From positions 1-51,776 of the forward strand of contig JAVCCU010000032.1 of assembly GCA_030765335.1 (NCBI GenBank): a DNA stretch of 51,776 nucleotides, read 5' to 3'. Below are positions 1 through 51,776 of this stretch, in pieces. The translations under genes were made by a program, and so were the position numbers. The first letter of the stretch is position 1; each line of letters opens with the position of its first letter. Origin of the DNA: Candidatus Kaelpia aquatica (GTDB taxonomy: Bacteria; Omnitrophota; Gorgyraeia; Kaelpiales; Kaelpiaceae). The notes beneath the pieces are model-generated. The model did no database searches, was not told the origin of the DNA, and was given only the letters and a program-made list of their open reading frames with translations.

Positions 1-862
1 CAATCTCTATTGATGCCGCAAAGTATTTTACCTGACCAATAACATTGCCATCTAAAGTAACAATCCACCTATCAGAAATTCCTACTTCATTCATGTTTGT
101 TCCTACTGGCAATTGAGACCATTGTGAACTAATAACAATATTTCCATCTAATACTATTTTGTTTCTTCCTTCTCCGAATGTATCTGCAACTCCTTCTATA
201 TCAATATAAAATCCTCCAACATTGTACAAAATTTGCACTTTTGGCTCAGATAAACTATGGACATCTTCACTTATCTCTGATATAGCATAAATAGATTCTT
301 CAGGTAAAAGAACTTTTGCAATTGTATCAACCATGATGGGATTATGAGTTGAGCATCGTATCCTGCCTATGCCTTCCTGTTTAAGACTATATTTAGCAAG
401 CCAATTTATAATACTGAATCCTGCCTTTCTACCTGTTGCACCAGAAATATCCAAGCTTTCTACTGATACTAAGTTTTCAGAATATCTATAATCCCAAGAT
501 ATATCCCCTGCGTTATTACCATCTATATAAATATTAAAAGTATAAGAGTACATCGTGGGCACATCTGAACGTCTAAGCTCAATCCATTCTCCTGTTTCTA
601 TATTACGTATTCTTACATTTACCAGCGCATCTTCGGCAGGTAAAGAGCCGTCATAAAGGTATTCTTCGATAAGATTGCCTCCTGAATCTCGAACAGAAGT
701 TATTCGCCTGAAACCTTGATCAAATTCATAATAGGTAGCTGCTCCATATGAATCATATTCAATATCTGTAGTCTTTATTCTTCTTGCCTGAGCAGGATAA
801 GATATGATTAAAGCAACACTTGCTATAAATAGAACAACTTCTCTAAAATGCTTTATCTTCAT
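1..862 (-). CDS. Exported protein with a GNAT-like segment, 3' end outside window
   Basis: The frame is open from an ATG at 860-862 to the window edge (about 287 codons), so the C-terminus is missing. The N-terminus is a clear signal peptide (MKIK, hydrophobic core, cleavage near AQA-RR). Residues about 30-70 have a YD-repeat flavour (EYDSYG, YEFDQG, EEYLYDG). In the middle, a strand ending SLDISGA is followed by GRKAGF, a helix and then GIGRIRCSTHNP, which resembles the acetyl-CoA-binding core of GNAT acyltransferases with a relaxed R/Q-x-x-G-x-G/A loop. That reading is a weak inference; the protein is otherwise unrecognised. Start region and promoter are near-identical to those of the next gene (954-1625). 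Confidence 0.6.
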   Translation of the reverse strand, partial: MKIKHFREVVLFIASVALIISYPAQARRIKTTDIEYDSYGAATYYEFDQGFRRITSVRDSGGNLIEEYLYDGSLPAEDALVNVRIRNIETGEWIELRRSDVPTMYSYTFNIYIDGNNAGDISWDYRYSENLVSVESLDISGATGRKAGFSIINWLAKYSLKQEGIGRIRCSTHNPIMVDTIAKVLLPEESIYAISEISEDVHSLSEPKVQILYNVGGFYIDIEGVADTFGEGRNKIVLDGNIVISSQWSQLPVGTNMNEVGISDRWIVTLDGNVIGQVKYFAASIEI

Positions 863-925
863 ATTTCTACAGCCAACACCCCTTTCTATAAATATGCCAC
901 ATCTTTAGATGCGTTACAAATAGAA
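851..925 (-). repeat. Promoter/leader repeat, copy A
   Basis: On the minus strand this holds TTTGTAACG, then GATGTGG-CATATTTATA, then GGGGTGTTGG and GTAGAAATATGAAGAT, running into the start codon of the first gene. Nearly every base matches copy B at 1620-1692 apart from a two-base indel and scattered substitutions. It can be read as a promoter: TTGTAA, 17-base spacer, CATATT with an upstream TG. The downstream part is a shared 5' leader. Confidence 0.7.
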
Positions 926-953
926 GGACAAATGAGATATGCCAATCTATCCT

Positions 954-1625
954 TTAAAACAAAAGACCTCTGGAAATACGATCCAGTCGGGCTATAAGCT
1001 GTTCAACCTCACTGACAAACGGCGAAACCAAAATAAGACTGCCTTCTGAAGGCACCTCCCTACCTACAACAGATTCCATATCTATAATTATTTCCGATGC
1101 AATATCCCAGCTAATATGATGCTCATCTAAAAAACCATTTATTATCTTTAATATTTCTAACCCTTCGGAATAAGAATTACCATAGCACCTATTAGAAAAA
1201 ACAAACGACAGACCCAGAGCTGTTCTATCTATGACCACTTGATTATCTACATGGTCAAGAAGGGGTATTAAAGCATTCAACACCTCAATTGCATATCTAT
1301 ACCGTTCAACAATATGCTCAGAATCATAATCTGCATCGTGAGGAATATTGTCTTCATTAAACAGAACTTCTTCAATTAGTTTATCTGCGACTATCTTCGC
1401 TGATTTAAAAGACAGGTTTTCTGATAGCTTAACAATGCGTTCAATAATATTTAGATTTGCCGAACTATGAATTATGGTTTTACATAACCACAAAACACCA
1501 TTTTCGATTGTTACATTAGATACACTATGAGATCTTCTCAGCGTATAAGATTGAGAATCAAACAAACAAGGTTTGGCTAAAAAAAACATCATCAAAACAA
1601 CCAAACTTAGTGCTTTAAACTTCAT
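954..1625 (-). CDS. Exported helical protein of unknown function
   Basis: 223 residues starting at an ATG in the shared leader. The N-terminus (MKFK then a hydrophobic run ending in LAKPCLF) is a signal peptide or membrane anchor. The rest is rich in Leu, Ile and Glu and looks mostly alpha-helical, with no motif I recognise. The 5' leader is a near copy of that in front of the upstream exported protein, so both are probably expressed under the same conditions. It sits downstream of that gene on the same strand with its own promoter. Function unknown. Confidence 0.65.
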   Translation of the reverse strand: MKFKALSLVVLMMFFLAKPCLFDSQSYTLRRSHSVSNVTIENGVLWLCKTIIHSSANLNIIERIVKLSENLSFKSAKIVADKLIEEVLFNEDNIPHDADYDSEHIVERYRYAIEVLNALIPLLDHVDNQVVIDRTALGLSFVFSNRCYGNSYSEGLEILKIINGFLDEHHISWDIASEIIIDMESVVGREVPSEGSLILVSPFVSEVEQLIARLDRISRGLLF

Positions 1626-1692
1626 CTTTATATTTCTACAACCAACACCTCTTTTTATAAATATACCACATATTTAAACGTTACAAATAAAA
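1620..1692 (-). repeat. Promoter/leader repeat, copy B
   Basis: Second copy of the leader at 851-925: minus strand TTTGTAACG, ATGTGGTATATTTATA, GAGGTGTTGG and GTAGAAATATAAAGATG. TGG-TATATT reads as an extended -10 box; the TTGTAA element is 15 bases upstream of it here and 17 in copy A. In copy A the ATG lies two codons earlier in the same aligned frame, so the homology runs into the signal-peptide codons. Confidence 0.7.
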
Positions 1693-1729
1693 AACAAGAT
1701 TGCATATTAGAAAAAGCATAAGGCGGCTA

Positions 1730-2167
1730 TTATATACCTATAAACTGCAACTCAACAGATCTCTGACGAGACCTATTATCACACTCTACAAATATGATCT
1801 GCTGCCAGATCCCAAGGGTTAATTTTCCCTCTCTAAACGGTATAGAGAGGGATGGGCCTATGAGAGAGGCCCTAAGGTGGGAGAACCCGTTTCCATCGCC
1901 CCAAGTGGCATTATGGGCGTATTTTCCCTTTTTTGGGACCAATTTCTCAAGTAATTGAGGTAAGTCATGGATTAAGCCCGATTCATACTCTATAACAGTC
2001 AAAAAAGCGGTAGAACCGGGTATAAAGCAGGTTACGACGCCTTTTTTCATCTTTAGTTTAGATAAGACTGATTGAATATCTGAAGTTATATCAATTATAT
2101 CCCCATCTCCTGCTGTAGAGAGACTTAACTGCTCTCCTTCAATCCTAATACTGCTATCTGCCATCAC
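1730..2167 (-). CDS. yjbQ: YjbQ/UPF0047 family protein
   Basis: 145 residues, the usual length of the YjbQ (UPF0047) family, which has thiamine-phosphate-synthase-like activity in some members; the physiological role is unsettled. The diagnostic stretch WGDGNGFSHLRASLIGPS lies at residues 89-106, preceded by His85 and followed by LGIWQQIIFVE. The first codon shown is GTG (2165-2167), with an ATG directly after it (2162-2164); an AGAGG seven bases upstream favours GTG. The start overlaps a small basic ORF (2154-2273), suggesting coupled translation. Confidence 0.9.
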   Translation of the reverse strand: MMADSSIRIEGEQLSLSTAGDGDIIDITSDIQSVLSKLKMKKGVVTCFIPGSTAFLTVIEYESGLIHDLPQLLEKLVPKKGKYAHNATWGDGNGFSHLRASLIGPSLSIPFREGKLTLGIWQQIIFVECDNRSRQRSVELQFIGI

Positions 2168-2273
2168 TACTCAACCTCTTCCCTTTTTTAACTATCTTTT
2201 TAGAGATACTCTTCTTCTTACCTTTAAAATTTAATTGCGCTACCTTGTTCTGTCTGTTATCCATCTTTCTCAT
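2154..2273 (-). CDS. Small basic protein, possible
   Basis: A 39-codon frame from ATG (2271-2273) to TAG, with about 15 Lys/Arg residues (it includes NFKGKKKSISKKIVKKGKR). It starts five bases after the hinT stop and ends inside the first codons of yjbQ, exactly filling the gap between them, with AGG about ten bases before the ATG. Position and overlap are typical of a real gene in this tightly packed operon, but composition alone cannot prove coding. A lysine-rich nucleic-acid-binding peptide is one possibility. Confidence 0.4.
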   Translation of the reverse strand: MRKMDNRQNKVAQLNFKGKKKSISKKIVKKGKRLSSDGR

Positions 2274-2277
2274 AGAA

Positions 2278-2619
2278 TCAACCTAGAGGACAAGAGAACT
2301 TCCTGCCACCTAATAGGTGTAAGTGAATATGGAATACTTCCTGGCCTGCATCTTTATTGTTGTTAAAAACAAGCCTAAATCCTGATTCAGCTACACCTTC
2401 GCTCTGAGCAAGCTCTTTAGCAATAAAAACCATCTTACCAATTAAGCCTGAGTCTTCTTTGCTAATATCAGATATTCTATCAATATGCCTTTTTGGTATA
2501 ATCAATATATGCGTTGGAGCCTTAGGGTGAATATCACGAAACGCTACTATCTCATCATCTTGATAGACTAACTCGGCAGGAATCTCACTATTAACTATCT
2601 TACAAAATATACACTCCAT
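2278..2619 (-). CDS. hinT: HIT-family nucleotide hydrolase (HinT-like)
   Basis: 113 residues, normal for bacterial HinT/YcfF purine nucleoside phosphoramidases. The histidine triad HIHLHLL sits at residues 97-103, with the upstream IFCKIV start and HILIIPKRHI strand typical of the branch. It would cleave AMP from aminoacyl-AMP-like or phosphoramidate substrates in the cytoplasm. It lies nine bases after the phosphodiesterase gene and before the small basic ORF and yjbQ, all likely one transcript. Confidence 0.93.
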   Translation of the reverse strand: MECIFCKIVNSEIPAELVYQDDEIVAFRDIHPKAPTHILIIPKRHIDRISDISKEDSGLIGKMVFIAKELAQSEGVAESGFRLVFNNNKDAGQEVFHIHLHLLGGRKFSCPLG

Positions 2620-2628
2620 AAAACCCCC

Positions 2629-3096
2629 CTAAATACCTTTTATCTCTACTCCAAGAGTATCTGTATCTAAAATCGCAACGGTAGAATCTCCTGTTAACCA
2701 ACCTGCTGCTTCACCAGGGTTGATAAACAACGCAGCCTCCCCCCTTCTTACCTCTACATTATGAGTATGACCAAAGAGCACTATATCTGCCTCCTCACCC
2801 TTATAACTTTGAATATTATGGACCACAATAATCGTCTTATTACCAAGAGTTAGCACTAAAGGCGCCTCTTTTATTTTGTCTCCTGATATTTTCTTAAGAC
2901 CAACTTTTTCTCCGTCACAGTTTCCAAATACCCCAGTCCAATCACAGTTAAGGCCAGAGAATGAAATTAAACTAAAAGGTGCAATATAATCACCGCAATG
3001 AATAACAAAACCAACTTCTTCTTTATTAAATAGATTGACTGCGGCCTTTACCTTGGCTATATTATCATGAGTATCTGATATTATACCTATCTTCAT
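2629..3096 (-). CDS. YfcE/MJ0936-type metallophosphoesterase
   Basis: 155 residues of calcineurin-like fold: SDTHDN (Asp8, His10), HCGD (Asp36), FGNCD (Asn59) and FGHTH (His110, His112) supply the two-metal site. Family members hydrolyse phosphodiesters such as p-nitrophenyl phosphate esters and sometimes cyclic nucleotides; the true substrate is usually unknown. Two departures from the family pattern: the usual THGH is VVHN here (His93 kept) and NPGS near the end is NPGE. First gene of the hinT/yjbQ group, divergent from mazG. Confidence 0.88.
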   Translation of the reverse strand: MKIGIISDTHDNIAKVKAAVNLFNKEEVGFVIHCGDYIAPFSLISFSGLNCDWTGVFGNCDGEKVGLKKISGDKIKEAPLVLTLGNKTIIVVHNIQSYKGEEADIVLFGHTHNVEVRRGEAALFINPGEAAGWLTGDSTVAILDTDTLGVEIKGI

Positions 3097-3131
3097 AACA
3101 TGTTTAATTTTAACAGAATTGATCCTATTTG

Positions 3132-3166
3132 CAATTTATAATTATTTATGATAAAAAGTTAAGGCA
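3132..3166 (+). promoter_or_regulatory. Candidate mazG promoter and ribosome site
   Basis: In the 70-base divergent gap, a perfect TATAAT lies at 3137-3142 on the plus strand, 24 bases before the mazG ATG, and AAGG lies six bases before that ATG. No convincing -35 is placed at 17 bases, so this is a probable but weak assignment. Confidence 0.4.
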
Positions 3167-3940
3167 ATGGATAAAATAAATGAACTCTGGAATATAGTTA
3201 AACGACTAAGAGGCGAGAAAGGATGCCCTTGGGATAAAGAGCAGAATGAAAAGACTCTCCTACCCTACTTGATAGAAGAAGTATATGAAGTAGCTAAAGC
3301 AGTTGAAGAAGATGATAAAAAAGGGCTGCTTGAAGAGTTAGGAGACCTCTTGTTTACAGTATTATCTTATCTTCATATCGCAGAAGAGAAAAAATATTTC
3401 TTGAAAGATGAAGTCATAGATAGAATCTCTAAAAAGATGATTGAACGTCATCCCCATGTCTTCTCAAATAAAGACCTTAAAACATCTGATGATGTTTTAG
3501 CTCATTGGTATGACCTAAAGAATAAAGAGGCTAAGAAAAAAGATAAATCTATCCTTGATAATGTTCCTAAAAACATATCTTCTCTTGTAAGAGCAAAACT
3601 TATTCAAGCGAGAGCATCAAGGGTAGGCTTTGATTGGAAAGAACCAAAAGAAGCATTCAAAAAAGTAAAAGAAGAGATACTTGAAGTCGAGGAGCACCTC
3701 GATAAAGAGAATGAAAAAGATAGATTATCTGAAGAGTTTGGAGATCTCTTTTTTGCCCTTGTCAATGTCTGTAGAATCTTAAAAATAGATCCTGAAATAA
3801 AGCTACGTGATGCAATAGATAAATTCACTAAGCGCTTTAACTATATTGAAGAGAAGATGAAAGAGAGAGACAAATCTCTTTATGATGCTACTTTAGCTGA
3901 GATGGAAGAGCTCTGGATAGAGAGCAAGAGCAAAGCTTAA
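3167..3940 (+). CDS. mazG: Nucleoside triphosphate pyrophosphohydrolase MazG
   Basis: 257 residues with two tandem MazG domains, as in the E. coli enzyme (263 residues). The N-terminal domain has the GCPWD opening at 20-24 and the metal-binding pattern LIEEVYEV (35-42) plus EELGDLL (56-62). The C-terminal domain repeats it as EEILEVEE and EEFGDLFF, and contains the conserved RASRVGFDW region. It hydrolyses (d)NTPs to monophosphates, cleaning the nucleotide pool. It is the only plus-strand gene in the first 42 kb and sits between convergent and divergent neighbours. Confidence 0.96.
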   Translation: MDKINELWNIVKRLRGEKGCPWDKEQNEKTLLPYLIEEVYEVAKAVEEDDKKGLLEELGDLLFTVLSYLHIAEEKKYFLKDEVIDRISKKMIERHPHVFSNKDLKTSDDVLAHWYDLKNKEAKKKDKSILDNVPKNISSLVRAKLIQARASRVGFDWKEPKEAFKKVKEEILEVEEHLDKENEKDRLSEEFGDLFFALVNVCRILKIDPEIKLRDAIDKFTKRFNYIEEKMKERDKSLYDATLAEMEELWIESKSKA

Positions 3941-3969
3941 CCATCAAGCAATCTTAGGATAGCTCGAAA

Positions 3970-4221
3970 TTAAAACTTCCACTCATCCCCTTTTAAAAAA
4001 TCATTACCTTGATTAAAGAGCTTGTTTAGCATATCAAGCATATTGCGCTTCATCTTTCTTTTAAATTTAGACATCTCCTCAGGATGATTAGACTGGATAT
4101 GTCCAAGAACATTATTCTGTATATTGCTTAATAAATCGACTAAGTCATCTGCTTTAACTATGATCTTCTGACCGCAATGACACTCGATTGCAATTTTATA
4201 TCTTTTTAATCCCTCCCGCAT
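3970..4221 (-). CDS. Small protein, DUF1059-like
   Basis: 83 residues. A CHCGQ pair of cysteines at 14-16, a helix, and HIQSNHPEE in the middle weakly resemble DUF1059 small proteins; the C-terminal third is basic and Met/Lys-rich. Start codon ATG is preceded by AAGGAGA at a good distance and by TATACT further up, so a local promoter is likely. Convergent with mazG, 29 bases apart. No function can be assigned; cytoplasmic, possibly metal-binding. Confidence 0.7.
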   Translation of the reverse strand: MREGLKRYKIAIECHCGQKIIVKADDLVDLLSNIQNNVLGHIQSNHPEEMSKFKRKMKRNMLDMLNKLFNQGNDFLKGDEWKF

Positions 4222-4267
4222 CTCATTCTCCTTAAGTTGTATTAAGTATACCCGATTAAAACCTAAA

Positions 4268-4495
4268 TCACAAATTTCTAATCAAAAATAAAATAAAAAT
4301 AAAGACCAATATCCCGGCAACTATCTTTAGCCAGCTTGCCCTCTTACCTACCGACACACTGCTTCCACAATAAAGACAGAGGAAAGAGTCTTTAGGTATC
4401 ATATTTCTGCAGTGGGGGCACTCTATCGGATCATCAAAATCTAAATCTTCAGCTACCTCTTCATGTTCAACAAAGTCTAAATATTCATCATCCAT
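4268..4495 (-). CDS. Zinc-ribbon membrane-anchored small protein
   Basis: 75 residues. An acidic N-terminus (DDEYLDFVEHEE) is followed by a CPHC...CLYCG zinc ribbon at about residues 27-44 and one transmembrane helix (about 53-73, IVAGILVFIFILFLI) at the very end. This layout is common for tail-anchored zinc-ribbon proteins with cytoplasmic metal-binding heads. It overlaps the end of the upstream LOG-like gene by eight bases. No specific function known. Confidence 0.75.
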   Translation of the reverse strand: MDDEYLDFVEHEEVAEDLDFDDPIECPHCRNMIPKDSFLCLYCGSSVSVGKRASWLKIVAGILVFIFILFLIRNL

Positions 4496-4994
4496 CTTTA
4501 GTTCCTGCTAAAACAGCCTTTTTAACAGCCTCCTCAACAGTTTCACAATGAATCAGCTCGCCTCTCTTCCTCTCGCCCTCACCTTGAGCTATATGCCAGC
4601 TCTTTACTGCAAAGAGAGGCTTCTTTGATATTAAAGCATGACTTATCTCATTCAATGTTCCATATGAGCCATCTATTGCAATGACACTATCAGCATTCAT
4701 GATAACAAGAGCATTTCTTATCTCGCCTAACCCTGTAAGTATTGCAAAATCTATATATTTATTAGCTCTATCCTTATCTCTTCCAGGTAATACCCCTACT
4801 GTTAAACCGCCAGCTTCTTTAGCGCCCATAGAAGCTGCCTCCATAACACCGCCTAAACCACCTGTTACCAAAATCGCATTATTCTTAGCAATTAAACGCC
4901 CACACTCTTTAGCCATCTCCAAAATCTCAGCAGTCGCTTTGGAGCCACCGATAACAGCTATTCTCTGTCTATTCTTTATATCACTATCTACCAT
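4488..4994 (-). CDS. TIGR00725/LOG-like Rossmann protein
   Basis: About 168 residues of the lysine-decarboxylase-like/TIGR00725 family, a nucleotide-binding Rossmann fold related to LOG and DprA. Visible marks: IAVIGGSKA at the start, VTGGLGGVMEAASMGAKEAG and VGVLPG in the middle, and GSYGTLNEISHAL near residue 135, equivalent to the PGGxGTxxE motif. I use the ATG at 4992-4994, seven bases after GAGAG; a TTG two codons upstream is possible. It overlaps the era stop codon. Substrate unknown; related LOG proteins release cytokinin-type bases from nucleotides. Confidence 0.85.
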   Translation of the reverse strand: MVDSDIKNRQRIAVIGGSKATAEILEMAKECGRLIAKNNAILVTGGLGGVMEAASMGAKEAGGLTVGVLPGRDKDRANKYIDFAILTGLGEIRNALVIMNADSVIAIDGSYGTLNEISHALISKKPLFAVKSWHIAQGEGERKRGELIHCETVEEAVKKAVLAGTKDG

Positions 4995-5895
4995 AACCAA
5001 CTCTCTTTAAAGCAAGACTATCTTTTCTCCATTTATCATTGATCTTAACCTTTAATTCGAGATAGACCCTTTTACTTAAAAAGGCTTCAATCTCTTCTCT
5101 GGCATCAATCCCTACCTCTTTAAGCATACTTCCCTTCTTACCTATTAATATAGCCTTCTGCCCGCTCTTCTCAACATATATAGCCACCTCTATAACAACT
5201 AAATCTTCTTTCTTCTCTAAGAACTCTTCTACCGATACCGCAATAGAAAAAGGTAGCTCCTGATAAGTACGAGAGAGAATCTTTTCCCTTATAATCTCTG
5301 CAACATGAAACCTGGTTGATTTATCGCTAAGCTGATCCTTAGGATAATGGAATGGGCCTTCAGATATATTCTTAGTTATTAATTCTAAGAGCCTATCTGT
5401 ATTAATACTTTTGGTTGCGCTAATAGGCACATACTCATCAAACTTATTCCATTTTGATAACTCATCTATCATAAATAGTATATCCGGCTTCTTAACCAGA
5501 TCAACCTTATTTAAAACAACAAACTTTGGCTTCTTTATAGGTCTTATCATCTCAAATATACGCTCATCCTCTTTATCTATACCCTTCTTGGCGTCTATCA
5601 TAACAACTATAATATCTGCATCATCTAATGATGATTCAGCCTCTCTAATCATATATTTATCCAATAAAAACTTCGACTTATGCATACCAGGGGTATCTAA
5701 AAAGATTATTTGAAAATTATCTCTTGTTAAAATAGCTGCTATCTTGTCTCTTGTAGTCTTGGGGGTCGATGAAACAATCGACACCTTCTCCCCCATAAAC
5801 ATATTTATCAAGGTAGATTTACCAACATTAGGCCTGCCTATAACAGCAACAAAACCTGAATATGTAGTTTTATTATCAGCTGATCTTTGCTCCAT
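4984..5895 (-). CDS. era: GTPase Era
   Basis: About 303 residues, standard for Era, the 16S rRNA-binding GTPase needed for 30S assembly. G1 GRPNVGKST (about 20-28), G3 DTPGMH, G4 NKVD, and a C-terminal KH domain with LIGKKGSMLKEVG. The long frame begins at TTG, but an ATG two codons later sits better behind the AGAGAGGAAAG sequence. It overlaps the MetRS-beta gene upstream and the LOG-like gene downstream, so it is cotranslated with both. Confidence 0.96.
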   Translation of the reverse strand: MEQRSADNKTTYSGFVAVIGRPNVGKSTLINMFMGEKVSIVSSTPKTTRDKIAAILTRDNFQIIFLDTPGMHKSKFLLDKYMIREAESSLDDADIIVVMIDAKKGIDKEDERIFEMIRPIKKPKFVVLNKVDLVKKPDILFMIDELSKWNKFDEYVPISATKSINTDRLLELITKNISEGPFHYPKDQLSDKSTRFHVAEIIREKILSRTYQELPFSIAVSVEEFLEKKEDLVVIEVAIYVEKSGQKAILIGKKGSMLKEVGIDAREEIEAFLSKRVYLELKVKINDKWRKDSLALKRVGYGR

Positions 5896-6196
5896 CTTCA
5901 ACTTTCCTCTCTGTAGTTAATATAGTTATACCATCTGAGTCTCTAGCTGCAAGAAGCATACCGCAAGACTCAACCCCTCTTATCAGAGCCGGTTCAATGT
6001 TCAAAATGACAACTACCTGCTTACCTATTAAAACATCTTTTTCATAATAAGGCTTAATTCCAGCAACAATCTGCCTCTCTCCGTCTCCTAAAGAGACTTT
6101 TAAAACATAGAGCCTATCTGCATCGGGATGATCCTGAACATCTTTAATAGTCCCAGCACCTAATTCCATATCTTTAAACTGATTAAAACTGATCAC
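5876..6196 (-). CDS. Stand-alone methionyl-tRNA synthetase beta (tRNA-binding) domain
   Basis: 106 residues forming one EMAP/Arc1p-like OB-fold tRNA-binding domain, as at the C-terminus of MetRS or in CsaA. Signature: HPDADRLYVLKVSLGD, QIVAGIKPYY and CGMLLAARD. In some bacteria this domain is a separate beta subunit that raises tRNA affinity of MetRS; CsaA-type chaperone function is the alternative. The start is GTG (6194-6196) behind a strong AAGGAGGAG. Overlaps era by about 20 bases. Confidence 0.88.
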   Translation of the reverse strand: MISFNQFKDMELGAGTIKDVQDHPDADRLYVLKVSLGDGERQIVAGIKPYYEKDVLIGKQVVVILNIEPALIRGVESCGMLLAARDSDGITILTTERKVEDGAKIS

Positions 6197-6215
6197 CTCA
6201 AACTCCTCCTTCTAA

Positions 6216-6710
6216 CTATCCATCTAAATATCTATCTGAAACAACTTCAATCCCTTCTCTTTTAAAAAGGGCTACCGTAACCCCGTCTCCATTTTTTAAG
6301 GTATCTGAAAAACTTCCGTCATAGATCAAACCTACTCCGCAAGAAGGGCTATGAGACTTCATTATCGCATATTTAACATTATTATTCTTTGCTATTTTTA
6401 GAGCCTCTCTAGCTCCTTCAATAAATAGATCTGTCAGATCATGCCCCTCTAGGTCTATAACCTTAGATGCTCCATTTAGAACAGCACCTCCATCTCCATC
6501 TGAAGCTATCTCTGAGGCAACTCTTGGAATACCAAGACCAGCTAAAACCTCAGGGCAAACATCTATTACTCTACAACCCCGACAAAGACCTTTTGCAGTA
6601 TGATTTAACCTGCTCTTTCCATCATAGCAGCATTTTTTACCGACAAGGCAGGAGCTTACTAATATAACATCAATTCCAAGAAGGATCGGACTTTTTCTTC
6701 TTTTTGACAT
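6216..6710 (-). CDS. DUF523 (YbbK-like) protein
   Basis: 164 residues. The family marks are SSCLVGKKCCYDG near residue 19, CPEVLAGLGIPR in the middle and AIMKSHSPSCG later, giving conserved cysteines that may bind a metal or cluster; the activity is unknown. The only ATG places the start 41 bases inside the upstream PilZ gene with no visible ribosome site, so the true start may be a rarer codon closer to the conserved region. Cytoplasmic. Confidence 0.85.
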   Translation of the reverse strand: MSKRRKSPILLGIDVILVSSCLVGKKCCYDGKSRLNHTAKGLCRGCRVIDVCPEVLAGLGIPRVASEIASDGDGGAVLNGASKVIDLEGHDLTDLFIEGAREALKIAKNNNVKYAIMKSHSPSCGVGLIYDGSFSDTLKNGDGVTVALFKREGIEVVSDRYLDG

Positions 6711-7044
6711 ATGTTGCTATCTTAGAACGGTCTGATTTTTTAAGATTGCTAAAAAATATGGCTACACTATAGTTGTCAATATCATCGGCTGGATATTCCG
6801 GTTCTGTTCTCACTATTATACCATCACAGGTAATTTTATGAGATTTCTTTTTACCCATCATGGGAATAAACATAACAATCTTGAGCTTTGTCATAACAGG
6901 AATAAACTTGTCAATCTGACAGTATGCCCCACCGCTACTGACATTGATCGTCTCTGTTATAAAGTCAGCATCAGTATAAAAAAGCTTGAGCGGTAATACC
7001 GCATCCAAACGATAATGTTTCCGTCTATCTTCCTGCATGTTCAT
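6670..7044 (-). CDS. PilZ-domain protein
   Basis: 124 residues, a single PilZ domain. The c-di-GMP loop is RRKHYRLD (residues about 7-14, RxxxR pattern), followed after a strand by NVSSGGAYCQ in place of the usual DxSxxG; Asn for Asp may weaken binding. A Lys-rich tail ends the protein. It would be a cytoplasmic c-di-GMP receptor. One candidate source of the ligand, a GGDEF protein, is at 28863-29669. It precedes DUF523 with overlap and lies just after the tRNA-Arg gene. Confidence 0.85.
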   Translation of the reverse strand: MNMQEDRRKHYRLDAVLPLKLFYTDADFITETINVSSGGAYCQIDKFIPVMTKLKIVMFIPMMGKKKSHKITCDGIIVRTEPEYPADDIDNYSVAIFFSNLKKSDRSKIATYVKKKKKSDPSWN

Positions 7045-7096
7045 ATAATATCAAATTTTGACCTTAAACACAATACTACTCTATCTTAATAAATCT

Positions 7097-7169
7097 TGCC
7101 CCCTGGAAGAGTTGAACTCCCATTCCAGGCTTCGGAGGCCTGTGCTTTGTCCTCTTAAGCTAAGGGGGC
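7097..7169 (-). tRNA. tRNA-Arg (anticodon CCG)
   Basis: Folded by eye on the minus strand: acceptor GCCCCCT pairs with AGGGGGC, D stem GCTT/AAGC, anticodon arm CAGGC-CTCCGAA-GCCTG with anticodon CCG, T arm GGGAG-TTCAACT-CTTCC (one G-T pair), discriminator A. CCA is not encoded. It sits in the gap between the UPF0173 hydrolase and PilZ genes on the same strand. Confidence 0.95.
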
Positions 7170-7178
7170 ATAAAAAGA

Positions 7179-7805
7179 CTAACTTAGAACTTTAAGCTCT
7201 ATATCTTTACTAAGGTTCTTTTTAAAAATATTCAAATCTTGCTCTGAGCCAACTATATCTCCATAATGCATTGGAATAACTGTCTTAGCCTTAACTCTCT
7301 CTGCAGCGCAAGCCGCCTCTCTTCCATCCATAGTATATGTGCCTCCTATAGGAAGAAGAGCTATATCTACATTTAGATCATCCATCTCAGGTATTAAATC
7401 TGTATCTCCTGCATGGTATATTAAAAGGCCGCCTATCTCTATCAAATAACCTAACCAAGAGCTTGATTTAGGATGGTTCTCTTTATCTACATTATATGCA
7501 GGAATCGCTCTAATCTTAAATCCAGCAACATCCTTATAGTCATAAGGAGCCATTGTAATAATATTGGCATCCTCAAAAGAAGAGCTCTTAATATTTTTTG
7601 GCAATACTACAGAAGTACCATTCTTGATTAGCTTCAAGATATCCTCTTCTGAGAAATGATCAAAGTGGGGATGGGTTATGAGTACCAGGTCTGCAGGCTT
7701 TAGATCCTTAACACGCCAAGGATCTATATAAATAACCTTACCTTCATACTCTATCCTAAAACTTGCATGAGAAAGCCACTCAATAGCATCTAAGACTTCG
7801 TTCAT
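7179..7805 (-). CDS. UPF0173 metal-dependent hydrolase (metallo-beta-lactamase fold)
   Basis: 208 residues. The metallo-beta-lactamase motif THPHFDHF (His45, His47, Asp49, His50) is followed by YHAGDTD near residue 130 and IPMHYGD near 178, the pattern of the UPF0173/YtkL family. These cytoplasmic enzymes hydrolyse unknown substrates; there is no signal peptide. Its ATG overlaps the stop of the zinc-finger gene upstream (ATGA arrangement). Confidence 0.92.
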   Translation of the reverse strand: MNEVLDAIEWLSHASFRIEYEGKVIYIDPWRVKDLKPADLVLITHPHFDHFSEEDILKLIKNGTSVVLPKNIKSSSFEDANIITMAPYDYKDVAGFKIRAIPAYNVDKENHPKSSSWLGYLIEIGGLLIYHAGDTDLIPEMDDLNVDIALLPIGGTYTMDGREAACAAERVKAKTVIPMHYGDIVGSEQDLNIFKKNLSKDIELKVLS

Positions 7806-8389
7806 TCCTCTTTTTTATCTTGAACCTCTGAATCAGATACTACCTCTTCCTCTTCTTGAACCTCAACAGCTTCCTCTTTAACCTCTTCTACCTCTTCTTT
7901 CTTAGGTTCTTCTATTGTCTCAACAGTCTCTTCTTTAACAATGTCAGATTTAGGCTCTTCTTCTATCTCTACCTTTTCAGGCTCAGGCTTAGATTCCTCA
8001 ACAACCTCTTCTTTTTTCTCTTTCTCTTTAACCTCTTTGGTTTCTTCTTTTACTTCAATCACCTCTGCCTCTACCTCTTCTTTAGCTTCATCTATTTCAA
8101 TTGCAGCCTCATCACCAGCTACTTCATTGAGACCTTCAGATTTAACCTCAACCTCTTCTACTTTAGAGACTACCTCTTCAGCAGCTTTCTGAGCCTCTTC
8201 CTGTTTTGCTTTTTCACGCTCTTCTCTTGCCTTCTCTACCCCTTCTCTTACTTTATCTTTAGATATAGACCAACAACGCTTAGAGCAAAAATAGAAACTA
8301 TCTCTATAGTACCATTTTTTAAGGCTCAACCTCTTCTTGCAACCTTTACAATTAGTAGGCCTGCCCTGTCCTTCTTTTACTTTTCCCAT
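7802..8389 (-). CDS. Zinc-finger protein with long Glu/Lys-rich tail
   Basis: 195 residues. The first 50 contain CKGCKKRL and FYFCSKRCW, a four-cysteine treble-clef/TRASH- or FCS-like finger. From about residue 55 the protein is almost entirely Glu, Lys and Val (KVEEVEVK, KEKKEEVVEE, EPKKEEVEE), likely disordered or a charged single helix. The reverse strand gives long false frames because of this composition. Overlaps the hydrolase gene by four bases. Role unknown; the finger plus polyampholyte tail suggests a scaffold or nucleic-acid-associated protein. Confidence 0.75.
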   Translation of the reverse strand: MGKVKEGQGRPTNCKGCKKRLSLKKWYYRDSFYFCSKRCWSISKDKVREGVEKAREEREKAKQEEAQKAAEEVVSKVEEVEVKSEGLNEVAGDEAAIEIDEAKEEVEAEVIEVKEETKEVKEKEKKEEVVEESKPEPEKVEIEEEPKSDIVKEETVETIEEPKKEEVEEVKEEAVEVQEEEEVVSDSEVQDKKEE

Positions 8390-8390
8390 A

Positions 8391-9260
8391 TTATTCTCCC
8401 CATTCCGATTGAATTTTAGCTGTTTTATTTTTTACCTCATTAAGCATATCCTGCACCTCAGAGAGATGCCTACCTCTCTTTATAGCTTTGACCTTTGAAG
8501 CATCAGACCTACTATAAGCAATATACTTAAGACCAATATTAACCTTGGATGTCTTTGGACCTGTGCTTTGAACAAAAACATCATAGACAATCTTTCTCTC
8601 TTTAGACCCGACAAAGTCAGCAATTAATCCCTGAAAGAAACTCATATCTATAGTTTTAAACCCGGTAAGAGTACCTTGCAGCCTATTAGAGTGAGTAACT
8701 ATTACCTTATTATCCTCAAAAACATCTCTCAAAACATAGAAAGTGAGATCGCTATCTGCAAGAATATCAGCCGTTATAACCTCGCCTTCCAAATTTTTAA
8801 CCCATATAATTTCCTGTATGCTTCTACCTTCGACTTCAGCTGGAATATCAAAGAAAGACTTTTTATAAGAATCTTTAACTATAGGCTGATCCTCGGTAGT
8901 CTCCTCCCTATCATCTTCTGCTCTTAACGCCTCTTGGGGAGATATAGTTGCACCAAAAGGATATATCGTAATAATATCACCGCTTTTAAGGTAGGCTTCA
9001 CTCATCATCTCCCTTACCTCACAGGCTGATACATTGTCTTTCACTTTAACAACCTGTATCTTACCTATCTCAGCCCCATCTTTTACAACAACAAACTCCA
9101 TTCCAGACTCCATGCCATTTATTACGCCCTTATCTATCACTATAAAACTATAATGACTATCATACTTAAGAATTTTTACTGCTATCAAATCCTCTCCAAA
9201 AGAAGAAGGAGTTAAAAGCAGGCTTAAAAAGATACCACTAATTACAATTACTCTCTTCAT
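8391..9260 (-). CDS. Secreted protein of unknown function
   Basis: About 289 residues. I take the ATG at 9258-9260 because MKRVIVISG opens a good signal peptide (cleavage near SSFG-ED); the frame continues to a GTG at 9302 overlapping fmt, which would put 14 polar residues in front. After the signal is a domain with GVINGMESGMEF and IGKIQVVKVKDN, then a linker, then a C-terminal domain with NRLQGTLTGFKTIDMSFFQG. Its N-terminal half resembles FlgT-C-type small beta domains, a weak similarity. Located in the periplasm or outer membrane by inference. Confidence 0.7.
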   Translation of the reverse strand: MKRVIVISGIFLSLLLTPSSFGEDLIAVKILKYDSHYSFIVIDKGVINGMESGMEFVVVKDGAEIGKIQVVKVKDNVSACEVREMMSEAYLKSGDIITIYPFGATISPQEALRAEDDREETTEDQPIVKDSYKKSFFDIPAEVEGRSIQEIIWVKNLEGEVITADILADSDLTFYVLRDVFEDNKVIVTHSNRLQGTLTGFKTIDMSFFQGLIADFVGSKERKIVYDVFVQSTGPKTSKVNIGLKYIAYSRSDASKVKAIKRGRHLSEVQDMLNEVKNKTAKIQSEWGE

Positions 9261-9294
9261 ATTAACGGATATTATATCATTCCCATGCCCATTT

Positions 9295-10236
9295 TCAAGC
9301 ACCGAGTTTCATTCCTGGCTCCACTCTATGTCCCAAAAGAAAATCTCTGGCAACCATCCTCCTCTTACCCTCAAGTTGTAGATCAAAAATATCAAGGTTT
9401 CCCAGGCCGCACTTAACACTAAAATAATCATGCTCAACTCTAACTATCTCAGCCAGATCAGCATCTACATACTCTTTAAAATCCACCCTAGCCTTACATA
9501 TCTTAAGTAACTTGAAATCTAGGTAGCTAAAACCACCCGGCCAAGGCAATAGACCTCGAACCTTATTATAAATATCAATCGCCTTAGCGCTCCAATCTAT
9601 CAGACCATCCCCCCTCTTTAGCTTCGGAGCATAGCTTGACTCTCCTTTCTGGGGATAAAGCTTAACAGCTCCTTTGTTTAAGCAGCTTAAAACATCTTCC
9701 AAGAGCTTAACAGAATTATTGGCTAATATATCTTCAAGAGAAGACGCATTCATATCCTCAGTAATAGTTATTCTCTTCTTAGCAATTATATCTCCAGCAT
9801 CAAGCCTTTCGTTCATCTTAAACAGAGTAACGCCTGTCTCTCTCTCCCCACTTACAATTGCCCAGTTAACAGGAGCAGCGCCCCTATATTTTGGCAAGAG
9901 TGAACCATGGATATTTAAAGGCATGGTAGAGGCCAGTCCTAAAATCTCTTTTGAGATAATACTGCCATAGGATGCGACTACAAAAACATCTGGAGAGAGA
10001 CTACCTATCTTTAAAATAGACTCTTTTGAGTTTACATCAGAAGGCTTAAGCACCTTGCCTTTAAAATCACGTGTAGCTATAAAATTTCCCACTTCTGTAG
10101 GCTGACAATGCATGCCTCTATTTGCTTTTCTATCCGGCTGAGTAATAACAGCCTTCAAGCAAAGATCATCCCTGTTTAAAATAAGCTTTAAGGCGGGGAT
10201 TGCAAATTTACCTGATCCAAAAAAAACAATATTCAT
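9295..10236 (-). CDS. fmt: Methionyl-tRNA formyltransferase
   Basis: 313 residues, standard length. N-terminal formyltransferase domain with FFGSGKFAIPAL, the NIHGSLLPKYRGAAPVNWA catalytic stretch (around residues 107-125) and GVTLFKMNERLDAGDI; the C-terminal OB domain follows from about 205. It formylates Met-tRNAfMet using 10-formyl-THF. Overlaps def by four bases, the classic def-fmt pair, with priA just upstream. Confidence 0.97.
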   Translation of the reverse strand: MNIVFFGSGKFAIPALKLILNRDDLCLKAVITQPDRKANRGMHCQPTEVGNFIATRDFKGKVLKPSDVNSKESILKIGSLSPDVFVVASYGSIISKEILGLASTMPLNIHGSLLPKYRGAAPVNWAIVSGERETGVTLFKMNERLDAGDIIAKKRITITEDMNASSLEDILANNSVKLLEDVLSCLNKGAVKLYPQKGESSYAPKLKRGDGLIDWSAKAIDIYNKVRGLLPWPGGFSYLDFKLLKICKARVDFKEYVDADLAEIVRVEHDYFSVKCGLGNLDIFDLQLEGKRRMVARDFLLGHRVEPGMKLGA

Positions 10237-10739
10237 ATTTCTTTATTTAAAACAGATTTTAAATGCTTCTTACGTTCTCTGTAGGAGAGCTTTTGAATTA
10301 ATAGCTTCCCATTTAAGTGGTCTATCTCGTGCTGGATAATTCTAGCCATAAAACCCTCTGTTTTAATTTTAAACTTTTTACCATCAACATCCAAAGCCTC
10401 TACAGTAACTTTATCATACCTCTTAATAAAAGCATTGAACCCAGGAACAGAGAGGCAGCCCTCCTGGTCTGTCTGAGCCCCGCTTCTATTTAGAATCCTG
10501 GGATTTATGAAGACATAAACTTCCTCTCTCTTCAATCGTGGAGATGCAACAAATATTCTTAAATTCTGGCCAATCTGATTTGCCGATAAACCCACTCCAT
10601 GAGTTTTAAGCATGACATCTATCATAAGCCTTATGAGTTTAAGAACATCTTCATCTACTACCTTAACAGGTCTAGTTTTCCTTCTTAAGACAATCTCAGG
10701 ATACTTAAGAACCTCTCTATTAAAATCTCTAGAGCTCAT
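10233..10739 (-). CDS. def: Peptide deformylase
   Basis: 168 residues. All three motifs are present: GVGLSANQ (48-55), EGCLSVPG with metal ligand Cys95, and QHEIDH with His137, Glu138 and His141. It removes the formyl group from nascent proteins using Fe(II) or a similar metal. Its start overlaps the 3' end of priA and its end overlaps fmt. Confidence 0.97.
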   Translation of the reverse strand: MSSRDFNREVLKYPEIVLRRKTRPVKVVDEDVLKLIRLMIDVMLKTHGVGLSANQIGQNLRIFVASPRLKREEVYVFINPRILNRSGAQTDQEGCLSVPGFNAFIKRYDKVTVEALDVDGKKFKIKTEGFMARIIQHEIDHLNGKLLIQKLSYRERKKHLKSVLNKEI

Positions 10740-12714
10740 AAGGGTTCACGTCAACTATTACATTAACACCATCTAAACATCTATTGTAACCAATAATGTT
10801 ATACAAGAGTCTGGATGTTTGTTCAACATTTTTAGTTTTAGAGATCAAATTCCAACGGTAAACATCTTTCTTCTTTTTAACAGGACTAGGCGCAGGACCC
10901 AAAACATCCACTACGCTGCCTAAGGACTCTATTAACTTAGCCTTGACCTTCTCTGCAGCACTTTTGACTTTTCTCTCATCCTTATGACGAAATTCTATCT
11001 TAATTAATTCAGAGAAAGGCGGAAAACCGATCTCCTCTCTTCTCTTTATTTCTTGAGCATAAAAACTCTCATAATCATGATCTACGCTTGTTTTAATAGT
11101 AAAATGCTCAGGATTATAGGTCTGAATTACAACCGAACCTCTATTATCACCTCGTCCGGACCGCCCGGCAACTTGTGTAATAAGAGAGAACGTCTTCTCT
11201 CCAGATCTAAAATCGAGTATATTTAACGACAGATCAGCTAATATAACACCAACTAGTTCAACGTGAGGAAAATCATGTCCTTTAGCTACTATTTGAGTGC
11301 CTACTAAGATGTCGATCTTCCTCTCTCTAAACCGGCTGATAATGTCATCTAACTTGCCTTTTTCGGCTAGAGAATCTGAATCGAGCCGCTCTGCTCTAGC
11401 AGAAGGAAAGAGCTTGTGCAGCTCAGAGACAACCCTTTGAGTACCTATACCTCGTAAACTCAAATATTTATTGCGACACTGAGGGCATAACTCAGGAAGA
11501 TCACTCCTATAGTTGCAGTAGTGACATATGAGATCCTTAGTTTTCATGTGATAGGTTAACGTTATATCGCACCTCCTGCACTTTACAACATAACCGCAAT
11601 TCTGGCAGTAGATAAAAGTGGAAAAACCTCGCCTGTTCAGAAAGAGTATTGCCTGCATATCCCTGCTTAAAACCTCCTCCAGCTTACTCTTTAGAGGGGG
11701 CGTAAATATCATGTCGGCCATACTTTTCTTTTTCACTGTCTTTAAATCTACGACACCGACCAAAGGAAGGCTCTGCTCCTTAACCCGCTCAGGGAGCCTA
11801 AGCAGGATATGCTCTCCTCTCTGAGCTTTATAGTAAGACTCAAGAGCTGGGGTTGCTGAGCCTAAAATAAGAGGACAGCCATTGATCTGGGCCCTCTTTA
11901 ATGCCACTTCCCTAGCATGATAACGCGGAGTCTCATTCTGCTTATAACTTGAATCATGCTCTTCATCTATGACTATAAGTCCAATATTTTCAAGCGGGGC
12001 AAAAACAGCAGATCTAGTACCAATAGAGACTCTATTTGTTTCATCCTTTAATTTTTCCCACTCTTTAAAACGCTGAGCCTCTGTTAAACGGCTATGGAGC
12101 ACGGATATCTTGTCCCCTAAACATTTTTTGAATCTAGATATAGTCTGAGGAGTTAAGGCAATCTCCGGAACAAGTACTATGGCAGACTGACCCCTCTTTA
12201 AAACCTCTTCAATTACTCTGATATAAACCTCAGTCTTACCTGAACCAGTAACACCGTGGAGAAGAAAACTGCTAAAAGAACCGAGGGTTCTATTTATCGT
12301 TTTTAAAACTTCTTCCTGGTCTTTTGTTAAAACAGTAGGTCTTATAAAACTATCGTCAGCCAAAGAGAGATAATCTTTTCTCGGCCCATAACTCTCTCTG
12401 CCTTTTCTTAAGATAGAAGGTACTATTGCCTCAATAGCCTCCCCCCAACTACTGTAATAATAAGACGAGATCCACTTGCTCAGCTGAAGCATCTCTTCAT
12501 TAAGAAGAGGCTTGTCGTCAAGTAACTCAAGAATGTCTTTTAATCCAGGAAAACTCTTACCATCTTCATTGATACCTACAACATAGCCCACCTTAATGCT
12601 ATTTCTAAAAGGAGCTTTTACGCGGGACCCTATCTCCACCTTGGATATACCAGAAGGCAGAGAATAAGAGAAGACTCTGTCTACAGCTAGCCCAAAAACG
12701 ACATTTATAAGCAT
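10729..12714 (-). CDS. priA: Primosomal helicase PriA
   Basis: 661 residues, somewhat shorter than E. coli PriA (732). The N-terminal DNA-binding domain begins VVFGLAVDRVFSYSLP; Walker A GVTGSGKTEVY is near 155, the DEEHD box near 250, and the zinc-binding CxxC pairs (CQNCGY, CRRC, CHYC, CPQC) near 370-420. Motif VAGRSGRG marks helicase motif VI. It restarts stalled replication forks. First of the priA-def-fmt group. Confidence 0.97.
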   Translation of the reverse strand: MLINVVFGLAVDRVFSYSLPSGISKVEIGSRVKAPFRNSIKVGYVVGINEDGKSFPGLKDILELLDDKPLLNEEMLQLSKWISSYYYSSWGEAIEAIVPSILRKGRESYGPRKDYLSLADDSFIRPTVLTKDQEEVLKTINRTLGSFSSFLLHGVTGSGKTEVYIRVIEEVLKRGQSAIVLVPEIALTPQTISRFKKCLGDKISVLHSRLTEAQRFKEWEKLKDETNRVSIGTRSAVFAPLENIGLIVIDEEHDSSYKQNETPRYHAREVALKRAQINGCPLILGSATPALESYYKAQRGEHILLRLPERVKEQSLPLVGVVDLKTVKKKSMADMIFTPPLKSKLEEVLSRDMQAILFLNRRGFSTFIYCQNCGYVVKCRRCDITLTYHMKTKDLICHYCNYRSDLPELCPQCRNKYLSLRGIGTQRVVSELHKLFPSARAERLDSDSLAEKGKLDDIISRFRERKIDILVGTQIVAKGHDFPHVELVGVILADLSLNILDFRSGEKTFSLITQVAGRSGRGDNRGSVVIQTYNPEHFTIKTSVDHDYESFYAQEIKRREEIGFPPFSELIKIEFRHKDERKVKSAAEKVKAKLIESLGSVVDVLGPAPSPVKKKKDVYRWNLISKTKNVEQTSRLLYNIIGYNRCLDGVNVIVDVNPYEL

Positions 12715-12765
12715 CTTGTCTATTGTTTTAAGTTAAGAATATTTTTCGATTGAAATATCTCTTAT

Positions 12766-13374
12766 TTATTTCCCAGCTACAGTACTTGGAACCGGCAAGT
12801 TAAGCTCAGCTAAGACCTTCTTCATATCATCCCAGGTCAACTTCTTTGCTTTGGGATTCATAAGAAGGTATGCCGGATGGAATGTCGGGATAACAGGTAT
12901 GCCTCTAAACTCAAGGGTCCTACCCCGTTCTTTCGTGATAGAGAAATTCTTCCCAAAAAAAGTAATCCCTGCAACCCGCCCTAAAACAACTATCATCTCT
13001 GGAGCTATGATATCCAGCTGCATAAAAAGATAGTGAATACACTCCTCAACCTCATGAGGATGAGGATCTCTATTCCCAGGAGGCCTGCATTTAAGTATAT
13101 TTGCTATATATACATCCTCCCTCTTAAGACCCATGGCATTTATAATCTTCGTCAACAATTGGCCGGATCTGCCAATGAATGGACGAGCCTGCATATCTTC
13201 ATCAGCTCCGGGAGCCTCCCCAATAAAGAGTAGGCGTGCATCGGAGCTGCCCTCACCGAAGACAATATTATTCCTGCTTAAATGGAGCGCACACTTTTTG
13301 CACTTCTCTATCTTTCCGCGAAGACCATCTAGGTAATAACTCTTACTTTTAGGCATAACAAAATCCTTTTTCAT
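12766..13374 (-). CDS. Type-4 uracil-DNA glycosylase (Fe-S)
   Basis: 202 residues. GEAPGADED (52-60) and the HPAYLL motif near the end are the family-4 UDG active-site elements. Cys25, Cys28, Cys96 and Cys112 match the four ligands of the [4Fe-4S] cluster. It removes uracil from DNA after cytosine deamination. The first ATG is used (MKKDFVMPK); a second ATG lies six codons on. Overlaps the gmhB-like gene by four bases. Confidence 0.95.
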   Translation of the reverse strand: MKKDFVMPKSKSYYLDGLRGKIEKCKKCALHLSRNNIVFGEGSSDARLLFIGEAPGADEDMQARPFIGRSGQLLTKIINAMGLKREDVYIANILKCRPPGNRDPHPHEVEECIHYLFMQLDIIAPEMIVVLGRVAGITFFGKNFSITKERGRTLEFRGIPVIPTFHPAYLLMNPKAKKLTWDDMKKVLAELNLPVPSTVAGK

Positions 13375-13922
13375 TTTAAGATTATACTTTTAACGGCATC
13401 ATGTAGATCTTTAGCCACAAAATCTGCTCCAGCATTAACATCAAAAACGTTATCTATCTTAGTCTTACCACTTAAAACAAGGATCGAACTTATTCCAAAA
13501 TTACTAGCACTCTCTACGTCTCTTTTGGTATCACCTATATAAAATAGGTTTGCTCTCCCTATACCGCTATAGTTATCCATAACCTCTTCAAACATCTTTG
13601 TCTTAGGCTTCCTACATTCACAATTATCAGAATCCTGATGCAAGCAATACTTTATATCTTTCAGCTTTACTCCGTATTTATGCAGCTCATCTTCTAAAGC
13701 AGAGGTAATACTATTGAGTATCTCTTCTGAATAAAACCCTTTGCTGACCCCAGCCTGATTTGATATTAAATAGACGTCATAACCGTTCTCTATCAAAAGC
13801 TTTAAGGCTTCAGCTACACGGGGAAGAACCTCAAACTGTTCAACGCTTCTTACGTAGTCAGATCCAAAATCTGACGGCTCTCTATTGATAACTCCATCAC
13901 GATCAAGAAATATAGGTCTCAT
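13371..13922 (-). CDS. gmhB: HAD phosphatase, GmhB/HisB-N type
   Basis: 183 residues. The DxD nucleophile motif FLDRDGVINRE opens the protein (Asp7, Asp9), followed by LISNQAGVSKG, a zinc-loop with CLH...CECRKP around 105-120, and IGDTKRDVESA. This is the D,D-heptose 1,7-bisphosphate phosphatase branch, which serves LPS heptose synthesis; some relatives act on histidinol phosphate. The neighbouring sugar-nucleotide genes favour the heptose role, but no other heptose gene is in the window. Confidence 0.88.
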   Translation of the reverse strand: MRPIFLDRDGVINREPSDFGSDYVRSVEQFEVLPRVAEALKLLIENGYDVYLISNQAGVSKGFYSEEILNSITSALEDELHKYGVKLKDIKYCLHQDSDNCECRKPKTKMFEEVMDNYSGIGRANLFYIGDTKRDVESASNFGISSILVLSGKTKIDNVFDVNAGADFVAKDLHDAVKSIILK

Positions 13923-13925
13923 ACT

Positions 13926-14963
13926 TTAAAAAAGATCTCTATTTCTTTTTACCCATTCAACGAGATAGTTTAAACCCTGATCCAATTTTATAGCTGGAGC
14001 CCAGTTAAGCTCATTCTTCACCTTGGTAATATCAGAGATATATACCTTCTGATCGGAGGGCCGCCAATCTGAAAAATATTTCTCTATCTTAAATGAGAGG
14101 AGATCTTCAAGTAGAGTGAGGTACTCAAGAAGCGAGGTGGTGTTCTCAGGGCCGCCACCGATATTATAAAGCCCGGATTTTTTACCTGAAACATGGAAAG
14201 CATTAAAAGCTCTTACTAAATCATCCACAAAGAGAACATCTCTAACCTGTTTTCCGTCTCCGTAGATAGTTATCTTCTTACCCATAACAGCAGCTATAAG
14301 AAACCAGGCTAACCAACCCTGGTCTTCAAAGCCAAACTGGCGCCTTCCATAGATACAGCTCATTCTAAAGACAGAGCCCCTAATATTGTAAGTATCTATG
14401 TACTCCTGGAGGTAGATATCTCCTACGTATTTACTCGCGCCATATGGAGTATGCGGAACAAGATCTATACCGGTAGATTCAGAGATTCCCTCTATCTCTT
14501 TAAAAGAGTATCTCTTCTTAGTTTCAACTAATTCATAATTAGATACATTTTCACCATAGACCTTATTTGTGGAGCAGAATATAAAAGAGGCTCCGGGGGC
14601 ATACTTCCTTGTCGCCTCCAGCATGTTAAAGGTCCCTACTGCATTAATATTAAAATCTTCAGCCGGATTCTGCACTGAATACCCAACACCCGGCTGGGCT
14701 GCAGCATGTATTATAAGCTCAAAATCGTTTTTCTTAAAAACCTCTTCCAATCCATCTCTGTCTCTAATATCAAGATAGACCCTTTCAATATTCTTAAAAT
14801 CAGAGAGATATTCCCAGTTGTATTCAACTGACTTTTTATCGCTTCCAAAAAGTTTTGAACGCATAAGATTGTCTATCCCCACAACCTCATCACCTTCTCC
14901 AGCATAGAATTCAGCGCAATGAGAACCGACCATCCCGGCAGCACCTGTAATCAACACCTTCAT
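13926..14963 (-). CDS. NAD-dependent sugar epimerase, CDP-paratose 2-epimerase-like
   Basis: 345 residues, extended SDR fold: GAAGMVGSHCAEFY at the N-terminus binds NAD, FCSTNKVYG is the serine region and YGASKYVGD supplies the catalytic Tyr-Lys pair. The STNKVYG variant and the GRRQFGFEDQGWLAWF stretch are typical of the CDP-tyvelose/paratose 2-epimerase group. Substrate cannot be proved from sequence; a nucleoside-diphosphate sugar for surface polysaccharide is likely. Lies between gmhB and a polyprenyl synthase gene. Confidence 0.85.
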   Translation of the reverse strand: MKVLITGAAGMVGSHCAEFYAGEGDEVVGIDNLMRSKLFGSDKKSVEYNWEYLSDFKNIERVYLDIRDRDGLEEVFKKNDFELIIHAAAQPGVGYSVQNPAEDFNINAVGTFNMLEATRKYAPGASFIFCSTNKVYGENVSNYELVETKKRYSFKEIEGISESTGIDLVPHTPYGASKYVGDIYLQEYIDTYNIRGSVFRMSCIYGRRQFGFEDQGWLAWFLIAAVMGKKITIYGDGKQVRDVLFVDDLVRAFNAFHVSGKKSGLYNIGGGPENTTSLLEYLTLLEDLLSFKIEKYFSDWRPSDQKVYISDITKVKNELNWAPAIKLDQGLNYLVEWVKRNRDLF

Positions 14964-14968
14964 GTCTC

Positions 14969-15850
14969 CTAAGCACTCCTTCCTTTAAGAAGTTTAACCA
15001 ACTCTATTAAAGCTTCTCCTTCTTTTTTAAAAACCTTAATATTAGAGATAGCCTTCTTAGTGCAATCATTCATCTTCTTCCTGGACTCCTTCTCACCTAT
15101 TGCAGATATGTAATTTGGACTCACATCGTTTCTAAGAGAGAATTTGCCAGTCTTTGACGTTGCGCCCTCAAGAGCCAAGAGATCATCGCTTATTTGAAAT
15201 ACCATGCCGAAAGATTCAGCATAGTTTACTAACGCAGTAACTTGATCTTGCTTGAAGCCGCAGAGCAATGCAGCCACCTTGGAAGAGAGAATAAAAAGAG
15301 AGGAAGTTTTTCTCCTGTGAATCTCCTCTATCTCTCTCTTGTTTACACTCTTACCAGAGAAAGAGAGATCTAAAAACTGCCCCAGCATTACACCCTCCTT
15401 ACCTATCTCTTCAAAAACATCTTGATTTATCTCTAAGAGTCTCTCCCTGTCTTCCAATGATTTTATAAGATCTTCTGTTATTAGCTTGAGCCCGTCAAGC
15501 ATAAGAATATTGGCTGTTAAGATAGCGGTCGACTCCCCATAGACTTTATGCAAAGCTGGTTTACCGCGTCTAATCAAAGCATCATCCATAGAAGGTAGAT
15601 CATCGAGTATAAGAGTACTGGAGTGAATCATTTCGATTCCAGCTGCTGCATTGAGTACCCTTTCAAGACCTACTCCGGCTAAATCGGCTATAGCAAGCAT
15701 AATGATAGGCCTTATCCTCTTGCCGCCTTCAAACATGGAGAACCACAATGCCTCATGAATCTTCTCAGGCTGATCATGAATTGGAAAAACATACTTAATG
15801 TACTCATCGACAAGCTCTTTTCTCTGCTTTAAATATACCTTGATATTCAT
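14969..15850 (-). CDS. Trans polyprenyl diphosphate synthase (IspA/GGPPS-type)
   Basis: About 293 residues. FARM is DDLPSMDD with RRGKPALHKVYGE after it, SARM is QISDDLLALEG, and GGKRIRP lies near residue 45. It condenses IPP with allylic diphosphates; length points to a farnesyl or geranylgeranyl product, and bulky residues before the FARM would decide which. I use the ATG at 15848-15850, which has GAGGTG at ideal spacing, rather than the GTG five codons upstream. It sits inside a sugar-nucleotide operon, hinting at lipid-carrier supply. Confidence 0.92.
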   Translation of the reverse strand: MNIKVYLKQRKELVDEYIKYVFPIHDQPEKIHEALWFSMFEGGKRIRPIIMLAIADLAGVGLERVLNAAAGIEMIHSSTLILDDLPSMDDALIRRGKPALHKVYGESTAILTANILMLDGLKLITEDLIKSLEDRERLLEINQDVFEEIGKEGVMLGQFLDLSFSGKSVNKREIEEIHRRKTSSLFILSSKVAALLCGFKQDQVTALVNYAESFGMVFQISDDLLALEGATSKTGKFSLRNDVSPNYISAIGEKESRKKMNDCTKKAISNIKVFKKEGEALIELVKLLKGRSA

Positions 15851-15868
15851 ATAGTCACCTCGCACCTT

Positions 15869-16741
15869 TTATAGATATTCAACAAGAGCTTCAACACAAG
15901 GCCTCACCTCTAAGCCCGTAGCTCTTTCAAATTTATCAACACTTAAAACCGAATATTCCGGACGTTTTACAGTTATAGATATCTCGCTCAGCTTAAAAGG
16001 CTTTATAAAAATACTCTCTAAATTACAGATCTCTGCAACCTTAAGAGCTAACTCATACCTGCTCAGTTCTCCTTTATTTGCGAGGTGGTAGATCCCGTAA
16101 GCTATACCGCTGCCCCCTTCACCAACCATTACCTTTGATAAAAACTCCTTTAGGCAGCGCGCAAAATCAAGAGCATAAGTAGGAGAAATAAACTGGTTAT
16201 CTGCTACATCAACCCCTAAAGAAGACTTCAGCCTGCTGCAGATATCTCTTAGTGGGTCATTGTTATCCCCATAGAGTAAGCCTGTTCTTAGAGTGTAGTA
16301 TTTTTCTGAAAAATAGCTTACAAAATGCTCTCCTGCATATTTAGTCTCCCCATAAATAGTCTCAGGGTGGGGCTCATCTTCTTCTGTATAAGGAGAGTGC
16401 TTATCGCCATTGAAAACATAGTCTGTACTTATATAAACAAAGGTTGCGTCAGATTTAGAACTATGGTATGCGAGATTCAAGGTTCCGATTGCATTAACAC
16501 TATGGGCTATACCAGGATTATTATGGCAAAAATCAACGTCAGATATAGCTGCGGCATGTATGACAATTTCAGGGCTATGAGAGTCAAAAATCCTCTCAAC
16601 TGCCGACTCGTCAGTTATATCACAATCTACCCCTAGAACCTCTTTCTGGTGTGATATCAGAACAAGCTCGTAATCATCTTTTAACTCTGAGACTAAATAA
16701 CCACCCAATAAACCGCTTGCCCCCGTAAGCAAAACCTTCAT
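15869..16741 (-). CDS. rfbD: dTDP-4-dehydrorhamnose reductase-like (RmlD)
   Basis: 290 residues. LLTGASGLLGGYL opens the NAD(P) fold, IHAAAISDVDFCHNNP is the RmlD-typical strand-loop, STDYVFNGDK and YGETKYAGE give the catalytic Ser/Tyr/Lys set. It would reduce dTDP-4-keto-6-deoxy-sugar to dTDP-L-rhamnose or a relative. Its ATG overlaps the rmlC-like gene stop. RmlA and RmlB are not seen in the window, so the sugar could differ from rhamnose. Confidence 0.88.
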   Translation of the reverse strand: MKVLLTGASGLLGGYLVSELKDDYELVLISHQKEVLGVDCDITDESAVERIFDSHSPEIVIHAAAISDVDFCHNNPGIAHSVNAIGTLNLAYHSSKSDATFVYISTDYVFNGDKHSPYTEEDEPHPETIYGETKYAGEHFVSYFSEKYYTLRTGLLYGDNNDPLRDICSRLKSSLGVDVADNQFISPTYALDFARCLKEFLSKVMVGEGGSGIAYGIYHLANKGELSRYELALKVAEICNLESIFIKPFKLSEISITVKRPEYSVLSVDKFERATGLEVRPCVEALVEYL

Positions 16742-17187
16742 ATCTTTAACGCCTCCCAGCTATATTCGATATCATCTAAGTCAACTATTTCTTCGTCAGG
16801 ATCTTCTTTTTGATAGAGAGAGTCTGTCAGGTTAAAAATATAAGCCTCCCTAGAGCCTAAACATTGCAAGCCATGGTAGACTCCAGGCGGTATTCTAATA
16901 AGAGAAGAGTTAACTCCGCTAAGAATAAAATCCTCTATAGCTCCATATGTCCTAGAGCCCTCTCTGTTGTCTTTAAGTACAAGCTTAACACTGCCTTGGA
17001 CACAGCAGATATTATCGGCCTGATTATAGTGCAGATGCCAACCTTTTATAACACCTGGATTGATAGTGCTTAGATAGGCCTGGCCGAACTTATCAAAAAT
17101 ATCATCATCGCTTCTTAAAATCTCAATCAATCTTCCCTTCTCATTCTTAAACCAATTCAACCTCTTGATATCAACGCCATCTATCAT
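16738..17187 (-). CDS. dTDP-4-dehydrorhamnose 3,5-epimerase-like cupin
   Basis: 149 residues, shorter than classical RmlC (about 180). The cupin core includes YLSTINPGVIKGWHLHYNQ, with the His of WHLH in the place of the catalytic histidine, then LVLKDNREGSRTYG and IRIPPGVYHGLQCLG. It could be a 3,5-epimerase or one of the WxcM/FdtA-like sugar isomerases. Four-base overlaps with rmlD downstream and ugd upstream mark one operon. Confidence 0.82.
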   Translation of the reverse strand: MIDGVDIKRLNWFKNEKGRLIEILRSDDDIFDKFGQAYLSTINPGVIKGWHLHYNQADNICCVQGSVKLVLKDNREGSRTYGAIEDFILSGVNSSLIRIPPGVYHGLQCLGSREAYIFNLTDSLYQKEDPDEEIVDLDDIEYSWEALKI

Positions 17188-18533
17188 AGGTTTTTCTTGC
17201 CTCCAACAGGTTTACCCAATGCGGAACTGCCGAAAGGAAGATACAAGAAACCATAGCGATCAAGTTCTAAATGTTTATAGAGGTTTCTTCCATCAACGAT
17301 AAAAGCAAGATTCATAATCTCTTTTAATTTTTTGAAATCAACATCTTTAAAATCATCCCACTCTGTTGTAAGTAGAATGCAATCTGCACCTTTAGCCGCT
17401 TCATACTTATCAGCGACATAGCTTATTCTACCTTTAAATACTTCCCTTAGATTCTCCAGCGCTTGAGGGTCAACAACTGCAACTCTAGCACCTTCTTTAA
17501 GTAAAGCCTCTATAATGTCTATTGCCGGAGCACCTCTTACATCATCTGTCTGAGGCTTAAAAGATACCCCCCAGAGAACAATTTTCTTATCTTTTAGTAT
17601 CCAAAGTCCTTCCTTTATTTTTTTTAAGACAAGTTGACGTTGTTCTTCATTTATTTTTCTCACTTCTTTAAGTAGATTAAAATCATAGCCCAACACTTCA
17701 GAGATATGGATAAATGCATCGACATCTTTAGGAAAACAGCTGCCGCCATAGCCAATGCCGGCCTTTAAGAACCTATCTCCTATTCTCTTGTCCATACCCA
17801 TGCCTTCTGCAATTTTATCAATATCTGCTCCAACCATCTCAGATATCCTAGATACCGCATTTATAAAAGAGATCTTAAGAGCCAGGAATGAATTAGAGGC
17901 ATGCTTGATAAGCTCGGCGCTCTTAATGTCGGTAACAATAATAGGTGCTGCCAGCGAACTATAGAGACAGAACAGCAGGTCTCTGGCCTTTTGGCTATCT
18001 ACCCCGATAACTATTCTATCGGGATGCAGAAAATCAGCCACCGCTGAACCCTCTCTTAAAAATTCTGGGTTCGATGCAACATCAAAATCAACTTCACCTT
18101 TGATATAGAGCTGCATGGCCTGCCTTACCTTTTCACCTGTCTCAACTGGTACAGTCGATTTTTCAACTATCAAACGGTAAGAGTCCATATTAACTGCAAT
18201 CTCTCTGGCAACGTTTTCAACATAACTTAAATCAGCTTCACCATTAGATTTAGGTGGGGTGCCTACGGCTATAAATATTATCAGACCATGGTCAACCGCC
18301 TCTTTAAGTGAACTGCTGAATCTAAGACGGCCTTCCTCTTGATTTTTTAGAAGTAACTCTTCCAGTCCCGGCTCATATATCGGAATCTTACCTTTTTCAA
18401 TCTCTGCTATCTTGAGCCTATCTACATCCATACAGAGAACATTGTGACCCAGCTCAGCTAAAGCTACACCTGTAACCAGACCTACATAGCCAGAACCTAT
18501 AACTGATACATCAAGCTTATCTTTTAGTTTCAT
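17184..18533 (-). CDS. ugd: UDP-glucose 6-dehydrogenase
   Basis: 449 residues, matching TuaD/Ugd. GSGYVGLVTGVALAELGHNV is the NAD fold, the EKSTVPV and NPEFLREGSA segments are conserved, and GIGYGGSCFPKD (around 255-266) holds the catalytic cysteine. The C-terminal UDP-binding domain contains WGVSFKPQTDDVRGAPA. It makes UDP-glucuronate for acidic surface polysaccharides; UDP-N-acetylsugar dehydrogenation is a possible alternative. Confidence 0.95.
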   Translation of the reverse strand: MKLKDKLDVSVIGSGYVGLVTGVALAELGHNVLCMDVDRLKIAEIEKGKIPIYEPGLEELLLKNQEEGRLRFSSSLKEAVDHGLIIFIAVGTPPKSNGEADLSYVENVAREIAVNMDSYRLIVEKSTVPVETGEKVRQAMQLYIKGEVDFDVASNPEFLREGSAVADFLHPDRIVIGVDSQKARDLLFCLYSSLAAPIIVTDIKSAELIKHASNSFLALKISFINAVSRISEMVGADIDKIAEGMGMDKRIGDRFLKAGIGYGGSCFPKDVDAFIHISEVLGYDFNLLKEVRKINEEQRQLVLKKIKEGLWILKDKKIVLWGVSFKPQTDDVRGAPAIDIIEALLKEGARVAVVDPQALENLREVFKGRISYVADKYEAAKGADCILLTTEWDDFKDVDFKKLKEIMNLAFIVDGRNLYKHLELDRYGFLYLPFGSSALGKPVGGKKNL

Positions 18534-18578
18534 AGCTTAATCCTGTTTTTGAAATTAGACTAATATTATACCAAAAAA

Positions 18579-19451
18579 TCAAAGAATAACAACATCTTCA
18601 GGCTTCTCCCAGAATCTCTGAAAGAAAAACCACTGCTCAGGATAATCTCTAAGATACCCCTCTATAGCCCTGTTGATATCAGCTATAATTCTATGCATCT
18701 CATTAAGGGTAAAACTCTCATAGGTAAACGGTCCTTTGATTATGCTTTTATAACCCAAGCCGTCTCTAACTGTAACTATAATAAGAATAGGGACTTGAGC
18801 ACGTAAAGAGATTAAAAAGGGGGCTTTTGGAAAATAACAATCCCTACCAAAAAGCCTGCCTTTTATAGAGTTTCCAGTAAAATCACGGTCGCTTAGAAGA
18901 CCAACAATACTGCCCTCCTTGAGTCTCTTAAGACAGACATTAAAGGAGTTCTTAAAAGGAAGTTCTTCAATTCCAAGCCTCTTTCTCTGCCGCTTGAAGA
19001 ACCTATCTACATATTCTATAGAATGATCCAGCGCAACAGCCGCAACAGAATAATCAAGATAAGATAAATGTCCTCCGGAAAATTCCCAATTACCAAGGTG
19101 CATACCTAATCCTAAAACACCATTAGAGGAAGCTTTGAAAGATTCATCTACTACCTCTCTTCCCTCAATCTTTAAATAATTCTTAAAAAATTCTTTACCT
19201 CTAGATCTAACTCTCATAAAATCAACCAAATAGAATGAGAAATTCTTGAAAAGCCTTCTAGTGGAAGCTTCTTTAAAGCTAGGACCCATAACAACTTTGA
19301 GATTATCGCGTACTACAGCCACTTTTTTTCTGGCAAAAAGATAGTATAAGAGAGAGAGCATCTGAGCAAGCTCTATAGCAAATGAACGCGGCAAAAGTTT
19401 AAGTAGATTTATAAAAAAAAGATAGAAAATCTTTATAACGATCCTAGACAT
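18579..19451 (-). CDS. Lipid A biosynthesis acyltransferase family (LpxL/HtrB-like)
   Basis: 290 residues. One N-terminal membrane helix (FYLFFINLLKLLPRSFA), then the catalytic pattern LGMHLGNWE (H-x4-E) near residue 117 and GLLSDRDF near 178. The family transfers a second acyl chain to lipid A precursors on the inner face of the inner membrane; some relatives acylate other glycolipids. Supports an outer membrane. Overlaps the glycosyltransferase gene by eight bases, suggesting joint action on an envelope lipid. Confidence 0.88.
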   Translation of the reverse strand: MSRIVIKIFYLFFINLLKLLPRSFAIELAQMLSLLYYLFARKKVAVVRDNLKVVMGPSFKEASTRRLFKNFSFYLVDFMRVRSRGKEFFKNYLKIEGREVVDESFKASSNGVLGLGMHLGNWEFSGGHLSYLDYSVAAVALDHSIEYVDRFFKRQRKRLGIEELPFKNSFNVCLKRLKEGSIVGLLSDRDFTGNSIKGRLFGRDCYFPKAPFLISLRAQVPILIIVTVRDGLGYKSIIKGPFTYESFTLNEMHRIIADINRAIEGYLRDYPEQWFFFQRFWEKPEDVVIL

Positions 19452-20577
19452 ATCCTATCAGATTGAGTATCTCCCTTGAGATCTTTAAAGAAGAGTCCGG
19501 AAATCCCGACCCCCGAGCTGAATCCGACATAATAGAGAGCTTATTGCTCACCTGAAGCAGTTCTTCAACAAGAATACCTATATCTGCTATCCGATCACAT
19601 CTTATTGCCGCACCGCTCTTGAGCAAAAACTCTGTATTGCTTATCTCCTGGCCAGGTATCGGATTAAATATTATCATCGGCAGCCCTTTAGCTAAAGCTT
19701 CGGCAGTGGTTATTCCTCCGGGCTTTGATATTAATATATCAGCAACAGACATAATCCAATCCATATGCTCAACGTAATCAAAGACCTTAAATGGTTTAAA
19801 CCTATTTAACCGTCTTGATTTTATCTTAAGATAGCGATGCAGCTTCTTATTCACGCCGCAGATAGCAACTATCTGAAATCTCTTTTGCGTTTTAGCGAGA
19901 GAGTAAACAACCTGTTTTATTCTCCCTAAACCTCTACCTCCACCCATAACAACTACAACCGGTAAATCTGGCTCTAAACCCAGCTCTTTGAAAACTTTAT
20001 CTCTATCCACTGACCTCATAAATCGAGGCGAAATCGGTATTCCATAGACCTTAACACGCTCTTCTTTTATGCCATTTTTGACCATCTGATCTTTTGTAGA
20101 TTCATCAGATACAATATAAGAGTCTACACTGTCATAATACCAGAAAGAATGGGTCACATAATCTGTGGTTACACCTACAATAGGTATATCTATCTTCTTA
20201 TATTTCTTTAAATCTGCAACCATGCCGCAAGGAAATGCCTGAGTACAGACAACAACATCCGGATTAAACTCCGAAAAAAGATTAATAAGCTTTCTAGAGC
20301 TATATTTGTGGATCATCTTTTTAAGGTTTCGAGAACGCCTAACTACATCAGGGTTATCATAAAGATATCCCCAGACCTCAGGGCTCCTTCTTATAATCTG
20401 CATATAGGTAGTGTGTGTAATTTTATTGAGCACGGGATTGGTATAACTAAAAGCATTGACGCAATTGACCTCTATGCTGCTATCTAATTCAATTATGGCT
20501 TCCTGCAATGCCAATGCAGCATGATGATGGCCTGACTTATTGGTCATATAGAGAATAAGAATACGACGAGGGCTCAA
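19444..20577 (-). CDS. MurG/MGDG-synthase-like glycosyltransferase (GT28)
   Basis: 377 residues. The N-terminal MGDG-synthase domain begins ILILYMTNKSGHHHAALAL, with the GHHHAA membrane/acceptor loop at about 16-21. The C-terminal donor domain has VVVMGGGRGLGRI and SKPGGITTAEALAKGLP (around 285-301), which binds UDP-sugar. Relatives make mono- or diglycosyl-diacylglycerol. Start is TTG, backed by AAGGAG nine bases upstream; there is no closer ATG. Paired with the acyltransferase downstream. Confidence 0.88.
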   Translation of the reverse strand: MSPRRILILYMTNKSGHHHAALALQEAIIELDSSIEVNCVNAFSYTNPVLNKITHTTYMQIIRRSPEVWGYLYDNPDVVRRSRNLKKMIHKYSSRKLINLFSEFNPDVVVCTQAFPCGMVADLKKYKKIDIPIVGVTTDYVTHSFWYYDSVDSYIVSDESTKDQMVKNGIKEERVKVYGIPISPRFMRSVDRDKVFKELGLEPDLPVVVVMGGGRGLGRIKQVVYSLAKTQKRFQIVAICGVNKKLHRYLKIKSRRLNRFKPFKVFDYVEHMDWIMSVADILISKPGGITTAEALAKGLPMIIFNPIPGQEISNTEFLLKSGAAIRCDRIADIGILVEELLQVSNKLSIMSDSARGSGFPDSSLKISREILNLIGYV

Positions 20578-20583
20578 CTCTCT

Positions 20584-21741
20584 CTACTCCTTAAGAAACT
20601 GTTCAATTCTATTTAAAGCCTCTTTAAGCTTATCGAATTCAGCGGTATAGCATATTCTTATATAACACTTATTATTCTCCGGCCTTCCAAAAGCAACTCC
20701 GGGAACAACAGCAACGCTCTTCTCTTTAATCAGCTCATAGGAAAATTTTTTACCATCAAAGTTCTTATCTAAAAGAGAAGCATATACATAGAAAGCTCCA
20801 TCTGGATAAGGAAAACTGAATCCAAGTTCAATTAACCTCTCCATAACATAATTTCTTCTTCTTAAATACTCTCTCTTCATCTCCCTTAAGGCATTATCCC
20901 CTTTTAAGAGAGCCTCAGAAGCTGCTATCTGAGACATTATAGGAGCACAGAGCATGGTATATTGATGAATCTTAGACATAGCCGCAATCACCTCAGGAGG
21001 ACCGCAGGCATAACCTATACGCCAACCTGTCATAGCATAGGCCTTAGAAAACCCGTTTATGTACACAGTTCTTTCTTTCATACCAGGAAGAGTCGAAAAA
21101 GGAATATGCTTAAAATCATATGTCAAATCTCCATAAATCTCATCGGATAAAACTACTAAGTTATACTTCTTAACAATCTGAGCAAGCTCTTTTAGTTCTG
21201 ACCCCCTGTAGCTCACCCCTGTAGGATTAGCAGGATAATTTAAGACCAACAATTTTGTTTTTTTAGTAATAGAATCCTTTAGCAGTTGAGGTGTTAACTT
21301 AAAACCATGCCCAGTTGTATCTATATATTTAGGTTTTGCTCCGACAAGCTTTGCAACCTGCAGATAAGAGACATAGCATGGTTCAGGAACAAGAACCTCA
21401 TCTCCCGGATTAATAAGAGCTCTTAAGGCCAGGTCATATCCTTCGGATGTCCCGACAGTAATTAAGATCTCGTCTTCATGGTCATAAGAGAGCTTATACT
21501 TCTTTTTAAGATGGTTTGAAATATCAAGCCTCAAAGATTCCATCCCTTGATTAGAGGTATAGGAGGTATATCCTTTCTCAAGAGCATAGATAGCTGCCTC
21601 TGATATATTCCAAGGCGTTACAAAATCAGGCTCGCCTACTCCTAAAGATATTATATCGTCCATTCCAAGAACAAGATCAAAAAACTCCCTTATCCCCGAA
21701 GGTGGAATAGATTTCAATTTTTTGGATATATCTATACTCAT
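20584..21741 (-). CDS. Class I/II PLP aminotransferase (PatA/AspC-like)
   Basis: 385 residues, fold-type I. Key sites: GVGEPDFVTPWNI near 36, NYPANPTGVSY (Asn of the PLP site), SDEIYGDLTYD, and the Schiff-base lysine in NGFSKAYAMTGWRIGY near 232. It resembles aromatic/aspartate aminotransferases such as PatA. The exact amino acid cannot be read from sequence. It is directly downstream of, and overlaps by four bases, an Lrp-type regulator, which often controls amino-acid genes of this kind. Confidence 0.92.
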   Translation of the reverse strand: MSIDISKKLKSIPPSGIREFFDLVLGMDDIISLGVGEPDFVTPWNISEAAIYALEKGYTSYTSNQGMESLRLDISNHLKKKYKLSYDHEDEILITVGTSEGYDLALRALINPGDEVLVPEPCYVSYLQVAKLVGAKPKYIDTTGHGFKLTPQLLKDSITKKTKLLVLNYPANPTGVSYRGSELKELAQIVKKYNLVVLSDEIYGDLTYDFKHIPFSTLPGMKERTVYINGFSKAYAMTGWRIGYACGPPEVIAAMSKIHQYTMLCAPIMSQIAASEALLKGDNALREMKREYLRRRNYVMERLIELGFSFPYPDGAFYVYASLLDKNFDGKKFSYELIKEKSVAVVPGVAFGRPENNKCYIRICYTAEFDKLKEALNRIEQFLKE

Positions 21742-22220
21742 AAAGTAATATTCTTTCTATGGTTACCGCCTTTAGACTCAAATATTACACCTTCCTCTTT
21801 ATACTTCTTGAGGAAGAAATGAGTAACAGTTCCTTTTACTCCTTCTAGCGGCGCAAGCTTCTCGGCAATAAACTGAGATACCTTTTGGATATCCTCACCC
21901 TCAAGCATCAAAAGAAGCTCATAAGTTCCAGAGACAAGATAGCAGGTCTTAACCTCGGGAAACCTGTATATTCTCTCTGCGATATAGTCAAAACCCAGAT
22001 TCCTCTTGGGGGCCACTTTAACTTCAACGATGGCCCTCACAGGCTTAAGGCCCTTTACTTTATCCTCATTTATTATAGCCTTATATCCAAGTATTACCTT
22101 GCCTCTCTCCAGTTTTTCAATATCACTCTTAACTGAAGAGGCTTTACGCTTGAGCACCTTTGCAATGTCTTCCGAAGACAACTTGGAATTCTTCTTAAGT
22201 AAATTTAAAATTTCATTCAT
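21738..22220 (-). CDS. Lrp/AsnC-family transcriptional regulator
   Basis: 160 residues. The N-terminal winged helix has NSKLSSEDIAKVLKRKASSVKSDI (residues about 10-33), followed by KGLKPVRAIVEVKV and the RAM ligand-binding domain with FPEVKTCYLVSGTYELLLMLEG. Such regulators respond to amino acids. The overlap with the aminotransferase gene strongly suggests co-regulation or autoregulation of that operon. It also overlaps the lipoyl-protein gene upstream by eight bases. Confidence 0.93.
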   Translation of the reverse strand: MNEILNLLKKNSKLSSEDIAKVLKRKASSVKSDIEKLERGKVILGYKAIINEDKVKGLKPVRAIVEVKVAPKRNLGFDYIAERIYRFPEVKTCYLVSGTYELLLMLEGEDIQKVSQFIAEKLAPLEGVKGTVTHFFLKKYKEEGVIFESKGGNHRKNITL

Positions 22221-22467
22221 CTTTCACCTCGCTTTTTTCTAAAACAGCTATCAAGTCACCCGGATTAACCACACTACCTTCAGGATATTTTAATGCAATA
22301 ATCTTACCTGAGCAAGGTGCTGTGATATTAAAAGTAGTCTTCTCTGTTGCAAGCTCAAGTAGATCTTCTCCTTCAACTACTCTGTCTCCTTCCTGGCGAT
22401 GCCAGAATATAACAGTAAAACTGTCTACACCTTCAGTATTAGGAACTTTAATCTCAATATTTTCCAT
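22213..22467 (-). CDS. Stand-alone lipoyl/biotinyl-carrier domain
   Basis: 84 residues, one complete lipoyl (E2-type) domain and nothing else. Lys43 in LELATEKTTF is the expected lipoylation site (TDKA-like rather than the biotin AMKM), and the second half GKIIALKYPEGSVVNPGDLI is the symmetric strand. No E2 catalytic domain, E1, E3 or lipoyl ligase is in the window. Good ribosome site (AAAGGAG) before the ATG. It overlaps the Lrp gene, so it may be a carrier for an unlinked complex or a regulator partner. Confidence 0.85.
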   Translation of the reverse strand: MENIEIKVPNTEGVDSFTVIFWHRQEGDRVVEGEDLLELATEKTTFNITAPCSGKIIALKYPEGSVVNPGDLIAVLEKSEVKDE

Positions 22468-22545
22468 CCAAAACTCCTTTGATTTTAAAATTCCTGATTA
22501 TTATATCAATAGAGCCGGGATTAATACAAGATAATTAGGACTTAG

Positions 22546-24951
22546 TTATTTTGATAAAATCTTCTTTGCAACTCTTACTGCTTCAATCGCATCTTTTGCA
22601 TAGGAAGCTTTAAGGCTTTTTGCATAACCATCTGTTACAACAGCGCCTCCAAGCATAAACTTAACTTTGAGTTTTTCCTTGCGAACCAACATCAGAACCT
22701 TCTCCATGTTAACCATAGTAGTAGTCATTAAAGCGGATAAACCTACAATATCGGGCTTATACCTCTTTATCTCTCTCACTATGATTTTAGCTGAAACATC
22801 CTTACCTAGATCAATTACGCTAAAACCATAATTACCCATTATAAGGGCTACTATGTTCTTACCGATATCATGAATATCCCCCTCAACGGTTGCAATCATA
22901 ACCAAAGCTCTTCTCTTACTATTGTCCTCCTTAAGGTAGGGCTCTAAGATGGAGAAAGCTTTTTTAACAACCTCAGCGCTGGATATCAGTTGAGGTAAGA
23001 AGCATTCTTTGTTATCAAATCTTTCACCTACAGTACTAATTGAAGGAATCATAATCTTATTCACAATATCTATAGCTGCTACACCTTTGGCTAAAGCAGA
23101 TTTTATCAATTCGAGAATTAAATCTCTATCCCCTTCAATAATAGACCTGGATATTTTATCTTTGATAAAGTCAACAGAATCTAGCTCAATATTTATTGGT
23201 CTAACAGGATGTTGGGCAGCAATAGAATTAGAGAAACGTTTTATAAAATCTCTGCCGCCTCTATCTTTAACCAAGAGAAGACTTTTAGCATATTTACTCT
23301 TACGGCTATTCTTGATCTTATAAGAATCTAGGATAGCAAGATTTAAACCTTTCTCTTCTGCTAAAGAGAGGAAAGTCTTATTTATAATATCTCGTCTAGG
23401 AAGCCCGAATGATATATTGGATAACCCTATAATCGTATTCATCTTTAACTCTTTACTTATATACTCAATGGTTTTAAGCAGCTCAACTCCTGCTTCAGGC
23501 TCTGCTGATACAGCTAAAGTAATGCCGTCAACCACAATGCTCTCTTTTTTAATTCCAAAATCTTTTACTTTTTTGATTAACCTATCTATCGTCTCTCTTC
23601 TTTTTCGAAAAGACCTAGGGATACCGACTGAAGTCAAGGGTAAGAGTATAAACATAGCTCCATACTTTTTAATAACAGGCAGGAGCTTTTTCAACTTTTC
23701 GCTCTCACCGGATATAGAATTAACCATAGCGCGTCCCGGATAGAACCGCAAAGCTGCCTCAATCACATCCGGATCCAAAGAGTCAATCAGAAGAGGAAGT
23801 TTTGAGCTAACTGCTAAAACCGATATTGCACTAAGCATAGTCTCTCCCTCATTAGCACCTAGAACAGATACATTTAAATCCAGCAGTTTTGCTCCGCTAA
23901 GCTCTTGTTCTCTGGCAAGATTTCTTATCAGAGAATAATTTTTATCTAAAATTGACTTCTGCAGCCTCTTCTTACCGCTAGGATTGATCTTCTCTCCAAC
24001 AGCTATCAGAGAGGAATTTTTATCGAAAACTAAGCTAGAGGCTGCAGAGCTTAAAGTACTATATCGCAGCAACTTCTTAGAGGCTGGCTTTAGGCCTTTT
24101 AGCTCTCTCTTTAAAGCTGCTATATGTCGAGATGTTGTTCCGCAGCACCCCCCTATAATACTGACCCCGGATAAGATCAAATCCTTTCCGGCTTTAGCAA
24201 ACCTGTCTTCTGACATATCGAAGACAGTCTCACCGGCTATGACTTTAGGCATCCCGGCATTGGGCTTTGCAACAAGAGGGAGATTAGTATAATCCTTCAT
24301 CTTCAAAATAACACTTTTCATATCTAAAGGACCGCTGGAACAATTAGCACCTACAGCAGAAGCTCCTAAGCTCTCTAAAGTAATAAGAGCGCTTAGAGGA
24401 TCAGTTCCGTTCAATGTCCGGCCAGACTTTTCATAGCTCATCGTAACGATAGTAAACTTATCGCTCATTTCACGCACAGCTATTAACGCCGCCCGTGCTT
24501 CCTGAATATCCATCATCGTCTCTATTACAAATAGGTCAACATCTGCTTCAAGTAACCCTTTGACCTGTTCTTTGAATATATCAACAGCTTGGTTAAAATC
24601 AAGCTCTCCAAACGGTTTAACAAATTTACCTGTAGAGCTAATATCACCTGCAACAAGAACCCTACCAGAGCCGGCAACATCTTTTGCAATAAGAGCGAGT
24701 TTCTTATTCAACCCTACGATATCAATCTTTTTGTCTCCAAGCTTTATTCGATTGGCTCCGAAAGTAGCACTATATATGACATCAGACCCTGCCTCTATAT
24801 AGCTCTTATGCAGTTTACGTAGAGCATCTCTATTCTCCAAACACCAGATCTCAGGCAAGACCCCCGAAGGCATACCCATATCATATAAAGATGTGCCGCA
24901 GGCACCATCAAGGATAAGCGCTCTTCTTTTTAAGATGCTCTCTATCTTCAT
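22546..24951 (-). CDS. metH: Cobalamin-dependent methionine synthase, lacks activation domain
   Basis: 801 residues versus about 1,220 in E. coli MetH. Domains in order: homocysteine/zinc barrel (zinc ligands Cys204, Cys269, Cys270 in IGGCCGTTSRH), pterin-binding barrel (about 310-570 with GEKINPSGKKRLQ and DLNVSV), and B12 cap/Rossmann domain with EGDIHDIGKNIVALI (cobalt-ligand His near 694) and GGAVVTDGYA. The AdoMet-binding reactivation domain is absent here but encoded by the gene immediately upstream (24958-25578). Makes methionine from homocysteine and methyl-THF. Confidence 0.95.
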   Translation of the reverse strand: MKIESILKRRALILDGACGTSLYDMGMPSGVLPEIWCLENRDALRKLHKSYIEAGSDVIYSATFGANRIKLGDKKIDIVGLNKKLALIAKDVAGSGRVLVAGDISSTGKFVKPFGELDFNQAVDIFKEQVKGLLEADVDLFVIETMMDIQEARAALIAVREMSDKFTIVTMSYEKSGRTLNGTDPLSALITLESLGASAVGANCSSGPLDMKSVILKMKDYTNLPLVAKPNAGMPKVIAGETVFDMSEDRFAKAGKDLILSGVSIIGGCCGTTSRHIAALKRELKGLKPASKKLLRYSTLSSAASSLVFDKNSSLIAVGEKINPSGKKRLQKSILDKNYSLIRNLAREQELSGAKLLDLNVSVLGANEGETMLSAISVLAVSSKLPLLIDSLDPDVIEAALRFYPGRAMVNSISGESEKLKKLLPVIKKYGAMFILLPLTSVGIPRSFRKRRETIDRLIKKVKDFGIKKESIVVDGITLAVSAEPEAGVELLKTIEYISKELKMNTIIGLSNISFGLPRRDIINKTFLSLAEEKGLNLAILDSYKIKNSRKSKYAKSLLLVKDRGGRDFIKRFSNSIAAQHPVRPINIELDSVDFIKDKISRSIIEGDRDLILELIKSALAKGVAAIDIVNKIMIPSISTVGERFDNKECFLPQLISSAEVVKKAFSILEPYLKEDNSKRRALVMIATVEGDIHDIGKNIVALIMGNYGFSVIDLGKDVSAKIIVREIKRYKPDIVGLSALMTTTMVNMEKVLMLVRKEKLKVKFMLGGAVVTDGYAKSLKASYAKDAIEAVRVAKKILSK

Positions 24952-24957
24952 ATCAAT

Positions 24958-25578
24958 CTAACCAATATCCTCTATAGCGGTAACTGCAGTTACCGATTTC
25001 TCCGGTATCAACTGAAAATAATCATTGATCTTTATTTTAAGCCTCTTGAGCTTCATCAAGCGATAGATCTCGTTCTGATGTTCTATTTTAAAATCACTGT
25101 AGCCGCAAGAGATACGCCTCATAATAAGACGTTTCTTCTCTCTTAGGAGTTCTCTATTTAAAAATCTCTGTATCCATTCTAAGGATAGCTCTACTGATTC
25201 CGATGCCAGAGCATCTAAGACAACCGCTTTAGTCATATTATCATCTTGAGCAATTTTAATTTCATCCATTATGCTCTCTCCGGCAGTTGCAGCCATAAAT
25301 AGAGCCTCTCTATAATTACCTATAAGAGAAGAGAGAAGCTTACTCTTTACACTAAGGCCGTTTTCAAATTCAACTACCGAGCTGCTGTTTCTCTTAACCG
25401 GGAGCCTCAAGTAGGCCCCTTTAAGTTCCATCTTAGAACGTCCCTCTTGAATATAACCATCAAACTCTTCAATCTGATGAGAGGCTATATTCATCTCAGG
25501 CTTAGAGCCCAACCTTCTATAGACAATCTCCCGTGGAGTATCTATGCTTATAGGATCAAAATATTGTAATTTCTGCAT
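24958..25578 (-). CDS. Separate methionine synthase AdoMet-activation domain
   Basis: 206 residues. The family signatures are DEIKIAQDD... in the helical part, the RRISCGYSDFKIEHQNEI segment (about 153-170), which corresponds to RxSPGYGD of the MetH C-terminal domain, and PEKSVTAVTAIE at the end. This domain binds AdoMet and remethylates the oxidised cobalamin. Note Cys for Pro in the SPGYGD-type motif (SCGYSD). Six bases separate it from metH, so the two proteins are made together and presumably assemble. Confidence 0.88.
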   Translation of the reverse strand: MQKLQYFDPISIDTPREIVYRRLGSKPEMNIASHQIEEFDGYIQEGRSKMELKGAYLRLPVKRNSSSVVEFENGLSVKSKLLSSLIGNYREALFMAATAGESIMDEIKIAQDDNMTKAVVLDALASESVELSLEWIQRFLNRELLREKKRLIMRRISCGYSDFKIEHQNEIYRLMKLKRLKIKINDYFQLIPEKSVTAVTAIEDIG

Positions 25579-25621
25579 AGTATCTATTATAAACAGTTTA
25601 GGCTAAAAATAATAGCCTCTC

Positions 25622-26263
25622 TTAAATACCGATACCTCTAACGTAGACTTTTCCGCAATGGCGCCTCCCCTCTCCAGATACCATACCTCTCTTGATATCT
25701 TTAAAAGTAACTGTCCAGTCTGCTTTAATTGCCGCAGTCCCTACAATTCCAGAGTCGGAATCCAGCCCTGAAGGAATATCTACAGAGAGAACTTTTATCT
25801 TAGATTTATTTATTAATTCAATAACGCTCTTCTGCGGTTCTCTGATCTCTCCCTTAATACCTATCCCCATCAATGCATCTATTAAAATATCAGCTCTTGC
25901 AATCTCAAGACTTAAGGGCTTAATATCAGATACGTTCTCTATATTGCTCGCTCTTAGCCCTAAACCCTCAAGAACTCTTAGCTGCACCAATGTTTCATTT
26001 TTGACTTTATTCGTGTTGGCTACCAAAAACAGTTTCACTCTTAGGCCATTAATATGCAGATGCCTAGCTGCAACTAGACCATCTCCACCGTTATAGCCTG
26101 CCCCAGAGACTACGACAACAGAACCTAATCCCTTTATTTTTTTTAACAGAATCTCTGCAGCACCCCTCCCGGCATTCTCCATAAGAGCAGCTCTAGGTAC
26201 TCCAAGCTCATATATTGCGCGATTATCAATCCGCTGCGCCTCTTTAAGCGATATTACCTTCAT
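25622..26263 (-). CDS. nnrE: NAD(P)H-hydrate epimerase (NnrE, YjeF_N domain only)
   Basis: 213 residues with only the N-terminal YjeF domain: AALMENAGRGAAE near 26, SGAGYNGGDGLVAARHL (about 53-69) and DIPSGLDSDSG near 165. It interconverts R and S forms of hydrated NAD(P)H. The ADP-dependent dehydratase half (NnrD), fused in E. coli, is missing from this window. Four-base overlap with apbE upstream links two flavin/nicotinamide housekeeping genes. Confidence 0.93.
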   Translation of the reverse strand: MKVISLKEAQRIDNRAIYELGVPRAALMENAGRGAAEILLKKIKGLGSVVVVSGAGYNGGDGLVAARHLHINGLRVKLFLVANTNKVKNETLVQLRVLEGLGLRASNIENVSDIKPLSLEIARADILIDALMGIGIKGEIREPQKSVIELINKSKIKVLSVDIPSGLDSDSGIVGTAAIKADWTVTFKDIKRGMVSGEGRRHCGKVYVRGIGI

Positions 26264-27276
26264 AAAACCTCCACCTTATCAATTAACCCCGAAGATATCC
26301 AGATATCATAATCCCCTTCTCCTTGCGATATAAATACAGCTTCAATATTATCCTGACTCTCAACAGACTCTCTGCCTTTATCAAAACCCATCACAAAGAG
26401 AGCTGTTGCCCAACCATCTGCGTCAATAGCTCTAGGGGCTACAACAGTAACACTCAAAATATCTCCTTTTACTGGAAACCCGCTTCTAGGGTCTATAATG
26501 TGAGAGAACCGCTCGCCTTTATAATCGAGAAACCTTTCATAATTTCCAGAGGTCGCAACAGCAGAATCTTTAATATCTATTTTAGCAATCACGCTCTTAG
26601 GTTCTTTGGGATCCTGAACGCCTATTTTCCAGCCACCTCTACTTAGCCCATCTCCTAAGCAGTAAATATCACCTCCTATCTCAACGAGAGCACTTCTAAT
26701 CCCATCAGATTTAAGTAAATCTACGATAGAGTCTATTGCATAGCCCTTGGCTATTCCCCCGAGATCGATACTTACCTTATTATTCTTAAACCTTATTGCA
26801 CTGTTAACTGAAATATCAATATTCTCCCAGCCTAAATAAGATAAGACTTGCTGAACCTCTCTCTCTTTAGGTAAAGACGGTTTTCTGCTTTTAAAACCCC
26901 ACAGTTCCATTAATGGCCCAATCGTAGGATCAAAACAACCCCCGGATTCACGGGCTATATTAATAGCATCTCTAATAACAGTAACCATCTCATCTGATAC
27001 CTTAAAATAGCCCTCTCTCCCATAATTATTCAGAGAAGAGAGCTCGCTATCTTCGCTATAATAGCTAAACTTGCCTTCTAATCTCTTAAGTTCCTGGGCA
27101 ATAGCATCAAAAAGGCGGCTATCTCTATCATCCTCGATCTTAACCATGTAATAAGTAGACATAACAGAACCACGCTGAAATAAAACTTCAGCTCTGGCCG
27201 CTAAAGAAAAAACTAAAGAGGCTATACTGATGAACAATAACACTCTGGTATAGTATTTTAATTCTGAATATTTCAA
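26260..27276 (-). CDS. apbE: FAD:protein FMN transferase
   Basis: 338 residues. A signal peptide or anchor (VLLFISIASLVFSLAARA) precedes the ApbE domain, which shows STYYMVKIE, SGGCFDPTIGPL, VSIDLGGIAKGYAID and GGDIYCLG, and later SGNYERF and SHIIDPRSGFPV. It attaches FMN covalently to Thr/Ser of exported flavoproteins such as Nqr/Rnf subunits. No such target is in the window. The frame starts at TTG; a GTG about ten codons later is an alternative start. Confidence 0.95.
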   Translation of the reverse strand: MKYSELKYYTRVLLFISIASLVFSLAARAEVLFQRGSVMSTYYMVKIEDDRDSRLFDAIAQELKRLEGKFSYYSEDSELSSLNNYGREGYFKVSDEMVTVIRDAINIARESGGCFDPTIGPLMELWGFKSRKPSLPKEREVQQVLSYLGWENIDISVNSAIRFKNNKVSIDLGGIAKGYAIDSIVDLLKSDGIRSALVEIGGDIYCLGDGLSRGGWKIGVQDPKEPKSVIAKIDIKDSAVATSGNYERFLDYKGERFSHIIDPRSGFPVKGDILSVTVVAPRAIDADGWATALFVMGFDKGRESVESQDNIEAVFISQGEGDYDIWISSGLIDKVEVL

Positions 27277-27282
27277 TTGAAT

Positions 27283-28371
27283 CTAAATAGAGTTGAGGAT
27301 CTTTTCTACATCTACATATCTACCGATCATCTCTTTGACCAACTTAATCTTCTCGTAGTCAGTTGATCTTAACTTTACATTTAAATCATATATAGCAGAT
27401 GCAACAGTATAAGTATCATCCTCTGAGGCAAGGAGCGGTATTCCCACTCTCTCTATCTTGTTCAAAACCTTCTTGCTCGGCAAAATACCTCCAGTCAACA
27501 AGATCCCCGCAATACTGTAGTCATTTGTATCGGGAATAGAACAAGATCTAATCGCAGCCATAGCTATATCCTCTCTGTCCCCCGGGGTTATTATTAAGGT
27601 ATTTCTTCCTATATATCTAAATGCATCATGAGGCTCCATAGCCGCTATTATGATCTTCTCTACAACATTTCCTTTTTTTTCTCTAGAGGAGATAAAACCG
27701 AGATCCATCTCATCGGATATCTGCTCCATTGTAGGCGCAGATAGTATTGGATTATAAGGGATGGTGCCTAATTCATCAACCCCCAGCCTATTAAGCCCTC
27801 TACTTACAAGAGAGGAGATCTTCTCGTACTTCTCCTTTAAAACTTTATTCACAACAGCACCAATAACATCTGCCCCTTCCTTGTCAAAGAGAGCTTTATT
27901 AAGGACGATTTCGTCTATAGGCTTGCCTACTCCTCCAGACGATACTATCACAACCTTTGCATCCAAGATCTTGGCAACCCTGGCATTGGAATGGTCAAAG
28001 ACAGAGCCCACCCCCGCATGGCCGGTACCCTCGATAATCACAAGATCGGAAGAATCTGCAATCTTATTGTAAGACTCAACTATCTTAGACGTAATATCAG
28101 CAGGGTAAGGATTTTCTATGTATCTTTCGGTAAACCCTCTCTCAACCGCAATTGGATTAAGAATCTTCAAAGGAAACTCAAACTTAAACACCTTCTCTAT
28201 CAGAACAGAGTCTTCATCTACTTGATAACCTTCTTCAAAAAGATATCTCTGCCCTATCGGCTTTATAAATCCTATTCTTTTAAAGTGGTTCTTGAGGTTA
28301 AGAAGTAGCCCTAAGGCAACTGTAGTCTTACCCCCATTCTGATTTGTAGCAGCAATAAATATCTTCTTCAT
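27283..28371 (-). CDS. BioD-like P-loop plus DRTGG-domain protein
   Basis: About 362 residues. The N-terminal domain has ATNQNGGKTTVALGL (P-loop), the Mg-binding EGTGHAGVGSVFDHSNA and VNKV, as in dethiobiotin/cobyrinate synthetase-like AAA_26 proteins. From about 215 on is a DRTGG domain (TLIITPGDREDIAMAAIRS, AGILLTGG). The same two domains form the N-terminal half of long phosphotransacetylases; the catalytic Pta half is missing. A sensor or regulatory role is inferred. I use the ATG at 28369-28371 rather than a TTG three codons earlier. Confidence 0.82.
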   Translation of the reverse strand: MKKIFIAATNQNGGKTTVALGLLLNLKNHFKRIGFIKPIGQRYLFEEGYQVDEDSVLIEKVFKFEFPLKILNPIAVERGFTERYIENPYPADITSKIVESYNKIADSSDLVIIEGTGHAGVGSVFDHSNARVAKILDAKVVIVSSGGVGKPIDEIVLNKALFDKEGADVIGAVVNKVLKEKYEKISSLVSRGLNRLGVDELGTIPYNPILSAPTMEQISDEMDLGFISSREKKGNVVEKIIIAAMEPHDAFRYIGRNTLIITPGDREDIAMAAIRSCSIPDTNDYSIAGILLTGGILPSKKVLNKIERVGIPLLASEDDTYTVASAIYDLNVKLRSTDYEKIKLVKEMIGRYVDVEKILNSI

Positions 28372-28402
28372 TGAAATCAAATATTAGAAAGAGGGCGCTC
28401 TA

Positions 28403-28843
28403 TCAATCTTTTAAATCTTTATTTTTATAGCACGCCGATGCTTTTGTCTCTATCCCACCCCTAAGATTAAAGATAGCCTCTATTTTTAGCTCAACAGGAT
28501 TCAAGATTTTAACCAGATCTTCCATGATTTTATTAACTACATGTTCATGGAATATTTTAACCTGCCTAAATGCTAGGAGATAATACTTAAAAGACTTAAG
28601 CTCTATACATAGCTTGCCTGGTACATATATCAAGCTTATTCTTGCAAAGTCCGGAAGACCTGAAAAGGGACAGAGACAACTAAATTCATCCGTTGAATGC
28701 TCCATCTCTATTATATTCTTAGGATATTCATAAGGAAAAGTCACTAAGATCGAAGACTCCACTACAGAGATATCAAAGGTCTCGCCTATCGCTTTAAGTG
28801 CTTTCTGTTCTATGTCAGAAGAATCTCTATTCTCATAAACCAT
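28403..28843 (-). CDS. queF: NADPH-dependent preQ0 reductase QueF
   Basis: 146 residues, the short YkvM-type QueF. Catalytic Cys58 in LCPFSGLPDFA with Asp65, and the QueF motif ELKSFKYYLLAFR (starting at Glu81), are intact. It reduces 7-cyano-7-deazaguanine to preQ1 in queuosine synthesis. No other queuosine gene and no preQ1 riboswitch were noticed upstream. The neighbours do not share the pathway. Confidence 0.95.
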   Translation of the reverse strand: MVYENRDSSDIEQKALKAIGETFDISVVESSILVTFPYEYPKNIIEMEHSTDEFSCLCPFSGLPDFARISLIYVPGKLCIELKSFKYYLLAFRQVKIFHEHVVNKIMEDLVKILNPVELKIEAIFNLRGGIETKASACYKNKDLKD

Positions 28844-28862
28844 ATCTTAGATCTAAACAGCC

Positions 28863-29669
28863 CTAAGGCTTAAAAGTACGGTACTTACGGATTATACTCT
28901 TATCTACCTTCATCTTGCCTTCAACCCCACCCATTGGAATAAGAAGCGTAATGGTATCAGTATCTCTCTCTACCAAAACTCCATTTAAGGTATAGCCGTT
29001 TTTAAAAATCACTTCACAGGGATAGCTAAGCACTACCTCGCTCTGCTCTATTTTCTTTGAAGCAATAAAACTCTTCACTCCTATTTTAAAAGGCTTGAAA
29101 ACAATAAGGCTGATTAAAGAAATCCATGCTCCCCAGAAGAGAATCTTCTTCCCCAAAATAAGAATTCGATAGATGTTTATCTTTGCAATATCCGCTACAG
29201 CGCCTTTGGCCAACTTTTTAGAGCAATACATGGCCATATCGGCTTTGTGAACAAGCGACTCTATATCTACAGCATCCTGAGGATAAGATGCAACACCATA
29301 GCTGACACTAATCTTTAATAATTTTGTTTTAAATAGGAAAGGACGTTTCTTCAGATTTCTATTACAAAGCCTAAATAAGATCGAAGCATACTTCTTATCC
29401 TGCTCAGGAAAGACTACGACAAACTCATCTCCCCCGTAACGAAAGAGCACACCCCTATCTTCAAATGTAAGCTTTATAGTCGAAGAGACATACCTTAAAA
29501 CACTATCCCCAAACATATGACCGTATTTATCGTTTATAACCTTAAAATGGTTTAAATCTATAAGTCCTACTGTAAAATTCTTCTCTGATTCAGTAAGAGA
29601 ATCAACATAGGGTTGAAATTCATCTCTAGTATAAAACTTTGTTAAATGATCTTCTTTCATAAGCGTCAT
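28863..29669 (-). CDS. GGDEF protein with C-terminal membrane helix and SH3-like tail
   Basis: 268 residues. The GGDEF domain is N-terminal (about 8-155) with FRYGGDEFVVVF at 77-88 and DLNHFKVINDKYGH, so cyclase residues look intact. The I-site RxxD expected five residues before GGDEF is not present (TFED). A transmembrane stretch follows at about 172-196 and then a 70-residue beta-rich tail with EVIFKNGYTLNGVLVE and DTDTITLLIPMGG, like an Sm/SH3 barrel. This order is the reverse of usual sensor-TM-GGDEF proteins. Likely makes c-di-GMP, for example for the PilZ protein at 6670-7044. Confidence 0.85.
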   Translation of the reverse strand: MTLMKEDHLTKFYTRDEFQPYVDSLTESEKNFTVGLIDLNHFKVINDKYGHMFGDSVLRYVSSTIKLTFEDRGVLFRYGGDEFVVVFPEQDKKYASILFRLCNRNLKKRPFLFKTKLLKISVSYGVASYPQDAVDIESLVHKADMAMYCSKKLAKGAVADIAKINIYRILILGKKILFWGAWISLISLIVFKPFKIGVKSFIASKKIEQSEVVLSYPCEVIFKNGYTLNGVLVERDTDTITLLIPMGGVEGKMKVDKSIIRKYRTFKP

Positions 29670-29679
29670 AAAAATAACC

Positions 29680-30372
29680 TCATCTTTTTGAACTATTATA
29701 TACAGAAAATGAAGAAATTAAAATACTTAATTCAAAAAGAAATATCAAAGGCAGGGCAAGAATGACCTGAGTAAAAACATCCGGAGGAGTCAAGATCGCA
29801 GCCAGAATAAAGCTGGCTAGATATATATATTTCCTACTCTTCTTTAATGTTCCAACCTCCACCAATCCGGATCTAATAGAAAAAAGAACAGCAAGCGGGA
29901 TTATAAAGATGATTCCAAAAGACAAAAGCAGCATAAAAAGAAAGGAGATGTAATTGCTGACAGTTATCATTGCACTTATATTCCCTGCCTCAAAATTAAG
30001 CAAAAAATTAAGAAAACCGGGCAAAAACAACAGGTAGCCAAGCACTACCCCTAGATAGAAAAAAAGAACTATAAAGAATATATAGGCAAAAGATGACCTT
30101 AAACTGCTCTTTTTAAGAGCCGGCTTTAGATATAAGTACAGTTGAGAGAGAAGAAAAGAAAAAGCCGCAAATGCTCCCAGAGATAGGGCTATCTTTATTC
30201 TGGCAATAAAAAGCTCTGCCGGATGAATATAGATCAAACTGGTTATCGGTTTTTGAATGAACAACAAGAGATCGTTTACAAAAAAATAGCTGATGACTAC
30301 AGAGAAAAAATAAAAGATGAGAACATATATAAACCGTCTCCTGAATTCTTCAAGATGATCAAAGACAGTCAA
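29680..30372 (-). CDS. tatC: Twin-arginine translocase TatC
   Basis: 230 residues, six predicted membrane helices. The family start VFDHLEEFRRRFIYVL and the conserved FxxQ/F region in the first periplasmic loop are recognisable, as is LTPPDVFTQVILALPL near the end. It is the signal-peptide receptor for folded-protein export. Start is TTG behind GAGAGGAC at good spacing. Directly downstream of tatA. Confidence 0.93.
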   Translation of the reverse strand: MTVFDHLEEFRRRFIYVLIFYFFSVVISYFFVNDLLLFIQKPITSLIYIHPAELFIARIKIALSLGAFAAFSFLLSQLYLYLKPALKKSSLRSSFAYIFFIVLFFYLGVVLGYLLFLPGFLNFLLNFEAGNISAMITVSNYISFLFMLLLSFGIIFIIPLAVLFSIRSGLVEVGTLKKSRKYIYLASFILAAILTPPDVFTQVILALPLIFLFELSILISSFSVYNSSKR

Positions 30373-30382
30373 GCTTGTCCTC

Positions 30383-30565
30383 TCAACTTATAGTATCATC
30401 CGATTCTTCTTCACTCTTATCGGAGTCAATACACTCAGACTCTTTTCTAAACTCTCTAAGAGTTTTGGCAAGAGCTCTTCCTATCTCAGGCAGCCTCTTA
30501 GCTCCAAAGAGAAGCAGTACAATCAAAAGGATTACTAGTATCTCGGCTATACCCATTCGAAACAT
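30383..30565 (-). CDS. tatA: Tat translocase pore subunit TatA/TatE
   Basis: 60 residues. A single N-terminal helix (IAEILVILLIVLLLFGAKRLPEIGRALA) with the diagnostic FGAKRLPE hinge, then an amphipathic helix and a short acidic tail. Together with tatC ten bases downstream it forms a minimal Tat system; a separate TatB is not seen here. Confidence 0.95.
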   Translation of the reverse strand: MFRMGIAEILVILLIVLLLFGAKRLPEIGRALAKTLREFRKESECIDSDKSEEESDDTIS

Positions 30566-30575
30566 CCCTCACCTC

Positions 30576-32003
30576 CTAAGATTTAGACAACCCTCTTTTC
30601 TTTTTGATTATATCACGAAAGGCTAGAATAGACAGGACAAAGATCAGATAAATAAAGATGGCTCCTGCTATGCTTATTTGAGGCATATCTAAAGACGCAA
30701 AAGGAAGAGCAGCTAGATTATCCAAAATCTTAAAGAGATAATAGAATACCGGAAAACCACTCTGAACTAGGACCCGAGAGAGAGAAGGAATCAAAGGGTA
30801 TAGTATAAGTACAAAGAAAGCTGAGCTTATAAGATAGGAGAACACGATGATAAAAGCAGTATTCACAACTAGCGCAATCAAGGAGATTCTATTGAAGTAA
30901 TACCAAATAAGAGGAAGGACAAATATGTAGGCCCCGAAAGTAACCTTGAAGTAGCTAATCGCCTTTCCTTTAAATCCAGATCTTAGCTGATCATTAAAAG
31001 CATACAGCATGATAAAGATCCCTGATATAGCAGTAAATGAAAGCTGAAAGCTAAGACCAAATAACTCTTGAGGTTGTAAGAGAAGCATTATAAAGGCAGC
31101 CGACATCAAGAGATTAAAAGGATTTACCTTATACCCCCGGAACCAGAAATAAAGATATATTAAAGCCATAAGAGTAGCCCGCGTAACAGGAGGCCTACAT
31201 CCGCTTAAGAACATATAGGAGATGAGTATTACTGCTAAGAGAAGAGCCTTAAGCCTTCCATAGATACCTAGTAGTTTAACCACAAAGCCAAAAAAGAATA
31301 ACAATAATCCAACGTGGAGTCCGCTTATTGCAAGAATATGAACAACTCCAATCTCTTGAAATACTTTACGCAAATTTTTGACACTACTGCCAGCCTCTCC
31401 AGCTACTGTTGCTTTTATAAAAGGTGCATACTCTCTAGGGTAGAGTTCATCTACTGCTATCAATGTGTACTTTTTAATTTTATAGATATACCTTTTGAAT
31501 GAAAAATACTCTTTTAGCTTAACAGTTTTATCCGCAAGAAAATAGCTGCCCCCTCTAATACTTCTAAAAGTACCGGTTAGGGATAGTAGATCTCCGGGTT
31601 CTATTAAAGGGCTATAGTTAGAATAAACCTCTATAGGGATAGCAGTACCAGTCTCTCTGCCGTTGATGTTTTGCAAAGATAGAGTAAACCTTAACCTCTG
31701 ATCTCTCTTTAATGGAATCGACGTAACAGCTCCCTCGACACTAGTCTCTTTCAAATACTTTAAACTAGATATAGAATCCCCTCTTAACTCTTTTATTTCA
31801 ATATTAACAGCGCCTAAAAAAATAAAGACTAAGGATATAAGTGAGAGGAAAACTCTGCTCTTGATAAAAAACAACGAAGCTAACAATAGTAGAATTGAAA
31901 GAATAAAAAGAGTGCAGATATTTAAATCAAAAAAGTAAGCAGCTATAATACCTGTGATATAGCTTATTAAAATAAAAAACAGATTTAACGAAAAAGGAGG
32001 CAT
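30576..32003 (-). CDS. comEC: ComEC/Rec2 DNA-uptake channel, without hydrolase domain
   Basis: 475 residues, against about 700-800 for full ComEC. Order: N-terminal helices, an OB-like DUF4131 region with LIEPGDLLSLTGTF (about 130-145), then the competence core with ATVAGEAGSS and VVHILAISGLHVGLLLF (near 205-230) and about eight further helices. The C-terminal metallo-beta-lactamase domain is absent; the protein ends in KKKRGLSKS. It imports single-stranded DNA. Two bases downstream of comEA. Confidence 0.92.
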   Translation of the reverse strand: MPPFSLNLFFILISYITGIIAAYFFDLNICTLFILSILLLLASLFFIKSRVFLSLISLVFIFLGAVNIEIKELRGDSISSLKYLKETSVEGAVTSIPLKRDQRLRFTLSLQNINGRETGTAIPIEVYSNYSPLIEPGDLLSLTGTFRSIRGGSYFLADKTVKLKEYFSFKRYIYKIKKYTLIAVDELYPREYAPFIKATVAGEAGSSVKNLRKVFQEIGVVHILAISGLHVGLLLFFFGFVVKLLGIYGRLKALLLAVILISYMFLSGCRPPVTRATLMALIYLYFWFRGYKVNPFNLLMSAAFIMLLLQPQELFGLSFQLSFTAISGIFIMLYAFNDQLRSGFKGKAISYFKVTFGAYIFVLPLIWYYFNRISLIALVVNTAFIIVFSYLISSAFFVLILYPLIPSLSRVLVQSGFPVFYYLFKILDNLAALPFASLDMPQISIAGAIFIYLIFVLSILAFRDIIKKKRGLSKS

Positions 32004-32004
32004 C

Positions 32005-32340
32005 TTATAATTTAAGATAGGGTCTCATCTTCTCTAGTTTCTTCTCTCCCACCCCTTTGACATTTTTCAACTCTTCAATGCTTTTGAATCCTCCGCTATT
32101 GTAGCGATACTCTATTATTCTCTGAGCATAGCTCGGCCCTATGCCGGGAATCTGAATAAGTTCAGCATATGAAGCAGCGTTTAAATCTAAGGGGAATACT
32201 GTCTCTGATTTAGCTCTGTCTGAAATCAGGTTATATCTAAACTCTCCAACACCTACAAAAGAGACAAAAAGATAGATTAAAAAAGAGAATGCCAAAAAGA
32301 ATAAAAGATATTTTCCTTCCCTGCTCAAACTAATCTTCAC
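32005..32340 (-). CDS. comEA: ComEA-like helix-hairpin-helix protein
   Basis: 111 residues. One N-terminal membrane helix ([15 protein letters not shown]), a short linker, then two helix-hairpin-helix motifs: [20 protein letters not shown] and [18 protein letters not shown]. It binds double-stranded DNA outside the membrane and feeds ComEC, encoded next. Its ATG overlaps the end of leuS by four bases. Confidence 0.93.
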
Positions 32341-34793
32341 ACAATAATATTAATTATCTGCTTTCCAATCACAATAAATTTCTTTACCTCTTTGCCCGCT
32401 AAACGCTCTTTTAGTTTTTCATCTTTAAGCACGATTCCTCTAATCTCTTCTTCTCCTGCATCATTTGAAACAGATATCTTACCTCGCAGCTTACCGTTTA
32501 CCTGAACAGGAATCTCTATAATCTCCTGAAGGAGTGCTGCCTCTTTATATTCAGGCCAGATAGCCTCTCTAATCAGAGGAGACTTCCCTCCAATCTCTTT
32601 CCATAGCTCCTCGGTTATATGCGGTGCAAAAGGCGACAATAATATGATTAGTTTTTCAAGAACCTCAACTAAGAGCTCTTTACTTATGGCCCGGGCTGTA
32701 ACATCCGATTGAGTCTGGTTTACCAGCTCCATAATAGAACTTATTGCAGTGTTAAACTTAAAACCGCCCTCCATATCCTCTGTTATCTTCTTGATTGTCA
32801 GATTCAATACCCTGTTAAGATCTCTTTCTCTCTCCTTATTTATATCAGAAGGGATATATTCATCTAATCTTTGATATAGACGCCAAAATCTATTTAAGAA
32901 TCTATACGCTCCTTCAACCCCTTTATCTGACCACTCAGCATCCTTCTCGGGGGGCCCGATAAAAAGAATATAGAGTCTCATTGTATCCACACCGTATTTT
33001 TCTATCAGTTTATCAGGGGCTACAACATTACCTTTAGACTTAGACATCTTGGCACCGTCCTTTACAATCATACCTTGAGTAAAGAGTCTCTTAAAAGGCT
33101 CTTTGAAATCAATAAAACCTAAATCAAACAGCACTTTGGTAATAAATCTAGCATATATAAGATGCATCGTAGCATGCTCTATCCCTCCTATATACTGATC
33201 AACAGGAAGCCAGTGATTAACCAACTCAGCATCAAAGGCTTTCTCTCTGTCTTTAGGACTTATATAGCGCAAGAAATACCAGGATGAGTCAACAAATGTA
33301 TCCATCGTATCAACCTCACGCCTTCCTTCCCCTCCACATTTAGGGCATTCTGTTTTAACAAAATCAGAGCAGAGCTTTAGAGGTGACTCACCAGTCGGCT
33401 TAAACTCAACATCTTCGGGTAAAAGCACCGGTAGATCCTCCTCTGGTACAGGAACTATACCGCATAGGTCACAATATACTATTGGAATAGGAGCTCCCCA
33501 GTAACGCTGCCGCGATATCAGCCAATCTCTTAACTTATACTGCACCTGCCGCCTTCCAACCCCTCTCTCTTCCATATGCTCGGCAATCTTAATCTTTGCC
33601 TCAACTGATAAAATTCCGTTAAAGCCAGAAGAGTCAACTAAAACCCCTTCATTCTCATAAGCCTCGTTCATCTGATCTAAGCAAAGAGAGCTTTGAGGAT
33701 CATCAACAACTACACGCATAGGTAAATCGTATTTCTTAGCAAATTCAAAATCTCTCTGATCGTGAGCCGGAACAGCCATGACAGAACCTGTGCCATACTC
33801 CATTAGAACATAATTAGCACAAAAGACAGGAATCTTCTCATCAGTCATAGGGTTTATTGCATATTTACCAGTAAAGATGCCTTCTTTCTCTAGGCCGGCA
33901 ATATCTTTTGACTTTCTTACCGTTTTTTTTATCCTCTCTATAAAATCAACAACACCATTATCAACTTCACCCTTTCCAATCCATCTTTCTATGGCATGGT
34001 GTTCAGGAGCAAGCACTAAATAAGTTGCACCGAAGATAGTATCCACACGCGTTGTAAAACAACTCAGCTTCTCGCTTTCTCCGACTATAGGAAAATCTAT
34101 CTCAACACCGTGTGATTTACCGATCCAATTTCTCTGCATAGTCTTAACTCTCTGCGGCCACTCTTCTAATTCATTAAGGTCACCTAAGAGCCTTTCGACA
34201 TAATCTGTGATCTTAAAAAACCATTGTTCCATCTCTCTCTCCTGAACCGAAGAATCACATCTTTCGCAATTACCATCCAAGACCTGCTCATTTGCAAGCA
34301 CAGTCTTACAAGAAGGACAATAATTAACAGCGGCTTTCTTCTTATAAGCCAGACCTTTATCATAAAGCTTCAAGAATATCCATTGAGTCCACTGATAATA
34401 ATCAGACTTACAAGATGTGACCTCTCTCTCCCAATCATAACCTATGCCCCAGTTTTTAAGTTGAGAAGTAATCCTGTCTATGTTAGACAGAGTCCACTTC
34501 TTAGGGTGGATCTTATGTTTTATGGCCTGATTTTCAGCCGGAAGACCAAACGCATCCCAGCCTATAGGTGCTAATACAGATAAACCCTGGATGCTCTTAT
34601 ATCGCCCTACAACATCACCTATGACATAATTCCTGGCATGTCCTACATGAAGCTCGCTCGACGGATAAGGAAACATAACTAGGCAATAATATTTATCTCT
34701 ACTCCTGCCTGCAGTATCTACATTAAATACTCTTTGATCCTGCCAATACTGCTGCCATCTCTCTTCAAACCTCTGAGGCTGATAATCCTCCAT
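32337..34793 (-). CDS. leuS: Leucyl-tRNA synthetase
   Basis: 818 residues, full length. HIGH box is HVGHARNY (about residues 49-56) in the family context [21 protein letters not shown], the CP1 editing domain includes [18 protein letters not shown], and KMSKSKGNV is near 610. Zinc-type cysteines (CPSC, CERC; CDLCG) are present. Charges tRNA-Leu. No T-box is possible in the 36 bases between it and nfo. Confidence 0.98.
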
Positions 34794-34829
34794 TAAATTC
34801 TCCCTTCTCTTGATGCCGGCGTATAGATT

Positions 34830-35678
34830 TCAAAGAAACCTGCAGGCATTTCGTTTCAGATATTTTACCTTATTTAAGTTTTTGATGTCATCTTTTTCTT
34901 TACCCTTAGGTGTCTCAAGTATAATTGGTAATCTCTTGAGCTTGGGGTGATTAATAAAATTACTAATGCCTTTGCTCTTAATAAAGCCCTCGCCTATATG
35001 TGCATGGCGATCTCGTTTAGAACAGCAGGGAGTATTAGAGTCATTTAGATGCAGCAGTTTAATGCTATCTACCCCAACCTTTTTATCAAACTCCATTAAA
35101 AAAGCATCCAGCTCTCTACTATTACCTAAATCTACTCCTGAAGCAAAAAGATGAGCGCTATCAAGACATATTCCAAGCTTTCCTTTCTTCCCCTTTAAAA
35201 GATCTTTAAAATCATCTATCTCCCAGCCCAGCTTATCACCTTCTCCGGCTGTATTTTCAAGTAATATCAAAGGTTTAAAATTAATCCTTTTAAAGATAGC
35301 GATTAAAGATTCCCGCATAATGTTTAAACCTTTCACCTTGTCCGGATTTGAACCAAAATGTAAAACATAATATTCAGCAGCTACCTGAGATAAAAGCTTA
35401 AGGTCTTCTACTATCGCAGAGATCGACTTATCTCTTATTCTTTCATCTGAAGATGCAATATTTAAAAGATAGCTTCCGTGTATAACTAACGGGTCTATCC
35501 CATACTCTTTACGTCTTTCGATAAACTTTTTAACCTCATTTGAGTCCAATACCTTTTTAGCATAACCTCTGGGGTTACGGATAAATACCTGCATTGCATT
35601 AGAGTCAAGGCTCTTGGCTTGATCTAGAGCCTTAAGAAGACCTTTTGATATTGAGAGATGAACCCCTATGGCTAACAT
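34830..35678 (-). CDS. nfo: Endonuclease IV
   Basis: 282 residues, AP endonuclease TIM barrel. GVHLSISKGL opens the family pattern, and the zinc-site stretches are LVIHGSYLLN, ENTAGEGDKLGW, GICLDSAHLFASG, HLNDSN with the RHAHIGEG loop, and ILETPKG. It incises abasic sites and complements the UDG4 enzyme found in the same window. Between leuS and an AsmA-like gene. Confidence 0.96.
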   Translation of the reverse strand: MLAIGVHLSISKGLLKALDQAKSLDSNAMQVFIRNPRGYAKKVLDSNEVKKFIERRKEYGIDPLVIHGSYLLNIASSDERIRDKSISAIVEDLKLLSQVAAEYYVLHFGSNPDKVKGLNIMRESLIAIFKRINFKPLILLENTAGEGDKLGWEIDDFKDLLKGKKGKLGICLDSAHLFASGVDLGNSRELDAFLMEFDKKVGVDSIKLLHLNDSNTPCCSKRDRHAHIGEGFIKSKGISNFINHPKLKRLPIILETPKGKEKDDIKNLNKVKYLKRNACRFL

Positions 35679-35690
35679 TGAAAAGAGTTG

Positions 35691-36296
35691 CTAGTTGCTG
35701 GAATAAGTTGCTTTTAAAACTTCCTGGGTTAAAATAATATCTAAAATCTTTTTTAAATTCCTTACGTTCTGATACTTCTGCTCTAAGCCTAAAAAAATGC
35801 TCTTCATCTTCGGAGGCCTTTTAGATAGATCTTTATGTACGATAGAAGATATCTTTATTCTCAAATCTTCAACTATATACCTGCTCTGGATCTTATTTTT
35901 AGAAGACGCTCCCTTCTTTCTAATTTTAACTAAGTTTACCCCTTCTTTTTTCTGCTTAACTATATATATCTTATCAATATCGATAAAAAACTTATTTACC
36001 TTAAAGTCCCCTTTGATGAAAGATAGCGGTTCAAATTCAAATTCAACCAAGTCTATCTCGATAAATCTCTTCTCTCTAAAATCTTTAGGGTTTAACAGCA
36101 TCACCCCGCCTAAACGGATGTAGCCTTTATGAATCTTAGAGTCGACATTCTCTATGCTAATTCTAGCATTAGTCTTAATACGAACTGCTACGTTTAAAGC
36201 AACTTTTAGGAAAGTATCCTGAAAGAAAAATGCCAAAACCCCTAAAATAATAATGAGTAGAAACAGTTTTTTTAAAATCCAGCCTAAAAAACCCAT
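35691..36296 (-). CDS. AsmA-like membrane-anchored protein
   Basis: 201 residues. An N-terminal membrane helix (LFLLIIILGVLAFFF) is followed by RISIENVDSKIHKGYIRLGGV and LVEFEFEPLSFIKGDFKVNKFFID, the strand-and-helix rhythm of AsmA/YhdP N-terminal domains, which bridge lipids between membranes. It is short for the family and may be a minimal version. Next to an MsbA-like exporter, a context that fits lipid transport to the outer membrane. Confidence 0.6.
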   Translation of the reverse strand: MGFLGWILKKLFLLIIILGVLAFFFQDTFLKVALNVAVRIKTNARISIENVDSKIHKGYIRLGGVMLLNPKDFREKRFIEIDLVEFEFEPLSFIKGDFKVNKFFIDIDKIYIVKQKKEGVNLVKIRKKGASSKNKIQSRYIVEDLRIKISSIVHKDLSKRPPKMKSIFLGLEQKYQNVRNLKKILDIILTQEVLKATYSSN

Positions 36297-36311
36297 AATT
36301 TAAAGAGGTGA

Positions 36312-38108
36312 TCAAGCATCCTGATATTGGTATTTATAGTACTTACGATACAGTCCATCTTTTTTAATCAACTCATCATGCTTCCCTTCTTCCGCTATCC
36401 GGCCATCCTCTATAACTATTATTCTATCAGCCCTTCTTGCAGTTGAGATACGGTGGGCTATCAAGAATACGGTCCTGCCCTCTATTAGTCTCTGTATAGC
36501 CTCCTGAACCTTAAGCTCTGATTCTGCATCAAGCTGGGCTGTTGCTTCATCCATTATAAGAATAGGAGGGTTCTTCAAAATAGCTCTGGCTATTGCCAAT
36601 CTCTGCTTCTCGCCACCTGATAGATTAGTTCCTCTCTCACCTACCATTGCATTGTACTTTTGGGGAATTTTTTGAATAAAATCATCTGCGTTTGCCGCAA
36701 TCGCAGCCTCTTTTACTTCGTCTAAACTTTTATTTTTAACACCGTAAGATATGTTGTTTGCTATTGTGTCGTTAAACATAATGGGTTCCTGAGTAACAAG
36801 ACCGATATGCTTTCTAAGTGAATCTATTGTTACGCTCTTTACATCAACACCATCTATTAGAACAGCTCCTTCACTTGAATCATAGAACCTAAGTAATAGA
36901 TTTACAAGGGTCGATTTGCCAACACCGCTTGGCCCAACAAGGCATACAATCTCACCCATCTTAACCTTAAGATCTATACCCTTTAAAACCTCTTCTCCTT
37001 CTTTGTAGCTAAAGCGTACATTTTTATATTCAACATCTCTTTTAGGTATCTCAAGTGTTGATGCACCATGGACTTCACGAACAGATGGCTCTTGATCCAA
37101 AAGCTCAAATATTCTCTCTCCTGCTGCAAGCGCAACTTGGTTAAAATTATATACCTTGATAAGGCGCTTTATCGGCTTCATTAACATTGCCATCCCTGCC
37201 AAAAACAGCATGAATACACCAAAAGACATCTCCCCCGCTATAACCCCTCTTCCCCCTACAATAAGAACCACGACACCTGCAAAAGCAGCTACAATCTCTG
37301 ATGCCGGATTTATCACAAGAGTTCTACGCATGGTCTTAAGCATGAGCTTGTAGAAATCTTGATTTAGCAGTTTAAATCTAGATATCTCTTCTCCTTCCAT
37401 GGAGAATGCTTTTACTATGTTCATTGCTGTAAAGGTCTCCTGCATTCTAGAGTTTAAGTCGCCCATCTTGGCTTGAGTCTGCTTAGATATCTTACGTAAT
37501 CTCTTTCCAATCTTTATGAGCGGAAAACCGACTATCGGCATAACAACAAGAACCATTAAGGCCAGCTTAAAATGTATAGTTAAAACAATGCTTGCAAATA
37601 ACAGCAGCTGAAAAGAATAGTATACACCCTCAGCTAAACCTTCAGTAAGAACATGGCGCATTACATAGACATCATATGTCATCCTGGACACCAAATCACC
37701 AACTCTACTCTTAGAGAAGAAGTCCATAGACATATATTGAATTTTCTCAAATATCTTTGCCCTTATATCCCTTATGACCCTCTGCCCGGCAATCTCCATA
37801 AAAATAGATTGAAAATAGAAAGTAATACCCTTTAAACATACAAGGACCAACAATGTTATGGCCAGCATGGTAAGCAGCTTCATCTGCGGTATACTATTAA
37901 CCTTGGCTATCAACTGATTTATAAAATCGGGAATATTATCCTGCGGCAAAACTATAGGCTTATTTGTTAAAACCTTATCGGCTAAAGGAGCAAGCATGCT
38001 TAGAGATGCTCCATCTGTTAAGGTAGAGATGATCATAAGTACAACAGCAGATGCAATCACACCTAAGTAAGGCTTGGCCATTTTTATAATTTTAAAGTAT
38101 AACTTCAT
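36312..38108 (-). CDS. msbA: MsbA-like ABC exporter
   Basis: 598 residues, half-transporter. Six membrane helices in 1-320, then an ATPase domain: Walker A GPSGVGKSTL, Q-loop TQEP, signature LSGGEKQRLA (with preceding GERGTN), Walker B ILIMDEAT and switch LIAHRIST. Matches lipid A flippase MsbA in length and style, and the lipid A acyltransferase in the window agrees, although other lipid or drug exporters look alike. Downstream of hflX by 20 bases. Confidence 0.88.
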   Translation of the reverse strand: MKLYFKIIKMAKPYLGVIASAVVLMIISTLTDGASLSMLAPLADKVLTNKPIVLPQDNIPDFINQLIAKVNSIPQMKLLTMLAITLLVLVCLKGITFYFQSIFMEIAGQRVIRDIRAKIFEKIQYMSMDFFSKSRVGDLVSRMTYDVYVMRHVLTEGLAEGVYYSFQLLLFASIVLTIHFKLALMVLVVMPIVGFPLIKIGKRLRKISKQTQAKMGDLNSRMQETFTAMNIVKAFSMEGEEISRFKLLNQDFYKLMLKTMRRTLVINPASEIVAAFAGVVVLIVGGRGVIAGEMSFGVFMLFLAGMAMLMKPIKRLIKVYNFNQVALAAGERIFELLDQEPSVREVHGASTLEIPKRDVEYKNVRFSYKEGEEVLKGIDLKVKMGEIVCLVGPSGVGKSTLVNLLLRFYDSSEGAVLIDGVDVKSVTIDSLRKHIGLVTQEPIMFNDTIANNISYGVKNKSLDEVKEAAIAANADDFIQKIPQKYNAMVGERGTNLSGGEKQRLAIARAILKNPPILIMDEATAQLDAESELKVQEAIQRLIEGRTVFLIAHRISTARRADRIIVIEDGRIAEEGKHDELIKKDGLYRKYYKYQYQDA

Positions 38109-38127
38109 GGCTTAAGATTATAGCATA

Positions 38128-39369
38128 TTATCGGGATAATTCTTGATAAATTCTCTCTCTTATCAGTAAACTCACCCTCGCTCTTATGTAAACTCCTCCC
38201 GGCATCTCTTTTTTATCAATTATACTATCTTGATTAATAAAACTAAGAACTCCCATCTTATCTTCTGGTAAAAATAGACTTAAATAAGCCTCATGAGATG
38301 AAAACTCTTCACTTATTCTCTCAATAAGAGAATCCAGGCCGTCTTTATTTAAAGCAGATATTAAAATAGAATCGGGGTATTTCAAGCTTAGATCTTCTCG
38401 ATTTAAATTGCTCAGACTATCTATTTTATTTAAGACTGTTAAAATATTTTTATCCTTAACATCAAGTTCATCTAAAACCTTATAAACAGAGTCTCTCTTT
38501 TTAGCAGAGAGCGGATCTGATATATCCAGTAGATGTAAAATTAGATCGGCTTCTACTATCTCTTCAAGTGTTGCTTTAAAAGCATCTATAAGATGGTGCG
38601 GTAAATCGTTTAAAAATCCTACCGTATCTGCAAATAACACCTTCTGCTTGCCAGGGAGAACATAAACACGGGAGACAGGATCAAGCGTTGTAAACATACT
38701 ATTAGATGAAACCTGCTTTGAGCATGTTAAAGCATTTAAGAGGGTAGTCTTTCCTGCATTTGTATAGCCAATGAGTGCTATCAGAGGTATCTCGTTCCTC
38801 TCTCTTTTTTTGCGTAAAGATGCTCTTCTTTTCTTGACCTCTCCTAAATCCTTATTTAAATATTCTATCCTTCTCCTTATTCTTCGCCTATCGACTTCAA
38901 GTTTCTTCTCGCCCGGACCCCTTGTTCCAATACCGCCACCTAATCTTGATAGCATGACACCCTTACCGCGAAGACGCGGCGAGAGATAGTTAAGCTGGGC
39001 CAATTCAACCTGAAGCTTCCCTTCAGAGCTCCTTGCATGACGCGAAAAGATATCGAGTATAAGTTGAGTTCTATCTATTATTTTAACACCGAGACCATCT
39101 TCTATATTCTGCTGCTGTGTAGCCGATAGATCTTCAGATATTATCACAACATCTGAATCTAATTCTTTAACCTCACAAGCTATCTCCTCTATCTTGCCTT
39201 TACCTATAAAACAATGCGGATTTACTTTTTTTACTCTAACAACATCTTCGCCTTGGATATTACAGCCTGTCGATAAGACAAGTTCTCTCATCTCATCTGC
39301 CTTCTCATTAAGACTCCAGGAGCCTTTTTTATCTATATCAACAATAATTATATAAGCATTCTCTTTCAT
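38128..39369 (-). CDS. hflX: Ribosome-associated GTPase HflX
   Basis: 413 residues. The N-terminal HflX domain contains NPHCFIGKGKIEEI and the glycine-rich GGIGTRGPGEKKLEVDRRRI stretch; the GTPase has GYTNAGKTTL (G1), DTVGF (G3) and NKID (G4). It splits stalled ribosomes, mostly in stress. Overlaps miaA by four bases, the conserved miaA-hflX pairing seen in E. coli (with hfq, absent here). Confidence 0.96.
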   Translation of the reverse strand: MKENAYIIIVDIDKKGSWSLNEKADEMRELVLSTGCNIQGEDVVRVKKVNPHCFIGKGKIEEIACEVKELDSDVVIISEDLSATQQQNIEDGLGVKIIDRTQLILDIFSRHARSSEGKLQVELAQLNYLSPRLRGKGVMLSRLGGGIGTRGPGEKKLEVDRRRIRRRIEYLNKDLGEVKKRRASLRKKRERNEIPLIALIGYTNAGKTTLLNALTCSKQVSSNSMFTTLDPVSRVYVLPGKQKVLFADTVGFLNDLPHHLIDAFKATLEEIVEADLILHLLDISDPLSAKKRDSVYKVLDELDVKDKNILTVLNKIDSLSNLNREDLSLKYPDSILISALNKDGLDSLIERISEEFSSHEAYLSLFLPEDKMGVLSFINQDSIIDKKEMPGGVYIRARVSLLIRERIYQELSR

Positions 39370-40292
39370 CTATTTTTTAAATCGTTAAAAATAAAATCAG
39401 CTATACTAAAAGATGAATCAAAATCTGAGAGATTTATCCACTTTATACGCTGATCTCTCCTTAACCAGGAGAGCTGCCTCTTAGCAAAACGACGGCTATT
39501 ACGTTTAATGAGCCGTATGGCCTCATCCAAACCATACTCGCCATTGATATGACCTATAATCTCTTTGTAGCCTGCACCTTGATATGCTGTTAAACTTATT
39601 CTATCCATTAAACCGCATACTTCATCGACCAACCCTCTAGATATCATACCATCAACCCTTTGATCTATTCTTCTATATATTCTCAGCCTCTTATCGCATA
39701 AAGCATATATGGATATCTCATATTTTGATGAGATTCCTTCTCTTTTTGTCTTTAACGCAGATATTCTCTCTCCGGTTAAATAATATACCTCAAGAGCTCG
39801 AACTATCCTCCTTAAGTCATTTTGATGAATCTTAGCAGCAGCTTCAGAGTCAAGCTCCTTAAGTTCACCATAAAGCTTCTCCAGCCCCTCATCTTCTGAC
39901 CTCTTTATAAGCCTCTCTCTTATCTCATGATTGCAAGAAGGACCTTTAAAGATACCGTCTAGTAGAGAATAGAGATACATAACAGAGCCGCCTACAATAA
40001 AAGGAATATTACCTCTAGATATAACCTGAGTTATAACCTCTGATGCTCTACTCACATACTCCGCAGCATCAAAGCTCTGACTATAATCTACTATATCAAT
40101 CATATGGTGTGGAATCTTAGCCTGAATATCCTTTCTGGGTTTAGATGTTCCAATATCCATACCTTTATAGACCGCCATAGAGTCAACAGAGACCACCTCT
40201 ACTCTGTCAATTAACTTAAAAAGCTCAAGTGAAACTTCTGTCTTCCCTATACCGGTGGGACCTGTTAATACAATTATTGAATTTTTATCCAT
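39366..40292 (-). CDS. miaA: tRNA dimethylallyltransferase
   Basis: 308 residues. P-loop GPTGIGKTEVSLEL near 11, VDSMAVYKGMDIGTSKP, and the HHMIDIVDYSQSFDAAEY catalytic region. Adds the prenyl group to A37 of tRNAs; MiaB encoded at 41082-42368 then adds the methylthio group, so both steps lie in one cluster. Confidence 0.97.
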   Translation of the reverse strand: MDKNSIIVLTGPTGIGKTEVSLELFKLIDRVEVVSVDSMAVYKGMDIGTSKPRKDIQAKIPHHMIDIVDYSQSFDAAEYVSRASEVITQVISRGNIPFIVGGSVMYLYSLLDGIFKGPSCNHEIRERLIKRSEDEGLEKLYGELKELDSEAAAKIHQNDLRRIVRALEVYYLTGERISALKTKREGISSKYEISIYALCDKRLRIYRRIDQRVDGMISRGLVDEVCGLMDRISLTAYQGAGYKEIIGHINGEYGLDEAIRLIKRNSRRFAKRQLSWLRRDQRIKWINLSDFDSSFSIADFIFNDLKNR

Positions 40293-40327
40293 AAATCTTA
40301 ATGCTTTTAAAGGTTAAGGAGAATTAA

Positions 40328-41089
40328 TCAAGGGTAGATCACGCCGCTATATCCTAAAGAGACCAACTTCTTAAATTGAGATTCAACCTGATCTCTGCTA
40401 TCGAACCTACCTACGCGAACCCTATAATAAAGCTTACCTTTATGAACTATCTTTTTAATATAGGTATTGAAATTTTTAAGGGCCACTTTTTTTGAAAGAT
40501 TATAAGCATTGTCATAGTTCAAAAAAGAACCTATCTGGATTGTAAAATAAAACTCATTATCATCTAATATTCTTCGAGCATAGCTGCAGGAAAGAGAGTT
40601 GGGGTAGCGATTAACTAAAAGATTGAAATTTCCTCTGGCATCTTCCCAACGCCCCTGCTTCCTGAGGCACAACCCATACTTATACATTGCGTTGGATATT
40701 ATCTCGCTTCTTGAGAACCTCTCCATGAAAGTATTATAGAGAATATCGGCATCGTCAAACTTACCGCTTAAAAAGAACGTATCAGCTTGCCCCAGAAGTG
40801 CATATTCGCTCCACTTTCCGCCAAATCTTGAAAGCTTATCGCAATAAATCCTGGCATCCTCAAAACTGGAACGCTTAGTTAAAAGCAGGGATTTAAGGTA
40901 AAGATATTCCGGGGAGGACTCTCCGCTCTTAAGATATTTATCGACTATACGCTCTGATACATTATATCTCTCTTTAAGAAAATAGACCCAGGCATCGTTA
41001 AAATCTTCGGCAAAAGAGAACACAGACAATAAGCTGACTAGTACAGCAGCCGCAAAAAAAACACTAATTATTTTAAATCTCTTATTCAA
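40328..41089 (-). CDS. Exported TPR/SPOR-domain protein
   Basis: 253 residues. Signal peptide (IISVFFAAAVLVSLLSVFSFA), then TPR-like repeats (about 35-170; EYLYLKSLLLTKRSSFEDA, SNAMYKYGLCLRKQGRWEDA), then a C-terminal SPOR domain (about 180-253) with YFTIQIGSFLNYDNAYNL and YRVRVGRFDSRDQ. SPOR binds denuded septal peptidoglycan, so a periplasmic cell-wall role is likely. Start is TTG overlapping the miaB stop, behind GGAGAG. Confidence 0.85.
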   Translation of the reverse strand: MNKRFKIISVFFAAAVLVSLLSVFSFAEDFNDAWVYFLKERYNVSERIVDKYLKSGESSPEYLYLKSLLLTKRSSFEDARIYCDKLSRFGGKWSEYALLGQADTFFLSGKFDDADILYNTFMERFSRSEIISNAMYKYGLCLRKQGRWEDARGNFNLLVNRYPNSLSCSYARRILDDNEFYFTIQIGSFLNYDNAYNLSKKVALKNFNTYIKKIVHKGKLYYRVRVGRFDSRDQVESQFKKLVSLGYSGVIYP

Positions 41090-42368
41090 TTATCTCTCCA
41101 ATTAAACTATTATCAGTTATCCGGGTTATTTTAACATTTTTTAGACTTCCAACCAAACCCTTTCCTTCAACTCCAACAGAATAGTTTTCACAAGACCTGC
41201 CTAAGTTATAGCCTCTTTTATCCTCAGATTCAAAAAGAACCTCGCAAGACCTGCCCACTAAACCTCTCTTCTTTTTTGAAGCTATCTCTCTTTGGACCTG
41301 AAGCAAAATATTATTTCTATCTCTCTTATCCTGATCTGAAACACTATCTATAAAATCAGCGGCCTTAGTTTCAGGCCTAGAAGAATACTTAAATATAAAT
41401 GCAGAATCAAAACCTATCCTCTTTAAAGCAGAGAGCGTTTTTTTGAAATCTCCTCTCTCTTCACCCGGAAAACCAACAATAATATCCGTTGTAATCGCTC
41501 CTTGAGGATTAAACTTTCTATAGCATTTAACCAGATTAAAATAACTAGAAATAGTATAGCTTCTATTCATAAGCTTTAAGATCTTGTTGCTTCCGGATTG
41601 AAGAGGAAGATGTAAGTGATTACAGAGGCTCTTTAAGTCTCTCATCGCCTTAAAAAGCTCGACATCTGCATCTTTTGGATGTGAAGTCATAAAGCGGACT
41701 CTCTCTATTCCGGTCTTATCTATCCCCTCCAATAACTTTACAAAGCCGTCATTCTCATAGGAGTTGACATTTTGTCCAAGAAGAGTTATCTCTTTACAGC
41801 CTCTGTCTTTTAAAGAACTGACTTCATCTACTATCTCCTCTATAGGCCTAGAGCGCTCTCTACCCCTTGTGTGAGGCACAATACAGTAGGTACAGAAATT
41901 ATTACAACCCTCCATAATAGAGACAAAGGCACTTAAGGCTCTCTTCCTATAATCCCCCTCCTTATGGAAGCACTTTAGGCCGCTCTGTCTACCTACTGCT
42001 TTAATTCTATCACTCTTTAAAACCCTATCTATATTTTCAATTAATTCACCCTCCTGAGAAGGCCCAAAGACCCCGTCAAGATGGCTATATCTCTTAAGAA
42101 GCTCTTCACCGTAGACCTCTGCAGTACATCCAGTTAGAACAATCTTAAAATTCTTCTCTTTTTTAAGCTTCCTTAAACTCCCTAAAAAAGATATCGCTCT
42201 ATGTTCAGCATGATAGCGCACAGAACAAGTATTTATTATAATGAGATTAGCATCCTCTATTACCTCTGTCAGAGTCCACTCAGATGTAATAAGTTGCCCA
42301 AGCATCCACTCAGAATCTCTTTCATTCATCTGGCATCCAAAAGTTTTCAGAAACACTTTTTTGCACAT
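41082..42368 (-). CDS. miaB: tRNA-2-methylthio-N6-isopentenyladenosine synthase
   Basis: 428 residues. The N-terminal UPF0004 cluster cysteines are in KTFGCQMNERDSE, IINTCSVR and LTGCTAE; the radical-SAM motif is CNNFCTYCIVPHTRGRERSRP-like (CxxxCxxC) near 150; a TRAM domain ends the protein. Together with MiaA it makes ms2i6A37. It is the last gene of the conserved block before the decayed region. Confidence 0.96.
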   Translation of the reverse strand: MCKKVFLKTFGCQMNERDSEWMLGQLITSEWTLTEVIEDANLIIINTCSVRYHAEHRAISFLGSLRKLKKEKNFKIVLTGCTAEVYGEELLKRYSHLDGVFGPSQEGELIENIDRVLKSDRIKAVGRQSGLKCFHKEGDYRKRALSAFVSIMEGCNNFCTYCIVPHTRGRERSRPIEEIVDEVSSLKDRGCKEITLLGQNVNSYENDGFVKLLEGIDKTGIERVRFMTSHPKDADVELFKAMRDLKSLCNHLHLPLQSGSNKILKLMNRSYTISSYFNLVKCYRKFNPQGAITTDIIVGFPGEERGDFKKTLSALKRIGFDSAFIFKYSSRPETKAADFIDSVSDQDKRDRNNILLQVQREIASKKKRGLVGRSCEVLFESEDKRGYNLGRSCENYSVGVEGKGLVGSLKNVKITRITDNSLIGEIIE

Positions 42369-42523
42369 AACTACTTATTCCTCAATGTTTTACGCATACT
42401 AAGTACCGGTGTCAACAACTGTAAAGCAATAAATATATTCACACTAGAAATCATATCTATCTCATTGTAATTTAAATGGTTATATAAAATTACTGGCATC
42501 CCTATCGTTCATCTACTCTATAC

Positions 42524-42941
42524 CTATTTTATACTATTTCGCCACTTTATTATCTTCTTTATGTCAAAAACTGTAAAGACCGGATAATTACGACAATCCC
42601 GGCGCGGCTTAACTAAGCCCTTTGTTATCCAGTAATATAATCCCTGCCGGGAAACTCTGATAATCTTTGCTACCTGAGTGAGATTATAGCACTTAACTTC
42701 TCTTTTTTTAGCCCTGCGAATAATTTTCTTATCCAGATGATTTATTATCTGGTCTACCTCTTTCTCTTCCTGCTTCTTCTTATTCCATAAATATTCAAAA
42801 TACTTCTGGTCAGCCTCAAATATTATCTCAAGCGCCATCTGCCATCTTAATTGCTCCTCGCTACCATAAGGATAAATTTTAACTATTTTACCGTCTTTAT
42901 TATAAAGAACCAGATCCTTTTTTAAAACCGTTCATCTCCAT
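42524..42941 (-). pseudogene. Frameshifted helix-turn-helix DNA-binding protein
   Basis: The intact part (42524-42838) has a MerR/excisionase-like HTH: YNLTQVAKIIRVSRQGLYYW near residue 50 followed by a wing with KPRR. The same frame continues upstream with good coding sense (DLVLYNKDGKIVKIYPYGSE) but finds no start. A start ATG (42939-42941) with a perfect AGGAGGTGG lies in another frame, MEMNGFKK. Removing one base from the A6 tract (42918-42923) or adjacent T4 joins both into about 138 codons. Either a decayed gene, a phase-variable tract or a sequencing error. Looks like a remnant of a mobile element regulator. Confidence 0.7.
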
Positions 42942-43098
42942 AGCCACCTCCTTTTTTTTACTTATGTCAATCCTAGTAGCCTATATAACTATTTGACATA
43001 TATTAAAAGATACCATACAGAATTTGAAAATGCCTTATTTTACAAATACTTATATATATTTTACTCGTTTTATAAAAATTAGGGAAATTATTTGAATT

Positions 43099-43157
43099 GG
43101 CTTTTCAGTCCCGCGCTCTACCCTGTCTATCAGTAGATAGGCGTGAGCTATCTCGGC
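43099..43157 (-). pseudogene. Truncated tRNA-Phe gene (5' half, GAA anticodon)
   Basis: The minus strand reads GCCGAGATAGCTCA, then a 21-base insertion, then GGTAGAGCGCGGGA-CTGAAAA. Acceptor 5' strand, D stem (GCTC/GAGC), the GGTAGAGC D-loop end and anticodon loop CTGAAAA (anticodon GAA) are those of tRNA-Phe. The D loop is expanded by CGCCTATCTA...GACAG, which can itself fold (CTATC/GATAG). After the anticodon loop the match stops: the expected TCCCG stem half, and the TCTCGGC acceptor half, are absent. A TTCAAAT resembling a T loop follows closely. Confidence 0.7.
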
Positions 43158-43172
43158 ATAAATAACTGTTAT

Positions 43173-43201
43173 AAGATAAAAAGGAAATAGAAATGCGTCA
43201 A
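43173..43201 (-). promoter_or_regulatory. Promoter of the broken tRNA-Phe gene
   Basis: TTGACG (43196-43201) and TATCTT (43173-43178) are separated by exactly 17 bases on the minus strand, ending 16 bases before the tRNA 5' end. This is a canonical sigma-70 layout at the expected distance, supporting that the fragment derives from a real tRNA gene. Confidence 0.6.
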
Positions 43202-43280
43202 TATTTAAAATCAGATTCCCCACGAGAAACACGTTCCCACTCATGTAGTGATACGAGCTCAAAGCTTCTATGGAATGATT

Positions 43281-43664
43281 TTATTCTTCTAAAGCTTTTT
43301 CGATGCGTCTTATAAGTTCTTCTGACTTTATGGACTTAGCAATGAACTCTCTTCCTCCAATCATTCCCTTGCTATCTCTCACCTCTTTTTCACTTACAAT
43401 AACAGTAAAAAAAATTATAGCAATATCGTTTATAGCAGGATCTTTTAATAAACATTCAGCCACCTCAGGACCACTCATTAAGGGCATAAGCACATCCAAA
43501 AGTATTAAATCCGGATGTTTTTCCTTAGCTAATTTGATCCCCTGGGTTCCTCCCGCTGAAGTTAAAACTTCAAATTTACCCGTTTTCTCCAACCTCAACT
43601 TCGTAAGCTGGCAAAGATCATCTTCATCATCAATTATGAGTATTTTCTTCACTATCTCTCGCAT
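43281..43664 (-). CDS. Single-domain response regulator (CheY-like)
   Basis: 127 residues, receiver domain only. Asp12/Asp13 acidic pair, phosphoacceptor Asp57 in LILLDVLMP, Thr87 in FFTVIV and Lys110 in FIAKSIK are in place. No output domain, so it works by binding another protein. Immediately upstream is the wrecked end of a histidine kinase (43690-43743), probably its former partner; AAGGATG precedes the ATG. Confidence 0.92.
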   Translation of the reverse strand: MREIVKKILIIDDEDDLCQLTKLRLEKTGKFEVLTSAGGTQGIKLAKEKHPDLILLDVLMPLMSGPEVAECLLKDPAINDIAIIFFTVIVSEKEVRDSKGMIGGREFIAKSIKSEELIRRIEKALEE

Positions 43665-43689
43665 CCTTTTTAAAAAAGAAAAAGTTAAT

Positions 43690-43743
43690 AATCACAGTTA
43701 TTCCTGTTCCAACTTAGCTATCTATTGTTATCAAACCTCCCAT
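43690..43743 (-). pseudogene. Remnant of histidine kinase C-terminal end
   Basis: Read from ATG at 43741-43743: MGGLITIDS, then an in-frame TAA (43714-43716), then VGTGITVIIN. Ignoring the stop, this matches the G2 box at the end of histidine kinase ATPase domains (GG-x-I-x-I-x-S-x-x-G-x-G-T/I). Upstream sequence has stops in all frames, with fragments such as KDGTENEFEF. The frame runs on into the start of the response regulator, the usual kinase-regulator overlap. Confidence 0.5.
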
Positions 43744-43806
43744 TCTTTAGAAGGGCTATGTACCTTAAATTCAAACTCATTTTCTGTTCCATCTTTTTAC
43801 ACCTTT

Positions 43807-44290
43807 TAAATTCTTTTTAAAATCTCTTAACTATATACAAGCAAATTACATGCCACAATATATTGAGAAAATAGGTAGTATAACCGATTGCAAATGAATG
43901 TCTTATCAAATAATATCTGCAATACTTGGTCAAAGCTCTTAGGTGCATGTAAACATTAGTTGCAACTGGGCTACCCCTGCTGGACGAGTTTTGCAACTGG
44001 TTATTGCACTTAAAGCCAGCTAAAAGAATTTAAAAAAACATGATTTTACAAACATCATCTATTAGTAAAATACCGATCAAGAAATAGTTTAAATAGAATT
44101 CAAACGACAATCTAAAAAGATTCTAAACTCATAAATTATAAAAATAGATAAAAAATAAAATCTCTAAAATATATTTTTTTAATTTATATCTTATTTAAAA
44201 ATTCAACTAATTTTGCTTAATAACCAATTACATGTTATATCTTTAATAGAACTTTAAAACAAATAATAATTTTAAAAAAACATTTTGAAG
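43807..44290. other. Gene-free AT-rich gap
   Basis: About 480 bases with no believable frame. Very AT-rich toward the right (44020-44290). It contains one direct repeat pair (separate entry) and possible weak promoter elements near 44210-44240 (TTGCTT, about 16 bases, TTATAT) facing the plus-strand exported gene. Otherwise nothing seen. Confidence 0.6.
43960..44000. repeat. Direct repeat pair TTGCAACTGG
   Basis: TTGCAACTGG occurs at 43960-43969 and again at 43991-44000, start-to-start 31 bases, with a relatively G+C-rich spacer (GCTACCCCTGCTGGACGAG) inside a very AT-rich gap. GTTGCAAC within the first copy is palindromic. Could be a regulator site or element end. Confidence 0.5.
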
Positions 44291-44884
44291 ATGCATAAAA
44301 ATACTACTATTATATTAATAATATTTATTCTACTTCTTCTGTGTAGCGAAAATATTCACGCTCGTAGAATACGCTTTTTTACCTCAGAAAACACCATATA
44401 TATTGACGATGATCCGCCTGAAGAGGACAGTGAAGATGCCATTGGTTTAATAGAAACTGTTTTCGGAGATCTTCTTCCCCACGAAGTCTATCAAGAAATA
44501 TGCGACGACAGATACTATCCATTAATAGCCTACGATCAAGAAAGTGGAAATATAGCAGGGGCTTTATTCTTCGTGGCTGATGAAAGTGGATATAATTCAG
44601 ACATGATAGAAGGAGTTCAAATTGCTGAGGAAAAAATGGAATTAATTAAAAATGTACAATACGTAGATATTTGGATAGCAATAAATCCAAGTTACAGAGG
44701 TAGAGGTATTGCAAAAAAGCTATATGCAATGTTAGGAGAAATTCTAAACCAAGAATATGGAATTAATAAATTTCTGGATTTAGCCGTTACAGATGCGGTT
44801 GGTTTCAGAGAAAAATTTTCCCCAATAGTTGTAGGCGAAGACGGGCAAAGATATCTCACCCTCAATACAATACCTCAAAAATAA
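44291..44884 (+). CDS. Exported GNAT-family acetyltransferase-like protein
   Basis: About 197 residues from the ATG at 44291 (a TTG two codons earlier is possible). A signal peptide (TTIILIIFILLLLCSENIHA) precedes a GNAT domain: strand YVDIWIAINPSY, acetyl-CoA loop RGRGIAKKLY (about 137-147), helix, then KFLDLAVTD. The N-terminus after cleavage (ARRIRFF) resembles that of the left-edge protein (ARRIKT). GNATs need acetyl-CoA, so an exported one is odd. One of only two plus-strand genes in the window. Surrounded by decayed DNA. Confidence 0.75.
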   Translation: MHKNTTIILIIFILLLLCSENIHARRIRFFTSENTIYIDDDPPEEDSEDAIGLIETVFGDLLPHEVYQEICDDRYYPLIAYDQESGNIAGALFFVADESGYNSDMIEGVQIAEEKMELIKNVQYVDIWIAINPSYRGRGIAKKLYAMLGEILNQEYGINKFLDLAVTDAVGFREKFSPIVVGEDGQRYLTLNTIPQK

Positions 44885-44951
44885 ATCTTCTTTTTCAGAG
44901 CATTCTGACACTGAGCACTTCTCTATATATTCTAATTTTAAATTTTAAAAA

Positions 44952-45000
44952 GCTACCTCGTAAGGACTCGAACTTTATGTGATATAATATAACTGTTTTA
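44952..45000 (-). other. tRNA 3'-end-like fragment
   Basis: The minus strand reads TAAAG-TTCGAGT-CCTTA, a T arm with four of five stem pairs and a consensus T loop, followed by CGAGGTA-G like an acceptor 3' strand, then CTTTTTAAAA. Upstream is GGTAAAACA reminiscent of a D-loop end, but no 5' acceptor half or anticodon arm can be folded; the 5' side runs into the ribbon-helix-helix pseudogene. It does not match tRNA-Arg(CCG) or the tRNA-Phe fragment. Typical of attachment-site scars. Confidence 0.4.
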
Positions 45001-45012
45001 CCATGCCTTTAT

Positions 45013-45177
45013 TCAAGCCTCAAGAAATCCTTCCATAGCCTCCCTAACCAACTCGCTTATATTCCTGCCGGTTTTTTCTGCTATCTCCCTTAGTTTTGCA
45101 TCCTGCTCTTTTCTTATGGTGCGAGGCAGTGTCTTAAGGCCTACTGGCGAGAGTTTCCTAAAAGGCTCATATGTTAT
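45013..45177 (-). pseudogene. Ribbon-helix-helix protein 2, start codon lost
   Basis: The frame encodes a clean CopG/Arc-type ribbon-helix-helix: LKTLPRTIRKEQDAKLREIA followed by EKTGRNISELVREAMEGFL and stop. No ATG, GTG or TTG precedes it in frame. At 45175-45177 the codon is ATA, overlapping the stop TAA of the upstream gene; with G in place of A it would be the classic ATGA overlap (TGA stop, ATG start) giving a 54-residue protein. So it is either initiated at ATA or silenced by one transition. Confidence 0.55.
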
Positions 45178-45521
45178 AGGCCTCTTTTCTCTATATATTG
45201 CAAGTAGGCCTCAATTGTAGGCCTCAAAACCTTTGATTTTGTCTTGCCCTGCTTTTTTGCTAAATTCTCAAGCTTTTTAGCCAATTTTGGGATTAGGCCA
45301 ACATAGACAGTAACATAATTTCTTCTTGAGGAAATTTTCTTAACCAATTGTTTTTTATAGGATAATGCAGCGTGAAGCTCTAAACATAAACTTTCCCTTG
45401 CATCGCGCAGGCGGAACATGTATTTTACCACCGCGCAAAAACAAAAGCTAATCCCCAGCAAAAAATTTGCTTTGAATTTCCTCTGCTTCCTTATCTGTTT
45501 TATCTGATAGTTCAAGAGCAA
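45174..45521 (-). CDS. Ribbon-helix-helix-like DNA-binding protein 1
   Basis: The last 50 residues (RRNYVTVYVGLIPKLAKKL, then NLAKKQGKTKSKVLRPTIEAYLQYI) fit a ribbon-helix-helix fold. The first half of the 115-codon frame (Cys- and Phe-rich) looks less like protein, so the real start is probably internal: ATG at 45418-45420 or a TTG just before VKKISSRR. No strong ribosome site is visible. With the gene behind it, it looks like a tandem pair of small DNA-binding proteins such as antitoxins; no toxin gene is recognisable beside them. Confidence 0.5.
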   Translation of the reverse strand: MLLNYQIKQIRKQRKFKANFLLGISFCFCAVVKYMFRLRDARESLCLELHAALSYKKQLVKKISSRRNYVTVYVGLIPKLAKKLENLAKKQGKTKSKVLRPTIEAYLQYIEKRGL

Positions 45522-45630
45522 GGTAAATAACCCTCATCAAAGAATCTAACTGCATAGAATCATCCTTATGTTCAATTTTCACATTTACTTTAGAAATCTT
45601 AAATTTTGGGCTTCTCTTCTTCTTTTTCAT
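45448..45630 (-). CDS. Small charged protein, possible
   Basis: 60 residues: a Lys-rich start (MKKKKRSPKFKISK) followed by a helical, acidic stretch (LMRVIYLALELSDKTDKEAEEIQSKF). Overlaps the 5' part of the next frame, supporting an internal start for that gene. Ribosome site weak (GGAT). No similarity recognised; could be an RHH-system partner or a chance frame. Confidence 0.35.
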   Translation of the reverse strand: MKKKKRSPKFKISKVNVKIEHKDDSMQLDSLMRVIYLALELSDKTDKEAEEIQSKFFAGD

Positions 45631-45650
45631 TTCTCAAAATTATCCTATTT

Positions 45651-45758
45651 TCAACACAGCCCTCTCACTCCAAAACACTTATCTTCCTCAACAGCTCTAA
45701 AATCATCCTTACGTACTTGGACATTCGGCCAACCGAAGGTACGGATATAGACTTTCAT
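45651..45758 (-). CDS. 35-codon ORF with MiaB-like N-terminal motif, doubtful
   Basis: ATG (45756-45758) to TGA. The start MKVYIRTFGWPN resembles the N-terminus of methylthiotransferases (compare KVFLKTFGCQMN of MiaB in this window) with Trp in place of the cluster cysteine. No ribosome site is seen and the frame ends after 35 codons. Either a gene scrap or coincidence. Confidence 0.25.
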   Translation of the reverse strand: MKVYIRTFGWPNVQVRKDDFRAVEEDKCFGVRGLC

Positions 45759-45859
45759 AGGCAAGTATTACAATAGAAAGTATTTAAACTGAATGGACGG
45801 GAGTAATTAAGCATTGTATCACTTTAATTAAAATCAAGCTTACACTTTTAAAGCGTGCT

Positions 45860-46165
45860 TTATAAACCACCCCAATTCCAGGCATAGATTGTTCCGTTAC
45901 TGTCGATATAATATTTACGAATAGCATCATATCCCATAGCAGTTATCCTACCTGGTGGGTCAACACGTCTATATTTATAAACAAAAATAGTTCCGCCTTT
46001 ACCATCAGGCTCTGTATAAGCAGGCGACCCATAACTGCTGATTAGTTCACTTCTTGATCTACCCTCCCAGGAACGCATCTCCTTGGTGACTGCAAAGGGA
46101 GTTGTCGCACAGCCCAAAGCAGAAAACAGAAGAAAAAGAAAAATTAAAATCCTCATCTGTTTCAT
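45860..46165 (-). CDS. BamE/SmpA-like lipoprotein
   Basis: 101 residues. Lipobox SALGC gives a lipidated Cys near residue 19. The mature part has SWEGRSRSELISSYGSPAY and GGTIFVYKYRR, the helix-helix-strand rhythm of SmpA/OmlA (BamE) domains, and ends WNWGGL. Strong ribosome site GGAGGT before the ATG. Probably attached to the inner leaflet of the outer membrane. Whether it joins the BAM complex cannot be told; many small lipoproteins share this fold. Confidence 0.75.
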   Translation of the reverse strand: MKQMRILIFLFLLFSALGCATTPFAVTKEMRSWEGRSRSELISSYGSPAYTEPDGKGGTIFVYKYRRVDPPGRITAMGYDAIRKYYIDSNGTIYAWNWGGL

Positions 46166-46180
46166 TTACATACCTCCATC

Positions 46181-46621
46181 TTAGCGAAAAATATATTCAA
46201 CACCATCAAACTTATCTCTAACCCGAAGATTTATTCCTTCACAACTAATGAAAATATATGCAAAATTAGCCGGATTTACTTTAGATACCTCAGAATTTGC
46301 TCCATTTTGACCAATTTCCCTGGCTTCACCTTCCCAGGAACTATTCAAATATATAACACCATTCTCAACCGTAGCCATTCCACTGTAAGATATACTTCTA
46401 ACAAGATCACCGTTATTACTATAAGAGGCAAAAGTAAAGCTAAACTTCTTGTCATAACCTATATACATTATCATACTGGTAGCAATTCCATTTATTGTCG
46501 TATCATAGACCCATTCACGATTATCTATTTGATTAAAAATATCATCGTCACTAATAGCAGCTGCATTTGATGCGACTAAAAGCAATAGACTTAAAACACA
46601 AAAACCTACTAACCGCTTCAT
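46181..46621 (-). CDS. Small secreted protein of unknown function
   Basis: About 146 residues from the ATG at 46619-46621, chosen because AAGGAGGTG precedes it and MKRLVGFCVLSLLLL begins a signal peptide (cleavage near NAAA-IS); the open frame extends 16 codons further. The mature part looks all-beta (DREWVYDT-like, YIGYDKKFSFTFASYSNNG, FDGVEYIFR), compatible with a lipocalin-like or other small barrel. One of four exported proteins in a row. Confidence 0.7.
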   Translation of the reverse strand: MKRLVGFCVLSLLLLVASNAAAISDDDIFNQIDNREWVYDTTINGIATSMIMYIGYDKKFSFTFASYSNNGDLVRSISYSGMATVENGVIYLNSSWEGEAREIGQNGANSEVSKVNPANFAYIFISCEGINLRVRDKFDGVEYIFR

Positions 46622-46643
46622 TTCACACCTCCTTATTGTTAAC

Positions 46644-47117
46644 TTATTTACCAACATAAGCTGTTCCAATTTTTGTTTTTACTTTTTTAAAATCATCAGA
46701 TAAAGCTTGTTTCAGATCATCGGTAAGCTTGGTATAACTAGTAATCTCGCTGCCATTCTCAGCTATTGTAACATAGACTTCATCGTTTTTATTAGGATAA
46801 TAATATATATCACCGCCAACTCCTGGGCCATGCTCAAACCATCTTTTATTCACTGATTCACACCGACCCATAAAAATTTTAGGCGGCGCAATTTCGCCAA
46901 AAGATTTAATAAGCGTAAACGTTATTTGCTTATCATCAACAGAGTTATAGTGGTCTACTACTTTAATATCCTTAACTACAGCGATTGCCTTTATCTTAGA
47001 CTTATCTACTCTCTCTTCATAAACTTTAGGTGGCAGCACAGCAAAAGCACTAACCGATAAAAAGTATAGAGCTCCAACTATTACACTAGTTAATTCTAAC
47101 CCTCTTTTAATTTTCAT
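46644..47117 (-). CDS. Secreted protein of unknown function
   Basis: 157 residues. Signal peptide (LTSVIVGALYFLSVSAFA) then a predominantly beta protein with KAIAVVKDIKVVD, KQITFTLIKSFG and NKNDEVYVTIAENGS. The layout resembles short exported proteins of unknown role that carry a single OB- or immunoglobulin-like fold. A CES-like single Cys in the middle. Same orientation and 23 bases upstream of the next secreted gene. Confidence 0.7.
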   Translation of the reverse strand: MKIKRGLELTSVIVGALYFLSVSAFAVLPPKVYEERVDKSKIKAIAVVKDIKVVDHYNSVDDKQITFTLIKSFGEIAPPKIFMGRCESVNKRWFEHGPGVGGDIYYYPNKNDEVYVTIAENGSEITSYTKLTDDLKQALSDDFKKVKTKIGTAYVGK

Positions 47118-47127
47118 TTTATTTTAT

Positions 47128-48816
47128 CTATTTATCGTCTTTACTATCTTCTTTTTTAGCCTCACCTACTGCCGTCTTCTCTTCGTATGCAGTAGGGACT
47201 GTTGGTTGTAAATCTTTTTTTTCTTCCTTATAAGTTGTCTTTGGCGGATTGATAAGCTCGCCAGTCTCAATATCATGAAAACTTTGAGTATTTTCAGATC
47301 TATAATATTCTCCCGTCCACAGAGATTCCGATATTCCAGTAGCAAAAGCTAGCTTCTTTTTATCTTTTAAAAGCAACTTTGCCCAACTATTTATATAGTT
47401 CACTAAAATTTTAGTATCATTTTCTAACTTACCGTGTTCAAACAGCAAAACATAAGCTTCCTTTTCACGATCCATCCCAATTAGAGCATTGGCCTCTAAG
47501 ATAGCAGCTATATCAGACATTTCTTTGACGAGCTCCTCGTCTTCTGTCTTACTGATAACCTCACGCATTCCCTTTACCGCTTTCAATGCCAAATAAGATT
47601 GACCGGCAATATTAGCGTTGTGAGCGTAATCAAACCAGAAATCAAAGCTATCTTTTTTATGGGGATACACAGCAATAAGAATCTCACTCACTAAAGAGAA
47701 AGGCAATTCTGCTTCTACGGAAAATCTTAACCAATAATTATTCATATACAAGTAATTAGGATCGTCTTTCAATGCTTTGTCAAAGAGCCCTCTACTTAAA
47801 TCACCCATTCCAGCTTTTTCACCTTCAATGAAACGTGTCACTAAAGCATCGAGATCTCGGTTTATCATCACATCTTTAACCCCTCGCCACTTAAGCTTAA
47901 CTGGCAAAAATAGTCCCCAAATTCCATCAATATACTCTATCTGTGATGTTGCTAATTCATATTCTTCGCCTAACTCTATTCCCTGATAAAACAACCTTAA
48001 CTCTTCCAGCTTCATGTTCAGGCCACTTCTTATAACATTGTCATTCATATATAATTCAGCCAGTCTAAAAAACCCCCAACTAGACTCATATTCTGCGTGC
48101 TTCTGGCTCCAATAAAAACATTTTTCATAATCTACAATGCTTTTATCGCCTATATATCCATTAAAATAAAAAGCCGCAAGTTGTTGTATCGCTGAGAGAT
48201 TACCCTGTTTAGCTGATTTTTCAAAAAGATCCATTGCTCCTTTCAAATCTTTACTCTGAAGAAAAACCCCCATAAAAAATTGTGCACCAGGATGCTCCTG
48301 ATCAGCAGCCTTCTTTATCCAAACATCAGACTCAACTCTGTCCTCCTCAACCCCTCTTCCTACACTATACATAACCCCAAGAATAAATTGTGCTCTAGGA
48401 TTGCCTCTATTAGCTAGCTTTCTTATCCCCCCCAATGCACTGGAGAAATATTTCTGAGCCGCAAGTTCATCTTTTAGGTCATATTCATATATAACACCTA
48501 AATGATAGAGACCAATGGGGTCTTTTGCATTTTCAGCCAAAGCTAACTTTATCCACTTATGCCCTTCTTCTCTATCAGCTTTAACACACCTACCATTTAG
48601 ATAAGCCTCTCCCAACAATATCTGATAATCAGGATCACCTGCCTGGGCCTTTGCTTTTATTTCCTCAAAATTCTCTGATGTAATTCGCCATTTAAAATTC
48701 ACAGATGACTTTGATCCTTTTTTAGCTGCTTGGGCTATATTCATACCTCCTAGAACAATAGCAAATACACTGATACAACAAAACCACTGTAAGACAATAA
48801 CACGTGAAATTTTCAT
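47128..48816 (-). CDS. Exported Sel1-repeat protein
   Basis: 562 residues. Signal peptide ending GGMNIAQA, then at least four Sel1-type repeats in the first half (DPDYQILLGEAYLNGRCVKA, NPRAQFILGVMYSVGRGVEE, HPGAQFFMGVFLQSKDL, NLSAIQQLAAFYFNGYIGD), followed by an alpha-helical TPR-like second half and an acidic/Lys-rich tail. Sel1 repeats bind protein partners; a periplasmic scaffold is likely. Good ribosome site AAAGGAGG. First gene of the exported quartet. Confidence 0.85.
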   Translation of the reverse strand: MKISRVIVLQWFCCISVFAIVLGGMNIAQAAKKGSKSSVNFKWRITSENFEEIKAKAQAGDPDYQILLGEAYLNGRCVKADREEGHKWIKLALAENAKDPIGLYHLGVIYEYDLKDELAAQKYFSSALGGIRKLANRGNPRAQFILGVMYSVGRGVEEDRVESDVWIKKAADQEHPGAQFFMGVFLQSKDLKGAMDLFEKSAKQGNLSAIQQLAAFYFNGYIGDKSIVDYEKCFYWSQKHAEYESSWGFFRLAELYMNDNVIRSGLNMKLEELRLFYQGIELGEEYELATSQIEYIDGIWGLFLPVKLKWRGVKDVMINRDLDALVTRFIEGEKAGMGDLSRGLFDKALKDDPNYLYMNNYWLRFSVEAELPFSLVSEILIAVYPHKKDSFDFWFDYAHNANIAGQSYLALKAVKGMREVISKTEDEELVKEMSDIAAILEANALIGMDREKEAYVLLFEHGKLENDTKILVNYINSWAKLLLKDKKKLAFATGISESLWTGEYYRSENTQSFHDIETGELINPPKTTYKEEKKDLQPTVPTAYEEKTAVGEAKKEDSKDDK

Positions 48817-48875
48817 TTAAATCCTCCTTTATTAATTGCAGAAAATACTCTTTTACAGATATCTACAATGATATT

Positions 48876-48904
48876 ATGTTAATAACAAATGGTAAAATAG
48901 TCAA
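48876..48904 (-). promoter_or_regulatory. Promoter of the exported-protein group
   Basis: TTGACT (48899-48904) and TAACAT (48876-48881) are exactly 17 bases apart on the minus strand, about 60 bases before the Sel1 gene ATG. -35 matches five of six, -10 four of six bases of consensus. Confidence 0.45.
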
Positions 48905-48980
48905 TGTAAGAGCTGTGCTTATTCTGACTTTATAAGGGGGTCATTATCAATAGATACCGCGGGTGCAAATTTCTGATAAA

Positions 48981-49009
48981 AATCCCTTATCATGCAAAAT
49001 GATGATAAG
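48981..49009 (-). terminator. Terminator-like hairpin after the Na/Pi cotransporter gene
   Basis: On the minus strand CTTATCAT, an 8-base loop, ATGATAAG, then GGATTTTT. The stem is a perfect 8 bp but AT-rich, and the T run is five; weak to moderate intrinsic terminator 70 bases after the stop. Confidence 0.45.
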
Positions 49010-49079
49010 CACTTCGGTATGAGAGACACAACTGCTGGGTAGAAATTCATCCTACCTAAATACCTATACCTTCATGCAG

Positions 49080-50765
49080 TTAGACAGTAGTTTTTGTTTT
49101 ATCAAATTCCTTAGAAACCTTCCAGCGCATCTCTCCAAGGACACCCTGAGAAATATTGGATAGATGGTCGCCTATCTTTTCGAGATTGTCAACAAAATCT
49201 AAAAACACAATACCGGACTTAAGGTTACAATTACCCTCGTTTAACCGATTAACATGCGATTTTTTAAGTTCTACCTGAAACCTGTTTATGCATTCTTCTC
49301 GCGCAAGAACATTCTCTGCTATCTCAGCATTATTTTTCTCTAAAGCCATCCCTGTCTCTATCATCATGCTGTGAAGTTCGTTCCACATCAAGTTTAATTC
49401 TTTTATCGCTTCATCTGTAAAAGGCAGTTTTTTTTCTATTTTGCGCTCTGCGAGGTTTACTATATTCTCTGAATGGTCACCTATTCTCTCAACATCGTTT
49501 ACACTATGGATTAGGACCGGTAATTTTTCAGATTCCTCCTGAGTAAGACTTCTCTGAGAAAGCTCCACAAGATACTGAGTTATTTCAGATTGAAGATTAT
49601 CAACCGTCTGCTCTAGTTCAGAGATCTGTTTTATCATGTTTAAATTATCCTCAAAAAAACTTTTTACAGCTATTGAAACGGAATCAGAAGCTATATCTAA
49701 CATACGAACAGTCTCCTTTTGAGCCTGCTCCAATGCTATGGGAGGAGTATTTAATAAATGCTTCTCTAGATATTGAGGGCCTGCTTCAATTGCACCTTTT
49801 TTTTTCGGGACTAGCCGTATACAGATTTTTTCCAATACACCAACAAACGGCAAGAAAACCAAGCTATTAACAACATTAAAAAGACTATGGGAAATGGCTA
49901 TGTAAAACATGACATTTTTGAGGGTAATATCGCCGGGAATAATAAAATTTACAAACTTTACAAACCACCCAGTATAGACAAAAAACAACATGTACCCTAC
50001 GCCGATAACATTAAATATAGTATGCGACATAGCTGTACGCCTAGCATTGACATTTGTGCCCATAGCCGCCAGCTGTGCAGTAATTGTAGTCCCAATATTA
50101 TCGCCCAGTATTACCGGTATAGCTGCAGTAAAGCTTATCACACCGCTAAATGCCAGTACCTGAACAATGGCTATTGTAGCGCTTGAGCTTTGCAGCAATA
50201 TAGTGAAAATAATACCGACCAAAACACCTAAAAGAGGATTACGGCTAAACGAAACGAATATATCTTTAATCTGCTGGCTTTCTTTTAGCGGCACAAAAGC
50301 ATCTTTCATAAATCCCAATCCAACAAATAAAATACCGAACCCCATGAGGGTTTGACCCCAGAATTTGACATTTTTTGTTTTACCAAGCGTATTCATGGCA
50401 AAACCGATTGCAACAAGCGGGAGAGCATAATTGGTAATCTTAAAAACTGACATAGCGGAGACAAGCCAAGCGGTAAAAGTTGTTCCTATATTAGCACCGA
50501 TCACAACACTAATAGCCTGCCTTAATACAAGAAGGCCTGCATTTACAAAACCTACCACCATTACAGTTGTAGCACTGGAAGATTGGATAAAACAGGTAAT
50601 CACGGCACCGACAAGTAGTCCCATTATAGGAAGCCTTGTGGCTACATGCAGGATAGTCTTGAGACGTTCACCGGCTATCTTCTTTAGGCCTTCAGACATT
50701 GTTTTCATGCCAAAGAAGAAAAATGCAAGACCGCCAATTAAAGAGAATATAAATTCTACTGTCAT
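49080..50765 (-). CDS. Na/Pi cotransporter family protein with PhoU-like tail
   Basis: 561 residues. Two inverted Na_Pi_cotrans repeats with the characteristic QSSSATTVMVVGF and GANIGTTFTAWL in the first, LQSSSATIAIVQVLAF and GDNIGTTITAQL in the second, about nine membrane helices to residue 310. From about 345 a helical PhoU-like domain with ERIGDHSENIVNLAE and KIGDHLSNISQG. The family moves phosphate with sodium or related anions; the PhoU tail fits regulation of phosphate uptake. Stands alone with its own promoter and terminator. Confidence 0.93.
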   Translation of the reverse strand: MTVEFIFSLIGGLAFFFFGMKTMSEGLKKIAGERLKTILHVATRLPIMGLLVGAVITCFIQSSSATTVMVVGFVNAGLLVLRQAISVVIGANIGTTFTAWLVSAMSVFKITNYALPLVAIGFAMNTLGKTKNVKFWGQTLMGFGILFVGLGFMKDAFVPLKESQQIKDIFVSFSRNPLLGVLVGIIFTILLQSSSATIAIVQVLAFSGVISFTAAIPVILGDNIGTTITAQLAAMGTNVNARRTAMSHTIFNVIGVGYMLFFVYTGWFVKFVNFIIPGDITLKNVMFYIAISHSLFNVVNSLVFLPFVGVLEKICIRLVPKKKGAIEAGPQYLEKHLLNTPPIALEQAQKETVRMLDIASDSVSIAVKSFFEDNLNMIKQISELEQTVDNLQSEITQYLVELSQRSLTQEESEKLPVLIHSVNDVERIGDHSENIVNLAERKIEKKLPFTDEAIKELNLMWNELHSMMIETGMALEKNNAEIAENVLAREECINRFQVELKKSHVNRLNEGNCNLKSGIVFLDFVDNLEKIGDHLSNISQGVLGEMRWKVSKEFDKTKTTV

Positions 50766-50798
50766 TACTTATGCTTCCTACTCAATACTTCTGCGCAT

Positions 50799-50822
50799 AT
50801 TATAATACACTATCATAGTCAA
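50799..50822 (-). promoter_or_regulatory. Weak promoter elements before the Na/Pi gene
   Basis: TATAAT (50799-50804) is perfect, but the TTGACT (50817-50822) is only 12 bases upstream, too close for a standard pair. The -10 probably works with another contact. Confidence 0.3.
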
Positions 50823-50909
50823 CGCTCTGTGAAACTATATCATTTTTCCATAGAAACCAATACTATATTTTAAAAGCTGCCATTATAGAGATCCAACCGA
50901 AAGCTTATT

Positions 50910-51107
50910 TTATGCATTTTTATGCATATCAATAACCAATATTCCGCCAACACCAACATTTTCGGGTTTATGCTCATTTATTGTAACCACATATGCCTGC
51001 CTTGGAAACTTATATGCTTTTTCCATAGCATCTGTAATTTCTTTAACCAATACCTTTTTTACATTTAGATCTTCAATTTTTGCTCCATCAATGGTAGCGT
51101 TTGGCAC
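50910..51107 (-). CDS. 4-oxalocrotonate tautomerase family protein
   Basis: 65 residues, the size of a 4-OT monomer. GTG start followed directly by CCA, so the mature chain begins with the catalytic Pro1; an Arg near residue 36 (FPRQAYVV) and VGVGG in the C-terminal strand follow the family. AGGAGGTG sits at ideal spacing. The native substrate is unknown; it may be a promiscuous tautomerase. It is on its own, with no aromatic degradation genes nearby. Confidence 0.85.
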   Translation of the reverse strand: MPNATIDGAKIEDLNVKKVLVKEITDAMEKAYKFPRQAYVVTINEHKPENVGVGGILVIDMHKNA

Positions 51108-51432
51108 AATAACACCTCCTAATAATTCTCCATATTCTTGTTAGTGAGATAGGCTACCATGTTTAAAATCTCATAGAACACATTTTACGAGTAAAAACAC
51201 CTCTTGCATACCCTATTTTCTTTTCCATCTTCATAATAGCCTTATCTACACATATCCTATCGCTCTTCCTGTAAATAAATCTTATCACCCCCTAGAACTA
51301 GAGATCATCTAGACCTCACTATTAAATCTTGTTAAGTTCATAGCTGTGAAGATAGAGGCAGTATATTAAGAATGCTGCAGATAGCGAGCGGTCAACGAAA
51401 GAAAACTACATGTAAAGCAGCCAAGAGACATG
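51108..51432. other. Intergenic gap
   Basis: 325 bases. On the minus strand a GTG-started frame of about 40 codons (51163-51288; VIRFIYRKSDRI) exists but lacks convincing support. No tRNA, repeat or strong terminator seen. Confidence 0.5.
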
Positions 51433-51774
51433 CTATGGCAAATAATCCTCTAATATCTCATGCTGGTATGGAGCAAGGAGAAGATTGAATTCATCCCGCT
51501 CTGCTTCTGAAATTCTCCCATAACGGCTATAAACCATATAGGCTAATTCAAGAAGCCTATATTTATCACCCCCCAAAACAGCTCGTAAAGATTCAGCATG
51601 TTCTTCAAAAAATTGATTCGAATTACCGGAATCATTATAGCAGCTGGGACCATCTAGGTCGATTCTAATCCACTGCTTAGGTAGAGTATGCCCTGAAGAT
51701 CCTATCTGATCATATAATTCCCAGGCTGAATCAGGTACATGATAAGGTACTTCCAATATTATGTTTTTAGACAT
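51433..51774 (-). CDS. Hypothetical protein at right edge
   Basis: 113 residues from the ATG at 51772-51774, two bases from the window edge, so a longer upstream extension cannot be excluded. No signal peptide. It contains HVPDSAWELYDQIG, LPKQWIRIDLDG and a helical C-terminus with LLELAYMVYSRYG and HEILEDYLP. No family recognised. Confidence 0.6.
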   Translation of the reverse strand: MSKNIILEVPYHVPDSAWELYDQIGSSGHTLPKQWIRIDLDGPSCYNDSGNSNQFFEEHAESLRAVLGGDKYRLLELAYMVYSRYGRISEAERDEFNLLLAPYQHEILEDYLP

Positions 51775-51776
51775 TC

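Follow-up and report, generated by a model that had tools for sequence, protein, structure and literature searches.

A tRNA-Phe gene half in the genome of Candidatus Kaelpia aquatica is probably a relic, an attachment-site junction left by small, non-autonomous integrative cassettes that form a family. The half lies in the window, by which we mean the whole 51,776-nt stretch of DNA analysed. Sequence comparison reveals the anatomy of the family directly: cut tRNA halves, a common left end, cassettes of one or two genes, intact tRNA genes beside several arrays, and empty sites. The genomes compared are the window's own (G000), one of the same genus (G001) and one that very probably belongs to Ca. 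Saelkia (G003). The features in and around the half are the following.

43158 to 43099, minus strand: 5' half of tRNA-Phe(GAA), starting one base ahead of the acceptor 5' end and ending immediately after the anticodon loop; its D loop is enlarged by a net 18 nt
43124 to 43143 (approximate limits), minus strand: extra D-loop sequence CGCCTATCTACTGATAGACA, present also on contig C14 and in G003, and longer in G001
43099 to 43122, minus strand: conserved core GGTAGAGCGCGGGACTGAAAAGCC across the anticodon loop, where crossover is presumed to occur
43020 to 43098, minus strand: flank resembling a cassette left end, beginning AATTCAAATAATTTCCCTAA, degenerate and with no clear 10-nt repeats
43171 to 43217, minus strand: promoter-bearing stretch upstream of the half, with TTGACG-17-TATCTT at 43201 to 43173
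43281 to 43664, minus strand: response-regulator receiver-domain ORF, upstream of the half
42524 to 42838, minus strand: MerR-like helix-turn-helix ORF, between the half and miaB

The first-pass annotation had recognised the 5' half of a tRNA-Phe gene, cut at the anticodon loop, and this identification stands. The first 15 bases of the half (TGCCGAGATAGCTCA, 43158 to 43144, minus strand) match the tRNA-Phe of the genome exactly, and GGTAGAGCGCGGGACTGAAAA (43122 to 43102, minus strand) occurs once in the window against 0.00 expected in shuffles. A tRNA search located a complete tRNA-Phe gene elsewhere in the genome, at C30:14-86 (beginning GCCGAGATAGCTCAGTAGGTAGAGCGCAGGACTGAAAATCCTGG), the sole complete copy found, which disposes of the possibility that no complete copy exists. 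When the two are aligned, the half reads TGAAAAgCC up to the breakpoint and AATTC after it, against TGAAAATCCTGGCG in the intact gene, homology stopping after the anticodon loop. The core has GCGGGACTG where intact tRNA-Phe genes have GCAGGACTG. Neither ARAGORN nor Rfam called a tRNA at the half, the Rfam scan of the locus giving chance hits only, and a search of the window that tolerated as many as 3 mismatches found no tRNA-Phe 3' half. The half does not offer the complete cloverleaf and 3' half of a functional tRNA-Phe gene; a split or permuted tRNA was considered and rejected, since the window lacks the 3' half. The D-arm stretch GCTC..GAGC measures 34 nt in the half, compared with 16 nt for the intact gene. 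The D-loop expansion proposed earlier is upheld, and its proposed size of 21 bases is revised to a net 18 nt.

Similar 5' halves, cut at the anticodon loop, are present in G000 for at least five other tRNA genes (Pro, Ser, Ala, Arg and His). Displaced halves were searched with a concatenated half query, and the inventory is a lower bound. The displaced halves of tRNA-Pro, Ser, Ala and Arg are followed by a left end of about 150 nt, and that of tRNA-His by a much shorter one. Contig C46 has three tRNA-Pro(GGG) 5' halves, at 328, 2912 and 4290, each followed by a left end and then a gene, while the intact tRNA-Pro of this genome is on contig C35. The same left end recurs after a tRNA-Ser half (C30) and a tRNA-Ala half (C19); on C28 a tRNA-Arg half has an analogous left end with different repeats, and a tRNA-His half has a short flank and then a leader-bearing ORF. 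In the aligned junctions a RAWTCAGG-like sequence directly follows each half, and the left end often contains 10-11-nt repeats, TATTACC-like at 10-nt spacing, plus a TGGACAC pair. The RAWTCAGG-like arm, the repeats and the pair look like putative recombinase arm sites.

Cassettes bounded by such halves contain one or two genes and pile up 5' of the intact tRNA gene. Displaced and intact tDNA in the same orientation bound an element in the Pro, Ser and Arg arrays. Ca. Susulua stagnicola (locus L089) has a tRNA-Ser half, a left end, one 474-aa ORF and the intact tRNA-Ser, and Ca. Saelkia tenebricola (locus L090) has a three-cassette tRNA-Pro array in which three Pro halves precede the intact tRNA-Pro. 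Copies of the left end were found in three of the 147 relatives searched and at L089, with none in the other relatives. The left-end and half patterns had no match in IMG/VR and none in plasmids, and in phage records a single weak match of 45 nt covered the tRNA part.

A second type of left end, with TTTTTGGTGGG repeats, follows sequence resembling the ssrA (tmRNA) 3' end at three loci (L068, G000:C10:23885-26261; L146, G000:C34:1080-1249; and L122, G003:C27). Contigs C10, C30 and C37 of G000 start inside a tRNA gene or within a few bases of one, and cassette repeats may cause assembly breaks at tRNA genes. Among the 42 tRNA genes found in G000 there is no complete tRNA-His or tRNA-Ile(GAT); the intact tRNA-His, of which a cut copy lies on C28, may be in an assembly gap.

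Empty sites are present in the close relative G001 for both Pro and His. There gpsA, 34 nt, tRNA-Pro and argS follow one another with no cassette, whereas in G003 the interval from gpsA to tRNA-Pro holds three cassettes. In G000 the same region is spread over several contigs: C23 has gpsA beside a left end, C46 has the array, and C35 has the intact tRNA-Pro followed by argS. Likewise, a tRNA-Arg of G001 precedes an intact tRNA-His; at this place the tRNA-His of G000 is cut, and a leader-bearing gene comes after it. The first-pass annotation had taken the cut in the window to point to integrase crossover, a proposal reinforced by like scars at five or more other tRNA genes of the genome, by the cassettes and by the empty sites in a relative.

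Counted from the outermost half inward to the intact gene, the halves of the G003 tRNA-Pro array agree with the intact one at 30/39, 33/46 and 37/46 positions; judged by these matches, decay grows with distance from it. Two displaced tRNA-Pro halves of this genome (L126, G003:C19, at 4290 and 5524) have in common an 8-nt D-loop insertion, ATAGCGAA, and therefore D-loop expansion is not special to Phe. A promoter module is common to the intact tRNA-Pro of G000, the second C46 unit (C46.2) and the second and third Pro halves of G003 (z 10.5-18.3), and was not found at the empty G001 site (z 1.8) or at the intact tRNA-Pro of G003 (z -0.2). Promoter modules are common to cassettes of two genera.

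We infer from this anatomy a cassette circle, crossover in the anticodon loop by a tyrosine recombinase, and action in trans. The circle would carry a chimeric site, a 5' tRNA half down to the anticodon loop, usually preceded by a promoter and joined to the left end, which itself would consist of an arm near the RAWTCAGG consensus and then about 150 nt, often with 10-11-nt repeats. Strand exchange with the matching tRNA gene would take place in its anticodon loop, catalysed by the tyrosine recombinase provided in trans. The resident 5' half would be pushed upstream, with the left end now behind it, and the promoter and 5' half of the cassette would restore the tRNA gene. Repeated integrations would stack cassettes on the 5' side.

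No integrase was found among the cassette ORFs examined. PF00589 matches in G000 are two Xer-like proteins and an integrase fragment (C10); G003 likewise has Xer-type recombinases and a fragment, and in neither genome was an intact integrase other than the Xer type seen. G001 additionally has one intact 300-aa integrase beside tRNA-Met. The halves could have been left by ordinary islands or phages that once carried an integrase gene and later lost it, a reading we regard as doubtful, though integrase fragments in all three genomes (G000 C10, G001 C33 and G003 C83) speak for it, as does the C10 fragment, which adjoins the sequence resembling the ssrA 3' end and a similarly laid-out left end (L068). 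About 12 cassettes in at least three genomes have one or two genes each and all are without integrase, and because of this independent integrase loss is less economical than mobility in trans.

The cargo is rich in leader-bearing proteins. By a hand-chosen hydrophobicity threshold, a strongly hydrophobic N-terminal stretch is present in 18 of 21 ORFs (20 from cassettes or left-end loci, plus the window ORF at 44285), against 8 of 32 long window ORFs and 0 of 13 around G001 tRNA genes, and in many of these ORFs A-R-R follows the hydrophobic leader. Judged by their sequence, the leader-bearing proteins are probably exported. Pfam matches comprise a 6-phosphogluconate-dehydrogenase-like protein, GDSL/TPR, an M28 peptidase, HEAT repeats, a methyltransferase and DUF5752 with a trehalose-synthase-like enzyme, and many ORFs have no match. 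In the window, the ORFs at 1-862 (minus strand), 954-1625 (minus strand) and 44285-44884 (plus strand) have a hydrophobic leader and then A-R-R or L-R-R, in the style of the cassette-gene leaders; the first two have in common a 72-nt upstream repeat of 86% identity, and the third has a GNAT-type match.

The window half belongs with three other D-loop-expanded Phe halves. The copy at C14:18301-18358 in the same genome is 90% identical to it over 58 nt, that at G003:C27:181-259 is 84% identical over 78 nt, and the one at G001:C4:66414 has a longer insert. With flank included, the window junction matches that of G003 over 146 nt (73%, E 8e-23) and that of G001 over 94 nt (76%, E 5e-15), whereas the C14 copy lacks the downstream flank, or right arm. 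All four expanded halves read GGGACTG, in contrast to AGGACTG in the intact tRNA-Phe of G000, G001 and G002, and the halves therefore form a family of their own, present in three species. The four loci have different neighbours, so the element has been dispersed. Across the window, C14 and G003 copies 21 of the 24 core columns are invariant, against 4 of 20 positions kept in the right arm, a count lowered by C14; the letters of the acceptor and D arm vary among the copies and the stretch around the crossover is kept. That the core and not the right arm is conserved between genera could reflect recent spread as well as selection acting at the crossover.

Part of this evidence could also be accommodated if the half were a small-RNA gene, transcribed from the upstream promoter into a tRNA-half-like regulatory or decoy RNA with a functional D-loop hairpin, which we consider unlikely. 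The expansion does recur in three species, and a fold-back of it, as suggested earlier, is better than in shuffles for the C14 copy (z = -2.86); for the window copy the fold is weak and no better than shuffles (z = -0.45). The promoter, previously described as intact and perfectly spaced, fares similarly: TTGACG-17-TATCTT taken alone is at chance level, with 1 found against 1.8 expected, while the stretch containing it shares 81% identity across 47 nt with the region preceding the third of the displaced tRNA-Pro halves on C46, which is better evidence for a putative promoter than the hexamer match. Variable acceptor and D-arm letters and the different insert length in G001 further count against a small-RNA gene, and no terminator was found near the half.

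A sequence related to the MerR-like ORF is present in G001 beside miaB (L120, G001:C8:40000-48000), in a region that takes the place of the half and MerR-like ORF of the window and has genes for a serine recombinase and of conjugation type; that region was considered as a cassette and rejected, being a serine-recombinase/conjugation-type insertion. No cassette gene is recognisable after the left-end-like flank of the window half, and its displaced fragment and intact tDNA do not bound one element, the intact partner being on another contig. Against the cassette reading stand the position of the window Phe half away from the intact tRNA-Phe, the C14 copy without a right arm and the splitting of the G000 arrays over contigs. 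The scarcity of left ends among the relatives searched, the fragmentary state of the non-Xer integrases seen in G000 and G003, and the intact tRNA-Pro of G003 without the common promoter module count against it too. A plain decayed tRNA-Phe duplicate that lost its 3' half by chance, unconnected to mobile elements, would suit the degenerate flank and missing cassette gene, yet is improbable given the same truncation point and flank at other loci in G003 and G001, the same architecture at five other tRNA halves, and a likeness between genera that is greater for the half with its flank (84% over 78 nt in the half) than for the adjoining miaB (66%). Since the window copy lies away from the native tRNA-Phe locus, has a degenerate flank and is followed by no cassette gene, we read it as a relict or ectopically placed Phe-type cassette site: most likely it is the remnant of an ectopic or an older, decayed integration.

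Islands inserted at tRNA genes by tyrosine recombinases are well known. Most are large, bear an integrase and displace the 3' half, whereas the putative cassettes are tiny, integrase-free units on the 5' side. In an uncultured phylum they would have given essential tRNA genes a new 5' half time and again, in many cases together with a new promoter. If true, this would be a simple route for small genomes to trade single genes, many of them for probably exported proteins, and a reason for assembly breaks at tRNA genes in such genomes. No description of stacked, integrase-free cassettes of one or two genes was found in the open-licence papers searched, and the Ace Lake Omnitrophota paper gave no match for tRNA or integrase.

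In integrons, a recombinase acting in trans adds small gene units at a fixed end. The cassettes described here are alike in forming arrays of small units gained at a fixed end, presumably by recombination in trans, and differ in having tRNA halves in place of attC hairpins and several chromosomal tRNA genes as docking sites; no integron integrase was seen. Tentatively, they may constitute a decentralised integron-like system, in which one recombinase in trans would move single-gene cassettes in and out of several tRNA genes; the cargo would be mostly leader-bearing, probably exported proteins, the 5' half would serve as docking site and promoter carrier, and the expanded Phe halves would be specialised recombination sites rather than serve as tRNA.

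Integrase-lacking satellites and MITE-like elements retain a recombination site and depend on a helper. Hitcher elements are an example of integrase-lacking elements (PMC11389934). The retained recombination site and helper dependence are features that all these would share with the cassettes. Single-gene size, one left end for several tRNA targets and leader-rich cargo set the cassettes apart from the satellites and MITE-like elements. Archaeal pTN3-like elements encode their integrase, unlike the bacterial cassettes, which have none, and a feature common to the pTN3-like integrases is seldom found in bacteria according to a review (PMC8371274). Displacement on the 5' side and element-borne promoters are rare and have already been described (PMC4383910, PMC8371274). 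A parallel in architecture may be drawn with the tDNA islands collected by Islander, which have displaced and restored tDNA at their ends and for which anticodon-loop crossover is a known subsite (PMC4383910). That collection requires an integrase by its filter and has displaced 5' halves in 159 of 3919 islands and four tandems of three or more (PMC4383910); in the cassettes, by comparison, it is the 5' halves that are displaced, with one or two genes per unit, no integrase and up to three units stacked at a tRNA gene.
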